A stretch of DNA of 64,000 nucleotides, taken from Diplonema papillatum. Lineage: Eukaryota > Euglenozoa > Diplonemea > Diplonemida > Diplonemidae. Made by a program: the position numbers and the translations under genes. Below the pieces are notes generated by a model. That model saw only the letters and a list, made by a program, of their open reading frames with translations, did not search any database and was not told where the DNA came from. The DNA lies in assembly GCA_030068145.1 (NCBI GenBank), contig JAPJBO010000266.1, positions 1 through 64,000 of the forward strand, given 5' to 3'. Of the stretch, positions 1 to 64,000 are shown piece by piece; the first letter of the stretch is position 1, and each line of letters opens with the position of its first letter.

Positions 1-273
1 TGGTGGGGCGCGACCGGACGAAGCGGTCCACCCTGTTGCAGGGGGTAGTGTCACTGCATCGCGGGTTGTTTTACCTGGTCGGACCTGCTCGCTAGCAGGC
101 CAGCCCAGGTCGCAGTGAGACTGGCGTTCACTGTGTGCTGAAGAAGCATTTCTTTGGGTTCTCGCTCCGGAAGCAACCGGATACCGGCAGCCCCGCTGTA
201 CCAACATGGCTTGTACAGTGTCCCGCGCTCCAAAAAAAAAAAGTACGTGCGCTCGGCTAAGGCCGGCGCGTGG
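1..273. other. Non-coding flank, no gene seen
   Basis: No recognisable coding or RNA feature. The last 30 bases hold a GC-rich palindromic stretch (GGCCGGCGCG) that recurs before the second copy of the adjacent element at 5,755-5,770. Confidence 0.4.
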
Positions 274-1226
274 CGAGACTGGAGGCAGCAGTTAAAGTTC
301 GGGGAACAGTAAAGTTCGGGCTAAGCTAAGTTCGGGCAATGCTGGTGAAGCTAAGTTCGAGTGATGCTAAGTTCGGGCGTTGCTAAGTTCGGGCGTTGCT
401 AAGTTCTGGTGCTAAGCGCTCAGGCTGCGCTGGTACTAAAAAAAAGTTCCGGCACGAGCGAAGTTCGGCCAGGGTGGTAAAGTCCGGTGAAGCCAAGGTC
501 GGTGCTGTGCCCGGGGGGGGACACCCCCCCGACCCACCGAGTACGGGAAAAGTTTGGCGCTGGTACCCGGGTTTGCGCCCCCCCGGACCCCCCCGCCGCC
601 CCCGGCGAAGCAGAGTTCGGGCGCAGCTAAGTTCAGACGATATAAGTTTCGAGTGATGCTAAGTTCGGGCGCAGCTAGTTCTGGTGAAGCAAAGTTCGGG
701 CGCAGCTGAGTTCGGGCGAAGCAACGCTCGGGCGAAGCTAAGTTCTGGCGAAGCAAAGTTCGGGCGCTGCAAAGTTCGGGCGATGCTAAATTCTGGTACG
801 GGCGCAGCTGAGTTCGGACGAAGCAAAGTTCGCGTGAAGCTAAGCAAAGTTCGGTTCTCGTAGCAGTTTGGCCTGTGATGGCAAGCTCGGCCGCCCGACT
901 CCGTTTCCCGGGGTGACCAAATACCGCGAGATACTGAGAAACTCCGCCAAAAACGCAAATTTCGGGCACATAAGACCCCGAAACCCAACAAACCTCGAAA
1001 ACCATCTTCGACCGGAAAAGTGTGAGGGGCGGGGTTCGAACCCGGGCCGACCGGCCTGAAGGCCGGCGCCCGCTCACTCTGCCACCCCCGTGCATTTTCC
1101 CAAGGGAAAAAAGCTTACTCTGAACTATTTCCAGTTCAAAACAAACGGTTTCATAATTGTTGCAAAAGCCGGGTTGGCTCGAATAGAGGCTATTCACATT
1201 GCATGTTCATAGGACCTCCAGTCTCG
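274..1226 (+). mobile_element. Non-autonomous inverted-repeat element, copy A
   Basis: The element begins CGAGACTGGAGG (274-285) and ends with the reverse complement CCTCCAGTCTCG (1215-1226), a 12-bp terminal inverted repeat. Just inside the left end is GCAGCAGTTAAAGTTCGGG, then a degenerate array of about 15-bp units (AAGTTCGGGCGAAGC, AAGTTCTGGTGAAGC) from 295 to 855. A tail at 895-1020 is shared with copy B (5771-7157). No transposase is visible inside. Open frames across the array arise because the unit length is a multiple of three, so I do not treat them as genes. I found no clear target-site duplication. Confidence 0.6.
1022..1090 (-). other. tRNA-like sequence with A-box and B-box
   Basis: On the minus strand TGGCAGAGTGAGCGGG resembles a Pol III A box and GGGTTCGAACCCCG a B box at normal tRNA spacing. 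The acceptor stem pairs only in part. The anticodon arm collapses into a GGCC-TTCA-GGCC palindrome that cannot make a seven-base loop. It is probably a tRNA relic or the Pol III head of a SINE, captured in the tail of the surrounding element, rather than a working tRNA. Confidence 0.4.
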
Positions 1227-1296
1227 AAAAAAGCTGCTCAAGAAGATGCCGAAGGGCACGGCGGCCGGCCCCTCCGGGCTGTCAGCTCAGCACCTG

Positions 1297-2029
1297 CTAC
1301 TGGGGGGGGTCAAATACTGTAGGTAGTCAAATACAATATTATTGGCAAATACAATAGGTACGCTGAAAAGGGGGTTTTCGTGAGCATAGTCTTGGAATAC
1401 AATATTATTTGTCCTCAGTGGGGGTTTGCAGGGGTTTCCACGGGCTTCCCCACTCGAGAGCAGCTTCTTTTTCGAGAGAAGTTCAATGTGGAACACACCT
1501 GAAGCCGGGAGTCCAATCTTACAGCTTGATTTCGCTGTCGATGGCATTTTCCTCGGATTCGGATTCAATAATTTCTGAGAACCACCCGAACCCGAATAGA
1601 AATGGCCCGCTTTTTTTTAGCACGTGGTCCAGCGGTTCCCACACCCACATGTGGTGCTGAGGGTGCTGGTTCGATTCCTGGCGGAGTGGTTTTTCCAAAG
1701 TCTGAAGTGCCACCTGGGGGTCAGATTTTAGGCTATATCGAGTGTAGAAAAGGTGCCGATACATGCCAGGGATAGCTCTTTCCGTCCCGCAACGTTTTTG
1801 CCAAATTTCCTCCATTGTTAACCCCCAAGTGCCTCCCCCCAGTAGTAGCTGCCTGAACCCAACCGTCGAAATTCAATTTCAATTTTAACAGGTGGCCCAA
1901 AACCCAAAACCAGTATAATATTGTATTTGACTATGTGTCGAAATTCGGACTTTTTTGAAAACCCGATTTTCTCTATCCTCCCCCAGCAAATACAATATTA
2001 TACCTATTGTATTTGACCCCCCCCAGTAG
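1297..2029. mobile_element. MITE with G-tract terminal repeats and 5-bp target duplication
   Basis: This 733-bp element starts CTACTGGGGGGGGTCAAAT and ends with its inverse, GTATTTGACCCCCCCCAGTAG less one base at the limits. It is flanked on both sides by ACCTG (1292-1296 and 2030-2034). Subterminal AATACAATATTAT motifs repeat at both ends. It encodes no transposase. A tRNA-like segment lies inside (1619-1690). A decayed relative sits at 5009-5581. The host sequence is a reverse transcriptase reading frame that becomes continuous when the element is removed, so both boundaries and the duplication are well supported. Confidence 0.88.
1619..1690 (+). other. tRNA-like Pol III segment inside the MITE
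   Basis: TGGTCCAGCGGTT (A-box-like) is followed 43 bp later by GGTTCGATTCC (B-box-like), about the spacing in a tRNA gene, and a T run follows soon after. The stems do not pair well enough for a functional tRNA. The same segment is retained in the second element copy at about 5,267-5,335, with both boxes intact despite divergence nearby. Confidence 0.45.
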
Positions 2030-2754
2030 ACCTGTGGGACAGCTCCGGCTCCTTCAAGGAGGCCGTGGCGGATGCCGTTTGGGCGGTCTCGTCCGGGAGG
2101 GTACCGACGGCTGCCAGGCCATACCTCTACGGGGCCAAGCTGGTCCCACTGGTCAAAAGGACGGGCGGGATCAGGCCCATCGCCTGCGGCGAGATTCTGA
2201 GGAGGGTAGCCGGCAAGGTCCTCGCGTCCGACCGGGCGGTCAAGGAACTCGGCCAAAACGTCCTCCTGCGAAGCGGGCAGGTCGGAGTAGGCGTGAAGGC
2301 CGGCGCGGACGCCGGGGTCCTGGCCGTCCGGAGGGTGGCGGCCTTGTACCGCAGGGAGGGCGGGGCAAGTAAGGGCGTCCTCCAGGTGGACCTGGAGGAC
2401 GCATTTAACTCCCTGCAGAGGGAGGCAATCATCCGCAGCGCCAGCCGGCATGCCCCCCAGGTCCTGGCCTACACCCAGGCGGCGTACGGCAAGCACTCCA
2501 TCCTGCAGGTGGTGGACAAGACGCTCACATCTGAGTGCGGGGTGCAGCAGGGGGACCCGTTGGGGCCTGCTCTTCAGCCTGGCGATGCACGACGTCGTCT
2601 CGCCGCCGCCGCCACCGGCCGAAGCAGCGGCGCCGCCGGCCGGCCCGGCGGACCCACCCGGGCCAGGGGAGGGCGTCGTGCCGCCGCCACCAGTCGGACC
2701 CGCAGGCCTCGGGCTCAGCCTATTCGCCGTCTGGCTCGGCTTCTCGCTGGAGTG

Positions 2755-3993
2755 TTGTCCCGTTCGTCAGACGGGTGGGCCTTTTTGTCGTCGAGCAGTG
2801 CCTGCCGTTCTCTGTGATGGACTCGGCCCTCTTCCGCTCCATCTTGAACCCGGTCGAGTTGGCGCGGCAGCGGCTGTGGACGAAGGAGATGGTCCATGAA
2901 ATTGGGCAATTCGCACAGGACACGGAAGAGCTGTTCTACCGGAACAACGCGGGTGCCGACGTGTTCCTGTTACTCGACGGTGCCACAGTCCGGGGTCGAC
3001 TTTTCCTCGGGTTTGCTGTCAGCAACGGGAAGGCGACCTACTTCCTGAAGAGCGCCGAGGTGCGTTGCATGACAGCAGCCAGCATCGAACGGGAAGTCGA
3101 CGAGGTGGTCGAACACCTACGCGCCAAAGCAAACTTGAACGTGTTTGCTATGGTGGCGGACAACGCTTCGGCTATGCAAAAAGCCATGACCGACTTGTGT
3201 TCTGTCGCCCGCAAGTTCAATGTGACTGCAAGAGGCGCTGATGCTGAAAGCAACGACAGCGAAACTGTTGATGCTACCGAGGAGGCCGAGAAAGCTGTCG
3301 ATGAGCTCCTGAGCGTGGCATTGAATGCCGCCAAAAAAAAAGGAATTTTTGCTTTCCGATGTGCATGCCACAGCATGCAGCTCTGCATTGGCGACATCGC
3401 TAAGCATGAATACATGAACGAAATTAGCACCTCAGTAATACAGCTCGCAGCAAAGTACAGAAAGCCCTCGGAAAAGTATGATTTGCGGCAAAAACAGATC
3501 AACGCCGGCGAAAGAAACCCTGTTGGCGTCAGGTATCCAACTGCAGTGCGTTGGAACAGTGTCTACGACACTGCGCTGAGCATTGCGCGTGTCTATGACA
3601 AGGACTCCACATACCTTCCCGACGTTACTGCAACGTTCCGCCGCCAGCTCTCCTTTTTTTTGCATGCCCTGGCCCCCTTCGCAATTGCAACCGACAAGCT
3701 ACAGAAGAACTCCGGAAACGGTCTTCTCGAGCTCCACGAGATTATCGACGGTATTGCGTTGGACCTGGCACGTCTCAAAGCTCGCTACTCACAGTGCCCG
3801 AGTGAACTTAGCGTAATCAACAGAGCCATTGAGAAAATGGTCCTACAGGGTCAAACGGAACTTTTCTTTCCCAGCACTCGACGTGCTCAAATTACTGCAT
3901 CCGAACGTCGATCAGACGGCCGACGAGGTGACAAGTGCAGTGAGTTGCAGAGTTTCTCAATATCTCGCGGTTTTGGGTCACCTTGGGTAGTTT
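2755..3993 (+). pseudogene. hAT-superfamily transposase fragment
   Basis: About 400 codons resemble the DUF659-type and central part of hAT transposases, which cut and paste DNA with 8-bp target duplications. Visible features in order: LPFSVMDSALFR near the start, LLLDGATVRGR (catalytic aspartate region), MVADNASAM, the Cys/His motif CACHSMQL, and the RWNS signature in PTAVRWNSVYD. No BED zinc finger precedes it and the C-terminal dimerisation region is missing. After about 3,950 the frame runs into the inverted repeat array shared with the neighbouring elements and stops. The upstream edge is fused to reverse-transcriptase-derived sequence, so this is a remnant. It is a possible past source of transposase for the local non-autonomous elements, but I see no matching ends. 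Confidence 0.78.
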
Positions 3994-4722
3994 GAGCCTA
4001 CCAGAACGTAGCATCGCCCATTTGCCTCACCAGAACTTTGCTTCGCCCGAACTTTGCTTTGCTTCGCCTGAACTTTGCTTTCACCAGAACTTAGGCTTTT
4101 TGCTTCACCAGAACTTAGCATCGCCCGAACTTTGCTTTTCGCCCGAACTTTGCTTCATCAGAACTTAGCATCGCCCGAACTATGCTTTGCTTCGCCTGAA
4201 CTTTGCTTCACCAGAACATAGCATCACCCGAACTTTGCTTTGCTTCGCCCGAACTTTGCCTTCACCAGAACCGGAACTTAGCTCACCAGAACTTAGCTTT
4301 GCTTCGCCCGAACTTTGCGTTCACCAGAATTAGCCTCACCAGAACTTAGCTTCACCCGAACTATGCTTTGCTTCCCCGAACTTAGCATCGCCCATTTGCC
4401 TCACCAGAACTTTGCTTCGCCCGAACTTTGCTTTGCTTCGCCTGAACTTTGCTTTCACCAGAACTTAGCCTCATGCTTGGCTTTGCCCGAACTTTGCTTC
4501 ATCAGAACTTAGCATCGCCCGAACTTTGCTTTGCTTCGAACGAACTTTGCTTTCAAGAGTTAGCCTCACCAGAACTTTGCTCGCCCGAACTATGCTTTCA
4601 CCAGAACTCAGCCTCACCAGAACTTAGCTTCACCCGAACTATGCTTTGCTTTGCCCAGAACTTAGCATCGCCCGAACTTTGCTTTGCTTCGCCCGAACTT
4701 TGCCTTCACCAGAACCGGAACT
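3955..4722 (-). repeat. Inverted arm of the AAGTTCGGGCGAAGC array family
   Basis: This is the reverse complement of 6178-6925: the unit GCTTCGCCCGAACTT with variants repeats about forty times. The outer end (TCTCAATATCTCGCGG to GAGCCTACCAGAACGTAGC) matches the inverse of 6840-6925 base for base over long stretches. The two arms could fold into a hairpin with about 1.4 kb between them. Open frames here are repeat-driven. Confidence 0.7.
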
Positions 4723-4723
4723 T

Positions 4724-5008
4724 ATCACACTGCCATAATGGAAAGATCTAAGGAAACACGGACTATAATGGAAAGATCTAAGGAAACACGGACTATAATG
4801 GAAATATCTAAGGAACACGGACTATAATGGAAAGATCTAAGGAAACACAGACTATAATGGAAAGATCTAAGGGCTTGGACTATAATGGCAAAATCTAAGG
4901 AAGATGGACTATAGTGGAAAGATCTAAGCGACCTGGACTATAATGGCAAAATCTAAGGAAACACGGACTATAATGGCAAAATCTAACAAAACACGGACTA
5001 TAATGGCA
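4724..5008 (+). repeat. 30-bp tandem array (GGACTATAATGGAAAGATCT)
   Basis: Nine or ten direct copies of a unit of about 30 bp built on GGACTATAATGGAAAGATCT plus AAGGAAACAC, with point changes and small indels. There are no unique spacers, so it is a minisatellite and not a CRISPR. It sits between the inverted array and the second G-tract MITE. Confidence 0.85.
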
Positions 5009-5581
5009 ATTGACTCGCTGAAATGGGGGTTTCGTTGAGCATTGTTCGGAATACAATATTATTTGTCCCCAGTGGGGTTTCGCAGGGGGTTCCACGGGCT
5101 TCCCCTCGCGAGAGCAGCTTCTTTTTCGAGAGAAGTTCAATGTGGAACACTCCTGAAGCCAATCCTCCTACTTGATTTCGCTATCTGTGGCATTTTCCTC
5201 AGGTCAGGGATCCATAATTCCTAAGGCCCGCACCCAAACAAAAGTAAATGGCCCGCTTTTTCTAGCCCGTGGTCCAGCGGTCACCACACCCACATGTGAT
5301 GCTGAGGGTGCTGGTTCGATTCCTCGGCGGAGTGGTTTCCAAAGTCTGAAATGCCATCTGGGGGCCAGATTTTTGGCCACATCGAGTGTAGAAAAGGTGC
5401 CATACATGCCGGGGGGTAGCTCTTTCCACCCCACAAAATATTTGCCAAATTTTCTCCGTTGTTGACCTGCAAGTGCCTGCAGCCAGACTATCAGCATCCA
5501 GACTGTTTGAAAACCCTGTTTTCTCTATCCTTCCCCTCCAAATACAATATTATACCTATTGTATTTGGGCCCCCCCAGTAG
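5009..5581. mobile_element. Decayed second copy of the G-tract MITE
   Basis: The interior aligns with 1363-2029, including GTTCCACGGGCTTCCCC, the tRNA-like segment and the AATACAATATTATACC right end. The right terminus reads GGGCCCCCCCAGTAG and ends at 5581. The left terminal repeat is missing, replaced by the edge of the 30-bp array. Its right end abuts the 121-bp inverted repeat at 5580-5700. Confidence 0.75.
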
Positions 5582-5700
5582 AGGTATGCTAATAGCTCTA
5601 TCGAGCCAACCCCACTTTTTAGGGGGTCCGCGGGCGAAGCCCGGGGGCACTTTTTTATAGTGTCGTTTCGTAAAGGGTCTCCTTAGGAAGTTTTCCCCCT
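5580..5700. repeat. Left arm of a 121-bp inverted repeat pair
   Basis: Reverse complement of 7030-7151 with very few differences, including a CCCGGGCTTCGCCCGCGG hairpin. The pair brackets most of element copy B, with about 1.3 kb between the arms. Confidence 0.8.
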
Positions 5701-5770
5701 TGGATAGACGCGAAAAGGGAGCCAAGTAGCCAACACAAGTACATTTGCGCCGGTAAAGACCGGCGCCCAG

Positions 5771-7157
5771 CGAGACTAGAGGCAGCAGTTAAAGTTCGGG
5801 AACAGTAAAGTTCGGACGAAGCTAAGTTCGGGAGAAGTAAGGCAAAGTTCGGGTGCAGGCAAAGTTTGGGCGATGCTAAGTTCTGGCGAAGCAAATTTCG
5901 GGCGAAGCTAAGTTCTGCTGAAGCGAAGCAAAGTTCTGGTGAAGCAAAGTTCGGGGGAAGCTCAGTTCGGCGAAGTAGTTCTGGTGAAGCAAAGTTCGGG
6001 TGAAGCCAAGTCAATGCAAAGTTCGGGTGAAGCTAAGTTTTGGGGAGGCTAAGCTCTGGTGAAAACAAAGTTCGGGCAAAGCAAAGCAAAGTTCAACTGA
6101 AACTAAGTTCTGCTGAAAGCAAAGTTCGAGCGATGCTATGTTCTGGTGAAGTCAAGTTCGGGCGAAGCTGAGTCAAAGCAAAGTTCGGGTGAAGCTAAGT
6201 TCTGGTGAAGCTAAGTTCGGGCGAAGCTAAGCAAAGTTCGGGCGATGCTAAGTTCTGGTGAAGTGCCACCACCGTCTGCCCCTGTCCAACAACCCTCTCA
6301 AAAGTCCTGCTCAGCACCGGTGACTGGCAGGTCTCATCGGGCCTCGACAACAAAAAGCCCGACCCGTGACTAACGGGACAACACTCCGAGCCAGACGGCG
6401 ACCAACAGCTGAGCCCGAGGGCCGGTTGAGACTTTCGAGCGTGGCAGTGTAACTGTAAGGCCAGTCAAGAAGCATTGCAAGCGTTGCCCTTGCGGCGCCG
6501 CTTGCCGATTCCGTCGTCAGTGGAATAGCGGGACTGTACTCAGTAAACGACTGCCGAGCGGTTCTGGACGGCGCAGGCCCGTTGACGGTGGAGGGGTCTG
6601 CGGGTCTGTCAGTGGGGGTTGGAAGAGGATGGGTCTGCAGTTCGGGTGCTCGTGTCGGTGTTTGCGCCGGCCAAATTGCGGCAGCTTCTTGAGACCCAGC
6701 CTTTGCCCCAGGCTCAATCCGACTCTTTTTTTCCGAGCCGCAGCTGGCGGCTGTGGCTGCGAGCAGCTCGCGAATGCGCGAACGCAGTTTCTCCGATGCT
6801 AAGTTCTGCGAAAGCAAAGTTCGGGCGAAGCAAAGTTCTGGTGAGGCAAATGGGCGATGCTACGTTCTGGTAGGCTGACTCAAACTACCCAAGGTGGCCC
6901 AAAACCGCGAGATATTGAGAAACTCTGCAAAAAACGCAAGTTTCGGGCACATTAGACCTGAAAGCCAACGAACCCCGAAAAATCATTATCGACCGGAAAA
7001 GTGTCCTCGCCATTACGGTGTCAGTTCCAGGGGGGAAAACTTCCTAAGGAGACCCTTTACGAAACGACACTATAAAAAAGTGCCCCCGGGCTTCGCCCGC
7101 GGACCCCCTAAAAAGTGGGGCTGGCTCGATAGAGCTATTAGCATACCTCTAGTCTCG
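5771..7157 (+). mobile_element. Non-autonomous inverted-repeat element, copy B
   Basis: Same family as 274-1226: it begins CGAGACTAGAGG (5771-5782) followed by GCAGCAGTTAAAGTTCGGG, and ends CCTCTAGTCTCG (7146-7157). It has arrays of the AAGTTCGGGCGAAGC unit on both sides of a non-repetitive core at 6262-6795. The tail (GACCGGAAAAGTGT and upstream) is shared with copy A. The core has a 168-codon minus-strand open frame rich in Ala, Pro and Ser that I do not recognise and doubt is a gene. Confidence 0.6.
7030..7151. repeat. Right arm of the 121-bp inverted repeat pair
   Basis: Partner of 5580-5700. It falls within the right end of element copy B, so copy B probably carries this sequence natively and the left arm is a second, inverted fragment. 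Confidence 0.78.
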
Positions 7158-8848
7158 GAAAATAGCACGAGAAAACGCACTCGTAGCGCAGGCGAACCCG
7201 AGCGACGTAACCGTCACCGGGGGGGGGCAAAAGGCCGCCGAGAGGCCAACGGCTCAAACGCAGCCCAGATACCGACCAAGGTCCTCGGGGACATGCCACG
7301 CTAGCGAAACACTTCTTTCTTTCTTTCTTTCTTACTCTCTTATTTCTTTACTTATTTCCGTCTTCTTTCTTATTTCCTTCGTCGACCCCCCCCTTCCTAT
7401 CCCCTAACCTGTGGACCTGTCACTCGTGCGCGTGTCTCTTGGCGCAAACGGGCTAGTAACGCTTGACCGTTCCGGATGCTGCTCTTCTGAGCGGCTGAAG
7501 GAACAGTGCTTGTTTTTCATTCATTCATTCATTGCCCCCCCCGTAGCAGACCTTTTTCAACGAGTTTTTGCTCGCGAGCAGCTCCGATGAAGAGAGTCGT
7601 GAGAAATGGATCCGGCGACCAAAAAAGTATGTGCGCGTTTCTTGGGTTCGTACGAGGTAAAGGGCACCGGGTTACGGCGGATATGAACCTACCAGTTTTG
7701 CAATGATAAATCCCCTGTTTTGTGACATTCTTTCGCTGGCCCGTGTAGCAGACCTTTCTCGTCGACTTTATGCTCCGATGAGGAGATTTGTGCAAAATGG
7801 ACCCAGGGAACCCATAGTATGTGCGTGGTTCGTTGAGGCTTTCCGATGTTCAGGGCACCAGGCATGAAAACTACACCGCGGAATGCAAAACTTTGCATCA
7901 CAGAATCATGCCAAAACGGTCAAAGCTACCAGTGCAATAATGTTGTTTCGTCGGGGTCAAATGTCAAAAAACGCACCCTGCGGGAATTGATAATTTCACG
8001 TGCACAGGCATTTGAACCAAGAAATCTGAAATGGAAACTTCAATTTCCACGATTTCCGTTTTCACGCGGATCCACGTCCCGGTCCCTGGCTCGACGAACC
8101 ACGTACCAACTCTTTGGCCCCCGGGTCTACTATCCACCGATCTCTTCATCGGAGCTGATCTCGAGCAAAAAGTCGTCGAAAAAGGTCTGGTACTGTGGAC
8201 CGGCTTCCAGGGCCAGGATCAGGCCCACAGTCGTAATGGGGAAGCACCCACTGCGACCCAGACTCATGGGGAAGCGTGGGGGGGGTGCAACTCAAAAAAT
8301 TTCTGGCGTTTATTGTGGTTTAGAGGTTCGGTGTTTTAGGGTCTCCGGTTGACCATTGTCATCGTCGTTGTAATTTCTGCTCACAAAAACCCGAGAACGA
8401 CGCCCAAACTATGGTTTCAACACTTTTTTTTTCGTTTTTTTGAGCTTTTTGAGGTGTGAAAACCGTAATTTTTTTTCCAGCACCGGAGAGCACCGCCAGC
8501 ACCGCGGTGCTGGTGCTCAGCACCGGCCAGCACCGGTGCCAGCCCCCACACTGCCGCTGGGCGACTGGCTGGGCGACTGGCTGGGCAGCTGGCTGGGCGA
8601 CTGGCTCCGTTTTGCATCACAGCCGCGCCAAAACGACGGGCCACCGGCGTTGCTGACGTGGTCACCGTATTTCAAAACAGCCGCGGCAATCCCGCCATGC
8701 ACTGCTCGTAAGCGCCCAGTGCTATCTGGGAGAGGACTGGTGCGGCTTCTGCTGCCATCTTTCCTTGTTTCAGCGTAACTTTGTTCACGATCATCCTGAA
8801 CGTGAACGTACAGTACGGATGATCCAACGCCCAACTTCACAAAGATAC
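7158..8848. other. Intergenic region with three diverged copies of one repeat
   Basis: No gene. A TTTC microsatellite lies at 7313-7333. Two direct copies of a repeat start GTAGCAGACCTTT at 7543 and 7746 and share CTCCGATGARGAGA. A third, inverted copy lies at about 8110-8205. Positions 8499-8550 are a GC-rich palindromic run of CCAGCACCG motifs, and 8559-8608 is a 12-bp tandem repeat (GGGCGACTGGCT, four copies). Confidence 0.6.
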
Positions 8849-10021
8849 GGGTGATTCCCCATTATGCTATTAAAGTTTGCTAATTTCCCCATTATGCTAT
8901 TAAAGCTGCTAATTTCCCCATTATGCTATTAAAGTTTGCAAATTTCCCCATTATGCCATTAAAACATTTTTTTGGGTTTTGGCGGGTTTCCACCCGTTTT
9001 CCACAGTTTCCCGCGGCCTCTACCACGAACATGTCCAACCTTTTCGGGAATGGCTTCCCGCAAACCCTTGTTACGTATGTGAGGATACGGCTAATAGCTT
9101 GCTGGTCATGAAATCATCAGTACACTCCTTCCGGAGTCCTTGGTTGGTCCAAGACATGAAGCATGGCCGACGGGAACACGTTCAAACCCGAAGTGCCCGC
9201 CCTGGCACTTCGGGTTTGACCCGGCGCCCATCATGGCCACCGCAGCGGCATTCCACTGTATCTGAATCCACAACTGTGACAACACAAAACTGGGCTCATG
9301 AAATGATGAAAAGCCTCATCAAATTTCCAAATGAGTACCACAAAGGTCCACGCTGCAGTGCAGCCTACAGTATGGAAGCGTTGCTTTGCTACAGTGCAGC
9401 TGAGACAGTGAGAGCTTAGCTTCGGTGCAGCTGTCTTTAGTCTGCTCCAACTTAGTCTGGTGTCAGATCACCAGCTGAGCTGTCAGTGCGAACCCTGCTG
9501 ACCCCTTTTGGTGAACATGCTGATTGTTTCCCGCGGACCAGCACAGTGCCAAGACGCTGTGAGTCGGAGTCACAGTGTGACTTGCAAAGTTAACTGTCCG
9601 GTGGAAATAAGCCGTTTTCTCGAAACAATCTACTGACAGTAGGCTAAGTAGCGCCGTCGAATCGATTTCATCAAACGACTGCTCGCGTTAGGCACGGTTA
9701 GAAAGTGCATTGTCATTATCTTCCTCGAAAATGGACAAAACTACTCACAAAAAGTCTTGACCAGACTACCTGTGCTGTACTACGACCGCCAGTAGCCCAG
9801 TCGCAGAATGGGGAAATTAGCAAACCTTAATGGCATAATGGGGAAATTAGCGCCACTTTAATAGCATAATGGGGAAATTAGCACCATAATGGGGAAATTA
9901 TCAACTTTAATAGCATAATGGGGAAATTAGCAAAAAACCCCCCCAGAATGGGGAAATTAGCAGCTTTAATAGCACAATGGGGAAATTAGCAAACTTTAAT
10001 AGCATGATGGGGAATGTCCCC
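8849..10021. mobile_element. hAT-like non-autonomous element with 8-bp target duplication
   Basis: This 1,173-bp element is flanked by AAAGATAC at 8841-8848 and 10022-10029. The ends are GGGTGATTCCCCAT and, inverted, GGGGACATTCCCCAT. Inside both ends is the same array in opposite orientation, a unit of about 30 bp (CCCCATTATGCTATTAAAG plus TTTGCTAATTT). It runs from 8860 to 8965 at the left and from 9808 to 10010 at the right. The 8-bp duplication is what hAT transposases make. The core (8970-9805) shows no gene. It has a perfect 15-bp stem with 6-base loop at 9183-9218 (CAAACCCGAAGTGCC and its inverse). Confidence 0.82.
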
Positions 10022-10464
10022 AAAGATACACGAAAAGCGGGTACATGACGAAGGTTGCCCCGAGGAGGCGTGAACTTCCCAAGCCATTGCAACTCTGAAA
10101 GAGGTTGTCGAGAACTTCGTCAAGATGGTGACGAAGACTGGTGGATGAGTGCAAGACAGATGGTACGCTCAGCGAAATGTGCGCCTGTTTTTCGAGGAGC
10201 GCTGTTTTCAGAGCCTTTTGCGCGGGCAGACCACGAGGGAAAAAAAACGAGAGTATTTGTTGCCCCTCCTCCCTTCCAAACTCAGAAAACCAGAAACCTG
10301 GAGAAAACATTGCCAAACAAAAATGAAAAAAAATCTGGGTGGAGGTCAAATTTTGCTAAGTACACCCAGCGTTTAAATCACGTACACCCCTGCTCTGCGC
10401 TGCCAGTAACTGCCAGTAACAGCCAGTAACCACCAGGTAGACTGCCATGGTACATAAGCTAAAA

Positions 10465-11517
10465 TCAAACGCACCAATGGTCAAGACAGAAAAACATGCA
10501 CACCGTGTGCGCGGCGTGAACTTCGGACAAAGGGTAGACGTGGTCGATGGTCAGCGAGAGCATGCCGGAGGCTACCCAGTCCATGACGTCGTTGTACCGT
10601 CGTCGGCGCTCGTGTTCGGTCCGCACGAAATCGAAGAGTGTTGGTCGGGACAACAAAATGGACCCGTGCGCGGTCAGATCGAGAATGGACAGCGGCGGCA
10701 CGGCGCCGGACGCATTGCCGAAGCTGGCCATCGTCCCTCGTCGGCGGATGGACCGCAGCGAGCCTTGAAACGTGTCCTTCCCGACCCCATCGAAACAAGC
10801 GTCAACTCCGTCCGGTCGCAAGGCCCTCACCTTCACATCGAAATCTTCGTACCCCACAATCACGTGGTCGCACCGCCCTACATTCTTCGCAACCTCCGCC
10901 TTCTCCTCTGTAGAACACGTTCCGATCACCATCGCACCCTTCACCTTGCACATCTGCGCGAGCAGCAACCCGCAACCGCCAGCAGCCGCGTGGACTAACA
11001 CGGCGTCGCCTTCCTTCACGTCGTGAACATCGTGGCACAAGTAGTGCGCGGTCATTCCTTGCAACGCGACGGCTGCGCTTGTCTTCAAATCCGCGTTGTC
11101 CGGCAGGATGGCCAGCTCGTCGCAGTGCACCGTTGCGTACTCAGCGTACGATCCGGAGTCGGATCTCCAGTATACGACGCTTTTCCCGACCATCGTGTTC
11201 GGATCGACGCCCTTTCCAACGTCTACAATCTCGCCCGCGCCTTCCATACCCAGTGTGAAGGGTGCTGGCTTGGGGTAAAGCCCGGTTCGGAAGTAGGTGT
11301 CGATGAAATTCACGCCCGCGTACGCATTGCGGACGACCACCGTGTTAGGTCCAGCGCCGGAGACCAGCGACTCGAGGTTGCCACCCGCAGACTCGAACAC
11401 CATGTTCTCGATCGGTCCCGGCGCGTGCACCATTACGCGGGCGAACGAGCCAAACCGTGTGGTACGCTCGAAGCGCAGCGCGCGAAGCCGGGGCGCCATG
11501 GCGTGAGTGGCCTGCAT
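10465..11517 (-). CDS. Zeta-crystallin-type NADPH:quinone oxidoreductase
   Basis: This is a medium-chain dehydrogenase/reductase of the quinone oxidoreductase branch, expected to reduce quinones with NADPH in the cytosol or an organelle. I start at the methionine beginning MQATHAMAPRL; a second in-frame ATG lies at 11499. The N-terminal catalytic fold includes NAYAGVNFIDTYFRTGLYP and LGMEGAGEIVDVG. The nucleotide-binding fold has AAAGGCGLLLAQ followed by a beta strand and EEKAEVAKNVG. The C-terminal part has MASFGNASG and LTIDHVYPLSEVHAAHT. After AAHT the frame reaches GTGTGC, a plausible splice donor at 10503, and the remaining codons to the stop do not resemble the family. The normal last 20 or so residues must therefore lie in an exon I could not find. 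An inverted, 3'-truncated copy is at 40662-41490. Confidence 0.85.
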   Translation of the reverse strand: MQATHAMAPRLRALRFERTTRFGSFARVMVHAPGPIENMVFESAGGNLESLVSGAGPNTVVVRNAYAGVNFIDTYFRTGLYPKPAPFTLGMEGAGEIVDVGKGVDPNTMVGKSVVYWRSDSGSYAEYATVHCDELAILPDNADLKTSAAVALQGMTAHYLCHDVHDVKEGDAVLVHAAAGGCGLLLAQMCKVKGAMVIGTCSTEEKAEVAKNVGRCDHVIVGYEDFDVKVRALRPDGVDACFDGVGKDTFQGSLRSIRRRGTMASFGNASGAVPPLSILDLTAHGSILLSRPTLFDFVRTEHERRRRYNDVMDWVASGMLSLTIDHVYPLSEVHAAHTVCMFFCLDHWCV

Positions 11518-11606
11518 CACAAACCCAACCCCCGCTCTTTTTCTAACTGGTATCGGTGACGTTTCGATCCGACGGACAATCAGGAAATCTGGAAAGTACA
11601 CAGGTG

Positions 11607-12611
11607 CTACTGGGGGGGGCCAATTACAATTGAGTTCAATTGTAATATAACGATACACGAAGTGGAATTGGGGGGTCTCAGACCCCCCCCAAAAACACTA
11701 GGGTATTACAATTGAAGTGCAGCTTGCCTGTTAGAAACACGTTGTTGTCGTGACTCAATGACACAGTGTGAGTACAATGCAACTCCGAGCAAAAACTGAA
11801 GAGAGCCCCTTCAGGACTCCGAGCCCTGATTTCTCGCACCGGGTCGGAAATACCCAACCGGTGCATGCCGTGGGTGTTTCCACCAACACCTGGCAAGACT
11901 CCTGCCAAGACTCTTGGCAAGAGAGTACCCTAACTTGGGCCTAAGGTTCACTTTTTCTGGGGCGGTTGCTCAGTATCAGAGTTTCCAACAGCATGGCGAC
12001 CGCAGTCCGACGAACATACTGCTTCTCTTTTTGAGAGAGCGCTGGCGGCAGACGGGCACCACCGATAAATCTGGGGCTAACAAGATGTCCCTGTCCCATC
12101 CGATGGGCCATCGCCCCCATGCCGGGCTACGGTCACGATTGCCAGTGTCTCCGGCTGGCTCCGAAGCTCAACTCCAGAGCTGGCTCAGCAGCTCCGGACA
12201 CACTGCGATTGCCGGCCCATTGCCATGTTTGTGCTTCATGATCCCCGCACACAGCCAGCTCCAAGACTTTGGCACGAGCAACGGCATCAGCGGCATCATC
12301 ATGATCATGCTCAAAACCTTAGGAAGCCCCGGGTTCGGAATGCACACCAGAACCTCGTTTTAAGATTTCTTCTCCGCTTTGGAGGTCTAACATGACTTTT
12401 CCAAAAAAAGCCGAAACGAAAACAGCCCTGAAACCGCTTCACTGGCTGGCTGACACTCATGTGCAGTGCGAAAGTGTCAGCCGTACAGTAACATTACAAT
12501 TCAATTGTAGAATACGGTTGGGATGCGCCGATTCGCCGAAAACAGTTCAATTGTATTATACGGTTCAATTGTATTATACGGTTCAGTAGTAATTAGCCCC
12601 CCCCCCCCAGT
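11607..12611. mobile_element. G-tract-ended element, second family, copy 1
   Basis: The left end reads CTACTGGGGGGGGCCAATTA and the right end, inverted, reads ACTGGGGGGGGGGGGCTAAT. Subterminal motifs are CAATTGTATTATACGG and TACAATTCAATTGTA. It resembles the 1297-2029 family in the CTACTGGGGG terminus but has a different interior. No target duplication is evident. A 149-codon plus-strand open frame inside (11914-12363) is not recognisable. The left end lies 90 bp upstream of the quinone oxidoreductase start codon, so it may sit in that gene's promoter or 5' UTR. Confidence 0.7.
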
Positions 12612-12766
12612 CCCTTTGCGAGTCTGGAGGAAACGTGTTGCTAAGATCGGCGCTTGAGCGAGCCCGGACCTTGGATTCGAACGCGTGTGACAGCAAACCC
12701 CCATAAAAGCTGCACGCGCACGGGAAAAAAAATCGACCGCGCGGGAATTGACCCGCCGATTTGAAA

Positions 12767-12797
12767 AAAGTAGTAGTAGTAGTAGTAGTAGTAGTAT
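12767..12797 (+). repeat. (GTA)n microsatellite, tail of the LINE
   Basis: About nine GTA/AGT repeats, read as (TAC)n on the LINE's strand. It is the 3' tail of the retrotransposed copy and is absent from the inverted duplicate. Confidence 0.9.
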
Positions 12798-13719
12798 GTG
12801 TCATCCTAATCCGGGAACAAGTCAGGGAGAAGAACGGAGCAATCTTTACAAACGAACGAATGACATAAGGTGGCCGCTTGAGCGGCGCCAATCCGAGCGC
12901 ACACAGCAGCAGTGACGCGTCGGCAGTATTGCACTTCAGGATGGGGCTGCCGTCATGAGCGTCGACGGCTAGCGAGTGTCGGCAGAGGGTGCAGTGGTCG
13001 GAGCAAGCTTGAACGTGGCAGGTCGGTGCCGCACAAATGAGTTGGTCGATGTACTTCAGCGCATTAACCTTGCGCATGCGCCGCGCAGCCTGCGAGATCA
13101 CGCGCTTCCGGGGGTCGTCCGGATCCGGTCCCACGTGCCTTCATGCCTTTCCGCGTCTTCCGCGGCGGCCGCACGGTTCTCTGCCTGGTGGCCTCCACCA
13201 CCCGCTGGACCTTCGCGTCCCATGCTACCCTGTCTGCCATCAGCTCCCGGATCTCCTCAGTGTTCGACATGCCGAGGTCGCGTTGGAGCACATCGAGATA
13301 AGAAAGCGGAGGTCGACCGCGTTTCTTCTTTCGACGTGTCGTTGCAAGAAGCACGCTCGATGCTGGCTGGTCCGCCCTCAGGCAGTGCCCAGCGAAGCGG
13401 AGCCGCTTTCTCTGCAACTCAACTTCGATCCTCGGGAACTGATCCGCAAAAAGGTCATTATTGCTACAGCGCGTTTCGCGACTGTAGACCTTAATGCCTC
13501 GAACAAACCGAACTAGACAAGCGTATGCTCCCGTGATCTCAGGAAGCAGGGAAGTGCCAACGATCCAAGTTTCGGCGCCTGGCAGAAAGACGGGAACCAC
13601 GAGCGTCTTGAAAAACAAAACCTTTAGGTCGAGCCTAATCGTGGACCGCCAAACAGACTTCAGTCTGTGTACTGCTACCCAGGCCAAAGACTTGTTCCGT
13701 AGGAAATCCGCTCTGCTGT
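12770..13719 (-). pseudogene. 5'-truncated LINE, C-terminal end of the reverse transcriptase ORF
   Basis: Reading on the minus strand, the sequence starts within the post-RT region (SLAWVAVHRLKSVW, then PGAETWIV) and continues with RKRLRFAGHCLRAD and KKRGRPPLSYLDVLQRDLG, typical of LINE C-termini. A frameshift near 13,100 moves the frame to a Cys/His-rich end (CHVQACSDHCTLCRH). The element ends in a (TAC)n simple repeat (12,770-12,797) in place of poly(A). The 16-bp sequence CGCCGATTTGAAAAAA flanks both sides (12754-12769 and 13720-13735), a target-site duplication that fixes both boundaries. Such short 5'-truncated copies are normal products of target-primed reverse transcription. Confidence 0.87.
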
Positions 13720-13735
13720 CGCCGATTTGAAAAAA

Positions 13736-15458
13736 AAACCGCTTTCAGGCCAGGAACGTCAAGCACTGACGACTGCGCTATGCCGCATGAAGCCGCCTTC
13801 ACCCAGTGGCCGGTCAGTCGGCTGCGTCTGCAGACAGGACAGTGGTGTAAGTCACAGCAAGTCCTGCCCTCAGCTCGGGGCTAAATGAAAAAAGACCCGC
13901 TTTTTTCTCGCACAGCCTCTCTACGCCAGCTCTCGAGGCACTCAGGTGTCGCAGTGGCTCTACTCGCATTGTTCGTGGGCCTTCAAAACATTGAACATGA
14001 AAAGCACTGCGTGCTGCTGCCGCGAAATAGAGTTGGTTCTTCACCCCCCCTGCTGATTCTACATAGTTTGATAGGAGTGTGTTTTTCATAAAACCGCTTT
14101 TTTTATTGGCGACCTTCGCGCTCGAAAGTCTCGCACGAACGTGGGCGGCTCATATCTAACGTCTAAATGCCCCGCCGTTCGCAGTCCGACTCCTGTCCGC
14201 GCAGCTTTCACGAAAGTGTTGTTCAACCAAAGGAAGGCCAGACAAAGAGAGCAAAAAATGCCGGCCCGCACGATGGCGCGATTGCTAGGTTTCGCCTTTG
14301 GGGCTGATCCACGTCATACGTACCCCGTTCCTTGCAACTGTGCTTCGGGTTTACCCGACGGGTTCACCAAGGCTGTTCGTTGTCTTACGGCTTGCTTGCT
14401 TCCTGATCTCGGTTCGTTGAACACTCTTCTTGGCTTGCTTGATTATGTTTTTCTTGTTCGGTCCGCCGGGTGCGCGATGGCGCAGTTGCTAGGTTTGCCC
14501 TGGCGAACAGCCAACTTTGTTCGCCGCCAGTGACTCGGTGCAGCAAAGGGGGATGGAGGGAAGGCGGACACGCCAGATACCGTGTCGTTGAAAGTGTGTC
14601 GGTACTAGGTACAGCTACCGGGTGCATGCCGGTTATAGAAGATCCCTGTGACAGAGGCCCTATTGGTCACACGGCGGTTCAGTGTTTTGCGGATGATGCC
14701 CAGCAATGTGTCGCTGTCTGCGAAAGGCGACCGCCGAGCGACACGTTGCGTTTGCGAAGAGCTGACTTAAGCTGTCCGAGTGTTCGGCTACCAGGCAGGA
14801 CTAACGAGGCGGGATGAACCGAGAGAGCTGACTTATGTCTGAGTGATTGCTCAGCAGACAGTATGGGACGTCGGTTCATCTCGACCTCCCGTCAAGTGCG
14901 CAAAATTCGGGCTGAAGGCGCTACCTTCTCACTTGTTCCTGATTGTTTCTGTTGGTTTTGATTGGCATTCGCCATTCCAGATCGGAATGGCTAGGAGGGG
15001 CTGTGATGTATGCACAACGGAAGAAAAAATAGCCGAATTGAAGGCAGGACACAAAATCTCAATCAGAATCGGACAGAACGAAGATGACTCAGACGCCAGC
15101 AGCTCACCTGCGTAGGCCGGGTGGACCAATGCACGCATGTTAACTTTTACTGCCCACAACTGAATGCGGGAACACATTGCGGGTCCATTGCTGCGAGACA
15201 ACGACAGTTTCGCGCCTGGTTATACCGCACGGTGACGCGACACGACCATTTACTCGATGGTCGCTTGTCGATACGCTGGCACGCAGATGGACGATGGGTG
15301 GGACGCGGTATCACCGCACTTGGGCGGCCCTCTACCTTGTACCGGCGCTTTTCCGAACCCCGCACCTAGTGCTGACATGTGTGAGCTAGCGGAAGTCACT
15401 CGTCGATGTGGACGCATGGGTAGGGACGCGGATCACCACTCCTTGAGACGTTGCCATA
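13736..15458. other. Intergenic region holding one LSU rRNA fragment
   Basis: No protein gene recognised. The one interpretable item is the LSU rRNA-like stretch at 14788-14862. A shorter related phrase (AGAGCTGACTTAAGCTGTCC) sits just upstream at 14757. Confidence 0.5.
14788..14862 (+). rRNA. LSU rRNA relic
   Basis: TACCAGGCAGGACTAACG and GGCGGGATGAACCGAGAG followed by GCTGACTTATGTCTGAGTG match the LSU rRNA region normally reading GGTAAGCAGRACTGGCGATGC then GGGATGAACC. The same region occurs in longer form, inverted, at 50741-51068, which supports the assignment. It is a short, mutated fragment and not a functional gene. Confidence 0.65.
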
Positions 15459-16637
15459 CTAGTATGGTGCCTTTCCGAACTTCGCACCGGATTTCCGCGC
15501 CTTGTGCTGCCGCAGCGGCGACACGGTGACTTCGCACTCACCTGTGTACGTGAGGTCGCCGAAGTCACCCGGCGGCGGCATTTTGTCGGTCACCGACACG
15601 AACTCGAGCATCTCTTCCGGCGCAGCAATCTCGCTGCGGAGCATTTCTTTCGACGCGCCGGACCGGGACGGCGTCGGGAGCCCCGTGCGGAGGGTGGAGG
15701 CCCCCCACGCGCAGATGAAGCCGTCTTCGCCGCCTGTGAACAGCGTCGTTTGCGACGAGCCGTCCAGCGGCGCGTGCGCGAAGCGAACCACGTCTTGGTG
15801 CCCGCCGCGGGTCACCGGCCACGACTCGATCCCTTCGTGGCACCCAAGGGGCGCTGACAGTATCTCGCCCGTGCGGGACTCGTAGCCCTCGCCGTTGATT
15901 CCCCAAAGCATCACGTCATACACCGGCCCGATGCAGTACATGAAGTCCGAGGGTCGCTCGTGCTTCGCGACCACGTCGCCGGTGTCGTAGTTCGCAGCAA
16001 AAACCGTTTCGACTGCCGTGGTAGCGATGACTGCGTCGTTCTTGTAGGTCAGGGTATTGATTGGTTGCTCTATGTTGAACACAAAGCGGCACGCGTCATC
16101 TTCCGCGTCCAACGACGCATCGATGACGACGACGTACCCCATCTCGGAACCGACTGTGAGGACATTCTCCTGCGTATCGTGCCACCGGATGCGGTTCACT
16201 GCGTCAGCAGGGGTGAGGTACTCCATTCGTGATAGAGACTCCGAGAGGTTGCGGACATCGTAAATAACGATGTCAGAACCTTCTGCCACAGCGTACCTTA
16301 TCCCGTCGCTCGACCCGTCGATGCTCAGGAAGTCTGATCTGGACCAGGAGGGCGGAAGAGCAAGTTTCGTGCCTCGCCCTGTGCGGAGGTCCCACTGGAA
16401 ATGGCTGCTCTCGCCGCACGTTACTACAACGTTCGGGTCCCGTTTGTTGAATCGGACATCGCGGATCACGTCGTGATGGCCCTTTAGCTCACCGGAGAAG
16501 ACCAGGCTGTCGGTCTTGTACGTTTTTATGGTCTTCAAGCTGTTTGTGGCTGCGATAACGTCGCGGCTCACAGCACCGTCCAATATGTATTCTTCGGCTT
16601 CGTAAGCCGCTTTCACACGGTGTTGAAGCTTGAGCAT
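15459..16637 (-). CDS. WD40-repeat protein, WDR89-like
   Basis: A 392-residue single-exon beta-propeller protein resembling WDR89, whose role is poorly defined. WD-type blocks are visible as GHHDVIRDVRFNKRDPNVVVTCG then FQWDLRTGRG, a block ending VIYDVRNL, VNRIRWHDTQENVLTVGSEMGYVVVIDAS, and near the C-terminus RGGHQDVVRFAHAPLDGSSQ followed by LFTGGEDGFICAWG. The tail is short and basic (RQHKARKSGAKFGK). The start follows a 48-bp motif (16649-16697) that recurs elsewhere in the window. I see no targeting signal or introns. The order and spacing of repeats fit WDR89 better than a generic G-beta protein, but subfamily assignment is by recall. Confidence 0.8.
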   Translation of the reverse strand: MLKLQHRVKAAYEAEEYILDGAVSRDVIAATNSLKTIKTYKTDSLVFSGELKGHHDVIRDVRFNKRDPNVVVTCGESSHFQWDLRTGRGTKLALPPSWSRSDFLSIDGSSDGIRYAVAEGSDIVIYDVRNLSESLSRMEYLTPADAVNRIRWHDTQENVLTVGSEMGYVVVIDASLDAEDDACRFVFNIEQPINTLTYKNDAVIATTAVETVFAANYDTGDVVAKHERPSDFMYCIGPVYDVMLWGINGEGYESRTGEILSAPLGCHEGIESWPVTRGGHQDVVRFAHAPLDGSSQTTLFTGGEDGFICAWGASTLRTGLPTPSRSGASKEMLRSEIAAPEEMLEFVSVTDKMPPPGDFGDLTYTGECEVTVSPLRQHKARKSGAKFGKAPY

Positions 16638-16648
16638 CGTTCTTTGTG

Positions 16649-16697
16649 TTGTCGACGATCAACCGGGGTTGACGTGCTGTCTGATGTCTTTTTTTGA
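16649..16697 (-). promoter_or_regulatory. Recurrent upstream motif (WDR89-like gene)
   Basis: On the gene's strand this reads AAGACATCAGACAGCACG, then TCAACCCCGGTTGATCG and TCGACAA, ending 12 bp before the start codon. A close match lies at 63801-63849, and the first part also at 56253-56277. It is either a 5' UTR/core promoter element or a short dispersed repeat. Confidence 0.35.
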
Positions 16698-16699
16698 CT

Positions 16700-18413
16700 T
16701 TTTTTTCGTTTCCTGTCTCGGGTTCGCTCTTGGGGTCGCCCCAGCGACAGCAGCCCGCCTGGAGGTGGTTGACGTAGGAATTAAGCCTGCTCAACCCCTC
16801 TCTCCCAAGATTCTTGATTCTGGTTTCGGTGGGGCCGGCGTGCCTTTGGAGAGTCTGCAAGACAATATTTTAGGGTTACCCGCGATGATGATTGTCGGAA
16901 GGCCGGGAACCGGCAACAAAGAGCGAGCGTTTGCGCGCTACTTTTTGACTGGGGATTACATCACAGGACTCCACGACGGCGAGAACGCGCTGTACGGTAC
17001 TTCCGTCTTCACCAGCCGCAGGGATCTGTGCGTGTCATGACCTGCGAGCTACCTTCGCGCAAAATGTTAGAAATCCGTCCACCTGACCCCTTGACTTGAG
17101 GAGGAACTTCGCTCCGCAGGGAAGCCAGAATGCCGTTGTTCTGCCCCGTGCCTTTTTCCTGAGGCTTCAAATCCTAGGCAGCCACTCTCAGCTAACCCAA
17201 CGCTTTCATTCTCGGTGCACAACACGTGCAAAAAGCGCGGTACAAACGTCACGGGAAAAGGGGGATCGCGGCACTGAGAACCTGCCGGCGCAACAACAAA
17301 CAAACAGCTGGGTCGTGGGGGTGGGGGGTGGTAAAAATACACGGAACAGAGCGAAAGACGGCAAGCAAAACGTATTGGATCTTCCTCTCTCTCTCTCCCT
17401 TCTTGTGAGGAAGGCGAGCAGCGTGGCATCCGCAGATGAGAACGTCTCCAAGAAGAGACGTCTGATTGACTGGGGCTAGTGCGGCGGGTGTTTGCTGCAC
17501 GGGAAGACGAAGATTTGTTGATAAACAACGGCAAGAGCCTCGAAAGTCTCTCCCCTTTCTTTGTGTTTGTGTGAGCGTATGTGAATTTAGGACCCATGTT
17601 TGCACGACACGCGCACGCTCGGCGACGCGACTCACCTTGTCATCCAGCGGAAGACAATGTCTGATACCGCCTTCTTCGCTGGGTGTGCTTGTCTCTGCCT
17701 GAAGACGGCCACTCAACTGTCCACGTGTTCGCATGGAATGCAGTCTTAGCACGCTATTGGTATAGCGGTGGGTAGAGGGCAGGTGCTAATTACATTGAGT
17801 TGCTATAAAGTCGAACCTTTCCCGTGTGGTCTGCGTGTGGGCTCAACAGTCAGCAGCCATGGGCAAGCTGATTGTTACCACCCACATCCCAATGTTTGCG
17901 GTACAAGCAGGTTCTTTGTCCAATAAGAGCGGAAAAGTAAGACGCCTCGAAGACTCGACTCTGTCTTTCCGGTTCAGGTGCATCTTATACTTGAGTTACA
18001 TCCACATGAACTCAAAACGCGGCTGTTCGCTCCTCTCTTCCACGAGGGGAATAAGATGCAGCTTGAAGAGGAAACACCCAGGCCGACACTGCGCGGCGTT
18101 GTGTTAACGTAGCTAGCGACGACACGCGGAATAACACAGCATGTGATCACTTGCTATGCAGTTGTAGGTTGCACCCCCAGATGTTACTAACGGTTTTTTG
18201 ACCTGACTTGCAGGTTTGCTGGAAACCAAACCGCCGTGCGGCAGTCTAACCCGTGCGCATCGTGTTCAACGTCATTCTAGAAGGATTCTACGAAGCCCGG
18301 TTGCCGAGCAGTTTTCAACTCTGGTGGAGAGGATGAGCTAGGGTACGGACTCGGCGGGACACACACGAAGCGGTGGGGGGTTCGGACAACTTGCTTTATT
18401 TTTTCCAGTACAG
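16700..18413. other. Intergenic region, nothing recognised
   Basis: Contains a short CT microsatellite (17383-17398) and open frames without recognisable motifs or codon bias. No RNA gene seen. Confidence 0.45.
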
Positions 18414-19664
18414 TAAAGGGGGGGGTCGAATAATAAGCATTTATTGGGAAAAATAAATTCCCTCTGGTGGAAATGGCTTGAGGAGCGTGACGATAAATTT
18501 CGTTTATTTTTTGACAGGATTCCGTTGTGTTTGCACAGGCCGGACAAATAAACGAATTTATTTTTTCCGATCTCGGAATTTATTTTGCGCCGCCATCTAT
18601 TTTCAAAATGAAATTTGTTGTCCCTAGGGAAATAAATTCGTTTATTTTTCCGACTGAAAATAGCTGGAGGCGCAGAATAAGGTCGTAGGCAGAAATCTGT
18701 AGGGGAGACCCCTCGCAAATTTTTTTTCTCCCTGTGGTGAGTGAAATCGCGTGTTTTGAGCTCGTTTTGAGTCTAATTCATCCTTTCTGATCCATATCAA
18801 GACCTCGCAGAAAGAAAACCGCAGCACTTGTCCGCAGCGCTCATCCAACAGTCCTACCCAGCACGACAGCACCTGTGCAGTCCTTCATGCAAGCGCCCAT
18901 GCAAGCAGCATCGTATGTTGTGAACTACAACGTCAACCTGCCGGGACTCCCCCAGTTGCAGCAGAACAACCAGGCACATTGATCTGTGACCCGTCACTTA
19001 CAACAACTCCACTCCTACACAACGTTCTGCTACGCAAAATCTCAGACACACAACGTTCTGCTACGCAACGTTCTGCTAAACACCAACGTAACTGCAAAGC
19101 AATATGCTCAACGTCTTACACAACGTTCTGCCGTGCACATTTGCTACGCAACGTTCTGCTAGACACCAACATAACTGCAAAGCAGTGTGGTTTTCTTTCC
19201 ATCCTCGGGAATTTAGTTTTCCCAATAAAATCATTTATTCGGCAATAATTTCCGCCAATTTTGCCTCGGTGTCGGTTTTAGTCCCGAGGGAGGCCCGAGG
19301 GGGGGTTTGCAACCCCGAGCCACGAGCGGATTTCATTTATTTGTTTCGACTGAAAATAGCTGGCGGCGCAAAATAAATTCCGAGATCGGAAAAAATAAAT
19401 TCGTTTATTTGTCCGGCCTGTGTAAACACAACGGAATCCTGTCAAAAATAAACGAAATTTATCGTCGCTCCTCAAGCCATTTCCACCAGAGGGAATTTAT
19501 TTTTCCCAATAATAACAATTATTTGACACACGTCTGGTTGTCTAAAAACACTACCACTATTTGGTCCTGCTACTCTTCGGCTACCCGGAACTTTTATAGT
19601 ATTCGACAAATCGAATAAGAACACAGGTGGTATTATTCGACCCCCCCCCCCCCCCCCCCCCTTA
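18414..19664. mobile_element. Inverted-repeat element with AATAAATTCGTTTATT arms
   Basis: The termini are TAAAGGGGGGGGTCGAATAA at the left and, inverted, TAAG with a G run then GTCGAATAATA at the right. Two arms of about 165 bp (18448-18612 and 19355-19505) are near-perfect inverse complements sharing CCGAGATCGGAAAAAATAA, CAGGATTCCGTTGTG and AGCCATTTCCACCAGAGGG. Between them are direct copies of ACACAACGTTCTGCTACGCA (19017-19165). No coding capacity and no clear target duplication. The right terminus has a run of about 21 C residues that may be unstable or misassembled. Confidence 0.7.
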
Positions 19665-20139
19665 CCAGAGAATTTGTTTTCCCACACAAAGGGGGGTGAG
19701 AGTGGGAGGGAGACGTACGAGGAGTTTTGCTCTCCGGGGCTAGACGGACACTGCTACTTGTTCGATGTGCACAAGCGCTCGGGTCGACGGTTTTGGAGTG
19801 GGGGGGGGCGGGTACTTATAGATGGGATAGATGAGAACGTGTCTACAACATCGTCGATTTTTCTTCGGGGCCTGGCAGCCTTGCGCTCGTCGGAGCGCTT
19901 CTATCTACTCTTTTTGAACAAGCGCCTGTCCCTGTTAAGTTCATTTTCGCGCCGATCTGAAACTGCCGTGCAGAACCAAACGCCGGGTCACAATTCGCTC
20001 GCCAAAACGCAGTGTTCAGCACCGCTAATTGACGACGGGAGGTCCGAAACGGATGGTGCAACGACCAATGGGATGCGGGCGCGAGGGAAGGGTGGGGAGG
20101 ACAGGGTACACGAGAGGCGCGTGAGTGAACAGCTGGTGG

Positions 20140-21790
20140 CGTGTCAGCGACCGGTTTGCTGGGTCGAGAACTGTGAAGATGGGTGAATCTCCTCCTCTTC
20201 TTCTAGCGGCGGCGCGCGAGCTGGCTCGCGCCTGCTCTTTCGACCGCGTGTATGAGAAGTGCCAGGATGTCAGGCAGGTGTTCTTAATCCACTGATCAGT
20301 AACCCGCCTGGAGCAGCGCGAGTCATCGTTCTGGATCGCGGCATGCTTGACCACGTGTATCGCACGGTTGTCGGTGCGACGAGGGCGCACGAACGCGCCC
20401 TTCAAACGCGGCGGCGCGCGGCAATGTTCGCGGGCTCCGGTCTCTTTTGTGCCGTGGCCTACCGTCTTGGACGGGGTCCCGCTGGTCGCCGATGGAAACG
20501 ACCCGCGTCGTCTCGTCACGTCACCGTCGGTGACGTGACAGCGCGGCGCCGCCGCGAAGCCCCGCGGAGGGAGCGCTTGGATGGGGGGCCCTGGTGCACG
20601 TGAGTGACCGGTTGGATGGGTGGAGAACTGCGAAGCGCGGGTGAATCACCTCCTCCTCCTCTCCTGACCCGCAAGGCGTGGTGGCGCGAGGCAGGGTTCG
20701 CGGGGTTTCGGCCTTTTGCGTCGTGGTGTACCGTCTCGGATCGCGGAAAGCAGGGGGTCGGCTCACGCCTGCTTCGGCGCCGCCGCGAAGCTCCTCGGAG
20801 GCAGCTGCGCGTGAGCGACCGGATCTACGCGGCGGTGTTGGCCGTGACCTTGGCGAACGACGCGCGAACTCGTTGGACCAAGCTGCCACGATGAACGAGG
20901 AGCATGATCTCGCGAGCCTTATCCTGTAACAAGGATGCACGCTTTGCGAGCCTTCGTCACGTTTCGCAAAGCCTGCAGAGTTACCCCTCAACGCGGAAGG
21001 AGCCGCCGGCGGCGCGAAGCCGAGCGGGAGCCCTGCGGTCGTCGTCGGCGACGTGACGGTGAAGCTGCGGTGCGCGGCGCCGCCGCCAAGCTCCTCGGAG
21101 CGCTTGGATGGGGGCCCTGGGGCACGTGAGCGACCGGGTGGATGTGTGAAGAACTGTGAAGCGAGGGTGAATTCCCCCTCTCCTCCTCCTCCCACGAGGA
21201 CGTTCAAACCCGCAAAACGTGGTGAGTGTTCGCGGAGTTTCGACCTCTTCCTACCGTCTTGGATCGCGGAAAGCAGGCAGCGCGAGCTGGCTCACGCGCC
21301 GCCGCGAAGCTCCTCGGGGGCAGTGCCTGCGGGGTCCTGGTGCGCGTGAGCGACCGGATCTGCGCCACGGTGTTGGCCGGACCTTGAAGGCGAACGACGC
21401 GCGCGTGCCGCTGGTCGTCGACGCGAACCCGCCCGGGCCGGCCCGCGCGAAGCCGGGCGGGAGCCCGGCCGTCGTCGGCGACGTGACGGTGAAGCTGCGG
21501 TGCGCGGCGCCGTCGAAGCTGAGCGGCAGCAGCTTTTTGGGGCTCCTCGACGGAGCCGAAGTATAAGCCGCGGTGAACGGGTACATCGGTACATCGGCAC
21601 GCCCGCTGCACCGAGCCGCGCCGTGACAGTCGTGCTTGCGGGGGGCAGCCGCGTGTCCAGAGGCTGGGGGAGCACTTCGGAGAAGATCAGCGGCGAACAG
21701 CTGCGGGTGCGGGTCGCCGTCCGCCGCGCCGAAGGGACCGGTTTGGATGGGTAAACAAGGCGTTGTGAAGGCGGGTGAATCCTCCTGCGG
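20140..21790 (-). repeat. Decayed tandem array of the neighbouring gene's 3' half
   Basis: Four units begin near 20144, 20603, 21127 and 21735 with GTGAGCGACCGG and a GAACTGTGAAG-like phrase, then TGGATCGCGGAAAGCAGG and GCCGCCGCGAAGCTCCTCGG. They carry pieces of the minus-strand reading frame at 21872-22627: AHRSFTVTSPT recurs in three frames and QPLDTRLPPASTTVTARLG at about 21,600-21,680. The copy nearest the gene has an 8-bp repeat (GTACATCG doubled at 21578-21594) that breaks the frame. These look like non-functional partial duplicates. Confidence 0.7.
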
Positions 21791-21871
21791 CGTTCAAGCC
21801 TGCCAAACGGTTGGTGGCGTTTCGCGGCCTCGTGGCCTACCGTCTCGAAGCGCGGAGAGCAGGGGGCCGGC

Positions 21872-22627
21872 TCACGCCTGCTTCGGCGCCGCCGCGAAGC
21901 TCCTCGGGGGCAGTGCCTGCGGGGTCCTGGTGCGCGTGAGCGACCGGATCTGCGCCGCGGTGTTGGCCGGGACCTTGAAGGCGAACGACGCGCGCGTGCC
22001 GCTGGTCGTCGACGCGAACCCGCCCGGGCCGGCCCGCGCGGCGGCCGCCGCCGGCGGCGGCGCGAAGCCGAGCGGGAGCCCGGCCGTCGTCGTCGGCGAC
22101 GTGACGGTGAAGCTGCGGTGCGCGGCGCCGCCGAAGCCGAGCGGCAGCAGCTTTTTGGGGCTCCTCGCCGGCGCCGGCGCCGGCTGCGCCGACCCGTGCG
22201 CCGCCGCGTAGCTCGGCGGCCCCGGCGCCGGCGCCGCGCGCGCCGCCCTCGACTGGGCCGAAGTGTAAGCCGCGGTGAACGGGTACATCGGCACGCCCGC
22301 CGCGCCGAGCCGCGCCGTGACAGTCGTGCTTGCGGGGGGCAGCCGCGTGTCCAGAGGCTGGGGGAGCACTTCGGAGAAGATCAGCGGCGAACAGCTGCGG
22401 GTGCGGGTCGCCGTCTGCCGCGCGGACGGCTTCGCCTTCGGCGCCGGCGCCGTTACCCGCCGCACCTCGCGCCCGATCAGCTTCGTCTCGCCCTGCTCGT
22501 GGTCCTCGCTCAGCAGCGCCCGCTGCAGCCACTCGTCCTGCTCGAGCGCCAGCCGCACCTCCTTCTCCTCGCGCTCCACCGCCTCCGGCGTCGCGGCCGC
22601 CTTCTTCTTGTTGAACTCCAGCCGCAT
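21872..22627 (-). CDS. Unknown Ala/Pro/Ser-rich protein
   Basis: A 251-residue open frame starting MRLEFNKKKAAATPEAVE. The first 55 residues are charged and helical-looking (EREEKEVRLALEQDEW). The rest is low-complexity, rich in Ala, Pro and Ser, with blocks such as VLPQPLDTRLPPASTTV and SPKKLLPLGFGG. I recognise no family. Support for a real gene: the frame is preserved here but broken in the tandem partial copies downstream, it shares the strand of all neighbours, and a GTGTTTCCGGCG motif seen upstream of other genes lies at 22727-22738. Against it: such GC-rich DNA produces long open frames by chance. The two possibilities are about equally likely on sequence alone. Confidence 0.45.
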   Translation of the reverse strand: MRLEFNKKKAAATPEAVEREEKEVRLALEQDEWLQRALLSEDHEQGETKLIGREVRRVTAPAPKAKPSARQTATRTRSCSPLIFSEVLPQPLDTRLPPASTTVTARLGAAGVPMYPFTAAYTSAQSRAARAAPAPGPPSYAAAHGSAQPAPAPARSPKKLLPLGFGGAAHRSFTVTSPTTTAGLPLGFAPPPAAAAARAGPGGFASTTSGTRASFAFKVPANTAAQIRSLTRTRTPQALPPRSFAAAPKQA

Positions 22628-22873
22628 CGCTGACGGGGAGTTGACGCGCTACCGCCAGGCGACGCCCCCGATCGATGTGCGGGGCGGACGCTCTTTTTCC
22701 CTCCCGCGTCCTTCCTACTCGTGTTGTGTTTCCGGCGTTTTCTTTTTCGGATGGGTGCGCGAACGTTTCTTATCCCCTCCACACCTATAATATTATCGGG
22801 GTTTCGTTGATTTGTGCGCTGGTTGCCGAAACGAAACGTGACCCGTTGGGAAGGGAGCAGCGTTCCAACGTTC

Positions 22874-23040
22874 TTCACCCTTTGTTGAACGCCTACACCC
22901 GCCACTGAACCCAGATTTACCTGTGTTTCGTGCGGGCTACAGCACATTTACCTCCTCGGATCTTTCGCAGCTGGTAGCCTCCTCAAGTATTTCCTACAAA
23001 GCAGGTGCTTATACAAAAACTTGCCCTCTAAAAAACGTAT
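22874..23040 (+). repeat. Dispersed SINE-like repeat, copy 1
   Basis: Shares CCGCCACTGAACCCAGATTT, GGGCTACAGCACATTTACCT and AAGTATTTCCTACAAAGCAG, then GGTGCTTATACAAAAA, with 53085-53205 and 62465-62640, all in the same orientation. The A-rich end suggests retroposition, but I see no Pol III boxes. Confidence 0.7.
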
Positions 23041-23670
23041 CCGCTTGAACTTGCCGGTTGATGGTTCCGTCTCAGTTGCTATCCTGCTGGCTGGTTGTCC
23101 CATCACAACAGAAAGACGCGCATGTGCGTCGATGTGACTGCTCGCACGACCACAGGGCGGGGGATTGTACTTTCCTAATACTAACAATCTTGCGGGTTGC
23201 CCTTCAATGTATTGTGCAGGCTAAAAAGACGTAGGCAGCGTGTTTGGTGGTTGACCAGAATTCCTTACCTGAAAATAAACAGGGTAAATACAAGTGGGAA
23301 AACGATCACCCGGCACGCACAAACCAGCAGTACGCGGACGCACGCTAAACCTTGCGATCCATCCGAACTTTTAAACAGCAGGGCCTGGGAACCTACGGCA
23401 TGACCATTGGTTTCACGAAGATTCAAGAACGCGTTTTTGGTCCCGAATTTCTAGCAGAAGACCATACAAACAACGCTCAAAAACGGGAAATGGAGATTTG
23501 AGATGGAATCCGCCCTGGATAACGCGTCCGGATGGAAGGGCTGGCAGTGAGAAGGCCCGCAGGAGCAAGGATTGCGCACATGGAAAGTTGCCCGCCGGGC
23601 GGACGCGCAGGAGGCCTCCATTGCAGAGGCAGTGCAGAACCGGCACACACACGCACAGTCTCGAAGACTT
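23041..23670. other. Intergenic region with a short inverted dispersed repeat
   Basis: Positions 23170-23236 (CTTGCGGGTTGCCCTTCAAT and neighbours) recur inverted at 32083-32140. Otherwise nothing recognised. Confidence 0.5.
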
Positions 23671-25047
23671 CTAGCGGGTGACCGGACCGACAGGCAGGGA
23701 CCCGCTCGTGCCGGGCTCAGTCGGGTGAGGCATCTGCGAGTAGCGCCCTGTCCGCGAGAAGTGGGACTGGAAGAAGCCGTCGACCTGGCGGAACTGCCCC
23801 GCGTAGTTCTTCTGGTGACTCATCCACGGAGGTTGCGTTCCCTTGGGTAGGTACGGTCTTTCAGACTTGTCCTGCGGCGCCCTGTGCGAGAAGGTGAAGT
23901 CCGGCCGCTGGTAGGTGTGCTCCTCGAAGTCGTACCAATGGTCGATCTCGCTCTTCTTCGCCATGCGCATGCTCCCGTCTGGCTGCCGAACTACGAATCG
24001 TCGCCGTTTCGGGTTCTCGGGGCGCAAGTCGTGGGTCCAGTACTTGTTGCCGACGTTGTTGCTCATCTCCGCGAACACCCAATTCGTGTCTGTCTTCGTG
24101 GACTTTGTGTACGCCTCTGACAGCCACGGGGTCTCCGTATCAATCTGGTGCACCGGCTGCAGATGCTTCGACAGGTCGTTGAGGTCCGGGTACGCGTCGT
24201 TGAAGTACTCGTAGTTGTCGCCCCAGAAGTCCTTGCGGTCCTCTTCGGTTTCGAGGAAGCGGTATGGGTCGTCGACTTCGTTGATGTGCGTGTACGACGC
24301 CTCCCTCTTCTTCAGGTATTCTCGGAACAGCTTTTTGTCGCCGATGAAGCTCGTCTTCGGCTTCAGCGTCCACAGCGGCTGCAGAGCCCCGAGGCTCTTG
24401 TTCATCTCAAGATTCTCGTGCATGAAGAGCCGATTGCGCAGGTTTCGGTCAGGTTCGATGCCTTGCTCGTAGGCGGCGAGTTCGGACTGCCTGCAGATGG
24501 TCTCCTTGCAGTCTTGCAGCGTCAGGCCGTACATGCGAGCCAACCGCTCGGGCGGCCATCGTTCGGGGGACCGCGCGTAGAGTTGGTAGATTTCGGGGCC
24601 GCACTTTTGCATCACCATTTTGTCGGCCAGGACTTTGTCCTGCAGCTCCTCCTTCGCGATGTGCGCCAGCTTCGGGGGCAGGTCCCGGAACGGGTCCATC
24701 AGGTCCCTAATGTTCGCCGCTTCTCGGCTGAACTTCGCGAGCCGGTTCATGACGGCTATCTCCTTGAACACGGCCTCGCGCTCGCCCTCTTCTCGGATCC
24801 GGTCGACCAGCCCCTGCGGGTCCTCCCTGTACCAGTACAGCATGTGAAGGTAGTAATCCTCCTTGCTGAAGTCGGCGCCCTTCGCGACGTCGCCGATCTT
24901 GACCGTGAGGATCTTGTCCAGGAGGCGGTCCTTGATCATCATTTGCTCGTCGGCGTCGAGCATTTTGGTTCCTGTTGGACGTTGGTTTGTGTGCCTCGGT
25001 GGCATTCGATACAAATGACTGCGTAACAATCCACCCGCACAATACAC
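23671..25047 (-). CDS. Probable mitochondrial protein, possibly a mitoribosomal subunit
   Basis: A 458-residue intronless protein. The first 28 residues (MYCAGGLLRSHLYR, then a Pro/Arg/Thr stretch) are basic with no acidic residues, suggesting a mitochondrial presequence; later candidate starts are at 25005 and 24963. The body is charged and helical. Residues around 160-180 read YARSPERWPPERLARMYGL then TLQDCKETI, resembling the helix-turn-helix-like segment of mitochondrial small-subunit or Bot1/EMR1-type regulator proteins, where PERW precedes a 'LA..YG' helix. The Tyr/Trp/Asp-rich C-terminal half (KDFWGDNYEYFNDAYPD, HWYDFEEHTYQRPDF) is what I would expect of a complex-bound subunit. Assignment to the mitoribosome is inference from these features only. 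The next gene upstream is on the same strand about 0.5 kb away. Confidence 0.7.
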   Translation of the reverse strand: MYCAGGLLRSHLYRMPPRHTNQRPTGTKMLDADEQMMIKDRLLDKILTVKIGDVAKGADFSKEDYYLHMLYWYREDPQGLVDRIREEGEREAVFKEIAVMNRLAKFSREAANIRDLMDPFRDLPPKLAHIAKEELQDKVLADKMVMQKCGPEIYQLYARSPERWPPERLARMYGLTLQDCKETICRQSELAAYEQGIEPDRNLRNRLFMHENLEMNKSLGALQPLWTLKPKTSFIGDKKLFREYLKKREASYTHINEVDDPYRFLETEEDRKDFWGDNYEYFNDAYPDLNDLSKHLQPVHQIDTETPWLSEAYTKSTKTDTNWVFAEMSNNVGNKYWTHDLRPENPKRRRFVVRQPDGSMRMAKKSEIDHWYDFEEHTYQRPDFTFSHRAPQDKSERPYLPKGTQPPWMSHQKNYAGQFRQVDGFFQSHFSRTGRYSQMPHPTEPGTSGSLPVGPVTR

Positions 25048-25548
25048 CGGTCCCAGGATCGAGAATGCTCAAGCGATCCGCCCATAGTTGGCGGAGTACG
25101 CGGTAACACAAAGCCACGCGTGCGTGGCGCGAGCCTAGATGGAGCGTGGATGATCGCGAGTCTTAAAAGTGGTGTGTACAGTCGTTGAACAGTACTGTTG
25201 CAGTGCTAATTCGTTCGTGCTACAGTGCACTCCCATGCGAGAATGGCACCGCGTTTGTGCACTGTCACTTCTTCTGCCGACAGTGCTCAGAACACAAACG
25301 CACTAATGATAACAAGTCACACACCTTTCCATGTCGCTCGGAGCATGTCAACCACGCTCTTGTCGTCCGACGAAAGCGACTTGTGGTCCGGCAGCAGAAG
25401 GCGGTCGTCATAACGTGGCACCCTGACGGAGGAAGGGAGGAAGGTTGCGTTCAAAAACATCCCAACACACAGAACCACAAAGGAAAAGAGAGAGAGAGAG
25501 ACGAGTTAGAGTGCAGGGACCATCTCTCCGGGGAGTTTCCGGTCTCGT

Positions 25549-25615
25549 CACTTCTCTTCGCGCTGCTACGGCGGGCGTAAGTCGCTCCGGAGGCGCGCTG
25601 CAGGTTGCGGCTCTG
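25549..25615 (+). repeat. Dispersed patch also found at the duplication junction
   Basis: TAAGTCGCTCCGGAGGCGCG and GCTGCAGGTTGCGGCTCTG, with the preceding CACTTCTCTTCG, recur at 41462-41527. The sequence just upstream (GTGCAGGGACCATC and GGTCTC) also recurs at 51755-51795. The 3' end of the adjacent minus-strand reading frame overlaps this repeat. Confidence 0.75.
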
Positions 25616-26108
25616 AGCTCGTCTCGCGGGGGATCGCCGCCTTGTAACGCTGCGGGCCCTCTTCTTTCTCACGACTGCGCGGCCTACGGCGGCGGCTACC
25701 ACCTTGATGGGAAACTTCAGCTTCCATTGGGGCTTCCAGGAAAATAACCACATACATCGCGTATTCGTGAGTCTTCTTCACCCACCGGGCGTACGAGTTC
25801 ATCCAGTAGGGGCGGACGCGCACGAGCTTCTTGAGCTGCCCGGCGTCTACTGGGAAAAGGAGCTCCCACAGGTCGTCCTCTTCGCCGGCACGCCACTCTT
25901 CGTTCTGCAGGCGGAAGAGCCGCGTGTCGAACTTGCTGCGGGCCACTTCGGCGTCCCCCGGGATGCCCCACTCGTCGGTGCTCCGCTTTTCGAGCGGCAC
26001 GAACGACGCGAACGGCTGCATGTTCTGCGCCGCGCATCGCGCCTGCGCCTGCAGCGCGTGCCGCGCTCGGTTGCCGCGCGCGTGGTGCATTCGGAGCCCG
26101 GTTTCCAT
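25566..26108 (-). CDS. Unknown 180-residue protein
   Basis: The reading frame starts METGLRMHHARGNRARH. The N-terminus is basic with no acidic residue after position 2 for about 40 residues and could be a mitochondrial presequence. The middle (RSTDEWGIPGDAEVARSKFD, DLWELLFPVDAGQLKKLVRV) looks like a folded protein. Next is WMNSYARWVKKTHEYAMYVV, possibly a short membrane-associated helix. The last 50 residues are Arg/Pro/Ser-rich and overlap a dispersed repeat, so the true C-terminus may be shorter. No family recognised. It lies about 0.5 kb from the probable mitochondrial protein gene on the same strand. Confidence 0.5.
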   Translation of the reverse strand: METGLRMHHARGNRARHALQAQARCAAQNMQPFASFVPLEKRSTDEWGIPGDAEVARSKFDTRLFRLQNEEWRAGEEDDLWELLFPVDAGQLKKLVRVRPYWMNSYARWVKKTHEYAMYVVIFLEAPMEAEVSHQGGSRRRRPRSREKEEGPQRYKAAIPRETSSEPQPAARLRSDLRPP

Positions 26109-26214
26109 GCTCCTCCCCCCGCCCCGCACCCACCGAATCAACCCTCCACCGTCTCCACCCACCCCGATCTGCGGCGTGTTGGTAAGACAAGACCGCGGGT
26201 ATCCAGCAGAAAGA

Positions 26215-26278
26215 GGGAAAGAGAGAGAGAGTGTGTGTGAGTGTGGATGTGTGATTGAGAGAGAGAGAGAGAGAGAGA
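26215..26278 (+). repeat. GA/GT microsatellite
   Basis: Alternating GA and GT dinucleotide runs upstream of the gene at 25566-26108. Confidence 0.9.
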
Positions 26279-26859
26279 CCGGGGTGTGGAATTCAATGAT
26301 GGGTACCCGACAACGCGGAGTATCGTCCGGTGTGATCTGAGGAATTGGAACGACATTCACCGGCCCGTAAATTCTCCCGCAACGCAACAAGAGCCCCGGG
26401 GTTTTGTGTGTGGGTGTGCGGGTGGGCATACGGCCGGTGCAGGACCTGGCGCACGGTGAACGAGCTAAAGGACAGCCTGTTTGCCTAGCGCGAGGGAGAT
26501 ATGCTCGTGTGCGGCCGTCAAGATGAGGCATCGGGGCGACAAGTGCAGCAGAAGAGCGAAGCGGGTGGAAGCAAATGAAGGGTTTCCCGAGGGAACGGAA
26601 TGTTCCGCCTGCCGTTCACGAGAAAAGGCAAGGCGGGGGGAGCAGCGGCACGGTGTTAGGACGTGCGAATTCGAGACAAGGTACAAGGCGCTCAGCCAGC
26701 ACACCGAGCCAAATATTTGCATCGGTTTGCGCTTGTCATCCAAAGGTAACCACCAATCACTGGGTGGCCGGCTGCAGGTACACCTACAGCAACTTTCTTA
26801 TCTGACGTTTGCTTTCTCTAGCTGAGAAACAATACTTGGATTCGGGCGCTGAAACGAAG

Positions 26860-26968
26860 TTCCCTCCCCAGCTCTATCTTGCAGCCAATCGTAGCAACGA
26901 CGGGCGGTGTGTACGAATGACAGGGACGTAATCAGTGCAAGCTGATTACTTGCGCCTGACTAGGCATG
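26860..26968 (-). rRNA. SSU rRNA 3'-region relic
   Basis: On the minus strand: ATGCCTAGTCAGGCGCAAGT, AATCAGCTTGCACTGATTAC and GTCCCTGTCATTC, then GTACACACCGCCCGTCG and TTGCTACGATTGGCTG. This is the universal decoding-site end of SSU rRNA. Bases after CGATTGGCTG also align with the second relic at 54264-54415, so both derive from one genome's rRNA. The boundaries are abrupt and no rRNA continues on either side. Confidence 0.9.
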
Positions 26969-27030
26969 GCAGGGTGATCGACGGCTGAGTAAATCAGCGT
27001 GTGACAGAGATCCGACGGGAACGACTCTCT

Positions 27031-27786
27031 TCAGATTCTGGACCGCTGCCCCACGACACTCAGCATGCGCCTGACGGTGTCTTCCGACGCGCTGTTGTAG
27101 CCGTCGCCGCTGTCGGACGAGCCCATCGGGATCGACTCGTACGCGGCGGGCACCCTGGTCTTCGCACTGAAGTGCAGGTGGTCCACCCCGGCTGCCATCA
27201 GCTCGAGCGCGTTGTCCGGCGAGACCCCCGATCCGGCCATCACGCACATGCGCCGGCAGCAGAGTTTGACCGCAGCCGCGATGTTCGAGCGGCCGTCGAT
27301 GGCCCGCGCGCAGCCTCCGCTGGTGAGGAGGTAGTCGCAGCCCGCCGAGAGGACGCTCTCGACCGCCGGCAGGTAGTCGGCAGCCACGTCCACGGCACGG
27401 TGGAACGTCACTTTGAGAGGCCGGCACGCCGCGACAAAGCGGGCAGTCGCCGCTGCATCGACGACGCGGTCCTGCGTGAGGAACCCGAGCACGAACCCGG
27501 CCACGGATCGCAGGCGCAGGCCTTTGACCGCCGCAATGTCGGCTTCCATCGCAGCCTGCTCTTCGGCGCTGTACACGAAGTCGCCGCCTCGCGGGCGGAC
27601 CATCACGTACTGGACACTCGACGGGTTCAGCTTCCGGATCAGCGCGTCGACGCCGCGAACGAACCCGATGCTCGGGGTCAGGCCGCCCTCCGCAAGGGAC
27701 GCGCACGTCTCCAAACGCTGCGCGCCTCCTCGCAGGGCGGCGGCTGCCGCGTGAAGACAGTCGATGCACACCTCTATCGTGGCCAT
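27031..27786 (-). CDS. cutC: CutC-family copper homeostasis protein
   Basis: A 251-residue protein matching the single-domain TIM-barrel CutC family in length and order. Recognised blocks: MATIEVCIDCLHAAAAALRG at the start (family: EVCxDSxxSAxxAxxGGA), RLETCASLAEGGLTPSIGF, VMVRPRGGDFVYSAEEQAAM, FVLGFLTQDRVVD, KVTFHRAVDVAADYLPAVES, GCDYLLTSGG, and MAGSGVSPDN with VDHLHFSAKTRVP near the end. CutC is linked to copper tolerance in bacteria and binds Cu(I) in animals; its catalytic role is uncertain. Unusually Cys-rich stretches (CCRRMCV) could bear on metal binding. The start is the ATG aligning with family N-termini; an upstream in-frame extension is hydrophobic but non-conserved. No introns. 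Confidence 0.92.
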   Translation of the reverse strand: MATIEVCIDCLHAAAAALRGGAQRLETCASLAEGGLTPSIGFVRGVDALIRKLNPSSVQYVMVRPRGGDFVYSAEEQAAMEADIAAVKGLRLRSVAGFVLGFLTQDRVVDAAATARFVAACRPLKVTFHRAVDVAADYLPAVESVLSAGCDYLLTSGGCARAIDGRSNIAAAVKLCCRRMCVMAGSGVSPDNALELMAAGVDHLHFSAKTRVPAAYESIPMGSSDSGDGYNSASEDTVRRMLSVVGQRSRI

Positions 27787-27960
27787 GGTTTGGCAGGGGG
27801 GACGGTGGAGGGCGGCTGTTTCAGAAGGGTGGTAGGGAGCTCGGCGGCAGTTGGAAGACGGGCTCACACTCGCAGTCGATGGGGCCAAGAGGAAAATGAA
27901 GACCGTGTACGCGGCGTAATAAAAAACCCCAGTGTACGGAGCCCTGGACTCTGCGTACAC

Positions 27961-28996
27961 CCCACTTATTTTTATGCCGAAATTTGGCGCGTAGACCTTT
28001 CAACAGCTGAGGTCGGTAAGTTTTTCGTATCGTCGAACTGTGGGGGAGCACAAGGAAGGTCGTCGTCGACGATTTCCTCGAATCGAAGAGACTCTTCACG
28101 TAAGTACGCCTGAACGTCTTTTACCGCAATCACTCCTTCGTCTTCCGATAGTTAACGCGAGGATTCATTAGGCGCGCAACTGTTTCCACTCGAATATTTT
28201 GGTTGGCCGTAGCGGCCCATTTTAGTGTGTGCACAGCGCCGAGAGTGTGCGCATAACAGACTCTCGGGTGTGGCGCGCGCACAGAGGCCCGCAAAGGGTG
28301 AACGCAAAGGAAGATAGATTGGTCGCCAAACCAAAACGTTGGGATCAATCGCTGAGGGGGCGAAAGGACTCGAGTGAGGAGTCCTCTCACCATCCCCAAG
28401 GCAGAGCGAGGCTAGCCAGGGGTCGTGGAGACGTTACCATTTCATGTACAGAAGTGGACGGCGGCGAGACACGACAACGGGAGGAAGAGGAAAGGTGGGG
28501 GGGAAGGTGTCTGGCATCAGCCCGGCATCGCTGCCCACACAATGGGTCGAACAGCAATGACTAACGCCGCACCGCCCTTGCGAACGCGGGAGGTTCTTCT
28601 TTTCTCACGCCAACTAGTTGTCGGTACTGAAACAAATGTAGTTTTGTTTTTGGCAGCGTACTACACGCACCTTAACCCCTGAGTTGTCCCGTTAGTGCGC
28701 GCGTGGGCCTTTGAAGCGTGGATGATGCCTCTCGCGCTGCTCATGCCAAAGCGCCGCCGCTCGGGTTGAGGAGTTGCGGTATCCGGCGTGGATCAGGGCC
28801 AGGGAGGCTGTTCGGAGGGGCCAGTGCACACGAACGAACTACGTACGGATCGTGGCGAGCATTTTCCCTGGGATAGGCCAAACCGAAGCATTCCGCAGGG
28901 CCGCGCTCGGACGCAGGAAGTGAGCAATCAGGATGCGTATAAGTCGATCTTTGAGAGCGTGAGCCCCTCCGAAGAAAGGTCCATCACACTAAGCGA
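27961..28996. other. Intergenic region, nothing recognised
   Basis: Between CutC and the RCC1-like gene. Plus-strand open frames have no recognisable motif. Confidence 0.4.
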
Positions 28997-30799
28997 TCAG
29001 GATGCGGCTTCTATGCGACCGCCCCGCTCGCTGTTGCCGAAAGCGTACATGTTCGAGCTCCGGTCGACGACGACGACTGCGTGCTCGCCGAAGGTGACGT
29101 GCGCCACGTTCTGGATCGGCGGCTCCGGCGTTTTGCCACCGTGCTTCTGCGAGCCCCACGTTATCAGCGTCCGCTCGCTGCCGTACACCGCCGCGAACAC
29201 GCGGGGCCCGGCCCACAGCTCCTTGACGTCGCGCACGTCTGGGCAGTTTTTACCGCCGTATTCGGTGTCGCCCCACGAGGCTATGGTGCCGTCCTGTTGG
29301 AGGGTTGCGGGTTCAATTACGGTGGCTCGGGGAGATGTGCGCAGCTATTGCATTCTTGTGTTTTTCCCGACGTGCTGTCTGTTGGATCAGGTTCCATCCA
29401 TTTATGATGTCGTCGTTGCTTGTGATGACAAGTACTGCTTTACGTTTTTTGTGCCGACGGTGACATCACTTTGTCGGTGTGTGAAATCCAATACGAAACA
29501 CAGGTTAATCTGGGTTTGTTGGCTAAGCGTTAGAAAGCAGGAACTTGTGTTTCGTTAGATACAGCACCTTCCTTTCCCCCCTTTGAGATTTGGACTCGCT
29601 GTGATCCCTTTGCGACGCTCGAGTGTAAACAAACAACCCAATACCTCGCAAAGCGCGACGAAGGCGAAATGACCGCCAACGACCTCGTTGACTCTTCTCC
29701 CGTCGAGCGCTCGCTCGGCGGCCGCTTGGTCGCCGCCGAAGCTCGCCGAGCCCCAGACGAGGACCCGCTTGTCCTTGGTCACGGCCGCGAAGGCGGACCG
29801 CGTCGCGGCGACGGCGGCGACGGCGCCGGGCCGGCTGCGCGCCGCGACCGCCGGCACCTGCAGCGGCGCGGCCTGCGCGAACGGGTGCAGCGCCGGCAGG
29901 TGCTGCCCCGGGTCGCCGCCCTTGTCCGGCGAGCCCCACGCGAAGCAGAACCCGTCCTCGGTCAGCGCGGCGAACGCCTGCGCCGTAGCCACCACCGCGT
30001 GCACCCGCGTGACCGCCGGCAGCAGCGGCAGCCCGGTCAGCCCGACGCAACCCCTCCCGTGGTCGGCCGCGCCGCCGGCCGTCCGACTCCCCCACGGAAC
30101 CACGGTCCCATCCTGCCGGAGCGCCGCGAATGCTTCCGCTGTGGCGTACAGGTGCACCACGTTGTGCATGCTCGACGGAGCCATGTCCTCGTCCGGTCCC
30201 ACCACGAACACCTTCCCGTCCTGCGTCATGCACGCGTCGGCGTAAGCCGTGCTGACCATCTCGACCACTTTGTTCCCGGGTTCCACCCGCAGCTTCGCCG
30301 TTCCCCATTCGCCGAAGAGCACGCCGACTCCGTCGTCGCCCTGCACCAACACGCTTCTGCGTGTGGCTGCGATGTGGCTGAACTGGCGGCGCGTGACGCT
30401 TCCGTCGAGCAGGCTCAGCGGCTGCGCGAGGGAGCCGCCCCATGCGACGAGGTTGCCGCCGGTGCCCGCCGAGGTGAGGGCTGCGAAGCCGGTGTCGGTC
30501 GCGACGACTGCGGCGACCGTCAGGTCGAGGGGCTGGTGGGACGCCTTCTCCAGCTCTTTCGGCAGGATCCCGCCGGCCTCCGGGGCGCCCCAGCAGCGGA
30601 CCAGCCCGTCGCCGGTGACGACCGCGAAGGCCGAGCCGGCGGCCGCGACGGCCGTGCCCTGCGGGCCGTGCCGCCGAAGCGGCGCTACCGAGACCTTCGC
30701 CGCCCTCTTCTTCAAGCACTGCCAGCACGCCCCGCACACGGCGGCGCCCGCGACGGCGCCGGCGATGGCGCCCCGGCTGCAGATGGCCGCGTCCGACAT
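28997..30799 (-). CDS. RCC1-repeat protein with N-terminal membrane anchor (two exons)
   Basis: Exon 1 is 30799-29645 and exon 2 is 29293-28997, giving 483 residues. The splice joins ...FAFVALCE to DGTIASWGD, restoring an RCC1 repeat across the boundary. The donor is GTATTG and the acceptor follows CCTCCAACAG. The N-terminus (MSDAAICSRGAIAGAVAGAAV, then CGACWQCLKKRAAK) looks like a signal anchor followed by basic residues. The rest is at least six RCC1-type repeats of the form 'FAALTEDGFCFAWGSPDKGG', and the last repeat keeps the pattern (TLITWGSQKHGGK). Such propellers mediate protein or small-GTPase binding. Membrane-anchored protist RCC1 proteins are common but mostly uncharacterised, and I infer no exchange-factor activity. 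Partial copies of the 5' end lie just upstream. Confidence 0.85.
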
Positions 30800-30825
30800 C
30801 GACTTACACCGAGATAGTCGGGTCT

Positions 30826-30917
30826 TTTCTTTTCGTGTTTCCGGCGATCTTCGCTGGTAGTCAGTTGCCTGAAACGTGTTTTGTGTTTGCGGATGGAGAG
30901 TACAGAATAGTGTCTGA
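30826..30917 (-). promoter_or_regulatory. Recurrent upstream motifs (RCC1-like gene)
   Basis: GTGTTTCCGGCGATC (30834-30848) and GGAGAGTACAGAATAGTGTC (30894-30913), on the plus strand, match motifs at 56231-56274 upstream of another minus-strand gene. A second copy of the latter is at 31080-31099. Function unknown. Confidence 0.3.
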
Positions 30918-31135
30918 AACCCCCCTCGATGCCGGCCCTCACACCAACCTACAGGTCGAGGGCTGGTGGGACGCCTTCTCCGGCGCGCGCCGGCTGCAGA
31001 TGGCCGCGTCCGACACTGACTCCGTCTCTTCGAGAAAGCGGAGGAAATCGACTTACACCGAGTTTCGTGTTTGCGGATGGGGAGTACAGAATAGTGTCTT
31101 ACAAGATCTTCGATGTCGGCTCTCACACCAATCTA
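30880..31135 (-). repeat. Internally deleted partial copies of the RCC1-like gene 5' region
   Basis: Positions 30950-31020 read like 30520-30550 fused directly to 30771-30800 (GGCTGGTGGGACGCCTTCTC joined to CGGCTGCAGATGGCCGCGTC), so about 220 bp of coding sequence is missing. The flanking phrase around GTACAGAATAGTGTCT and CACACCAA(C/T)CTAC occurs twice (30893-30952 and 31079-31138). Confidence 0.7.
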
Positions 31136-31250
31136 CGCGGACCCTTTGCGTGTCTTTTCTTTGAAGACGCAGTGTCCGAACTCCAGCTCGGATTCGAACC
31201 TTTTCGACACAACTATGTGTCCTCCGTCCGTGACAGAGTCAGGGTTAAAT

Positions 31251-31325
31251 GGATTGATCACTCACTCAGAAATTACACTGGATCTGACAGCCGTGAGACA
31301 GGTTGGATTTACCCACTGATGATGG
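31251..31325 (+). rRNA. LSU rRNA relic (3' region), divergent
   Basis: GGATTGATCACTCACTCAGA, CACTGGATCTGACAGCCGTG and AGACAGGTTGGATTTACCCA then CTGATGATG resemble LSU rRNA near the sarcin-ricin side (GGATTGTTCACCCACTAATA ... CCGTCGTGAGACAGGTTAGT). CTTCGATGTCGGCTCT at 31108-31123 also matches the upstream LSU segment, but the gap between them is longer than expected. Confidence 0.5.
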
Positions 31326-31329
31326 CGCT

Positions 31330-33051
31330 TGAGGAGGGTGCTTACGTCGCGGAGGTCATTAGAAATCCGCCTGTTCCACCATTTAGTTTCTCTTCTCGTC
31401 AGTCTCCCACACAGCCGAACATAACCAGGTCTGGGTGCATAGTGACACACGCACCTCACACATACCGTTGAATTTTGAGCTTGTTCGGTATTCCGAGACT
31501 TTGACAGGAAGGGGCGAGACAAGATTTTTCTCTTTTGCATGAACCTAGGACAAGGAGGAGGCAAGATGGTGAGATGATTGCTTTCAGGTTCGTCTTGAGA
31601 GAAGAACAGAGGCGAGAGGCGGGACAGCGGCGCGGGAAACGCGTTCAGAGCCCGTTCCCTGTACCCGCCACGAAGAGGCAGACTATCAGCCCCCGAAACA
31701 GGGAACTGGAAACTCGACTGCGTATGACTACTAGCTACACTATGACGTAAGTTTGATATTACCGACAATTTTGGCTCACAGATTTTTGACCTTCGTTGGC
31801 GAGGTCCAGTTAAGAGCCATACACGGCCCGGGTGTTTTACAACCAAAATGGTCTAGGAGCTTTGCATTCCAAACTGAGCGACTCGCGCTAGCAAGGACAA
31901 GGAAAGAAGGACGCTCATCCCTTTTCCAAAGAACTTGTCGTTGAGCGTGTTGGCACATGTGCAGCATTGCGTTGCTGCGACAGCGCGGTTCTACCTTACG
32001 GAGAAACGCTTTGTTTGTGCGTGCCGGTTGATCGTTTTCGCACTTGTATCTACCCTAGGTACGGAATTCTGATCAACGCCTACGTCTTTTTTAGCCTGCA
32101 CAATACATTGAAGGGCAACCCGCAAGATTGTTAGTACTAAAAAAAGCTCTCTCAAAAGAACATTTCCGGAGTCTGGCGTGCACTGATAAACGAAATCGAA
32201 GGACTACCAAGATCGGCTGATCGATGGTGAGAATAGTCGTTTGTTCTTCGCTTACGCCACCGTGTGTTGTTTTCTCACTCAGGACTTTGACCTGTTGTGT
32301 TTGTGCGTTTGTCGTGAGGGGGTAGACCCGCATGACCTCACGTCCGTTCGGTAGATACGGCACTTGGGATCCCTTCGGTTCTTTGGCTGGCAGCTTTTGT
32401 CGAGCATTTCCTTCCAAGCTGGCGCTTGTGTAAAAAACGACGAGGTACAATATCCACGTGGGCAGGGCACGTCCTTCTGACTTAGCACTCTTTCGTTTGA
32501 CTTTCATGTGCAACCGTTGTTCCGGAAATTAGAGCAACTGTCTACTAAGAAAAGAAAACGGGCTACTGATTGTCGCCGGCCGTGTTGGCGAAGAATGTGT
32601 CACCACTCGATCTCGGGGGGAGGATCCGGTTGCAGAATGTTTATGCATTCCTTTGTCCAAGCTGGCTGCAGCAAGGACCGACCCCTCCCCCCGCTCAGAC
32701 AAAAAAAAACAACTAAAACGAACGCTGCAACTCGTTCATGAGCGAAGCACATCGCCTCGGCGCCCTTCTTTTTTTTACTGTGACGGGCTCATTGGCGGCA
32801 ATTGCATGCTAGACAAAAAGAAGTACGCCTTGTTTCTTTGTGTTTGGGAGGTCAACGAGGGGGAAGTCGCGACGTGAACCCCAAGGAAGAACAGACACTG
32901 AACTTTTGATTGTACGATTTAACCTGCATGTGTTCCGGTTAAACACCCAAAGGTACTGCTTCCAGGAGTTGGCCGTCGCAAGGACAAGAAACCCCCATCC
33001 CGCGGCTCATTTTTGGCCTAAATCCCTACAATAGCATCAGTGCGCGTCAAA
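31330..33051. other. Intergenic region with dispersed repeats
   Basis: Two repeats: 32083-32140 (inverse of 23170-23236) and 32255-32440 (shared with 61245-61440). No gene recognised. Confidence 0.5.
32255..32440 (+). repeat. Dispersed repeat, second SINE-like family
   Basis: GTGTTGTTTTCTCACTCAGG, GGTAGACCCGCATGACCTCA, GGGATCCCTTCGGTTCTTTG and GAGCATTTCCTTCCAAGCTG recur at 61245-61440 in the same orientation. The 3' end (AAGCTGGCGCTTGTGTAAAA) resembles the end of the 22874-23040 family, suggesting shared ancestry. Confidence 0.7.
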
Positions 33052-33056
33052 TACAT

Positions 33057-33177
33057 TGAGCCGGTCCATCCCCTCTTGATAGACCGTGATACGATGCAGC
33101 CTGATAGATTCTGGTGGACCGTGATTCACTGTGATAAACAACGGCAGGCTTTCAAGAGATAGGGACGGACCGGCTCA
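33057..33177. mobile_element. 121-bp MITE with TGAGCCGGTCC ends
   Basis: Begins TGAGCCGGTCCATCCC, ends with the inverse of TGAGCCGGTCCGTCCC, and is flanked by TACAT on both sides (33052-33056 and 33178-33182). Internal phrases GGACCGTGATTCACTGTGAT and AACGGCAGGC are shared with the related element at 37402-37559. No coding capacity. Confidence 0.85.
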
Positions 33178-33884
33178 TACATCCGTGTGGAACGCTGCTT
33201 GGGAAACCATTTAAAAGGTGCGGAATGCAGGGGTTTTGGCAAGTGGCCAGCCGCTGCCAGGCCAGCCGCTGCCAGGCACGCGGTCGCTGGGAGCGGAGAA
33301 GCTACGGATCCGAAGACCGCAACCCCACGAGCGAGGGAGCACTGCCGTCTTCCCATCATTGGTGTGGTAAGCTTCATTCGAAATCGGGGAAAGATCGCCA
33401 CCGGCCAAAGCGTTGCGACCGGCCTTTCGGACTCGTGACGAAGCGGGGCGCCAGGCAGCCCAAAACGAGAGCACGTGACTATAGTCGGCGTGACCGACGG
33501 AAACAACCCACGGTCGTTTGCCAACCCTTTTTGCTCGAGCCAAAATGCGATCCTGGCTGGAGGGGCTCTTCGGTTCCCGACTGTCGAAGCCGAGGGGGAG
33601 ACACGGTATCTGACCCTAGAACGGATGGAAATCTCGCAGCGAGGCAACGGGTGCTTCGCTCCGCAGTCTCAACGCGAAGCCGCCACCAACAGCAGAGAAG
33701 CAGTACAATTTGTTGGGGGAAGAAAATAGGCTAGTTTGCTTTGCTTTTTCCTCGCCTAAATCCCTACAGTGAAATACAGCCGAATAGCGAATTCCTTCTT
33801 GGGACACGTCGGTGCGCGCCGTCCCTTCAAAAGCGCAGATCCCCGCCTCAGGTGTTGAAAATAGGATTTCTTGCCGCGGGCGGG

Positions 33885-33887
<3 letters not shown>

Positions 33888-33920
<33 letters not shown>
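33888..33920. repeat. (TA)n microsatellite, apparent target of the foldback element
   Basis: A TA run of about 33 bp borders the left end of the element at 33927. A shorter TA run (35531-35543) borders its right end. Confidence 0.9.
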
Positions 33921-33924
<4 letters not shown>

Positions 33925-33926
33925 TC

Positions 33927-35524
33927 GATGCCAAAAGGGGGGGGGGGGGGTTTGGGCGGAAAAATCCCCGCATAGTTCACCAGGGTCTGACGGGTACTGA
34001 GGCCCCATACCCTTCCTAAAACATCATTCTGCGTTCAAATACGCCCTCAGAAGCCTCCGGAGAGCCTTCTATGATGTCCCAAATGCAATTTTTGTGGGTT
34101 TTTAGGGGGTCCCCCCGTCTGCTGGCCGTAAACCGCCATAGAAGACACATATGCAACCTGATGCTGGGTCGCTCCTCGGAGCAAAATCTCGGCCTAAACA
34201 CACGTTTTCGGCGTTCTCTATCATTCTCCAGGTGCATTCGACCCTCGGACTTCATAAATTATCTCGCTTACAGGTGTTCCGGGGTGTGCAAAAACAAGGC
34301 GAATGGACCCTACAGACCGTACCACGCCCTGCCTGTCTATACAGGCTTTGGGGTCGAATTGCGCCGCCTTGGCGCCATGTGCACCGTTTTGGTCTCGTTT
34401 GTGCTGCTTTGGGATCCACTAAGAACTCTGGTCTGATTTGCGGGACGCTTTGCTCGGTTTTGGTGCCCACTTCACCGTTCAAAGTGCATCCAGTGGTGAA
34501 GACTTTGCGCCGAAGCTGGAGAGGAAGCGACCCAGTAGGCGCCACTTCACCGTGAGCGGGTCTCGGAACAGGACTCAAACTGTGGCCCAGGTGATACTGC
34601 CGACCATGGCAGGTGTGTGCGCCACACAGTTTGTCTGACCAAGCTCACTGCACAGGAGCTTGCCACACATCCCTCGGGTCATGTGCCGCCTGTGCAAAGA
34701 CATCCAGCGAGAAGCACTTTGCAGCCATGGGTGAGAAAGATGCCAGAAGGGAAGACATTGCCAGGAAAGCTCTGAAAGCCTGCCCTGAAAGCGGTGAAGC
34801 CTGCTTCAAAATCATGAAGTGAACGCGTCGTAGTCAACCGCTTGAGAACGGCTGATGATCGCCTGTTACTTAACGCTTGTCCTACTTCGTTCACCAAGCC
34901 TTGCAGAATCACCAGAATAGCATAACATGATGCAGGTAGAAGCCTGAACAGGCCTTAGAACAGTGAAAGTGGGCGCCAAAACCGAGGAAAGCGTCCCGCA
35001 AATCAGACCAGAGTTCTTAATGGACTCCAAAGCAGCACAAACGAAGCCCGAAACGGTGGATGTGGCGCCAAAGCCAGTGCAGGTTGACCCCAAAGCCTGT
35101 ATAGACAGGCAGGGCGTAGTTCGGTCTGTCCCCAATGCAGGGGGCCATTCTCCTTATCTTTGCACGTCCCGGAACACCTGTGAGTGAAAGAAACCACGAA
35201 GCCCGAGGGTCGAATGCACCTGGAGAGTGCTAGAGAACGCCGAAAACGTGTGTTTGGGCTGGGATCTTGCACAGAGAAGCGACCCAGCATCAGGTTGCGT
35301 ATGTGTCTTCTATGGTGGTTTACGGCCAGCAGGCGGGGGGACCCCCTAAAAACCCACAAAATCGCATTTGGGACATCATAGAAGGCTCTCCGGAGGCTTC
35401 TGAGGGCGTATTTGAACGCAGAATGATGTTTTAGGAAGGGTATGGGGCCTCAGTACCCGTCAGACCCTGGTGAACTATGCGGGGATTTTTCCGCCCAAAC
35501 CCCCCCCCCCCCCCTTTTGGCATC
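33927..35524. mobile_element. Foldback element with ~565-bp inverted arms
   Basis: The left arm (33927-34490) and right arm (34956-35524) are inverse complements with scattered differences, separated by about 465 bp. The ends read GATGCCAAAAGGGGGGG and its inverse, between TA repeats on both sides. Shared arm landmarks include CAGGGTCTGACGGGTACTGA, AGGCTTTGGGGTC and GGTCTGATTTGCGGGACGCT. Short open frames in the arms differ between the two and are not conserved as protein. The core holds an unrecognised 69-codon frame (34613-34822) with many Cys. This structure fits Foldback-type or long-TIR DNA transposons. Confidence 0.85.
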
Positions 35525-36013
35525 GTACCATATATATATATATCAGAAAACAGTGCTTCAACCGGGGACCCCGCGTCGGAGTCTGGAAAGCGTTGGAATG
35601 GTCATAACCTGAACAAAACGACAAAACGACATGCGCCGGAACTTAGTGGGGCTTCTGGGCCTGATACTGAACACGATCAAACTGCAAGGGCATATATATA
35701 TTCTTGATGGGGAACGAGCCCAAACAAGCATGAACCAGCGAAAGGCTGTACGAGTTCACAGCACATAATCAGAAACCCTCCGATCAGGGCCAAGCTATTT
35801 TCAACACTGCTCCCTCCCCGGTACGCCTTTCCGGAAATCTTCGCCAAAGCCGCCGACAAAAAGGAGTATGGAGCTCCTCTTGTAGCGTGTGAGCGACGAA
35901 AGCACACACACACACACACACACACACGTGGACGTCTCTCGTACAGGAAGGCACCACGTTAAACCGGGTCCGCAACACACACACACACAGGGCTATATTC
36001 CTGTTTTGAGATT

Positions 36014-36062
<49 letters not shown>

Positions 36063-37401
36063 TGCACACCCACAACGAGGCACGTTGAGGCAGAAAAGGG
36101 TTGTGAACTTGTCACGCGATCGACGATGAATCTCTCGCTGGGCTTGTTGGGTTGTCTAAAACCGCGTTGTCCATGTTCCGCCTGGGTCGGCCGGTCCCAG
36201 ACAGACAGGGTTCAAAACAGGACGGCAAGTCTAATGGGTCACTGTGCTGTTGTAACGATTGCTGCTACTTACTTTTTCCCCATAATACTATGGGTTTTCT
36301 AATTGACTTGTTTGTGTGATACCACCGCAATCGAACTGGCAACGCCGTCTGCCGACGTTCTTTTTGCGATTGCTTCACTTCCTGCGATAAAGGCGCGTTG
36401 TTGGGGCCCTGTTCGATTTGCGCCACGTCACCCACTGCCAAACGGCGGATGTGCCATCGGTCGATACGGCAGAGTTGTGTGGCACTGGCACTACAAAGCA
36501 TGCCGCGCGTAACCCAGTGGTAAACTCAGAACCCGATTGTGTTGCAGCGTGTGCTGTTAGGATTTACGCCAAACTAATGTGTCCGAGAGCCCCATGGTCT
36601 TAGACGCCGGCCGCACTAGGAGAAAGGCGCTGACCGGCGGAGATCGTTTCAACACGACGGTTAGGCAGACGTAGCATCGCCAAATAGTTCTTTCTGAGTA
36701 GGAGCCATCATTGGAGGACTGAAACTCAACTGAACTAAGGGGTATCTCAGGGCCACCCAGAGAAGAAACCAGGTAGTACAAGGGGCAAGTGCCAGCCGTA
36801 AAGCACCGATAACAGCGGCTCAATAGACGAAAGGCGAGCCTCGTCGCGACTCCGCAGTTCAAGGGACGGGTGGTGTGTTCTTGCCGGCAGCGGCTGGTGC
36901 TTGTGCCCACGGTGTCCTGCGCGTACATGTACTTGTGGGATCCTAGAGCTGGGTCGCATACGTTACATCACGTGTTGATTCGGTTCGTTCGCCTTTCAAT
37001 TCAATTGCTCGGTATACTAATCCCAACCACCAGGCCCACCCAGTACGCGGGACTAGCGACGCGAGATGAATCAACTAATTCCCGGAATGTGTTCGCTCAT
37101 CAGAATGGGGGGGTCGTCGTCTCCTGCCAACCCGATACGTTGATCTCCTCAGAAACACAAGTGCACCACGTCGTGGACGACAGTAGTCGGGATGGTTCCG
37201 CCGTCGTACAGAAGTACGACGACGAATCCGCCAAAAAAAAAAAAAGGGTAGGGTCCGTCCCTCACCACTGAATGACTGTCGCCAAACGGCCTGGGGGGCG
37301 TTGGAAGGGGAATCTGCTCGACCACCACAGCAGTGCGTCGTCAGGAGCAGATAACGCCGTTCTGCCTGTGGGCAGAACCGCAGTGTGCGGAACGACGAGA
37401 T
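35525..37401. other. Intergenic region, microsatellite-rich
   Basis: Two CA runs (35903-35927 and 36018-36060) and a shorter one at 35973-35988. Nothing else recognised. A poly(A) run lies at 37232-37244. Confidence 0.5.
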
Positions 37402-37559
37402 TGAGCCGGTCCATCCCCTCTTGATAGACCGCGATAGACCGAAGAATACAGCACCGGGCAATTCGGTGCAGCTCTCACCCGTGGTGGACCGTGATTCACT
37501 GTGATAAACAGCGGCAGGCACTTCGATGCAGTTTCCAGAGATAAAGACGGACCGGCTCA
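37402..37559. mobile_element. 158-bp MITE with TGAGCCGGTCC ends, second copy
   Basis: Same termini and internal phrases as 33057-33177, with two extra insertions (AGAATACAGCACCGGGCAAT region and CTTCGATGCAGTTT). The flanks GAGAT (left) and GTGAT (right) differ at one base, so a decayed 5-bp target duplication is possible. It lies 91 bp past the stop codon of the first NIPA gene and may be in its 3' UTR. Confidence 0.75.
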
Positions 37560-37649
37560 GTGATGTGTCCACACAGGTGTCGGTCGGGCCGGTGCACCGA
37601 GACTGGCTTTTTTTCCGCGTTTTCCCGCGACCCGCACCGTACGCGGGAG

Positions 37650-40600
37650 CTACCTGCGGACGTGCGTGCCGTTGTGGTCCGAATCCTCGCCGTTGATGCC
37701 CGGCGACAGCGGCGTGCGGCAAAGGTGCGTGGCCTCCGACGCCTCGTCGTCGTCGTCGGTCAGGATCGACGCTTTGGACAGCGGCGCGCGCAGGTCGTCG
37801 GCAGGCCGGTGCGCACCCGGCTCGTCCTTGTCTTTGTCTTCGAGGCCCAAGTCGATGTCGACGGTGCTGCACACGTCCGAGTAGCACAGCGGCTGGGCGG
37901 GAGGAGAGCAGCTGGTCACGTACGAGCAGCCCTGCGACGACATCTCCTTGGACAGCGGCTGCCCGACAGCGTTGCCGTTGCCCTTGTGCCGAGGCAGCAG
38001 ACTCGGCGACCGGGGCACTGCTTCGGCCCCCGGCGGGTCCGCGTCGTGCGCGGCTTTGTCGTCCAGCCGGCGAGCTGCGCGCGGCCGGCTTTTCCTTCGC
38101 GCAAGCACGGCCAAGCCGCTGAGCGCGATCGTCAGCCCTATGATGAAACCGGCGATCCGCATGCCCGTGATGTCACGGTACTCCTGTGGGGGTGGCGGGT
38201 GGAGGGGGATTGTGAGAACGTGCTTGGAATGCAACATATGCGTTCAACATTCCTGCTCGCTGAAGTTCCGCGCTCATAAATTTCAGCCTGTGTTGGAATG
38301 AAATATATATACTCACACTGAAGTGCCGCGCTTACAATTTTCAGCCCGTGTCCGTGGCTTGACGGATGCAGATAGGGAAGCGGATCGTTGTCCTTTGAAA
38401 GAGTTCAGGCGCATTATCGGGAACTTCCCGACGTCTTTCTCGTCAGCTTTCTCCCCCAAAACGACAGCATCGCCCCTTCGTTTGCCTTGGTTATGGGCGG
38501 CGTAGCGACTGCGTCGCAGGATTCATTGCAAACTAAAAATGCGCAATCGCGTACCTGGTAGAAGATGAGGCCGCTTCCGACACCAGTGCAGATCCAGAAC
38601 GACTGGTACACCGGGAGAACGAAAATGGCATCGCAGTATATCTTCAACGCCACGTTCAAGTACTTGATCTGAAACCACACGCAGACCACTGTCGGTACCT
38701 GTGAGGTTGCGCTTTCGAGCTGCAGGCTTGGCTCTAAACTAAATACACCACAACGTCGGATTACACTCGCTCATTCGGATTCGATCTACAGTTCGTTGAC
38801 TTCAAACTGACCGGCGAGGCGAGTGTTTTCGAAGAAAAGGAACATACCAAGAAGATGAGCAGGTACATCGCGGAGTGGCCAGTGTCTTCGTTTCGAAGAG
38901 CGTTACCGAGGAATATAAGAACAGCCTGTGGAGAGGAGACCGAGGTTATTTCACGGACTCGCGGGTACCTGACTTGCGCGAGGCTATTCTCTACTTGACA
39001 AGCGCTCGTATCGCACAAGTCGGAGGGTTTTAGGGTGAAAGTTCGCTTGAAATTCCGGGGGTTTAAGGTCTCCGGGTGGCCTTCGTCAATATGGGAAGAC
39101 GTCCTTTGTGCCCTGAGTGTTTTTAAGAGTGGTGGTTTCACATGCGTTTTGTGTCCGCAAATACGCGGCGCATGCGCAAGGTTAATGCGCTGAAGTACAT
39201 CGACCAACTCATTTGTGCGGCACCGACCTGCCACGTTCAAGCTTGCTCCGACCACTGCACCCTCTGCCGACACTCGCTAGCCGTCGACGCTCATGACGGC
39301 AGCCCCATCCTGAAGTGCAATACTGCCGACGCGTCACTGCTGCTGTGTGCGCTCGGATTGGCGCCGCTCAAGCGGCCACCTTATGTCACTCGTTCGTTTG
39401 TAAAGTAATTTTTTCAAATCGGCGGGTCAATTCCCGCGCGGTCGATTTTTTTTTCCCGTGCGCGTGTAGCTTTTATGGGGGTTTGCTGTCACACGCGTTC
39501 GAATCCAAGGTCCGCGCTCGCTCAAGCGCCGATCTTAGCAACACGTTTCCTCCAGACTCGCAAAGGGACTGGGGGGGGGGGGCTAATTACTACTGAACCG
39601 TATAATACAATTGAACCGTATAATACAATTGAACTGTTTTCGGCGAATCGGCGCATCCCAACCGTATTCTACAATTGAATTGTAATGTTACTGTACGGCT
39701 GACACTTTCGCACTGCACATGAGTGTCAGCCAGCCAGTGAAGCGGTTTCAGGGCTGTTTTCGTTTCGGCTTTTTTTGGAAAAGTCATGTTAGACCTCCAA
39801 AGCGGAGAAGAAATCTTAAAACGAGGTTCTGGTGTGCATTCCGAACCCGGGGCTTCCTAAGGTTTTGAGCATGATCATGATGATGCCGCTGATGCCGTTG
39901 CTCGTGCCAAAGTCTTGGAGCTGGCTGTGTGCGGGGATCATGAAGCACAAACATGGCAATGGGCCGGCAATCGCAGTGTGTCCGGAGCTGCTGAGCCAGC
40001 TCTGGAGTTGAGCTTCGGAGCCAGCCGGAGACACTGGCAATCGTGACCGTAGCCCGGCATGGGGGCGATGGCCCATCGGATGGGACAGGGACATCTTGTT
40101 AGCCCCAGATTTATCGGTGGTGCCCGTCTGCCGCCAGCGCTCTCTCAAAAAGAGAAGCAGTATGTTCGTCGGACTGCGGTCGCCATGCTGTTGGAAACTC
40201 TGATACTGAGCAACCGCCCCAGAAAAAGTGAACCTTAGGCCCAAGTTAGGGTACTCTCTTGCCAAGAGTCTTGGCAGGAGTCTTGCCAGGTGTTGGTGGA
40301 AACACCCACGGCATGCACCAGTTGGGTATTTCCGACCCGGTGCGAGAAATCAGGGCTCGGAGTCCTGAAGGGGCTCTCTTCAGTTTTTGCTCGGAGTTGC
40401 ATTGTACTCACACTGTGTCATTGAGTCACGACAACAACGTGTTTCTAACAGGCAAGCTGCACTTCAATTGTAATACCCTAGTGTTTTTGGGGGGGGTCTG
40501 AGACCCCCCAATTCCACTTCGTGTATCGTTATATTACAATTGAACTCAATTGTAATTGGCCCCCCCCAGTAGCACCTGTGTACTTTCCAGATTTCCTGAT

Positions 40601-42409
40601 TGTCCGTCGGATCGAAACGTCACCGATACCAGTTAGAAAAAGAGCGGGGGTTGGGTTTGTGATGCAGGCCACTCACGCCATGGCGCCCCGGCTTCGCGCG
40701 CTGCGCTTCGAGCGTACCACACGGTTTGGCTCGTTCGCCCGCGTAATGGTGCACGCGCCGGGACCGATCGAGAACATGGTGTTCGAGTCTGCGGGTGGCA
40801 ACCTCGAGTCGCTGGTCTCCGGCGCTGGACCTAACACGGTGGTCGTCCGCAATGCGTACGCGGGCGTGAATTTCATCGACACCTACTTCCGAACCGGGCT
40901 TTACCCCAAGCCAGCACCCTTCACACTGGGTATGGAAGGCGCGGGCGAGATTGTAGACGTTGGAAAGGGCGTCGATCCGAACACGATGGTCGGGAAAAGC
41001 GTCGTATACTGGAGATCCGACTCCGGATCGTACGCTGAGTACGCAACGGTGCACTGCGACGAGCTGGCCATCCTGCCGGACAACGCGGATTTGAAGACAA
41101 GCGCAGCCGTCGCGTTGCAAGGAATGACCGCGCACTACTTGTGCCACGATGTTCACGACGTGAAGGAAGGCGACGCCGTGTTAGTCCACGCGGCTGCTGG
41201 CGGTTGCGGGTTGCTGCTCGCGCAGATGTGCAAGGTGAAGGGTGCGATGGTGATCGGAACGTGTTCTACAGAGGAGAAGGCGGAGGTTGCGAAGAATGTA
41301 GGGCGGTGCGACCACGTGATTGTGGGGTACGAAGATTTCGATGTGAAGGTGAGGGCCTTGCGACCGGACGGAGTTGACGCTTGTTTCGATGGGGTCGGGA
41401 AGGACACGTTTCAAGGCTCGCTGCGGTCCATCCGCCGACGAGGGACGACGGCCAGCTTCGGCACTTCTCTTCGTACTGCTACAGCGGTGTAAGTCGCTCC
41501 GGAGGCGCGCTGCAGGTTGCGGCTCTGCTACAGTGGGTGACGGCGCCGGAGTGGGGGAGAAATGCTATGAATAAAAAGAACGTGCGCAGCACGAAAAGTG
41601 CACACCTTGGCGAACATGACGCTCTGGGCGCCAATGGTTCCGGCGAAGGTGGCGTGGATGGTGGGGTAGAATTGCGGGCCGAGCTTCGTGACGAATATGA
41701 AGTGTTTGTCGACGGGGACGGTCCTGACGAGCTTCAAGTTGTCGTGGATCCACACGGTCTCCAGCTGGTACGGCTGGTTCGGGCCGCGGATGATGCCGGC
41801 CGCAATCGCGCGCTCGCTCATTTTGCGGAAGCCGACGATGAAGTAGAACAAGACCATCAGGCACACGAACACGAAGCTGGCGTACACCAAGAAAAGCGGT
41901 TCCTTGAAATACAAGAGCAAGCACGTCGAGTCCAGTTCACTCTCAGCGCCGGCGCCCCAGTAGCACGCAAGGGCCGTGCCAACGACGGTGACGATGCAGC
42001 CGACGATGTCGTGCTTGGTCAGCGTTTCCTTCAGGAAGATCGGGGTGATGATGATGTTCGCCACGATGGTGCTCGCGCCCAACGCGGCCACCCTGGACAG
42101 GGGGACGAAGGGCAGCGCCGCCATGTCCATGAGACTGCCCATGATCATGCACACGATGCCGAGCCACCACCGCCAGTTCTTCATCATGGTCTGCCGGTCG
42201 CCGGCGGCGCACGCATCGTTCACGTTGTGCGCCCACTTCTGCAAGTTCACCCCGAAGCAGCTCACGAACGACGCCGCAATCACGAGCAGCGTTCCCATCG
42301 CAACCAGCCCATTCGAGATGCTTTCTGCCGGGCTGTCGGCCTGCTTCCCGCATTGGATCTCCACCGGCGTAGTAAAGTTCGTCATGTTGAAGAAATCAAT
42401 GTCATCCAT
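37650..42409 (-). CDS. NIPA-family magnesium transporter 1 (four exons)
   Basis: Exons 42409-41606, 38925-38848, 38698-38555 and 38183-37650 give 519 residues. All boundaries are GT-AG and in phase 0. NIPA proteins are multi-spanning membrane Mg2+ transporters of the drug/metabolite transporter fold. Visible family blocks: NGLVAMGTLLVIAASFVSCF then GVNLQKWAH, MGSLMDMAALPFVPLSRVAA, IIITPIFLKETLTKHD, AGTIGAQSVMFAK at the end of exon 1, then AVLIFLGNALR, VPTVVCVWFQIKYLNVALKI and FVLPVYQSFWICTGVGSGLI. Exon 4 adds one last helix and a 150-residue hydrophilic Ser/Asp/Pro-rich tail. Intron 1 is 2.68 kb, almost all of it the inverted quinone oxidoreductase duplicate (39164-41464). An internal intron (38699-38847) is absent from the two paralogues at this position. 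Confidence 0.9.
39164..39411 (+). pseudogene. LINE 3' fragment (duplicate)
   Basis: The Cys/His-rich C-terminal segment of the LINE (KYIDQLICAAPTCHVQACSD) carried along in the duplication. The 3' end of the element has been deleted up to the flanking TTTTTTCAAATCGGCG. Confidence 0.85.
39568..40572. mobile_element. G-tract-ended element, second family, copy 2
   Basis: Duplicate of 11607-12611, carried passively in the inverted segment. Its flanks are identical to copy 1, so it is not an independent insertion. Confidence 0.75.
40662..41490 (+). pseudogene. 3'-truncated quinone oxidoreductase duplicate
   Basis: Identical or nearly so to the gene at 10465-11517 up to TASFG (one visible change is Met to Thr just before ASFG). 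It then diverges into TSLRTATAV and a stop, because the breakpoint at 41464 joins an unrelated patch. The last quarter of the protein is lost, including the end of the nucleotide-binding fold. The open frame is otherwise intact. It lies on the strand opposite NIPA gene 1, within intron 1. It could be transcribed antisense, but a working enzyme is unlikely. Confidence 0.85.
41462..41527 (+). repeat. Junction patch shared with 25549-25615
   Basis: About 66 bp directly abutting the duplication breakpoint, very similar to 25549-25615. NIPA intron sequence resumes after it. Confidence 0.78.
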
Positions 42410-44338
42410 CCCAATTATATACTCTCTTTTCTTCTCGCACGCACACGCACTCTCTCTATCTCTCTGTATCTCTCTTAATTGATTGGTTGAGAGACCAGGA
42501 GATCCTGAGAGATGGGGGGGGCAGGGAGGGCGTGTGCACAACAAAGGACCTCCTGGATGTTCTATTTTGTTTGGAAAGAGCAGTTGCTGCTAAGGCTCAG
42601 AAAAGGCGCGGGCGTTGGGACCACACGGACAAAGACATGCCGGTCAATGACTGGGCAACAAGTACCAATAATCTCCTCTTTCGGCAAGCGAAAGCCGTGG
42701 CAATATTGCTGTAAGTGAACTTGCAGGAGGATCACTACCAAAGTTCATTCTGGAGCGCGGACCATGCGTCGGATGCGGGCAATGTGCTTGCGTCACGACT
42801 TGCATCAAGGAGTGCATGCTACTCCATGTGGTTCATGTACTCAAAAAGAGAACTCTATGCTTGCTCACTTTGCGTGGCGAAGGTACTCTATGCTTGCGTC
42901 ACGTTGCGTGGCGAAGGTATTTGCAAAGCCCTTCCACCCTTTGTTCGCGCCGTTCGCTTCGTTTTTGCTTCAAGCGAAGAAAGGAACGCTGGTATTTTCT
43001 TTCCTTTTCCGGGTCGTCGTCGTCGAGACGCGCGGGAAGGGGGGCAACGAGCTTACGCCAAGGACAGACAAACGAAACAAGGAAACAGAGTGCCCCCCCC
43101 AAGATGCATTGGACGGGTGTCCGAAGCAGATCATCGAAAACGCGAGGGGGGTGGCCCGCACTTAGAACCCGCTCTTGCGGCAAGGTGAGCAGAAAGGCCC
43201 CGGAACAGTTTTGGTTGCGAGCACCAGCCGATGTGGATTTCCGCCCATATTTTTTTTTGACACATGTTTGCTGACTTTGTTGCCTTTCCGGTGATCCTCG
43301 CTCGTTTGACTTCTTTAACTTTTCGAGTTTTTGGTTGGAGTACCAAATTGTATCGCTGCTGGAATTCCTCTAGATCGAAATCGACATCGAGTAGTAGACT
43401 TTTGTAAGCTCGCTTAGAAATCCAGGTCTTCCTGTGTTTTTCGGCAAAAGGATTGGTGTTCGCAACGCTTTGATACCGGAGGTAGGTACACTTTTATAAC
43501 ACACCGGGGATGCTCGGTAGCATCTTTCATCGCTAGCTCCCCCCCCTTCACAGAAAGTGAAACGAGTGGCGAGAGTAGAGAGTGGACCTACGAGAAACCG
43601 GAAGTTTGAAGGGCGGGTTGGTTGGAGATTGTGTGGAAGAAAAATAACGGAGATGTGGCTTTTCGTGCTCTCACCCACAGCAGGCGCGCTGGCGTCCGGG
43701 AGAACTCCTCCCGTTGATGCTGTTCGGGGGAAGCAGGAAGAGGGAGGGAAGGGGGGCTCCGCCCTGGGAGCTCGGGTCGGACTCTCTGTGCGCCGTGGAT
43801 CCCAACTGCAAAGCATTGTTTCCTGCGGCGCATTCCGTTGCCAGTAGTAGTAGTAAGTGTCGTCTGCCGAAGCAGCCGGAGACAACAGGCGCAGGGGGCA
43901 GGTCTTGCTTTACTTTTCTCTTCTTCATGGAGACCCGCCCCCAGCATCCCGACTGTCCATTCACTGTCGAGAAAGTTTGCGCCTATTGTGATGAGGTGGT
44001 TGACCAGGCCCCACGAAGCCTCGTACACAACACGGCTACAACACGAGGATGCAGCCCTGCTTAGGTGTGCACTCAGCCATCAGGCCCTTGGCTGCTAAGC
44101 ACCCCCCGACCGGTCGATTTGCCACTTTTGTGGCCCTCTATTCGCCGGGCGGTGCTGTCAGCACTTGTTCCGCGTCGCATCAAGTACATGATGCTGATCG
44201 GCGACCGCGACTCAATTAAGGTGCGGTCAACAGTGTCGCCCCGTGAAGGCCCCCCCATGACACCTTTTGCCAGAAAAAAAAATAAAACAAAAGGAAGCCG
44301 CCTTGCAGCGTCGTTTGTGGTTTAGCTTTTTTGATCGG
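42410..44338. other. Intergenic region upstream of NIPA gene 1, nothing recognised
   Basis: A pyrimidine-rich CT stretch (42441-42470) lies just upstream of the start codon. A short direct repeat family (TTGCGTGGCGAAGGTA) occurs at 42876-42920. No other gene or RNA seen. Confidence 0.45.
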
Positions 44339-45554
44339 TACACGACGCACTAGTACACGACGCACTAGTTATGGAGTTTCACTAGTTATTTACTAGCTCA
44401 ATGACTAGTGAAGTTTATAACTTGCTCGGACTTAACTAGCATATAACTAGCGGAGCTAGTTGTATAACTAGCTCTGCTAGTCAGGGCTTACGCTCCACGT
44501 GTGGAACGTGTTGGTTTCCACGTTATTTCTTTTTGGACTTTGTTCCCCCACGTGTGGATCCACAGGTACCACGTGTGGATTTTGATTTATTGGTCCACAT
44601 GGGGAGTCTAGGCCCACTAGTGGTCAAGGCCGCCAAGTCCAGTAGCTACCTAACGACGCTATTTTTTGTCGCCGCACACGAGGGGAAAGGTTTTTCCCCC
44701 CTCGAACCTTAAGCGCCCACATGTGGACCACACGTATTTTCTCTGAGACCGAAAACGGAGCGTAAGCCATGCTGCTAGTTATATAACTAGCTCTCCCAGT
44801 AGAATAACCAGTGAAATACAGTGAAACTGCATTGAGCTGAGTCAAAAAGGACGGTGTCTTCCAACTTCAGCGCTCGGATGGGTATCCTGGCCCGCTTTTT
44901 CTTGCTGTCTGCTGCTCGGCTGCCTCGGTTGTCTCTTCGTCAAGCAAGAAGCGTTTTGTGACAATCGATCTATGCAGAAAGGATTTGAAGAACTGTAGAA
45001 GGAGACTACACAAATTTCCATCAGGTTTCTGCTGTGGGAGAAGTTTCCACCAATCGTATCCGGAACAAAAAGCTTCCCCACGTTTTTCGCCATAAGAAAT
45101 TTCCGCCGGTAGTTTCTGCCATGGGAAATTTCCATCCACGAGAGAAATCTCCACCATAATAGTTTCCGTTGTAAAAAGATTTTGCCCACAGTTTCCCGTG
45201 AGGAAATTTCTGCCGGTAGTTTTCGCCACAAGAAAAACTCCACCAGGTTTTCTAGCGTTTCCTTTCTGAAAAAATTCCGAGAGTTTCTGTCGTGAGAGAA
45301 TTTTCAACCAATAGATGCTGCCAGTAGTTTCCGCCGTGGTGCTCACCAGTGGTTCACTGCTTCACTAACAAAAAGGACGTACGACTTTTTTTGACACATC
45401 GGGGTTTCCCGATGTCTGACACCGGGACACTGGGTTTTTAAGCCCTGGTCTTTCAAGCTGTGGCGGGCTTCAATGCATTTTACCCTAAAAATGCCTACAG
45501 GAGCTAGTTATATAAGTAGCTCGTGCTAGTTATACTTTACTAGTGCGTCGTGTA
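44339..45554. mobile_element. Inverted-repeat element with TACACGACGCACTAGT ends
   Basis: The left end has TACACGACGCACTAG twice in tandem. The right end is its inverse (ACTAGTGCGTCGTGTA). Subterminal regions on both sides repeat the palindrome-like GCTAGTTATATAACTAGC. CACGTGTGG motifs cluster at 44500-44580 and 44718-44730. The middle (44990-45340) is a degenerate array of 45-50 bp units built on TTTCCGCCGGTAGTTTCTGCC. No transposase and no clear target duplication. Confidence 0.7.
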
Positions 45555-46509
45555 AAGCCCCCCCCTGCACCGTTTGACTCTCGAGGGAGAGGCCTGTCCA
45601 CTTGTTGCAATGTCACCGCAACGAAAGTTCTTGATGCCCGAAAAGGGGGTAGTTTACGCCCCTGTTCGATACGGTAGCAAGTAAGTTCTCATCAGCATCA
45701 TGAGCTTCGCGAAATGCGTGCTTTTTTCGCGAAGCTGAGATGCTGAGTGACCAAAACCGGTGGACTGAGCCGGCACGATACCGACGGCCAACCCCATCTT
45801 TATAGACCCGCCAAAGGTCTTGAAAAGATGACGAAGGTTTTTATCATGAAAACGAGGTGGCAGGGTGAAAAGGAAGAGCGAAAACGGCTGGCTTTCAGCC
45901 CCTTGGGGCAGACTGCCCGGGGTTCAAAGCGCGGTTTGTGGGAGAGAGGGGGGGAAATCTTTCCTGGGGGGGGATAGTGTGTCTACTTCGGTGTTTTTCA
46001 GGTAAAATATAGTCGCCCGCCATGCTACCATCAATCTCGATTGCGGGGTGCAAAAAGAAACACACGCGCGTCCTTCTTCCGCGTGCAGCCCGGAGGTTGA
46101 TCTACCGGTGCAGTGCTTACTTCTTCGTCCAGATTCGGAGTTCGCACACGCTCGACCTGCACACCACTGATGGTTTACTTTGGTAGGCTGGAAGCTACTG
46201 TCCCCGATATGCCGCAACAAGCTCGGCAGCCATATGCGCATCCTGTTTTTTTCCTGAACCCCCTACTCTTTCGAATGGAGCGAATCAGGAGATATCCGTA
46301 CTTTAACCAACCAACCAGCACGGTGAGCAGGCGGAGGGTGGTGCTGACTCGCGGCGCGAGGGGATGTCACTTTTGGTTCTTGATTGAGACGAAAAAGAAG
46401 AAAAAAAATGTCGTGCGTTTCTCGATTTCCTTGCACTTTTGTGTGAGCCTATTTCACCACACGCAAGCGCAAACAGACGACGGGAGACACAAGTCGGGCC
46501 CTGGCACAC
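45555..46509. other. Intergenic region, nothing recognised
   Basis: No gene or repeat beyond short homopolymers. Confidence 0.4.
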
Positions 46510-46980
46510 GAGGGGCGCCACGGGCGAACGAGCACCCGAACGCGGTCCCGCCGTCGTCTGAGCGCTGCGGGGGTAAAAGTGGGCATTTGCCGGGATAGAA
46601 CAACCGAGGCGCACGCTTCCCGCAGTATCGCGTGCGCAAAATTAGCAAACGGGAGACCGCAGTCGGGCTCAGGCGTAAGAGGGCGCCACGGGCTAACGAG
46701 GACCCGAACGCGGTCCCGCCGTCGTCTGAGCGCTGCGGGGGTAAAAGTGGGCATTTGCCGGGATAGCACAACCGAGGCGCACGCTTCCCGCAGTATCGCG
46801 TGCGCAAAATTAGCAAACGGGAGACCGCAGTCGGGCTCAAGCGTAAGAGGGCGCCACGGGCTAACGAGGACCCGAACGCGGTCCCGCCGTCGTCTGAGCG
46901 CTGCGGGGGTAAAAGTGGGCATTTGCCGGGTTAGAACAACGAGGCGCCTCCCGCAGTATCGCGTGTGCGCAAAAATTGGC
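46510..46980. repeat. 168-bp tandem repeat, about 2.8 copies
   Basis: GTAAAAGTGGGCATTTGCCG recurs at 46573, 46741 and 46909, an exact 168-bp period. 168 is divisible by three, so long open frames run through both strands. I regard them as repeat artefacts. Confidence 0.9.
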
Positions 46981-47049
46981 CGGACCACCATGCAACCGCA
47001 GAGCGATTCAAGCCAGCCGGGCTTCTAGCTCGTATACCCAAAACCCTTG

Positions 47050-47135
47050 GGAAACAGCAGGGAGCTAGAGGGCGGACGGGCCTACTTTGTTGGGAAATAG
47101 CAGGGAGCTAGAGGGCGGACGGGCCTACTTTGTTG
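47050..47135. repeat. 43-bp tandem duplication
   Basis: GCAGGGAGCTAGAGGGCGGA and CGGGCCTACTTTGTTG occur twice in direct succession. Confidence 0.9.
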
Positions 47136-47567
47136 TAGGTTGGCGCGCGTTCCGACCGGAGTTGACGTGTGCCTATTGGCTTTCGCCACGGCAAGCCGAG
47201 AACAAAGCTAGCCGGATGGTTGCGCCCGGGCGCACAGCGTCTTTCGTCGGATGAAAAAAAGAGGGAGGATTCATTGGCGAGTTAAAATGAGTCCAACACA
47301 CCATCAAAGCCGCCCTGAGCCGGAGATGCGCCAATCCTTGAAGACGCGGCACACGCACGCACACGGCTCACTTTCTTGAGACGGAGATGGAGAGGGGGTG
47401 AGACTTAGCTACCAGGCTCTCCACCGTGCGGAAAAAAGCTTCCCTCGCGGGCAGCGACGAAGCAAGTCTACGCAGTTCGCAACAGCGAACGCGTCAGAAT
47501 CTCGACGCCGGTGTGTGTAGTCGCTTTGCACACTCGTCTCTCTGAAAGACGCTTGTCAGGTGCATGC

Positions 47568-50226
47568 TCAGTTAACCGGCGTGTCGGTGGGCGTGGCGAA
47601 CGACGACGCCGTGCGAAGGCGGTCCGACACACGGTCCGGGCTCCCGCTGTACGAGCGCGCCTGGTGCTTGAAAGGAGCGTGTTCGTGCGACTCGGCCTCC
47701 GAGGACCCGTGGCTGGTGGCGTGGCAGTGGTGGCGCGCCTCGAAGATCTCCTCGTGCAGCTTGGCGAAGCTGCCCGCCAGCGACGCCGGCCCGATGAACG
47801 AGTTGTTGAACGCGTACACCTCGTCGTAACGGTGACTCGTCGCCCGGGCGCAGTCGATGGGCGATTCTTCGCCTTCCACCGTCGGCGACCCGCCCGCCGG
47901 CTCCTCTTCGTCCAGGGCCGACTTGCTCGACTTTCGCATCGTCAGCACGACAAGCCCGAGGATCGATATCATGACGCCGAGCACGAACACCGTCATGTTC
48001 AGGCTGTCAATGGACTCGTACTCCTGCGGTCGGGGGGGGTGGTGGGAAATCTGAGGCTCGCGAGCAGTACTTTCTGCAAGACGCAAGAAGGAAACTCCGG
48101 GGGCGAAAGAGCCATCGAACCATCTAGTAGCTGGTTCACTCCGAAGTTTCCCTAGAACCAAAACAGGAGCTACGCCAGGAAAAGCGAATGCTTGGAGGGT
48201 CAAACTCTGCCGTTTCATGACTGGAAACTTAAAACTGTTAGCGGGGAAAGAAGAGTTGTGAGTATAACTCTAGTCTGTCTAAATGCAGTGACACGAGAGT
48301 GTAGATTAGGTGAGAGGCCGCAACAATGAAACACCACTACTCTTGCTGTCGCGTTACTTGTGGGGGTTGAGCCTTCGGATCCGTAGCTCATCCTCGTGCT
48401 CACAGTGGGGGTTGAGCCTTCGGATCCGTAGCTCATCCTCGTGCTCACAGACAGTGCGAGAAACCAGTCCGTACCAACCTGGTGCGCAGTGCTCGTGCGC
48501 AGCACCGCTGCTCTCGGCGGGTCTGACTCCCAATCTGCCTCCTAGTGCTGTTAGTGACCCACTAAGTGTAAACCCAGATGAAGCTTCTTGTGCACGACTA
48601 TCTTGCGGCGGCAGGCTCTTCAGGAACTCTGTCGTGAAAGCCCAGAGGGGAAACATACCTTGAAGAAAATGAGCCCTGTCATGATCCCTGTCGATATCCA
48701 CAGGCTCTGATAGACGGGGAGGACGAAGAGGGCGTCGCAGTAGATTTTCAGCGAGACGTTGAGGTACTTGACTTGGTTGATGAGACAGAAGATCGTCGGC
48801 GCCAAGAACAAGAACATGCAGATCACAGACCGGAGAACCTCCGACCGGCGCATAGCATTGAGGAAGAAGGTCAGGGATACCTGCAGAGCATTGAGTGTTT
48901 TGCATGCGGCACACACTTCCCGTGGCCTGGAGCGTAGGGCATGCACCTCCGATGAGAGCACGAGGGGTCTTTTGTGGTTCCGAACGTGGGACGTACAGAT
49001 TGGTGTCTTTCGACTTTATGTTTGTTTTGTGAAGTTCAGCTACACGTGGTCGGCGGGCGAGGGGTCACCGCTGAAACTGGTGTATGACGGCCCATCCCCT
49101 TCTGAGGATGGACTCCACCGTGCAGGTGGAGTTAATATCTCGCTGGCACTTCACCGAGCAGGTTCCAACACGTAGAAACTGGCATACCTTGGCAAACATG
49201 ACGCTGTGGGCACCGAATACCCCCGCGAATACTGCGTGCACCACGGGGTAGAACTGCGGTCCGAACTGTGCGTGTTGCTGTTGAAACTGGGAGCCCTAAA
49301 AAAAATATTGCAAAGCGGTGCGGGATACCAGCAGCAGGACCAACACCAAGATTCCAATTCTCAAAGACAGTAAAATGGCCTCCCTCCTTCTTCTTCCCAA
49401 GCGTTTTTTTGTGGTTTTCTCAAGCGAAAAGCAGTGCTCAGCCGAAGCTTTGCTGTTCTGTGGCGAGTTGAGCACTCTCAGCGACTGAGGCGTCAGTGCA
49501 CACCGTGTAGAAGAACTTGAAGTGCCGCTTCGTATCGACTATCGGAAGGAACTGGATGAGCGTCAAATCGCGCCACGCGGAAACGCACTCCAGCGTTTCG
49601 ATTACGAGTCCGGCTTCAACAGCGGCGGCCTGCTTCGCACGGAAGCCGAGGATCAGGTAGTACAGCGCCGCCAGCAGCACGACGACGCAACCGGCGTACG
49701 CGAGGAAGACGACCTCCGTGAAGTACATCAGGACGCAATACGACGACACTTTGGCCTCGGACCCCGCGCCGTACATGCACGCGAGCGTGGTTCCTACCGC
49801 AGTGATCGACCCGCCGAGCACATCGTGGGTGGTCAGCTTCTCCTTGAGGAACAACGGTGTTATGATGATGTTGGCCAGCATGCCGGTGGCCCCCAAGCTG
49901 GCGACCCGCGACATGGGCACGAACGGCAGCGCCGCCATGTCCAGCACGGAGCCGAACACCATGAGCCCCATGCCGGCCAGCCACGTGAACGAGCGGTGCA
50001 TTTGCACCCGGTTCTCGGCCGCTCGCTCTTCGTTCTTGTTGTGCGCGAGCTTCTGCAAATTCAGCCCGAGGCAGCTCACGAACGAGGCGACGATCACCAT
50101 CGATGTCCCGACCGCCAGCAGCCAGCTTTTCACCTCCTCCTCACCCGGTCCGCCGTCTTCCGCGCTCTCGCACTCGCCCACAGCATCGGGCGCAGTGTAG
50201 TCGCCGGGGGTCGAGTTGAGCTCCAT
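47568..50226 (-). CDS. NIPA-family magnesium transporter 2 (four exons)
   Basis: Exons 50226-49504, 49265-49188, 48880-48659 and 48023-47568 give 492 residues. All are GT-AG with phase 0. Family blocks parallel gene 1: LAVGTSMVIVASFVSCLGLN, FGSVLDMAALPFVPMSRVAS, IIITPLFLKEKLTTHDV, FGPQFYPVVHAVFAG with AHSVMFAK, NQVKYLNVSLKIYCDALFVL and PVYQSLWISTGIMTGLIFFK. The third exon is continuous where gene 1 has an intron, while an intron separates FYT from FGPQ where gene 1 has none. So introns have been gained or lost between paralogues. The C-terminal tail (about 110 residues) is hydrophilic and His/Ser-rich, and unlike gene 1. Intron 3 holds an LSU rRNA relic in the opposite orientation and a 45-bp tandem duplication. 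Confidence 0.9.
48088..48198 (+). rRNA. LSU rRNA relic inside NIPA gene 2 intron 3
   Basis: GGGGGCGAAAGAGCCATCGA, ACCATCTAGTAGCTGGTTCA and CTCCGAAGTTTCCCTAGAAC match the LSU rRNA segment at GGGGCGAAAGACTAATCGAA. GCTACGCCAGG, AAAGCGAATG and TTGGAGG continue in rRNA order. The same LSU region appears inverted at 50741-51068. Confidence 0.9.
48360..48450. repeat. 45-bp tandem duplication in NIPA gene 2 intron 3
   Basis: GGGGGTTGAGCCTTCGGATC and CGTAGCTCATCCTCGTGCTC are repeated twice, perfectly. Confidence 0.9.
48993..49014. repeat. Recurrent motif within NIPA gene 2 intron 2
   Basis: GTACAGATTGGTGTCTTTCG, identical to the copy at 56256-56275. Here it lies in an intron and not upstream of a start codon, which argues that the motif is a dispersed repeat. 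Confidence 0.5.
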
Positions 50227-50740
50227 TTATTCGGCCCCTTCCCCCTCGCCGCCTCCAGGGCTGGTTTACCTACAAAGCAGTTGTGCGTGAGAAATTGGGT
50301 CATGGCCGCACGGGACAACACACCCCAGCGGTCGTACTTCGTATGTCAGGAAGGCACCACGTAAAAACGTGGTCCACGACACACATACCCACCACACACG
50401 CACACACAGGATAGACAAGTGATTCGCGCCACTTCCCCGTGCGAGCGAGTCTCGGAACACTTAGATATGTAGCCCAGGTGACCTCCGATGACTGCACTAG
50501 GAGTTTGGAACAGGTAGTCAAGCCAAGCTCATTGCACAGAAAGAGCATGCGACATCCTCCGTAGAGGATGCCAGGACCCAAAAGAAGCATGTCGAAAACT
50601 CAAACCCGACAGGTGACGTGAGCTAGCAAGCGGGCATACTTCGCTTCAGACGATACCCACTTCAAGTCATGAACGTTTACACTCACGCAGCTTATTTACT
50701 TCTTCGAAACCGTCTTCAACTCGAGATCACCGCCAGGCAT

Positions 50741-51068
50741 GGTTATGCACGTGTCTGCCGTTGCTCGGACACCTCAAGTCAGCTCTCTTCATCCGCGTCG
50801 CCCGTCCTGCTTACCAGAAGTGGCCCACTTCGAACCAGGATGCTACGTCAGGGTTCAAATGAAGTAACCCCTCTGCTCACGCCCATTAAAGTTTGAGAAC
50901 AGGTCGAGGAAGCGATTTCCCCAATGCCTCCAATCATTCGCTTGACCTGGCGTACCGCCTGTTTTGGTTCTAGCTAGGAGGGCAACTTCGGAGTGAACCA
51001 GCTACTAGAAGGTTCGATGGGTCTGTCGCCCCTAAACCCAGCTTTGACGAGCGATGCACGTCAACACA
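50741..51068 (-). rRNA. LSU rRNA fragment, about 330 bp
   Basis: Read on the minus strand in rRNA order: GACGTGCATCGCTCGTCAAA, GCTGGGTTTAGGGGCGACAG, TCTAGTAGCTGGTTCACTCC, GAAGTTGCCCTCC, then CCAGGTCAAGCGAATGATTG, CTCGACCTGTTCTCAAACTT, AAGTGGGCCACTTCTGGTAA and GCAGGACGGGCGACGCGGAT. This is a collinear piece of the central LSU rRNA. Small deletions and substitutions relative to the conserved core mark it as a relic. It lies about 0.5 kb upstream of NIPA gene 2, on the same strand. Confidence 0.92.
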
Positions 51069-54000
51069 GCAACGGCGGACCGCGCACCGGCTTCTGCTCA
51101 AACAGAACTGCCGACAAGCCCATCAGAAGAACGAGGGGGAAACATGAAGCGGAAACTGCTTTGCCGTATCTCAACATCGCAAGGTGCCCCTTCACCGGAG
51201 GGCACAACTACACACCGGAAACCCGGAGTGCACAAGTAAGAAACTAAAAGCGAAGAGAACGAAGAAAAAGAAGAAGGAAAGGAAAAAAAAAGACGCTCCT
51301 CCTCCCTACGACTACTCCGTACTTACTCGCACGACACCGGCCGACGCACGCCGGATGCACGCTGCACGCGGCGGCTTCTTCCTAGTTCGTCTGGCACCGT
51401 CGGTGACGGTGCCAAGAGTAGCTGAGTCGCAGCTCTTGCTAAAATTTGCTTGTGCTGTGCTGACTGAACGTTTTCCCGTTGGAGGCAGGGTGCTATGGGC
51501 TGGGCTATAGGGCACATAGGTTTTCTGACAACCGCAAACTGTGTGCAACACAAAGCTCAAGAGGTCCAGTCAACTATACTCTGCAGGATTTGCATAGCAG
51601 TTTGCCACATTATCGTGCACCTCGGGACACCCATGGGGCGATGGTAAGCGAAAGCTCGGACGGTTGTGTGAGAAAGAGAAAAGTCCGGGGCTTCGATTGT
51701 TATAGTCAGTTCATATAAATCGTCGGAGATGACGACGAAACATTGAAGAAAACGAGTGCAGGGACCATCTTTCCTGAGGGTTTCCGGTCTCACTGCCTCC
51801 TCACGCAAATAGATAAGAACCCGAGAAACGTCACGCGGCGAATAACGCAAAGGAGACGGGGGCGCCCAAAAAAATAATGGTGGCGGCCGATCCGAGCGAG
51901 ACCGGCAAAAGCTTTGACTCTTTCGTGGTGCCGACAATCATCAACCGAGGTTGCTGTGCAGCCTGCCTGTTGAACCTGTCTGTCTGTCGACGTTTTCTAG
52001 GTCATTTCTATTGTGTGTTGTCCGACTTCCGCTCTTTTTTTTTTACTACTTTCTTTTGCTGTCCCACTTTGGGCGGCAGCGGCTGGATCCAGCCGGGGCC
52101 GCTCCGAGGCGGATCTGGCGGGTGAGCGCAGCGCGCACGTGTTTGCCAACAGGCAAATATTTCTCTGGGGGCGGACCCGCACCTCGCACAGCAGGTCTTC
52201 GGGGCGAGACATCTCTTCCAGTTGCCTTGCGAGTTTCGGTTTTGTGCACGAGGCAGTTGTTGGTAATGAAAACTAGTAGCTGACACGCAAGTAGCAACTC
52301 TCAAGATTCGTCTGCAAAAAAAAGCGCATGATTTCAGTGGAAACCCCCCCCGTTTCAGCGTCGCACACACTCTAAGTGACGCTAAACCAGGAAACATCAC
52401 ATACAGTTAGGCCACTCTTTGTGACGCAAGACCAGGAAAATTGAGCAGTGGGGTATGGACCTACCAAAGCAGGTGGTAAATGTGTTGCATTCGTGTGATT
52501 GTCAGGCCTTCGACGCAGGTGAGTATCCGACGGTGCACACAACCAAAGACGCGCACAATGTCTCCCCCTTCCCCTTCGAAACAGTAAGGCCCAGACTAAC
52601 TCATACCGGGGCAGTTGGGTTCCTTTTGGCAGGGTTTCTCTGCCGGCGGGAGTTGTTTTGGAACAGCAACATTTTTCGTGTGGGTGTGTGCGCGTGTGTT
52701 TGCGTGCATGCAGCCAGTTGCCCCCGGAAAATATTCCCGTTTAGAACAGCGCTGCACGACCAAGGAAAAAAAAACTCGCAAACACACGCACGCAACCCAA
52801 TTCGAAATCGGGCACGCAACGCTGTGGACCTCGCGAAATTCTACCACGCGAAACCATTGGCGAGGCGGCCAAGGGGGGGGGACAGAAAGGATCCTGTTTA
52901 TTCCGCAAACCTGCAGGCCGAGCGCGAGGATCGAGGTTGCGGAAAGGAGGAGAAGTGATCAGACAACTTTCACAGATGGAGAATTTTTGAACAAACGAAG
53001 GGAAGCAACGGGGAAATACTTGGACTGCCGTATGCTCATTTCGACGGAGGCTAGAGGGGGAGAAACCAATACAACTACAAATTGGGTCTTTATTTGTTGC
53101 TTACGCCCGTCACTGAGTGTGGGCTTCAGCACATTTACCTCCTTCGAGATTTCGCAACTGGCAGTCTCATCAAGTATTTCCTACAAAGCAGGTGCTTATA
53201 CAAAAAAAGAGCGGGGGAAGGGAGGGCGATGCTCGAAGATGATGGAACAACGTGACGCGCAGACACGATGAGCTGTGACTACGACCGTTTTGTAGCTCCT
53301 GTCAAACTTTGAATTCCTTCATTGAACCCCGACGCAGAATGCTGGTTCCGGGTCTGGGAAGCCAGACTGGCGACGCGGACCGAGAGCTGACTGCAGGTGT
53401 CTGTGATCGCTGATCATCCCACAGAAGGGCGTCGGCTTGTCTAGGCAGCAGGAGGGGTCCCAGGCAGGCGACAGGTGAGATTTCCCCAACGCATGTTTTC
53501 CACACGTTGAGGTCCAGGTCCACGTCGACTGTGACTAGTTTGACAAGGCTGAAAGTGAAGCTTCATCATGAATCCCCGAGAGGGCTCGCCTGATCTGCGA
53601 GCTCGCAATAAAGAAGGCGCAAGGAGTTGTAAATGCGTGACCCCACACTACCAGAAACGGAAATGATAAGCACAAGTGTACAGCTGAGGTGCGCATCCGT
53701 CCCTGGGCAGGGGGGATCCTGATTTCCGACCCAACCACTCTCGTTAAGAAGAAGTTGATGAAATGGGCGCCCGGGTGCAGGATTTCTCCTTGCGCCTCCT
53801 CCCGCGCTTTAGCAAACGCAACTTCTTCGGCCAGCTTCGAACTGCGCGCGTTGACATGCATTCATCTCGAGACTTTTACCGCAAGAAAATCAAGGATTCG
53901 GGAAATATTTTGCTGTTCAGGCAGAACACTGCCTCCCATGCATGTTGTTCGATGCCAGCACCAACTTTTCGTTTGTTTGTGCGTGCCAGTTGCTCGGGTT

Positions 54001-54263
54001 ACCTTGTTTTGCCTGATCGGAGTACTGGTCAACCAAAGACACGCCTTTGTACGTCGTAGATATGACAACCGCAAGATCGGACCGAAAGAGGGGGAAAAGG
54101 AGTGCAAAGGAGTCAACCGGTTGCACCCGTGAAAAGCCTGGATGCAGACTGCAGTTGAATCCCGGTCGCGGACCTCCCGTGATTCTCGCAGCTTCCTGCT
54201 CCAAGCTCGCTTGCAGCGATCAACGTGTAGACCCCTCGACCCACAAAGCCCCAGCGAAATATT
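51069..54263. other. Intergenic region, one dispersed repeat
   Basis: Holds the repeat copy at 53085-53205 and a phrase shared with 25508-25560 at 51753-51800. No gene or RNA recognised. Confidence 0.45.
53085..53205 (+). repeat. Dispersed SINE-like repeat, copy 2
   Basis: Matches 22874-23040 across CAGCACATTTACCTCCT and CAAGTATTTCCTACAAAGCA to the A-rich end. Confidence 0.7.
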
Positions 54264-54415
54264 TTGAACTTGCGCCGTGATAGGATTGATGGTTGCAATT
54301 ATTCTCCTTGCATGAGGAATGCCTAGTGGGCGCAAGTCATCAGGTTACGTGTACACACCGCCCGTCGTTGCTACCGATTGGCTGTGGGATAGAGCATGGG
54401 AGAGGGAAGCTCGTT
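54264..54415 (+). rRNA. SSU rRNA 3'-region relic with a hairpin deleted
   Basis: CGTGATAGGATTGATGGTTG, CAATTATTCTCCTTGCATGA, GGAATGCCTAGTGGGCGCAA, then GTCATCAG joined directly to GTTACGTGTACACACCGCCC and GTCGTTGCTACCGATTGGCT. About 20 bases that normally form the helix after GTCATCAG are missing. The following GGGATAGAGCATGGGAGAGG aligns with the relic at 26860-26968. Confidence 0.92.
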
Positions 54416-55810
54416 CTTGGCGACATTGCAGATTTTGAGTGTCTCCCCCAGCACCCACTATCAAGGACCACGTCAACTGTTCGCCAAGGAGCAAGAACGT
54501 GCTGTTGCTGTCATTCGCTTCTCCACTGATAGGAAAGAGGGTGGGGCATTCGATGCCAGGCATAAAACAGTTGATTGGAGGGTAGCACACGCTGGAAAAA
54601 AACAACGAACCCACAGCCCTCAGCGCGGAAAAGGTGTAGGAACGGGTGGAATGGGCAGCGGCCGTGCGGTTTGCGTGTGCCGGTTGATCGACAACTGCAA
54701 GAGCATCGAGCCACCCCCTGCGCGACATACGATGGATGAGCCCAAAAGCAGCTGCATTGCGGAGCTGACCCCCGCAGTCCCCTTAAGAAGTAGTGCGCGT
54801 CTCGGGGTAAGCAGCAAGCCGCCGATGCCAAAAGACACATCCTACACATAGATGGCCGGTTGATAACGTTATATAACGTTATATAACGTTATAACGGTGA
54901 TAACGTTATATAACGTTATATAACGTTATATAACGGTCGAAAACGCAAAATAACGGAAAAAATAACGCAAATAACGGTTTTTAGAATTTTTCCGATTTTG
55001 GCCATGTTTCCAGATTTTTGTCATTTTTTCCTCATTTTGGTCCATTTCGGCCATTTTTTCCGATTTTGGCCATTTTTGCCAGATTTTGGTCAATCTTAGC
55101 CAATTTTTCCAGACTTTTGCCGATTTTTTCAGGTTTTGGCCATTTTGCCGATTTTTTCCAGATTTCGGCAATCTTTGCCGATTTTTCCAGATTTCGGCCA
55201 TTTTTGCCGATTTTTCAAGATTTTGGACAATTTTGAGATTTTGGCCACTCTGGCCGATTTATCCAGATCAGTCAATTTCGGCCATTTTTTCCGATTTTTC
55301 CAGATTTCCCGATTTTCCAGATTTTGGTCAATTTCGGCCATTTTTGCCAATTTTTCCAGACTTTTGCCGATTTTTGGATCCCGGTCACAAAAACTGTTCG
55401 GAAACAAACCCTGGTCCGAAAAGAATTCGTAGTAACCGGTCCTCAGGGGTCCGTATAGCCCCTCCCCAGAGCTTTTTCTCTTTTACTTATTTTCTTGCGG
55501 ACTTCCACCCAAGCGCGACAAACGCGATCCTTCCGGATTCACATGACTCTTTCACTGTGCGATGTTGTTCTTGGGATGTGGATGTCTGCAGTTTTGGGTT
55601 TCCGGCGCGTGTCCCTCAGTCGGTGGCCCGTAACGGTCGTTTGCAGTGTCCTTCGTGAGGCAGCAGATGTCACCAGCATGATCCGGCCACTGGAGTCCAA
55701 CTTGTCCAAGCTTGTCCACTCGGCAGACCGTTGCGTACTATGCCAGTCAGACAAGGTCCCAGTACCAAATATGGGTGCATGATGAGCACGAGACATGCAA
55801 AGTCGAGCAG

Positions 55811-56161
55811 TCACAGCTGGCGCTTCCCGTAGAACCCAGCCAGCCCGGGGTCGGTTTTCTTGATCCGGTCGATGAATCGTTGTTCCGGGCTCTTACTTGG
55901 TGGTTTCGTGACAGGGAGAACGCTGGGGCCAGTCAATGCCAGGTCGCGGGACAAGGCCTCGACGCGCAGCGTTTCCGCCACCTTCTTCCTTCCGCGTCGC
56001 GCCTTTGCAACCGAGGCGCTGCTGCTGCTGCTGTTGCTATCCGTACTTTCGGCGCGAGGCCGTTTGCGCTGTGTACCTGGGGTCTTCGGCTGAGCTTTCG
56101 GCTGAGCTTTAGGTTGAACCTTCGGCTTCGGCTGGACCTTCGGGGAGCTTTTCGCAGGCAT
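55811..56161 (-). CDS. Basic Lys/Pro/Gln-repeat protein inside the mobile element
   Basis: 116 residues starting MPAKSSPKVQPKPKVQ. Residues 8-26 are PKxQPK-type repeats (PKVQPKPKVQPKAQPKAQPK), then a Ser-rich acidic patch (ESTDSNSSSSSASV), a basic patch (ARRGRKK, a possible nuclear signal) and a C-terminal 55 residues with PEQRFIDRIKKTDPGLAGFY. The repeats recall histone H1-like tails, but no DNA-binding fold is recognised. The upstream side carries GTGTTTCCGACGATC and TACAGATTGGTGTCT, motifs seen before host genes, so it may be a host gene captured by the element. A spliced N-terminal extension into the arrays cannot be excluded. No transposase signature, so its role in mobility is unknown. 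Confidence 0.55.
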   Translation of the reverse strand: MPAKSSPKVQPKPKVQPKAQPKAQPKTPGTQRKRPRAESTDSNSSSSSASVAKARRGRKKVAETLRVEALSRDLALTGPSVLPVTKPPSKSPEQRFIDRIKKTDPGLAGFYGKRQL

Positions 56162-56224
56162 AGTCGATATTCCCTTTGGAAAGACTAGTGTGGCTGAAAT
56201 CGAAGCGGGTGGGGCGGTACACGT

Positions 56225-56277
56225 GTTTTTGTGTTTCCGACGATCCCGAATGGGTGTACAGATTGGTGTCTTTCGAC
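56225..56277 (-). promoter_or_regulatory. Recurrent upstream motifs (element-borne gene)
   Basis: GTGTTTCCGACGATCCCGAA followed by GGGTGTACAGATTGGTGTCT, 70-110 bp upstream of the start codon at 56161. Both halves recur upstream of the RCC1-like gene. Confidence 0.35.
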
Positions 56278-57003
56278 CTTTTTTTTTTTCCGCGCACGGA
56301 CTGCCTGTTCGAGCTTGTGCGGGTTTAAGAAACTCAGACAAGAATAGCTCTGGTGAGGGGCAGGGCATAAATGACCAAAACCCTGGAAAAATCGGCAAAA
56401 ACGGCCAAAATGGGCAAAGTCTGGAAAACATGGCAAAACTGGCCAAAAATGACCAAAACCTGGAAAAATCGGCAAAAATAGCCAAATTTTTGAAAAACAT
56501 GGCAAAAATGGCCAATCCTGGCCAAATCGGTAAAAACGGCCAAAATGGGCCAAAATCTGGAAAACACGGCAAAACTGGTCAACATTGACCAAAATCTGGA
56601 AAAATTGGCAAAAATAACCAAAATTGGCCAAAATCTGGAAAATGTGGCAAAAATGGCCAAAAATGACCAAAATCTGGAGGACAGTGTGACCTCCCATGGA
56701 TTGGTAAAAAACCGTTATATAACGTTATATAACGTTATATAACGTTATTATAACGTTATATAACGTTATTATAACGTTATATAACGTTATTATACCGTTA
56801 TTATAACGTTATATAACGTTATATAACGTTATAACGGTCAAATAACGTTATTTTTCGCCCAAAAATGGCAAATAACGGTTTTATAACGGTCAATAACGGT
56901 TTTTCTGGATTTAGGGGGGGGGTAACAAATAACTCCGGGAATAACGTTATATAACGTTATATAACGGCCATCTATGCCTACAACGATTATTTTAAGGGTC
57001 TAG

Positions 57004-57072
57004 ATCTCGTTCGTTAACGAAATCAACCTGACAAATCACCAACCAGGAGCGGGGCCATGCACCACCACACTA
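57004..57072 (-). rRNA. SSU rRNA relic (central 3' domain)
   Basis: On the plus strand ATCTCGTTCGTTAACGAAAT, CAACCTGACAAATCACCAAC and CAGGAGCGGGGCCATGCACC then ACCAC, the inverse of the conserved SSU segment with GGTGCATGGCCGTTCTTAG and TTAACGAACGAGA. It lies 28 bp outside the right end of the 54847-56976 element. Confidence 0.88.
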
Positions 57073-58546
57073 GCTAAGTGCATGCTTTCGGTGAGACTGT
57101 GTTAGGAAGGACCGCATTCACAGGCTAGACTGTAAATCAAGCTTGCTGGAGTCGCCCGGAGTGCCATAAACGGAGAATGTCAACAGATTGGTCGCTCCTT
57201 CCGTGCTCCGACAACGTTTTCTCCATCATGCGGACTCATCATCTAATTAATTTCTGTATTTTTTGTGCTTCCGGGGGGGAAAATGTTTCATGGGTTTGAA
57301 GAGCGCGTGGTGCTTGCACCACTGAGGCCAGGTTATTTAACCGCGGATTCAGTGAAGGATTGTTCAGGAAACGGGGGGGGGGGATATTCGCTTCATAACC
57401 TTCTATCCTCTTTGCTCGGGCGCGGTCTGGGTGTGTGGGGATCTTTTAAACTCACAGGGAGATCTGCTCCCTACCAGCCCGCCCCTGTTTCCGGAAGCTA
57501 AGTGCAGTCTCAACTCGTTCCTGCGGGAAACGGGGTCTGGCCACCTGCCTCAAAGCAGCGCTCCCAAGGGAAGTCGCGCCCCTGTTCGTAGACCACTTAG
57601 CGGTGGACGGGTGGGTTTGCCCCGCCTGCATAGTGGCGGTGCACCAGGAATCAAGAAGAGTTCCGTGTCCGGATCGCTCGTGTAGAGGTTGACGGAAGGC
57701 GGGATGGCCGGCATAATTTGGCTGAAAAATCACAAAAGCACCGGGCTCTTTGTTGCGTTCGAGTTTTGAAGGCTCCTTTTTCGACAGAGGGGTGTTCTGG
57801 TGACCGTTTGACGCGTTGCTCAAACAGATGTGCCGTTGCCACAGCTGCCTCGAATGCCGACGGTCATTTGTGATAGATACGACTTCGTTGTGGCAAATTT
57901 GTGCTTGATTCTGAATTTCAACTGGACGCTCGGCATATGAGGCCAGCAGGGGCTACGATAGCGGAACACGATGGTTTTGAGCGCCATGAAGTGCGCAGTC
58001 GAAAAGTTGCTGCTGCACTCTGCAGGCCTGAACGCATCAAGAATTGCTGACTGCGGCAAGGCGCGACCCTTTCGCGACGCGAAAGCACTCTGAATCCGCT
58101 TTGTTTGAGACTAACCTTTTTACACTACTGCTCCGGACGATGTTTGTACGTGCCGGGGGAGGATTAGCCTGTTAGTGAGTGATAGTGAGTGAATATGCGG
58201 CTAAACTTCTCCCAAACACGCTGCCAGCGTTCTCTTTCGTGTTTACAATTAATTGTTGTTACGAAAAATCTGCCCAAAACACTGGAAACAGCATCCTGCC
58301 TCTCGTGTAGGTTTGATACCTAGCTTCAAGTTTTTCCTCGAAGAGTTTTCGGTGCATGTTCTCTTTGGGGGGGAGCGCAGAAGGCCTTCTGGGGCAACTC
58401 TGGGTCGGACTCAAGGGTTTTATGACTCCCTCATGGGCTCCTTTGAAAGGTTTTGCAACGCAGTATCACAGCAAATATTTGAATTTGAACCATTTTCGAC
58501 GTGTCTTCGCTCTGGAGCGATGACAAACTACGTCCCTGACGGGTTA
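57073..58546. other. Intergenic region, nothing recognised
   Basis: It lies between two SSU rRNA relics on the same strand, but I could not recognise rRNA in between. Confidence 0.4.
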
Positions 58547-58582
58547 ACAAGCATATGACAACTGGCAGGATCAACAAGGTTT
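58547..58582 (-). rRNA. SSU rRNA 5'-end relic
   Basis: On the minus strand ACCTTGTTGATCCTGCCAGT then TGTCATATGCTTGTT, the universal 5' end of SSU rRNA with one change (CTTGTTG for CTGGTTG). Similarity ends after about 35 bases. Confidence 0.85.
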
Positions 58583-59390
58583 CTTGCCACTCACACAGCG
58601 CTAGAGGAATGTATTCTGTCAAGCTCACGGGTTGATGCAGTAATCAACATTCCCTTCCGTCGTCAGGCTTCGGAAGGGCTCTGCGACTGATGGCCTGGCA
58701 GGCCGGAATGCCGATCACCTCCCCAAACAACGCAACAAAAGAGCCCGAGTCAACGATTTTAGCGTTTTTGTGGAATTCCCGACAACGAGATGCTGCCGGC
58801 CAAACCCAGATAGTAGTGCTCTTTCTTGACCGGACTACGAACACTGAAACACATGTAACCAACAGAAACGGACCTGATGAATGAGCAAGACGAAACGGCA
58901 CAAAAAAAAAAGAAGAGGGAAAAGAGAACCCTTCTCAGAAGGAAAACTGGCAGCGGGGAAAAAAAGAAGAGGAGGGATGGGAAATGGCGGGTCGCCGCAC
59001 GTTCTCCCGCAGTGTTGAACGGTTCGCAAACTCACCCTTGCGCTTCGTTTTAACTACGTGCGAGAGAGGTGGCAGATATGCGGCGTATATTCGGATTGAT
59101 GTCGGGTAAGATCTGGGAAGCCGGGAGGCCTGCGAAGCCCCGCAAAAAGCAAAGATCCCGCCCGGGGGGAAATCTTAGTTTAGTGTTTAGGCAGTACTGT
59201 TCTGGCTCTCATGAATATTTGCGTCTCATGCATAGCATCAAGGGCCGTAGGTAAGGGTATGAAACCTTGAGGGGCTGGTCCTCCTTCTCTCACCGTGTTG
59301 TGCGCACCTCGTTTTTCGCCTCTTGGTTCGCTCTTCAGACCAATTTAAAGTTAGAGCACACCAGTGGGTCCGTTGGACGGGGGCTTTCAA
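58583..59390. other. Intergenic region, nothing recognised
   Basis: No gene, RNA or repeat recognised. Confidence 0.4.
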
Positions 59391-59568
59391 CACGGTGAAG
59401 TCCAGCCCTAGAAGCTGGAGTTAAATCTGGAGTTAAAAAGCGGGCTGGAGTTAAAAAGCGGGTATCACACCCGCTTTTTACGCGTTTTGGTTGTGGCACG
59501 CCCGCGTTTCGGGTGTGACTCGGGCACTCCCTCTTTGACTCCAGCTTCGGAGGCTGGACCTCACCGTG
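59391..59568. mobile_element. 178-bp MITE-like inverted repeat
   Basis: Left end CACGGTGAAGTCCAGCC with GAAGCTGGAGT, mirrored at the right as ACTCCAGC and GGCTGGACCTCACCGTG. A second internal stem joins AAAAAGCGGGTATCACA to its inverse. CTGGAGTTAAAAAGCGGG occurs twice. No target duplication seen. Confidence 0.6.
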
Positions 59569-59899
59569 AAGGGGGGACGTCGCAGCTCAGCAGATAGAAA
59601 GCGGGTGATGTTCACAGCGTAGAAGGTCAGTCAGCACCATTGGGGTTTCCGATCCCTACGATCGTGAGCGGGATAGTTGACTCGACGTCCTGGGTCAACT
59701 ATTTCCTGCAGTATTCACATCCCGCCGCCAACCCGGGTTTGCGGGGGCGTCGTATGTGGCGCCTCTTTAGAACGGGGCAGCCTGGACTGAAAACAGCCCA
59801 CAAACAGCAGTGTCGGGCAGGAATCCGGGGCTTGTGAGAGTGACGGCACGCAGGCTGCAATGAGACAAGTCGGCGCTGCATAGGTAGATGCCTTGGGTC

Positions 59900-60095
59900 A
59901 TAGCCTCGTTGGATGTCTACCCACTGCATGCGTCGCACTCAACGAGTCAACCAAGCACTCCCATCCTGGAAGGCACCTGACGTTTGCCTTGAGCCTAGTA
60001 GGATGTCTACCCACCGCATTCGTCGCACTGTTTGAGTCAACGAGTTAACCAAACACCACCACCCTGGAAGGCACCCGACGTGTGCCTTGAAAAGT
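59900..60095. repeat. ~95-bp tandem duplication, diverged
   Basis: GGATGTCTACCCACTGCATG, CGTCGCAC, GAGTCAACCAA and CCTGGAAGGCACCTGACGT occur twice with about 10-15% differences and small insertions. Confidence 0.8.
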
Positions 60096-60199
60096 ACCCG
60101 ACTCTATGGTTCTCCCCGTCCGCTGGAGCACACTGCGTCTTTCGTCAGGCTCGGGGTATTTGCAGCCAGCGTCTGAAATACTTCAAAGAGGGGGGTTGC

Positions 60200-60222
60200 A
60201 AAAAAAAAAAAAAAAAAAAAAA
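60200..60222 (+). repeat. Poly(A) run
   Basis: About 23 consecutive A residues. No retroposon body is recognisable upstream. Confidence 0.9.
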
Positions 60223-61244
60223 TGGGGGAATTTGCAAGTGAAGAACACACAAAAAAAAAGAAGAAAACGGAAAAGAAGCGCCAGCAAGAACACGAGCGGG
60301 ACGCTTCACTGGGGCAGGATAGCCATTTTTTTCCTTTGTTGTTTTAGTTGTTGGTGTTGTTTTTTTCCGTGTCCGAGCATGCAATGAGCGCAGCCAGCGG
60401 GCGTCGGACAAAAGCGGAGACCGCATTTTTCATTCTGGTGGCTTTCGCCACCCGTAGCTATGGAAGCACGTGCAGGATGCTCTCCTGCTCTCGTGGTGGT
60501 GGTGCAAGAGTGGCCTTCCTGAGTGAGACGAGGCACCCTGCGACGAAGGTAGGTGTTGCAGATACAACAAACATTTGCACTTCGCCGGATGACAGTGACA
60601 GTTTGCGGCTGGTATGTTTCGCAAGTCCATCGTTCCTGCGACTTTTGTACGGCTGCCGGGGGTTGCTGCTTCTAGAAACGGAGAATAACGCCCGCCAAGC
60701 AGAGGCCTGCCCCTTTTCGGTCCGTGGCTGTGGCAAACACTCTTCGTATGACTATCAGTCGCGTGGCGTTGAGAGGTATCCAGCTCTGCTGTAGCTTCAA
60801 GTCGGGCTGCCGCACGGAGGACCCGCGTTGTATTCAATGCATTTGATGGAATGACGAGTTGATGGTACCCATATCTTCCGCAGTCGCATCTCGGTCGCGC
60901 ACTGTGAAGTCACCACCGGGATCGGCCAGGTTCGATCCGCCGCATTTTCAACCCAGACCGGGATGGGAGTTCCTCGCGGAAGCTGGTTGCTTTCCTTTCT
61001 TCTCGGAGTTCTCGTCTGTCAGGGTTCTTTCTTTTCTGTCTGAAGCTGCCCGCAGGGAAGTAGCTTGGCCCACCGGCCCACGTTGCCGTTTGCGGTGTAG
61101 GGAGTCTTCGTACACGGAGCTAAGGTTCACTGAACTGCAGAGCCATGGACAGTGACACCCGATTCTCCAGTCAAAAATACTCGACGTAGCTGCTTCGACT
61201 CCGAATGGAAGGGAGGACATATAGGGCAAATACAATACAAACAC

Positions 61245-61440
61245 AATCTGCCACCGTGTGTTGTTTTCTCACTCAGGACTTCGACCTGTTGTGTTTGTGT
61301 GATTTGTCGTGTAGGGGTAGACCCGCATGACCTCACGTCCGTTCAACACGTGGTTCGGTAGTTACAGCACTCGGGATCCCTTCGGTTCTTTGTCGGGCAG
61401 CATCGTCGAGCATTTCCTTTCAAGCTGGCGCTCATGTAAA
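61245..61440 (+). repeat. Dispersed repeat, second SINE-like family, copy 2
   Basis: Collinear with 32255-32440; has an extra AACACGTGG insert near 61345. Confidence 0.7.
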
Positions 61441-62464
61441 AACATCAAAGCGGCGCGTACCCTGGGGCTGGGGTTGCCAGCGCAAGCCCAATAGATGGCC
61501 ACTCACAAGGGCAGCGGGATTTGAGAGCGTTTCTTACTCTTCTTGTTTGTTTTATTTTTCTTAATACTGGGGACGATGGTAACGTCGGCAATGACCTTGT
61601 ATGAGCGCGCGGGGCACATTGAACTGGGGGGAGATTGGACGTGATAAAAAGATGTTGGAGATAATCACAAATAATACGGAACCTTGAAGCAGGCATCGAT
61701 TACATGTGTGTCTCTTAGCCATCTGCCAAAACGATACAGTGATTGGCTGAATTTGGCTCAGAAGCAGAGTAGGATATGGAGCATATTTCAGACTGGGGTT
61801 TTTGCTGGAAACTTTGGGTGTTCCTATCCGACCTTCCAAGATTACTGGGTGGTGCTCGTCAACACCCGTTTTGGCAGGATTGGCATGAGCAGACGAAGAC
61901 ACTTCCATTTACAACATTAGCCGGAGTTTGCGAAACTATTTTACTTTCTTTTGCTGTCAGACTTTCGGTGCCGCTTCGACTTGTTTTTTTTTTGTCCCCT
62001 TTTTCTGGTGACTTTTGCGTTACCGTTTTTGTTGTGTTACCGTCATTTTTTTTCCCCTCTTTGCCAGAACTCTCGTACCAGGGTTTATTTACTTCAGGCG
62101 GGGAGAAACGTGCCGTGAAGTCATCCTTTGCTCTTCTGCCTTCAGATACGATTTTGCAACACATTTCCGAAGGTAGGTTTGCGCTGATGAGCCAAAACGG
62201 CTGATCGGCGTCAGCTTTTGGTAGCTAAAAACATCCTATTGATTCGCGTGTCCAGGGATGAAAACCTCTTTGGGGAGGTTCCTGCAGTTCGCCATTTTTT
62301 GATAGGTTTCGTTTAACTTTCTCATGCGCAGCCGCTGCTCCGGAAACGGTCACTGCAGTCCGGCAGTGCCAGTAACAGAACTACAGAGAAAGAACTCGGG
62401 GGGCTGCCTTGTGCTTACTTCGAAGGAGGCTAGAGGGGGAGAAACAATACTACTAAATGGGCCT

Positions 62465-62640
62465 TTTTTGTTGAACGCTTACGCCCGCCACTGAACCCAG
62501 ATTCACCTGTGTTTCGTGTGGGCTACAGCACATTTACCTCCTTTGATCTTTTGCAGCTGGCAGCCTCCTCAAGTATTTCCTACAAAGCAGGTGCTATACA
62601 AAAAAACTGTCTTCCCTCCAAACGGGTTGCCGACCGACTT
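62465..62640 (+). repeat. Dispersed SINE-like repeat, copy 3
   Basis: Closest to 22874-23040: CCGCCACTGAACCCAGATTC, then the CAGCACATTTACCTCCTTTG and AAGTATTTCCTACAAAGCAG phrases. Confidence 0.72.
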
Positions 62641-62885
62641 GACCGGCTTTTCTTCAGTCCGGCTTCGCACTTCCCCGAAGGGCGGCCAGTCCCGGCTGTG
62701 TGCCGTGGCTGCTCGGGCGGCCAACCCCTCGTGAGTACATAGCACCGGCGGGCGGAGGCTTGCGTCAACCTGGAAGGTGTATAACTACAAGTTGACAGCA
62801 GAAGCGTGCCTCCGGTAGGTATTCAGGGAACCTAACCTTCCTTGGTGTGGAGATGGCTTTCGACAATTCGGAGCCTGGCGATGTC

Positions 62886-63497
62886 TCAAGCGGAGGCTTG
62901 GACCGAGGAATGGCCCAGCAGCTTGAGTCCTTTGTTCGGATACGTGGTGGGCGGGAGGCTCATGATCGGCGATGCGTTGGGGTACTGGTCGTAGTCCTCC
63001 ATGGACGCGTATTTCGCGCTTCGGTGGACGCTGCTGCTGATTTCCCGCTCGGCCTCCTCCACGTCCGCGTGCAGATTGCCGAGTTCCTGGTCGTTGTCCG
63101 CCGAGCGAGGTGACAGCAGAGCCGGGCTGATGGTCAGCTTCGACGGGGATTGCGGGATCATCGCCGTCTTGCTCTCTCTCCTCGCGAGGACTACGAGGCC
63201 GACCATGCTGACCAAGCAGCCGACGGCGAACAAAATGGCGTCGACGTGCTGGATTTCGCGGTACTCCTGGTAGAAAAACAGCCCGGAAAGAATGCCCATG
63301 CTGACCCACAGTGCCTGGTACACGGGCAAGACGAAGAGGGCATCCCGGTAGAGGATGAGAGACGCGTTCAAGTAGTGGATCTGGTTCCACAGGCAGAGCA
63401 CCGTCGGCACCAGAAACAGGAGCGTGTAAGCCACTGAGCTGCCGGCGCCCTCGCCCTCTGTGCCGTACACGGCGTTGCCAAGAAACTTCAGCACCGC
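62886..63497 (-). CDS. NIPA-family magnesium transporter 3, terminal exon only
   Basis: A single 612-bp exon, preceded by a splice acceptor (CCCGCAG at 63498-63504). It encodes the last 203 residues: AVLKFLGNAVYG, LLFLVPTVLCLWNQIHYLNA, FVLPVYQALWVSMGILSGLF, then the final helix (AVGCLVSMVGLVVLARR) and a Ser/Pro-rich tail ending SSVQASA. It corresponds to exons 2-4 of gene 1 fused with no introns. The upstream exon (equivalent to the 268-residue exon 1 of gene 1) is not between 63498 and 64000, so it lies outside the window or is lost. Without it the protein would have fewer than half the membrane segments. Confidence 0.85.
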   Translation of the reverse strand, partial: AVLKFLGNAVYGTEGEGAGSSVAYTLLFLVPTVLCLWNQIHYLNASLILYRDALFVLPVYQALWVSMGILSGLFFYQEYREIQHVDAILFAVGCLVSMVGLVVLARRESKTAMIPQSPSKLTISPALLSPRSADNDQELGNLHADVEEAEREISSSVHRSAKYASMEDYDQYPNASPIMSLPPTTYPNKGLKLLGHSSVQASA

Positions 63498-63499
63498 CT

Positions 63500-64000
63500 G
63501 CGGGTTTTGGCGTTATTTGTGGATAGAACGTCGGTATTCCAAAGTCTCCGGTTGGCCGTAAAGGCTTGGGGTTGAGAGGGTTGAGAAAAAGTGGAGGGTG
63601 CTGCTCGTTTCGGGTGATATGTCACTCCGTTGTGAAACCTTGTGAAGGTTCAATTCGGGTTGTACGGTAGACTTGCAAATATATGTGGACCCCCAGTTGC
63701 CTACTTGAAGATGAACATAATTTTTAGACGCTGAGTGCCCCGTTACAGACATGAGCCGCCTGCGTGGTTGAAGCAAAAAGGTAGCACCTTGGAACTTGTA
63801 TTGTCGACAATCAACCGGGGGTTGATGTGCAGTCTGGTGTCTTTCGACGTTTCTTGGTATCCTTTGGGTGGTAATCCGTTCTCTTATTCGTTTCCGTTCA
63901 TTGTTTTTTGTGTTTCCGGCGGATTTTTTTTTTGCTTATTTGATTGAAAGAACCTTTTGTGTTTTCCGACGGATTCTTTTTTTTTTTTGCGCGCGTTAGC
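63500..64000. other. Window edge: intron or upstream region of NIPA gene 3
   Basis: No exon resembling the start of NIPA genes 1 or 2 was found. T-rich stretches with two GTGTTTTCCGACGG-like motifs occur at 63908-63970. Confidence 0.4.
63801..63849 (-). promoter_or_regulatory. Recurrent motif within or upstream of NIPA gene 3
   Basis: TTGTCGACAATCAACCGGGG then TTGATGTGCAGTCTGGTGTC on the plus strand, a near match to 16649-16697 including the inverted GGTTGA/TCAACC pair. It lies 300 bp upstream of the splice acceptor and so is probably intronic unless the gene is truncated. Confidence 0.3.

Follow-up and report, generated by a model that had tools for sequence, protein, structure and literature searches.

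In the Ac/Ds system of maize, an autonomous hAT element is accompanied by internally deleted derivatives that are moved in trans, and the target site duplications (TSDs) are 8 bp long. Ds has terminal inverted repeats (TIRs) of 11 bp, and the Ac/Ds ends carry subterminal repeats (PMC3260210). For hAT elements, TIRs of 10-25 bp and autonomous lengths of 2.5-5 kb are given (PMC3942097), and the groups hAT5, hAT6 and hAT7 have been named for members with 5-7 bp TSDs (PMC12730594). The TSD of IS3EU is also 6 bp (PMC12730594). The BED domains of Hermes recognize subterminal repeats, arranged as a quasi-palindrome close to the tip, at the left end only (PMC10368747), and the Hermes substitutions E572A and E572C abolish every step (PMC2533014). 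Diplonemids are abundant, species-rich and genomically little-known marine protists, and the genome paper of Diplonema papillatum names TATE, MULE and Helitron elements (PMC10161547). Neither 'transposase' nor 'hat' occurs in the main text of that paper, and no report of a hAT element in diplonemids was present among the literature matches listed, of which one concerns Merlin and kinetoplastids.

We analyzed a stretch of 64,000 nucleotides from contig C266 of D. papillatum (the window) together with the 271-Mb assembly of 2,910 contigs. The window harbors a 2,130-bp element at positions 54847-56976, which we assign with a probability of about 96% to the non-autonomous, internally deleted (Ds-like) members of a D. 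papillatum cut-and-paste hAT family with 6-bp TSDs. The element is Ds-like in that it shares its ends with a complete relative and has had the coding part removed by an internal deletion. As far as searched, this family is undescribed. It resembles Ac/Ds in its short TIRs, its subterminal repeats and the pairing of an autonomous element with internally deleted derivatives, whose movement in trans would be the counterpart here; it differs from Ac/Ds, compared by description, in the 6-bp TSD and the palindromic CGTTATATAACG arrays. The Repbase group hAT6 shares a hAT transposase and a 6-bp TSD, a likeness drawn from description. IS3EU, also set apart by description, is similar in TSD length only, whereas the transposase here has a hAT domain.

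The first-pass annotation had described a CCTACA duplication on both sides, perfect 11-bp TIRs, palindrome arrays at both ends, a second repeat in mirror orientation and a central 116-codon frame. All of these features were recovered (Table 1) with a single correction: the inversion of the termini is perfect, and it extends over 12 bp (CATAGATGGCCG) rather than 11. The palindrome CGTTATATAACG occurs 14 times within the element and nowhere else in the window, and its genome-wide count is 3,294 versus 6 for the backwards-read control pattern. The second repeat is located on the inner side of each CGTTATATAACG array in inverted orientation and is contained in an imperfect inverted repeat with 74% identity over 476 alignment columns (element positions 13-457 against 1537-1989). 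Within the two arrays, seven of the 12 steps between CGTTATATAACG copies are 10 bp and two are 21 bp, corresponding to approximately one turn and two turns of the helix. A tandem unit of 10 bp accounts for the 10-bp steps, and the helical phasing of the arrays may matter. The earlier suggestion that a protein acting in trans could bind at many sites in the ends agrees with these arrays, which we regard as candidate sites.

Table 1. Features of the D. papillatum element and its flanks, in window coordinates.
Feature	Position	Strand	Remarks
Target site duplication, left	54841..54846		CCTACA; single CCTACA at 4/4 fetched empty sites
Left terminal inverted repeat	54847..54858	+	CATAGATGGCCG, 12 bp perfect
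Left array of 12-bp palindrome CGTTATATAACG	54867..54935		5 copies; steps 10, 27, 10, 10 bp
Left array of second repeat	54996..55332	+	TTTTGGCCA-like words, chosen by the authors; pairs with the right array within the inverted repeat of 74% identity
116-codon frame	55811..56161	-	First 111 codons of the hAT transposase, plus 5 (GKRQL) and stop from beyond the deletion
Internal deletion junction	55828..55831		4-bp microhomology CGTA; ~3.1 kb missing relative to L071/L072
Right array of second repeat, inverted orientation	56372..56672	-	
Right array of CGTTATATAACG	56713..56966		9 copies; steps 10, 10, 21, 21, 32, 10, 128, 10 bp
Right terminal inverted repeat	56965..56976	-	12 bp perfect
Target site duplication, right	56977..56982		CCTACA

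The longer autonomous-type relative that the first-pass annotation had proposed to look for is present in the genome. Locus L072 is a complete copy of 5,203 bp with the same ends (12-bp perfect TIRs), the TSD TCATTT and a single open transposase frame of 832 codons, or 794 aa when counted from the first ATG. The absence of a transposase, as originally noted, is thus correct for the window copy and incorrect for the family. A second long copy, L071, which is without the left end, is 99.7% identical to L072 over 4,929 columns. The window copy aligns with L072 on both sides of the deletion and has the layout of L072 minus ~3.1 kb, with CGTA present at both break points. On the basis of 93.7% identity in the right part and 85.3% in the left part, the window copy traces back to an older relative and not to L072 itself. 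A 23-mer across the junction was found at 149 places genome-wide (77 + 72; control 0), and because these places have a common junction, the subfamily of ~149 copies most likely goes back to a single deletion. A search with part of the family protein as query gave one match at E 0.001 among 5,766 candidates, DIPPA_27064 of D. papillatum (P0001), which is encoded at 100% over 454 aa by six genomic loci, four of them in 832-codon frames.

The 116-codon frame had been taken for a cargo gene. By alignment with the complete copy, it is instead the truncated N terminus of the family's own transposase, consisting of the first 111 codons of the 794-aa protein cut by the ~3.1-kb deletion; with this N terminus residing in a complete copy that has the same ends, the cargo-gene reading is ruled out. 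An open frame of 112-116 codons ending in GKRQL was retained in 21 of 22 junction-bearing loci (the window and those among loci L031 onward, with L001-L030 omitted as overlapping the same elements), and comparison with the L072 transposase gave dN 0.044 and dS 0.098 over 116 codons, the last five of which are non-homologous. Both observations could be read as selection to keep the truncated protein because it represses its parent transposase, a KP-like mechanism that would explain the spread of the deletion form. We consider this improbable. The copies are so alike that the frame would persist regardless, and the substitution values, taken from so few codons, may mirror selection on the transposase ancestors and do not demonstrate selection after the deletion. 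Moreover, the fragment stops upstream of the zinc finger and the dimerization domain, the frame is missing from L062, and its middle reads differently in L037. The 116-aa product, which has neither zinc finger nor catalytic core, is most likely a by-product.

Another explanation is that the element belongs to a new superfamily with a captured cargo gene and is mobilized by an unknown protein, as would suit a window copy without transposase, a 116-aa frame in which Pfam detected no domain, and a database search of that frame whose only match was an 87-aa protein without an outside source. This is highly unlikely, given that a complete copy sharing these ends encodes a transposase whose N terminus is this frame, which refutes the cargo part, and that the full transposase carries a hAT domain. 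This domain, Dimer_Tnp_hAT (PF05699), was identified by Pfam at 7.4e-10 and scored 38.9 bits, above the threshold of 21.4. The proposal of a family outside the known kinds accordingly does not stand: the transposase is of hAT type, and hAT groups with 6-bp TSDs have already been named. An assignment to Mutator was also considered and rejected, with PF00872 at 0.1-0.18, under its cut-off. The TIR length of the window copy and L072 lies inside the 10-25 bp range of hAT elements, the length of L072 is slightly above the 2.5-5 kb quoted (PMC3942097), and the 6-bp TSD found in 30 of 40 end pairs fits the 5-7 bp hAT subgroups and not the canonical 8 bp.

To place the protein further, a profile of four Diplonema lineages was compared with Hermes, its rows being L071, L073, L090 and L092 (the latter three 20-23% identical to L071) together with P0001, which is part of the L071 protein. 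The profile matched Hermes chains at 9.2e-11 to 4.4e-10, and the match was confined to the C-terminal dimerization domain, the remaining stretches scoring -3.9 to 1.5 bits with the upper value from the zinc-finger region. A putative N-terminal zinc finger was recognized by eye from a C-C-H-H pattern; Pfam called no zf-BED in the full transposase (L071), and zf-BED scored 0.14 in the relative L073. The residues C368, H371, R409 and W413, forming CxxH and R-W motifs, are invariant in the four lineages, and the CxxH aligned with Hermes only within a negative-scoring stretch. At the column of Hermes E572, a position that we counted along the 612-residue chain, all four lineages have aspartate in place of the Hermes glutamate, so that the residue is still acidic. 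Seven of eight C-terminal pieces added for this comparison (L093-L099) fall in the same four lineages, and the Asp/Glu site was not seen in the L100 frames examined. We do not hold glutamate at this position to be exclusive to hAT because DDD/E is written for a hAT triad in PMC11008031; the active-site variant is possibly new. The family is therefore similar to Hermes in the C-terminal domain and in having subterminal palindromic repeats, which in Hermes are bound by the zinc-finger domain (PMC10368747), and dissimilar in the aspartate, the 6-bp TSD, a zinc finger recognized only by eye and the presence of arrays at both ends, where the Hermes BED domain binds the left end alone (PMC10368747). 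A homolog search with the full 832-codon frame, whose length limit lay just above the 454 aa of P0001, scored 7,991 candidates and yielded no match at E 0.001, and AlphaFold on P0001 alone, with no alignment, gave an unusable model (mean pLDDT 39.3).

Dispersed copies and mobility, both expected from the first-pass annotation along with CCTACA-like 6-bp duplications and empty sites, are well supported by the genome. The TIR 11-mer occurs at 314 + 317 places versus 11 + 14 for the backwards-read control. Forty end pairs were sampled, comprising 38 from 100 listed of the 631 TIR places, the window, and L072, whose pair was found via its transposase; L070, a single end, was excluded. An exact 6-bp TSD was present in 30 of the 40, with 30 distinct sequences, and pairing left flanks with the right flanks of other elements gave 1 match in 1,560. 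Among the ten pairs without an exact 6-bp TSD, L039, L048 and L049 fit at a one-base offset, L060 has 7 bp, and L051, L054, L065, L066, L068 and L069 have no match of at least 6 bp, although L051 and L069 show a 5-bp flank match at a one-base offset. The TSDs are richer in A+T than the flanks (73% versus 54%; 25 copies), and that of L052 sits in an AT run. When the window flanks were joined at one CCTACA, they aligned across the junction, at 87%, with a minimum of 38 further sites (40 of 633 candidates scored, two of which were the window's own flanks), and the four sites fetched have a single CCTACA and no element. These empty sites are paralogous: they are copies of a dispersed repeat, and the element inserted into one member of it. 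Spread of the copies via segmental duplication, conceivable in an assembly of which 52% is repeats (PMC10161547), is refuted for the sampled copies by 30 different TSDs at 30 sites and by the empty sites, and we give it next to no credence.

The spread of these copies was also recent, because 16 other complete junction-bearing copies in the sample, 1.8-2.2 kb long, match the window copy at 99.42-99.95% identity over ungapped columns, with 10-485 gap columns. Shorter forms with the family's ends measure 0.4-1 kb, in addition to two of 99 bp (L051 and L065). The L065 copy (285-415) is built from two left-type ends with 16-bp exact reverse-complement arms, ATAAGCAGGTGCTTAT and ATAAGCACCTGCTTAT, a fold-back structure that a hairpin or a fused break could yield. 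On two contigs, two different family elements (L039 and L043) occupy the same position in a short repeat, AGAATCCACTTTGT, which may be the end of another element. Family copies with nested retrotransposon-like frames were found at L040/L041 and L037, the frame in L040 matching the reverse transcriptase RVT_1 at 8.4e-21 and that in L037 matching RT_RNaseH at 1.9e-5 with a sub-threshold RVT_1. At L010 and L030, GGCCATCTATG has the same outer flank and the same last ~dozen inner bases, AGGTCAAACGGCC, unlike the family ends; these sites represent either another family or a duplicated segment. Outside this assembly, the left-end 22-mer of the family had no exact match in viral_contigs, the right-end 22-mer had no exact match in genome_contigs, and L040:861-1994 had no near match in plasmids.

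The surroundings of the element were examined as well. The dispersed repeat that hosts it extends over window positions ~54773-57070, minus the element, and has at least 38 further copies at 87% identity. The stretch at ~54350-54370 (ACACACCGCCCGTCG) resembles, by eye, what we take to be the conserved 3' end of 18S rRNA, and Rfam at gathering thresholds called none there. A eukaryotic LSU rRNA fragment lies at 50714-50993 on the minus strand (RF02543, 88.9 bits), as is expected given the ~3,600 scattered 28S pieces reported for the D. papillatum genome (PMC10161547).

A second, more numerous hAT family accounts for ~37 of 74 genome matches, with many frames near 827 codons and a TIR of CATACTATGCAGTCCGCCGC; it is 24% identical to P0001. 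One of its members, L073, is a 3,870-bp copy with TIRs also starting CATA and with AATAAT on both sides, a pair that lies in an AT-rich, partly repeated flank. Six end pairs were fetched for relatives of L073 (L078-L089), and in five of the six at most one end was seen where it was expected (no end in C242 and one each in C581, C369, C472 and C107). In C1019 both ends are present, with the flanks GACATA and AATAAT and no duplication. For the second family, a 6-bp TSD is therefore given by the single pair of L073, against C1019 without one. We tentatively suggest, at somewhat below even odds, that diplonemids have a hAT clade of their own, characterized by 6-bp TSDs, an Asp-Asp-Asp rather than Asp-Asp-Glu site and helically phased arrays (10-bp steps) that would recruit the transposase at both ends. 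The odds are lowered because the TSD of the second family has one pair for it and one against.

For the element in the window, we propose that full-length copies supply the 794-aa transposase, which would recognize the terminal palindrome arrays via the putative N-terminal zinc finger, with the BED domains of Hermes as precedent, assemble on the TIRs and excise the element, which would then be inserted at staggered 6-bp cuts. Because the window copy has kept all end sequences, it would be movable in trans by the transposase of the full-length copies, as we infer from the shared ends together with the recent spread. The family thus represents a recently spread DNA transposon system of a diplonemid, with full-length copies carrying an open transposase frame and ~150 deletion derivatives. 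Finally, its palindrome arrays and aspartate substitution would make it possible to test directly how the transposase recognizes hAT ends and whether the third catalytic acid can vary.
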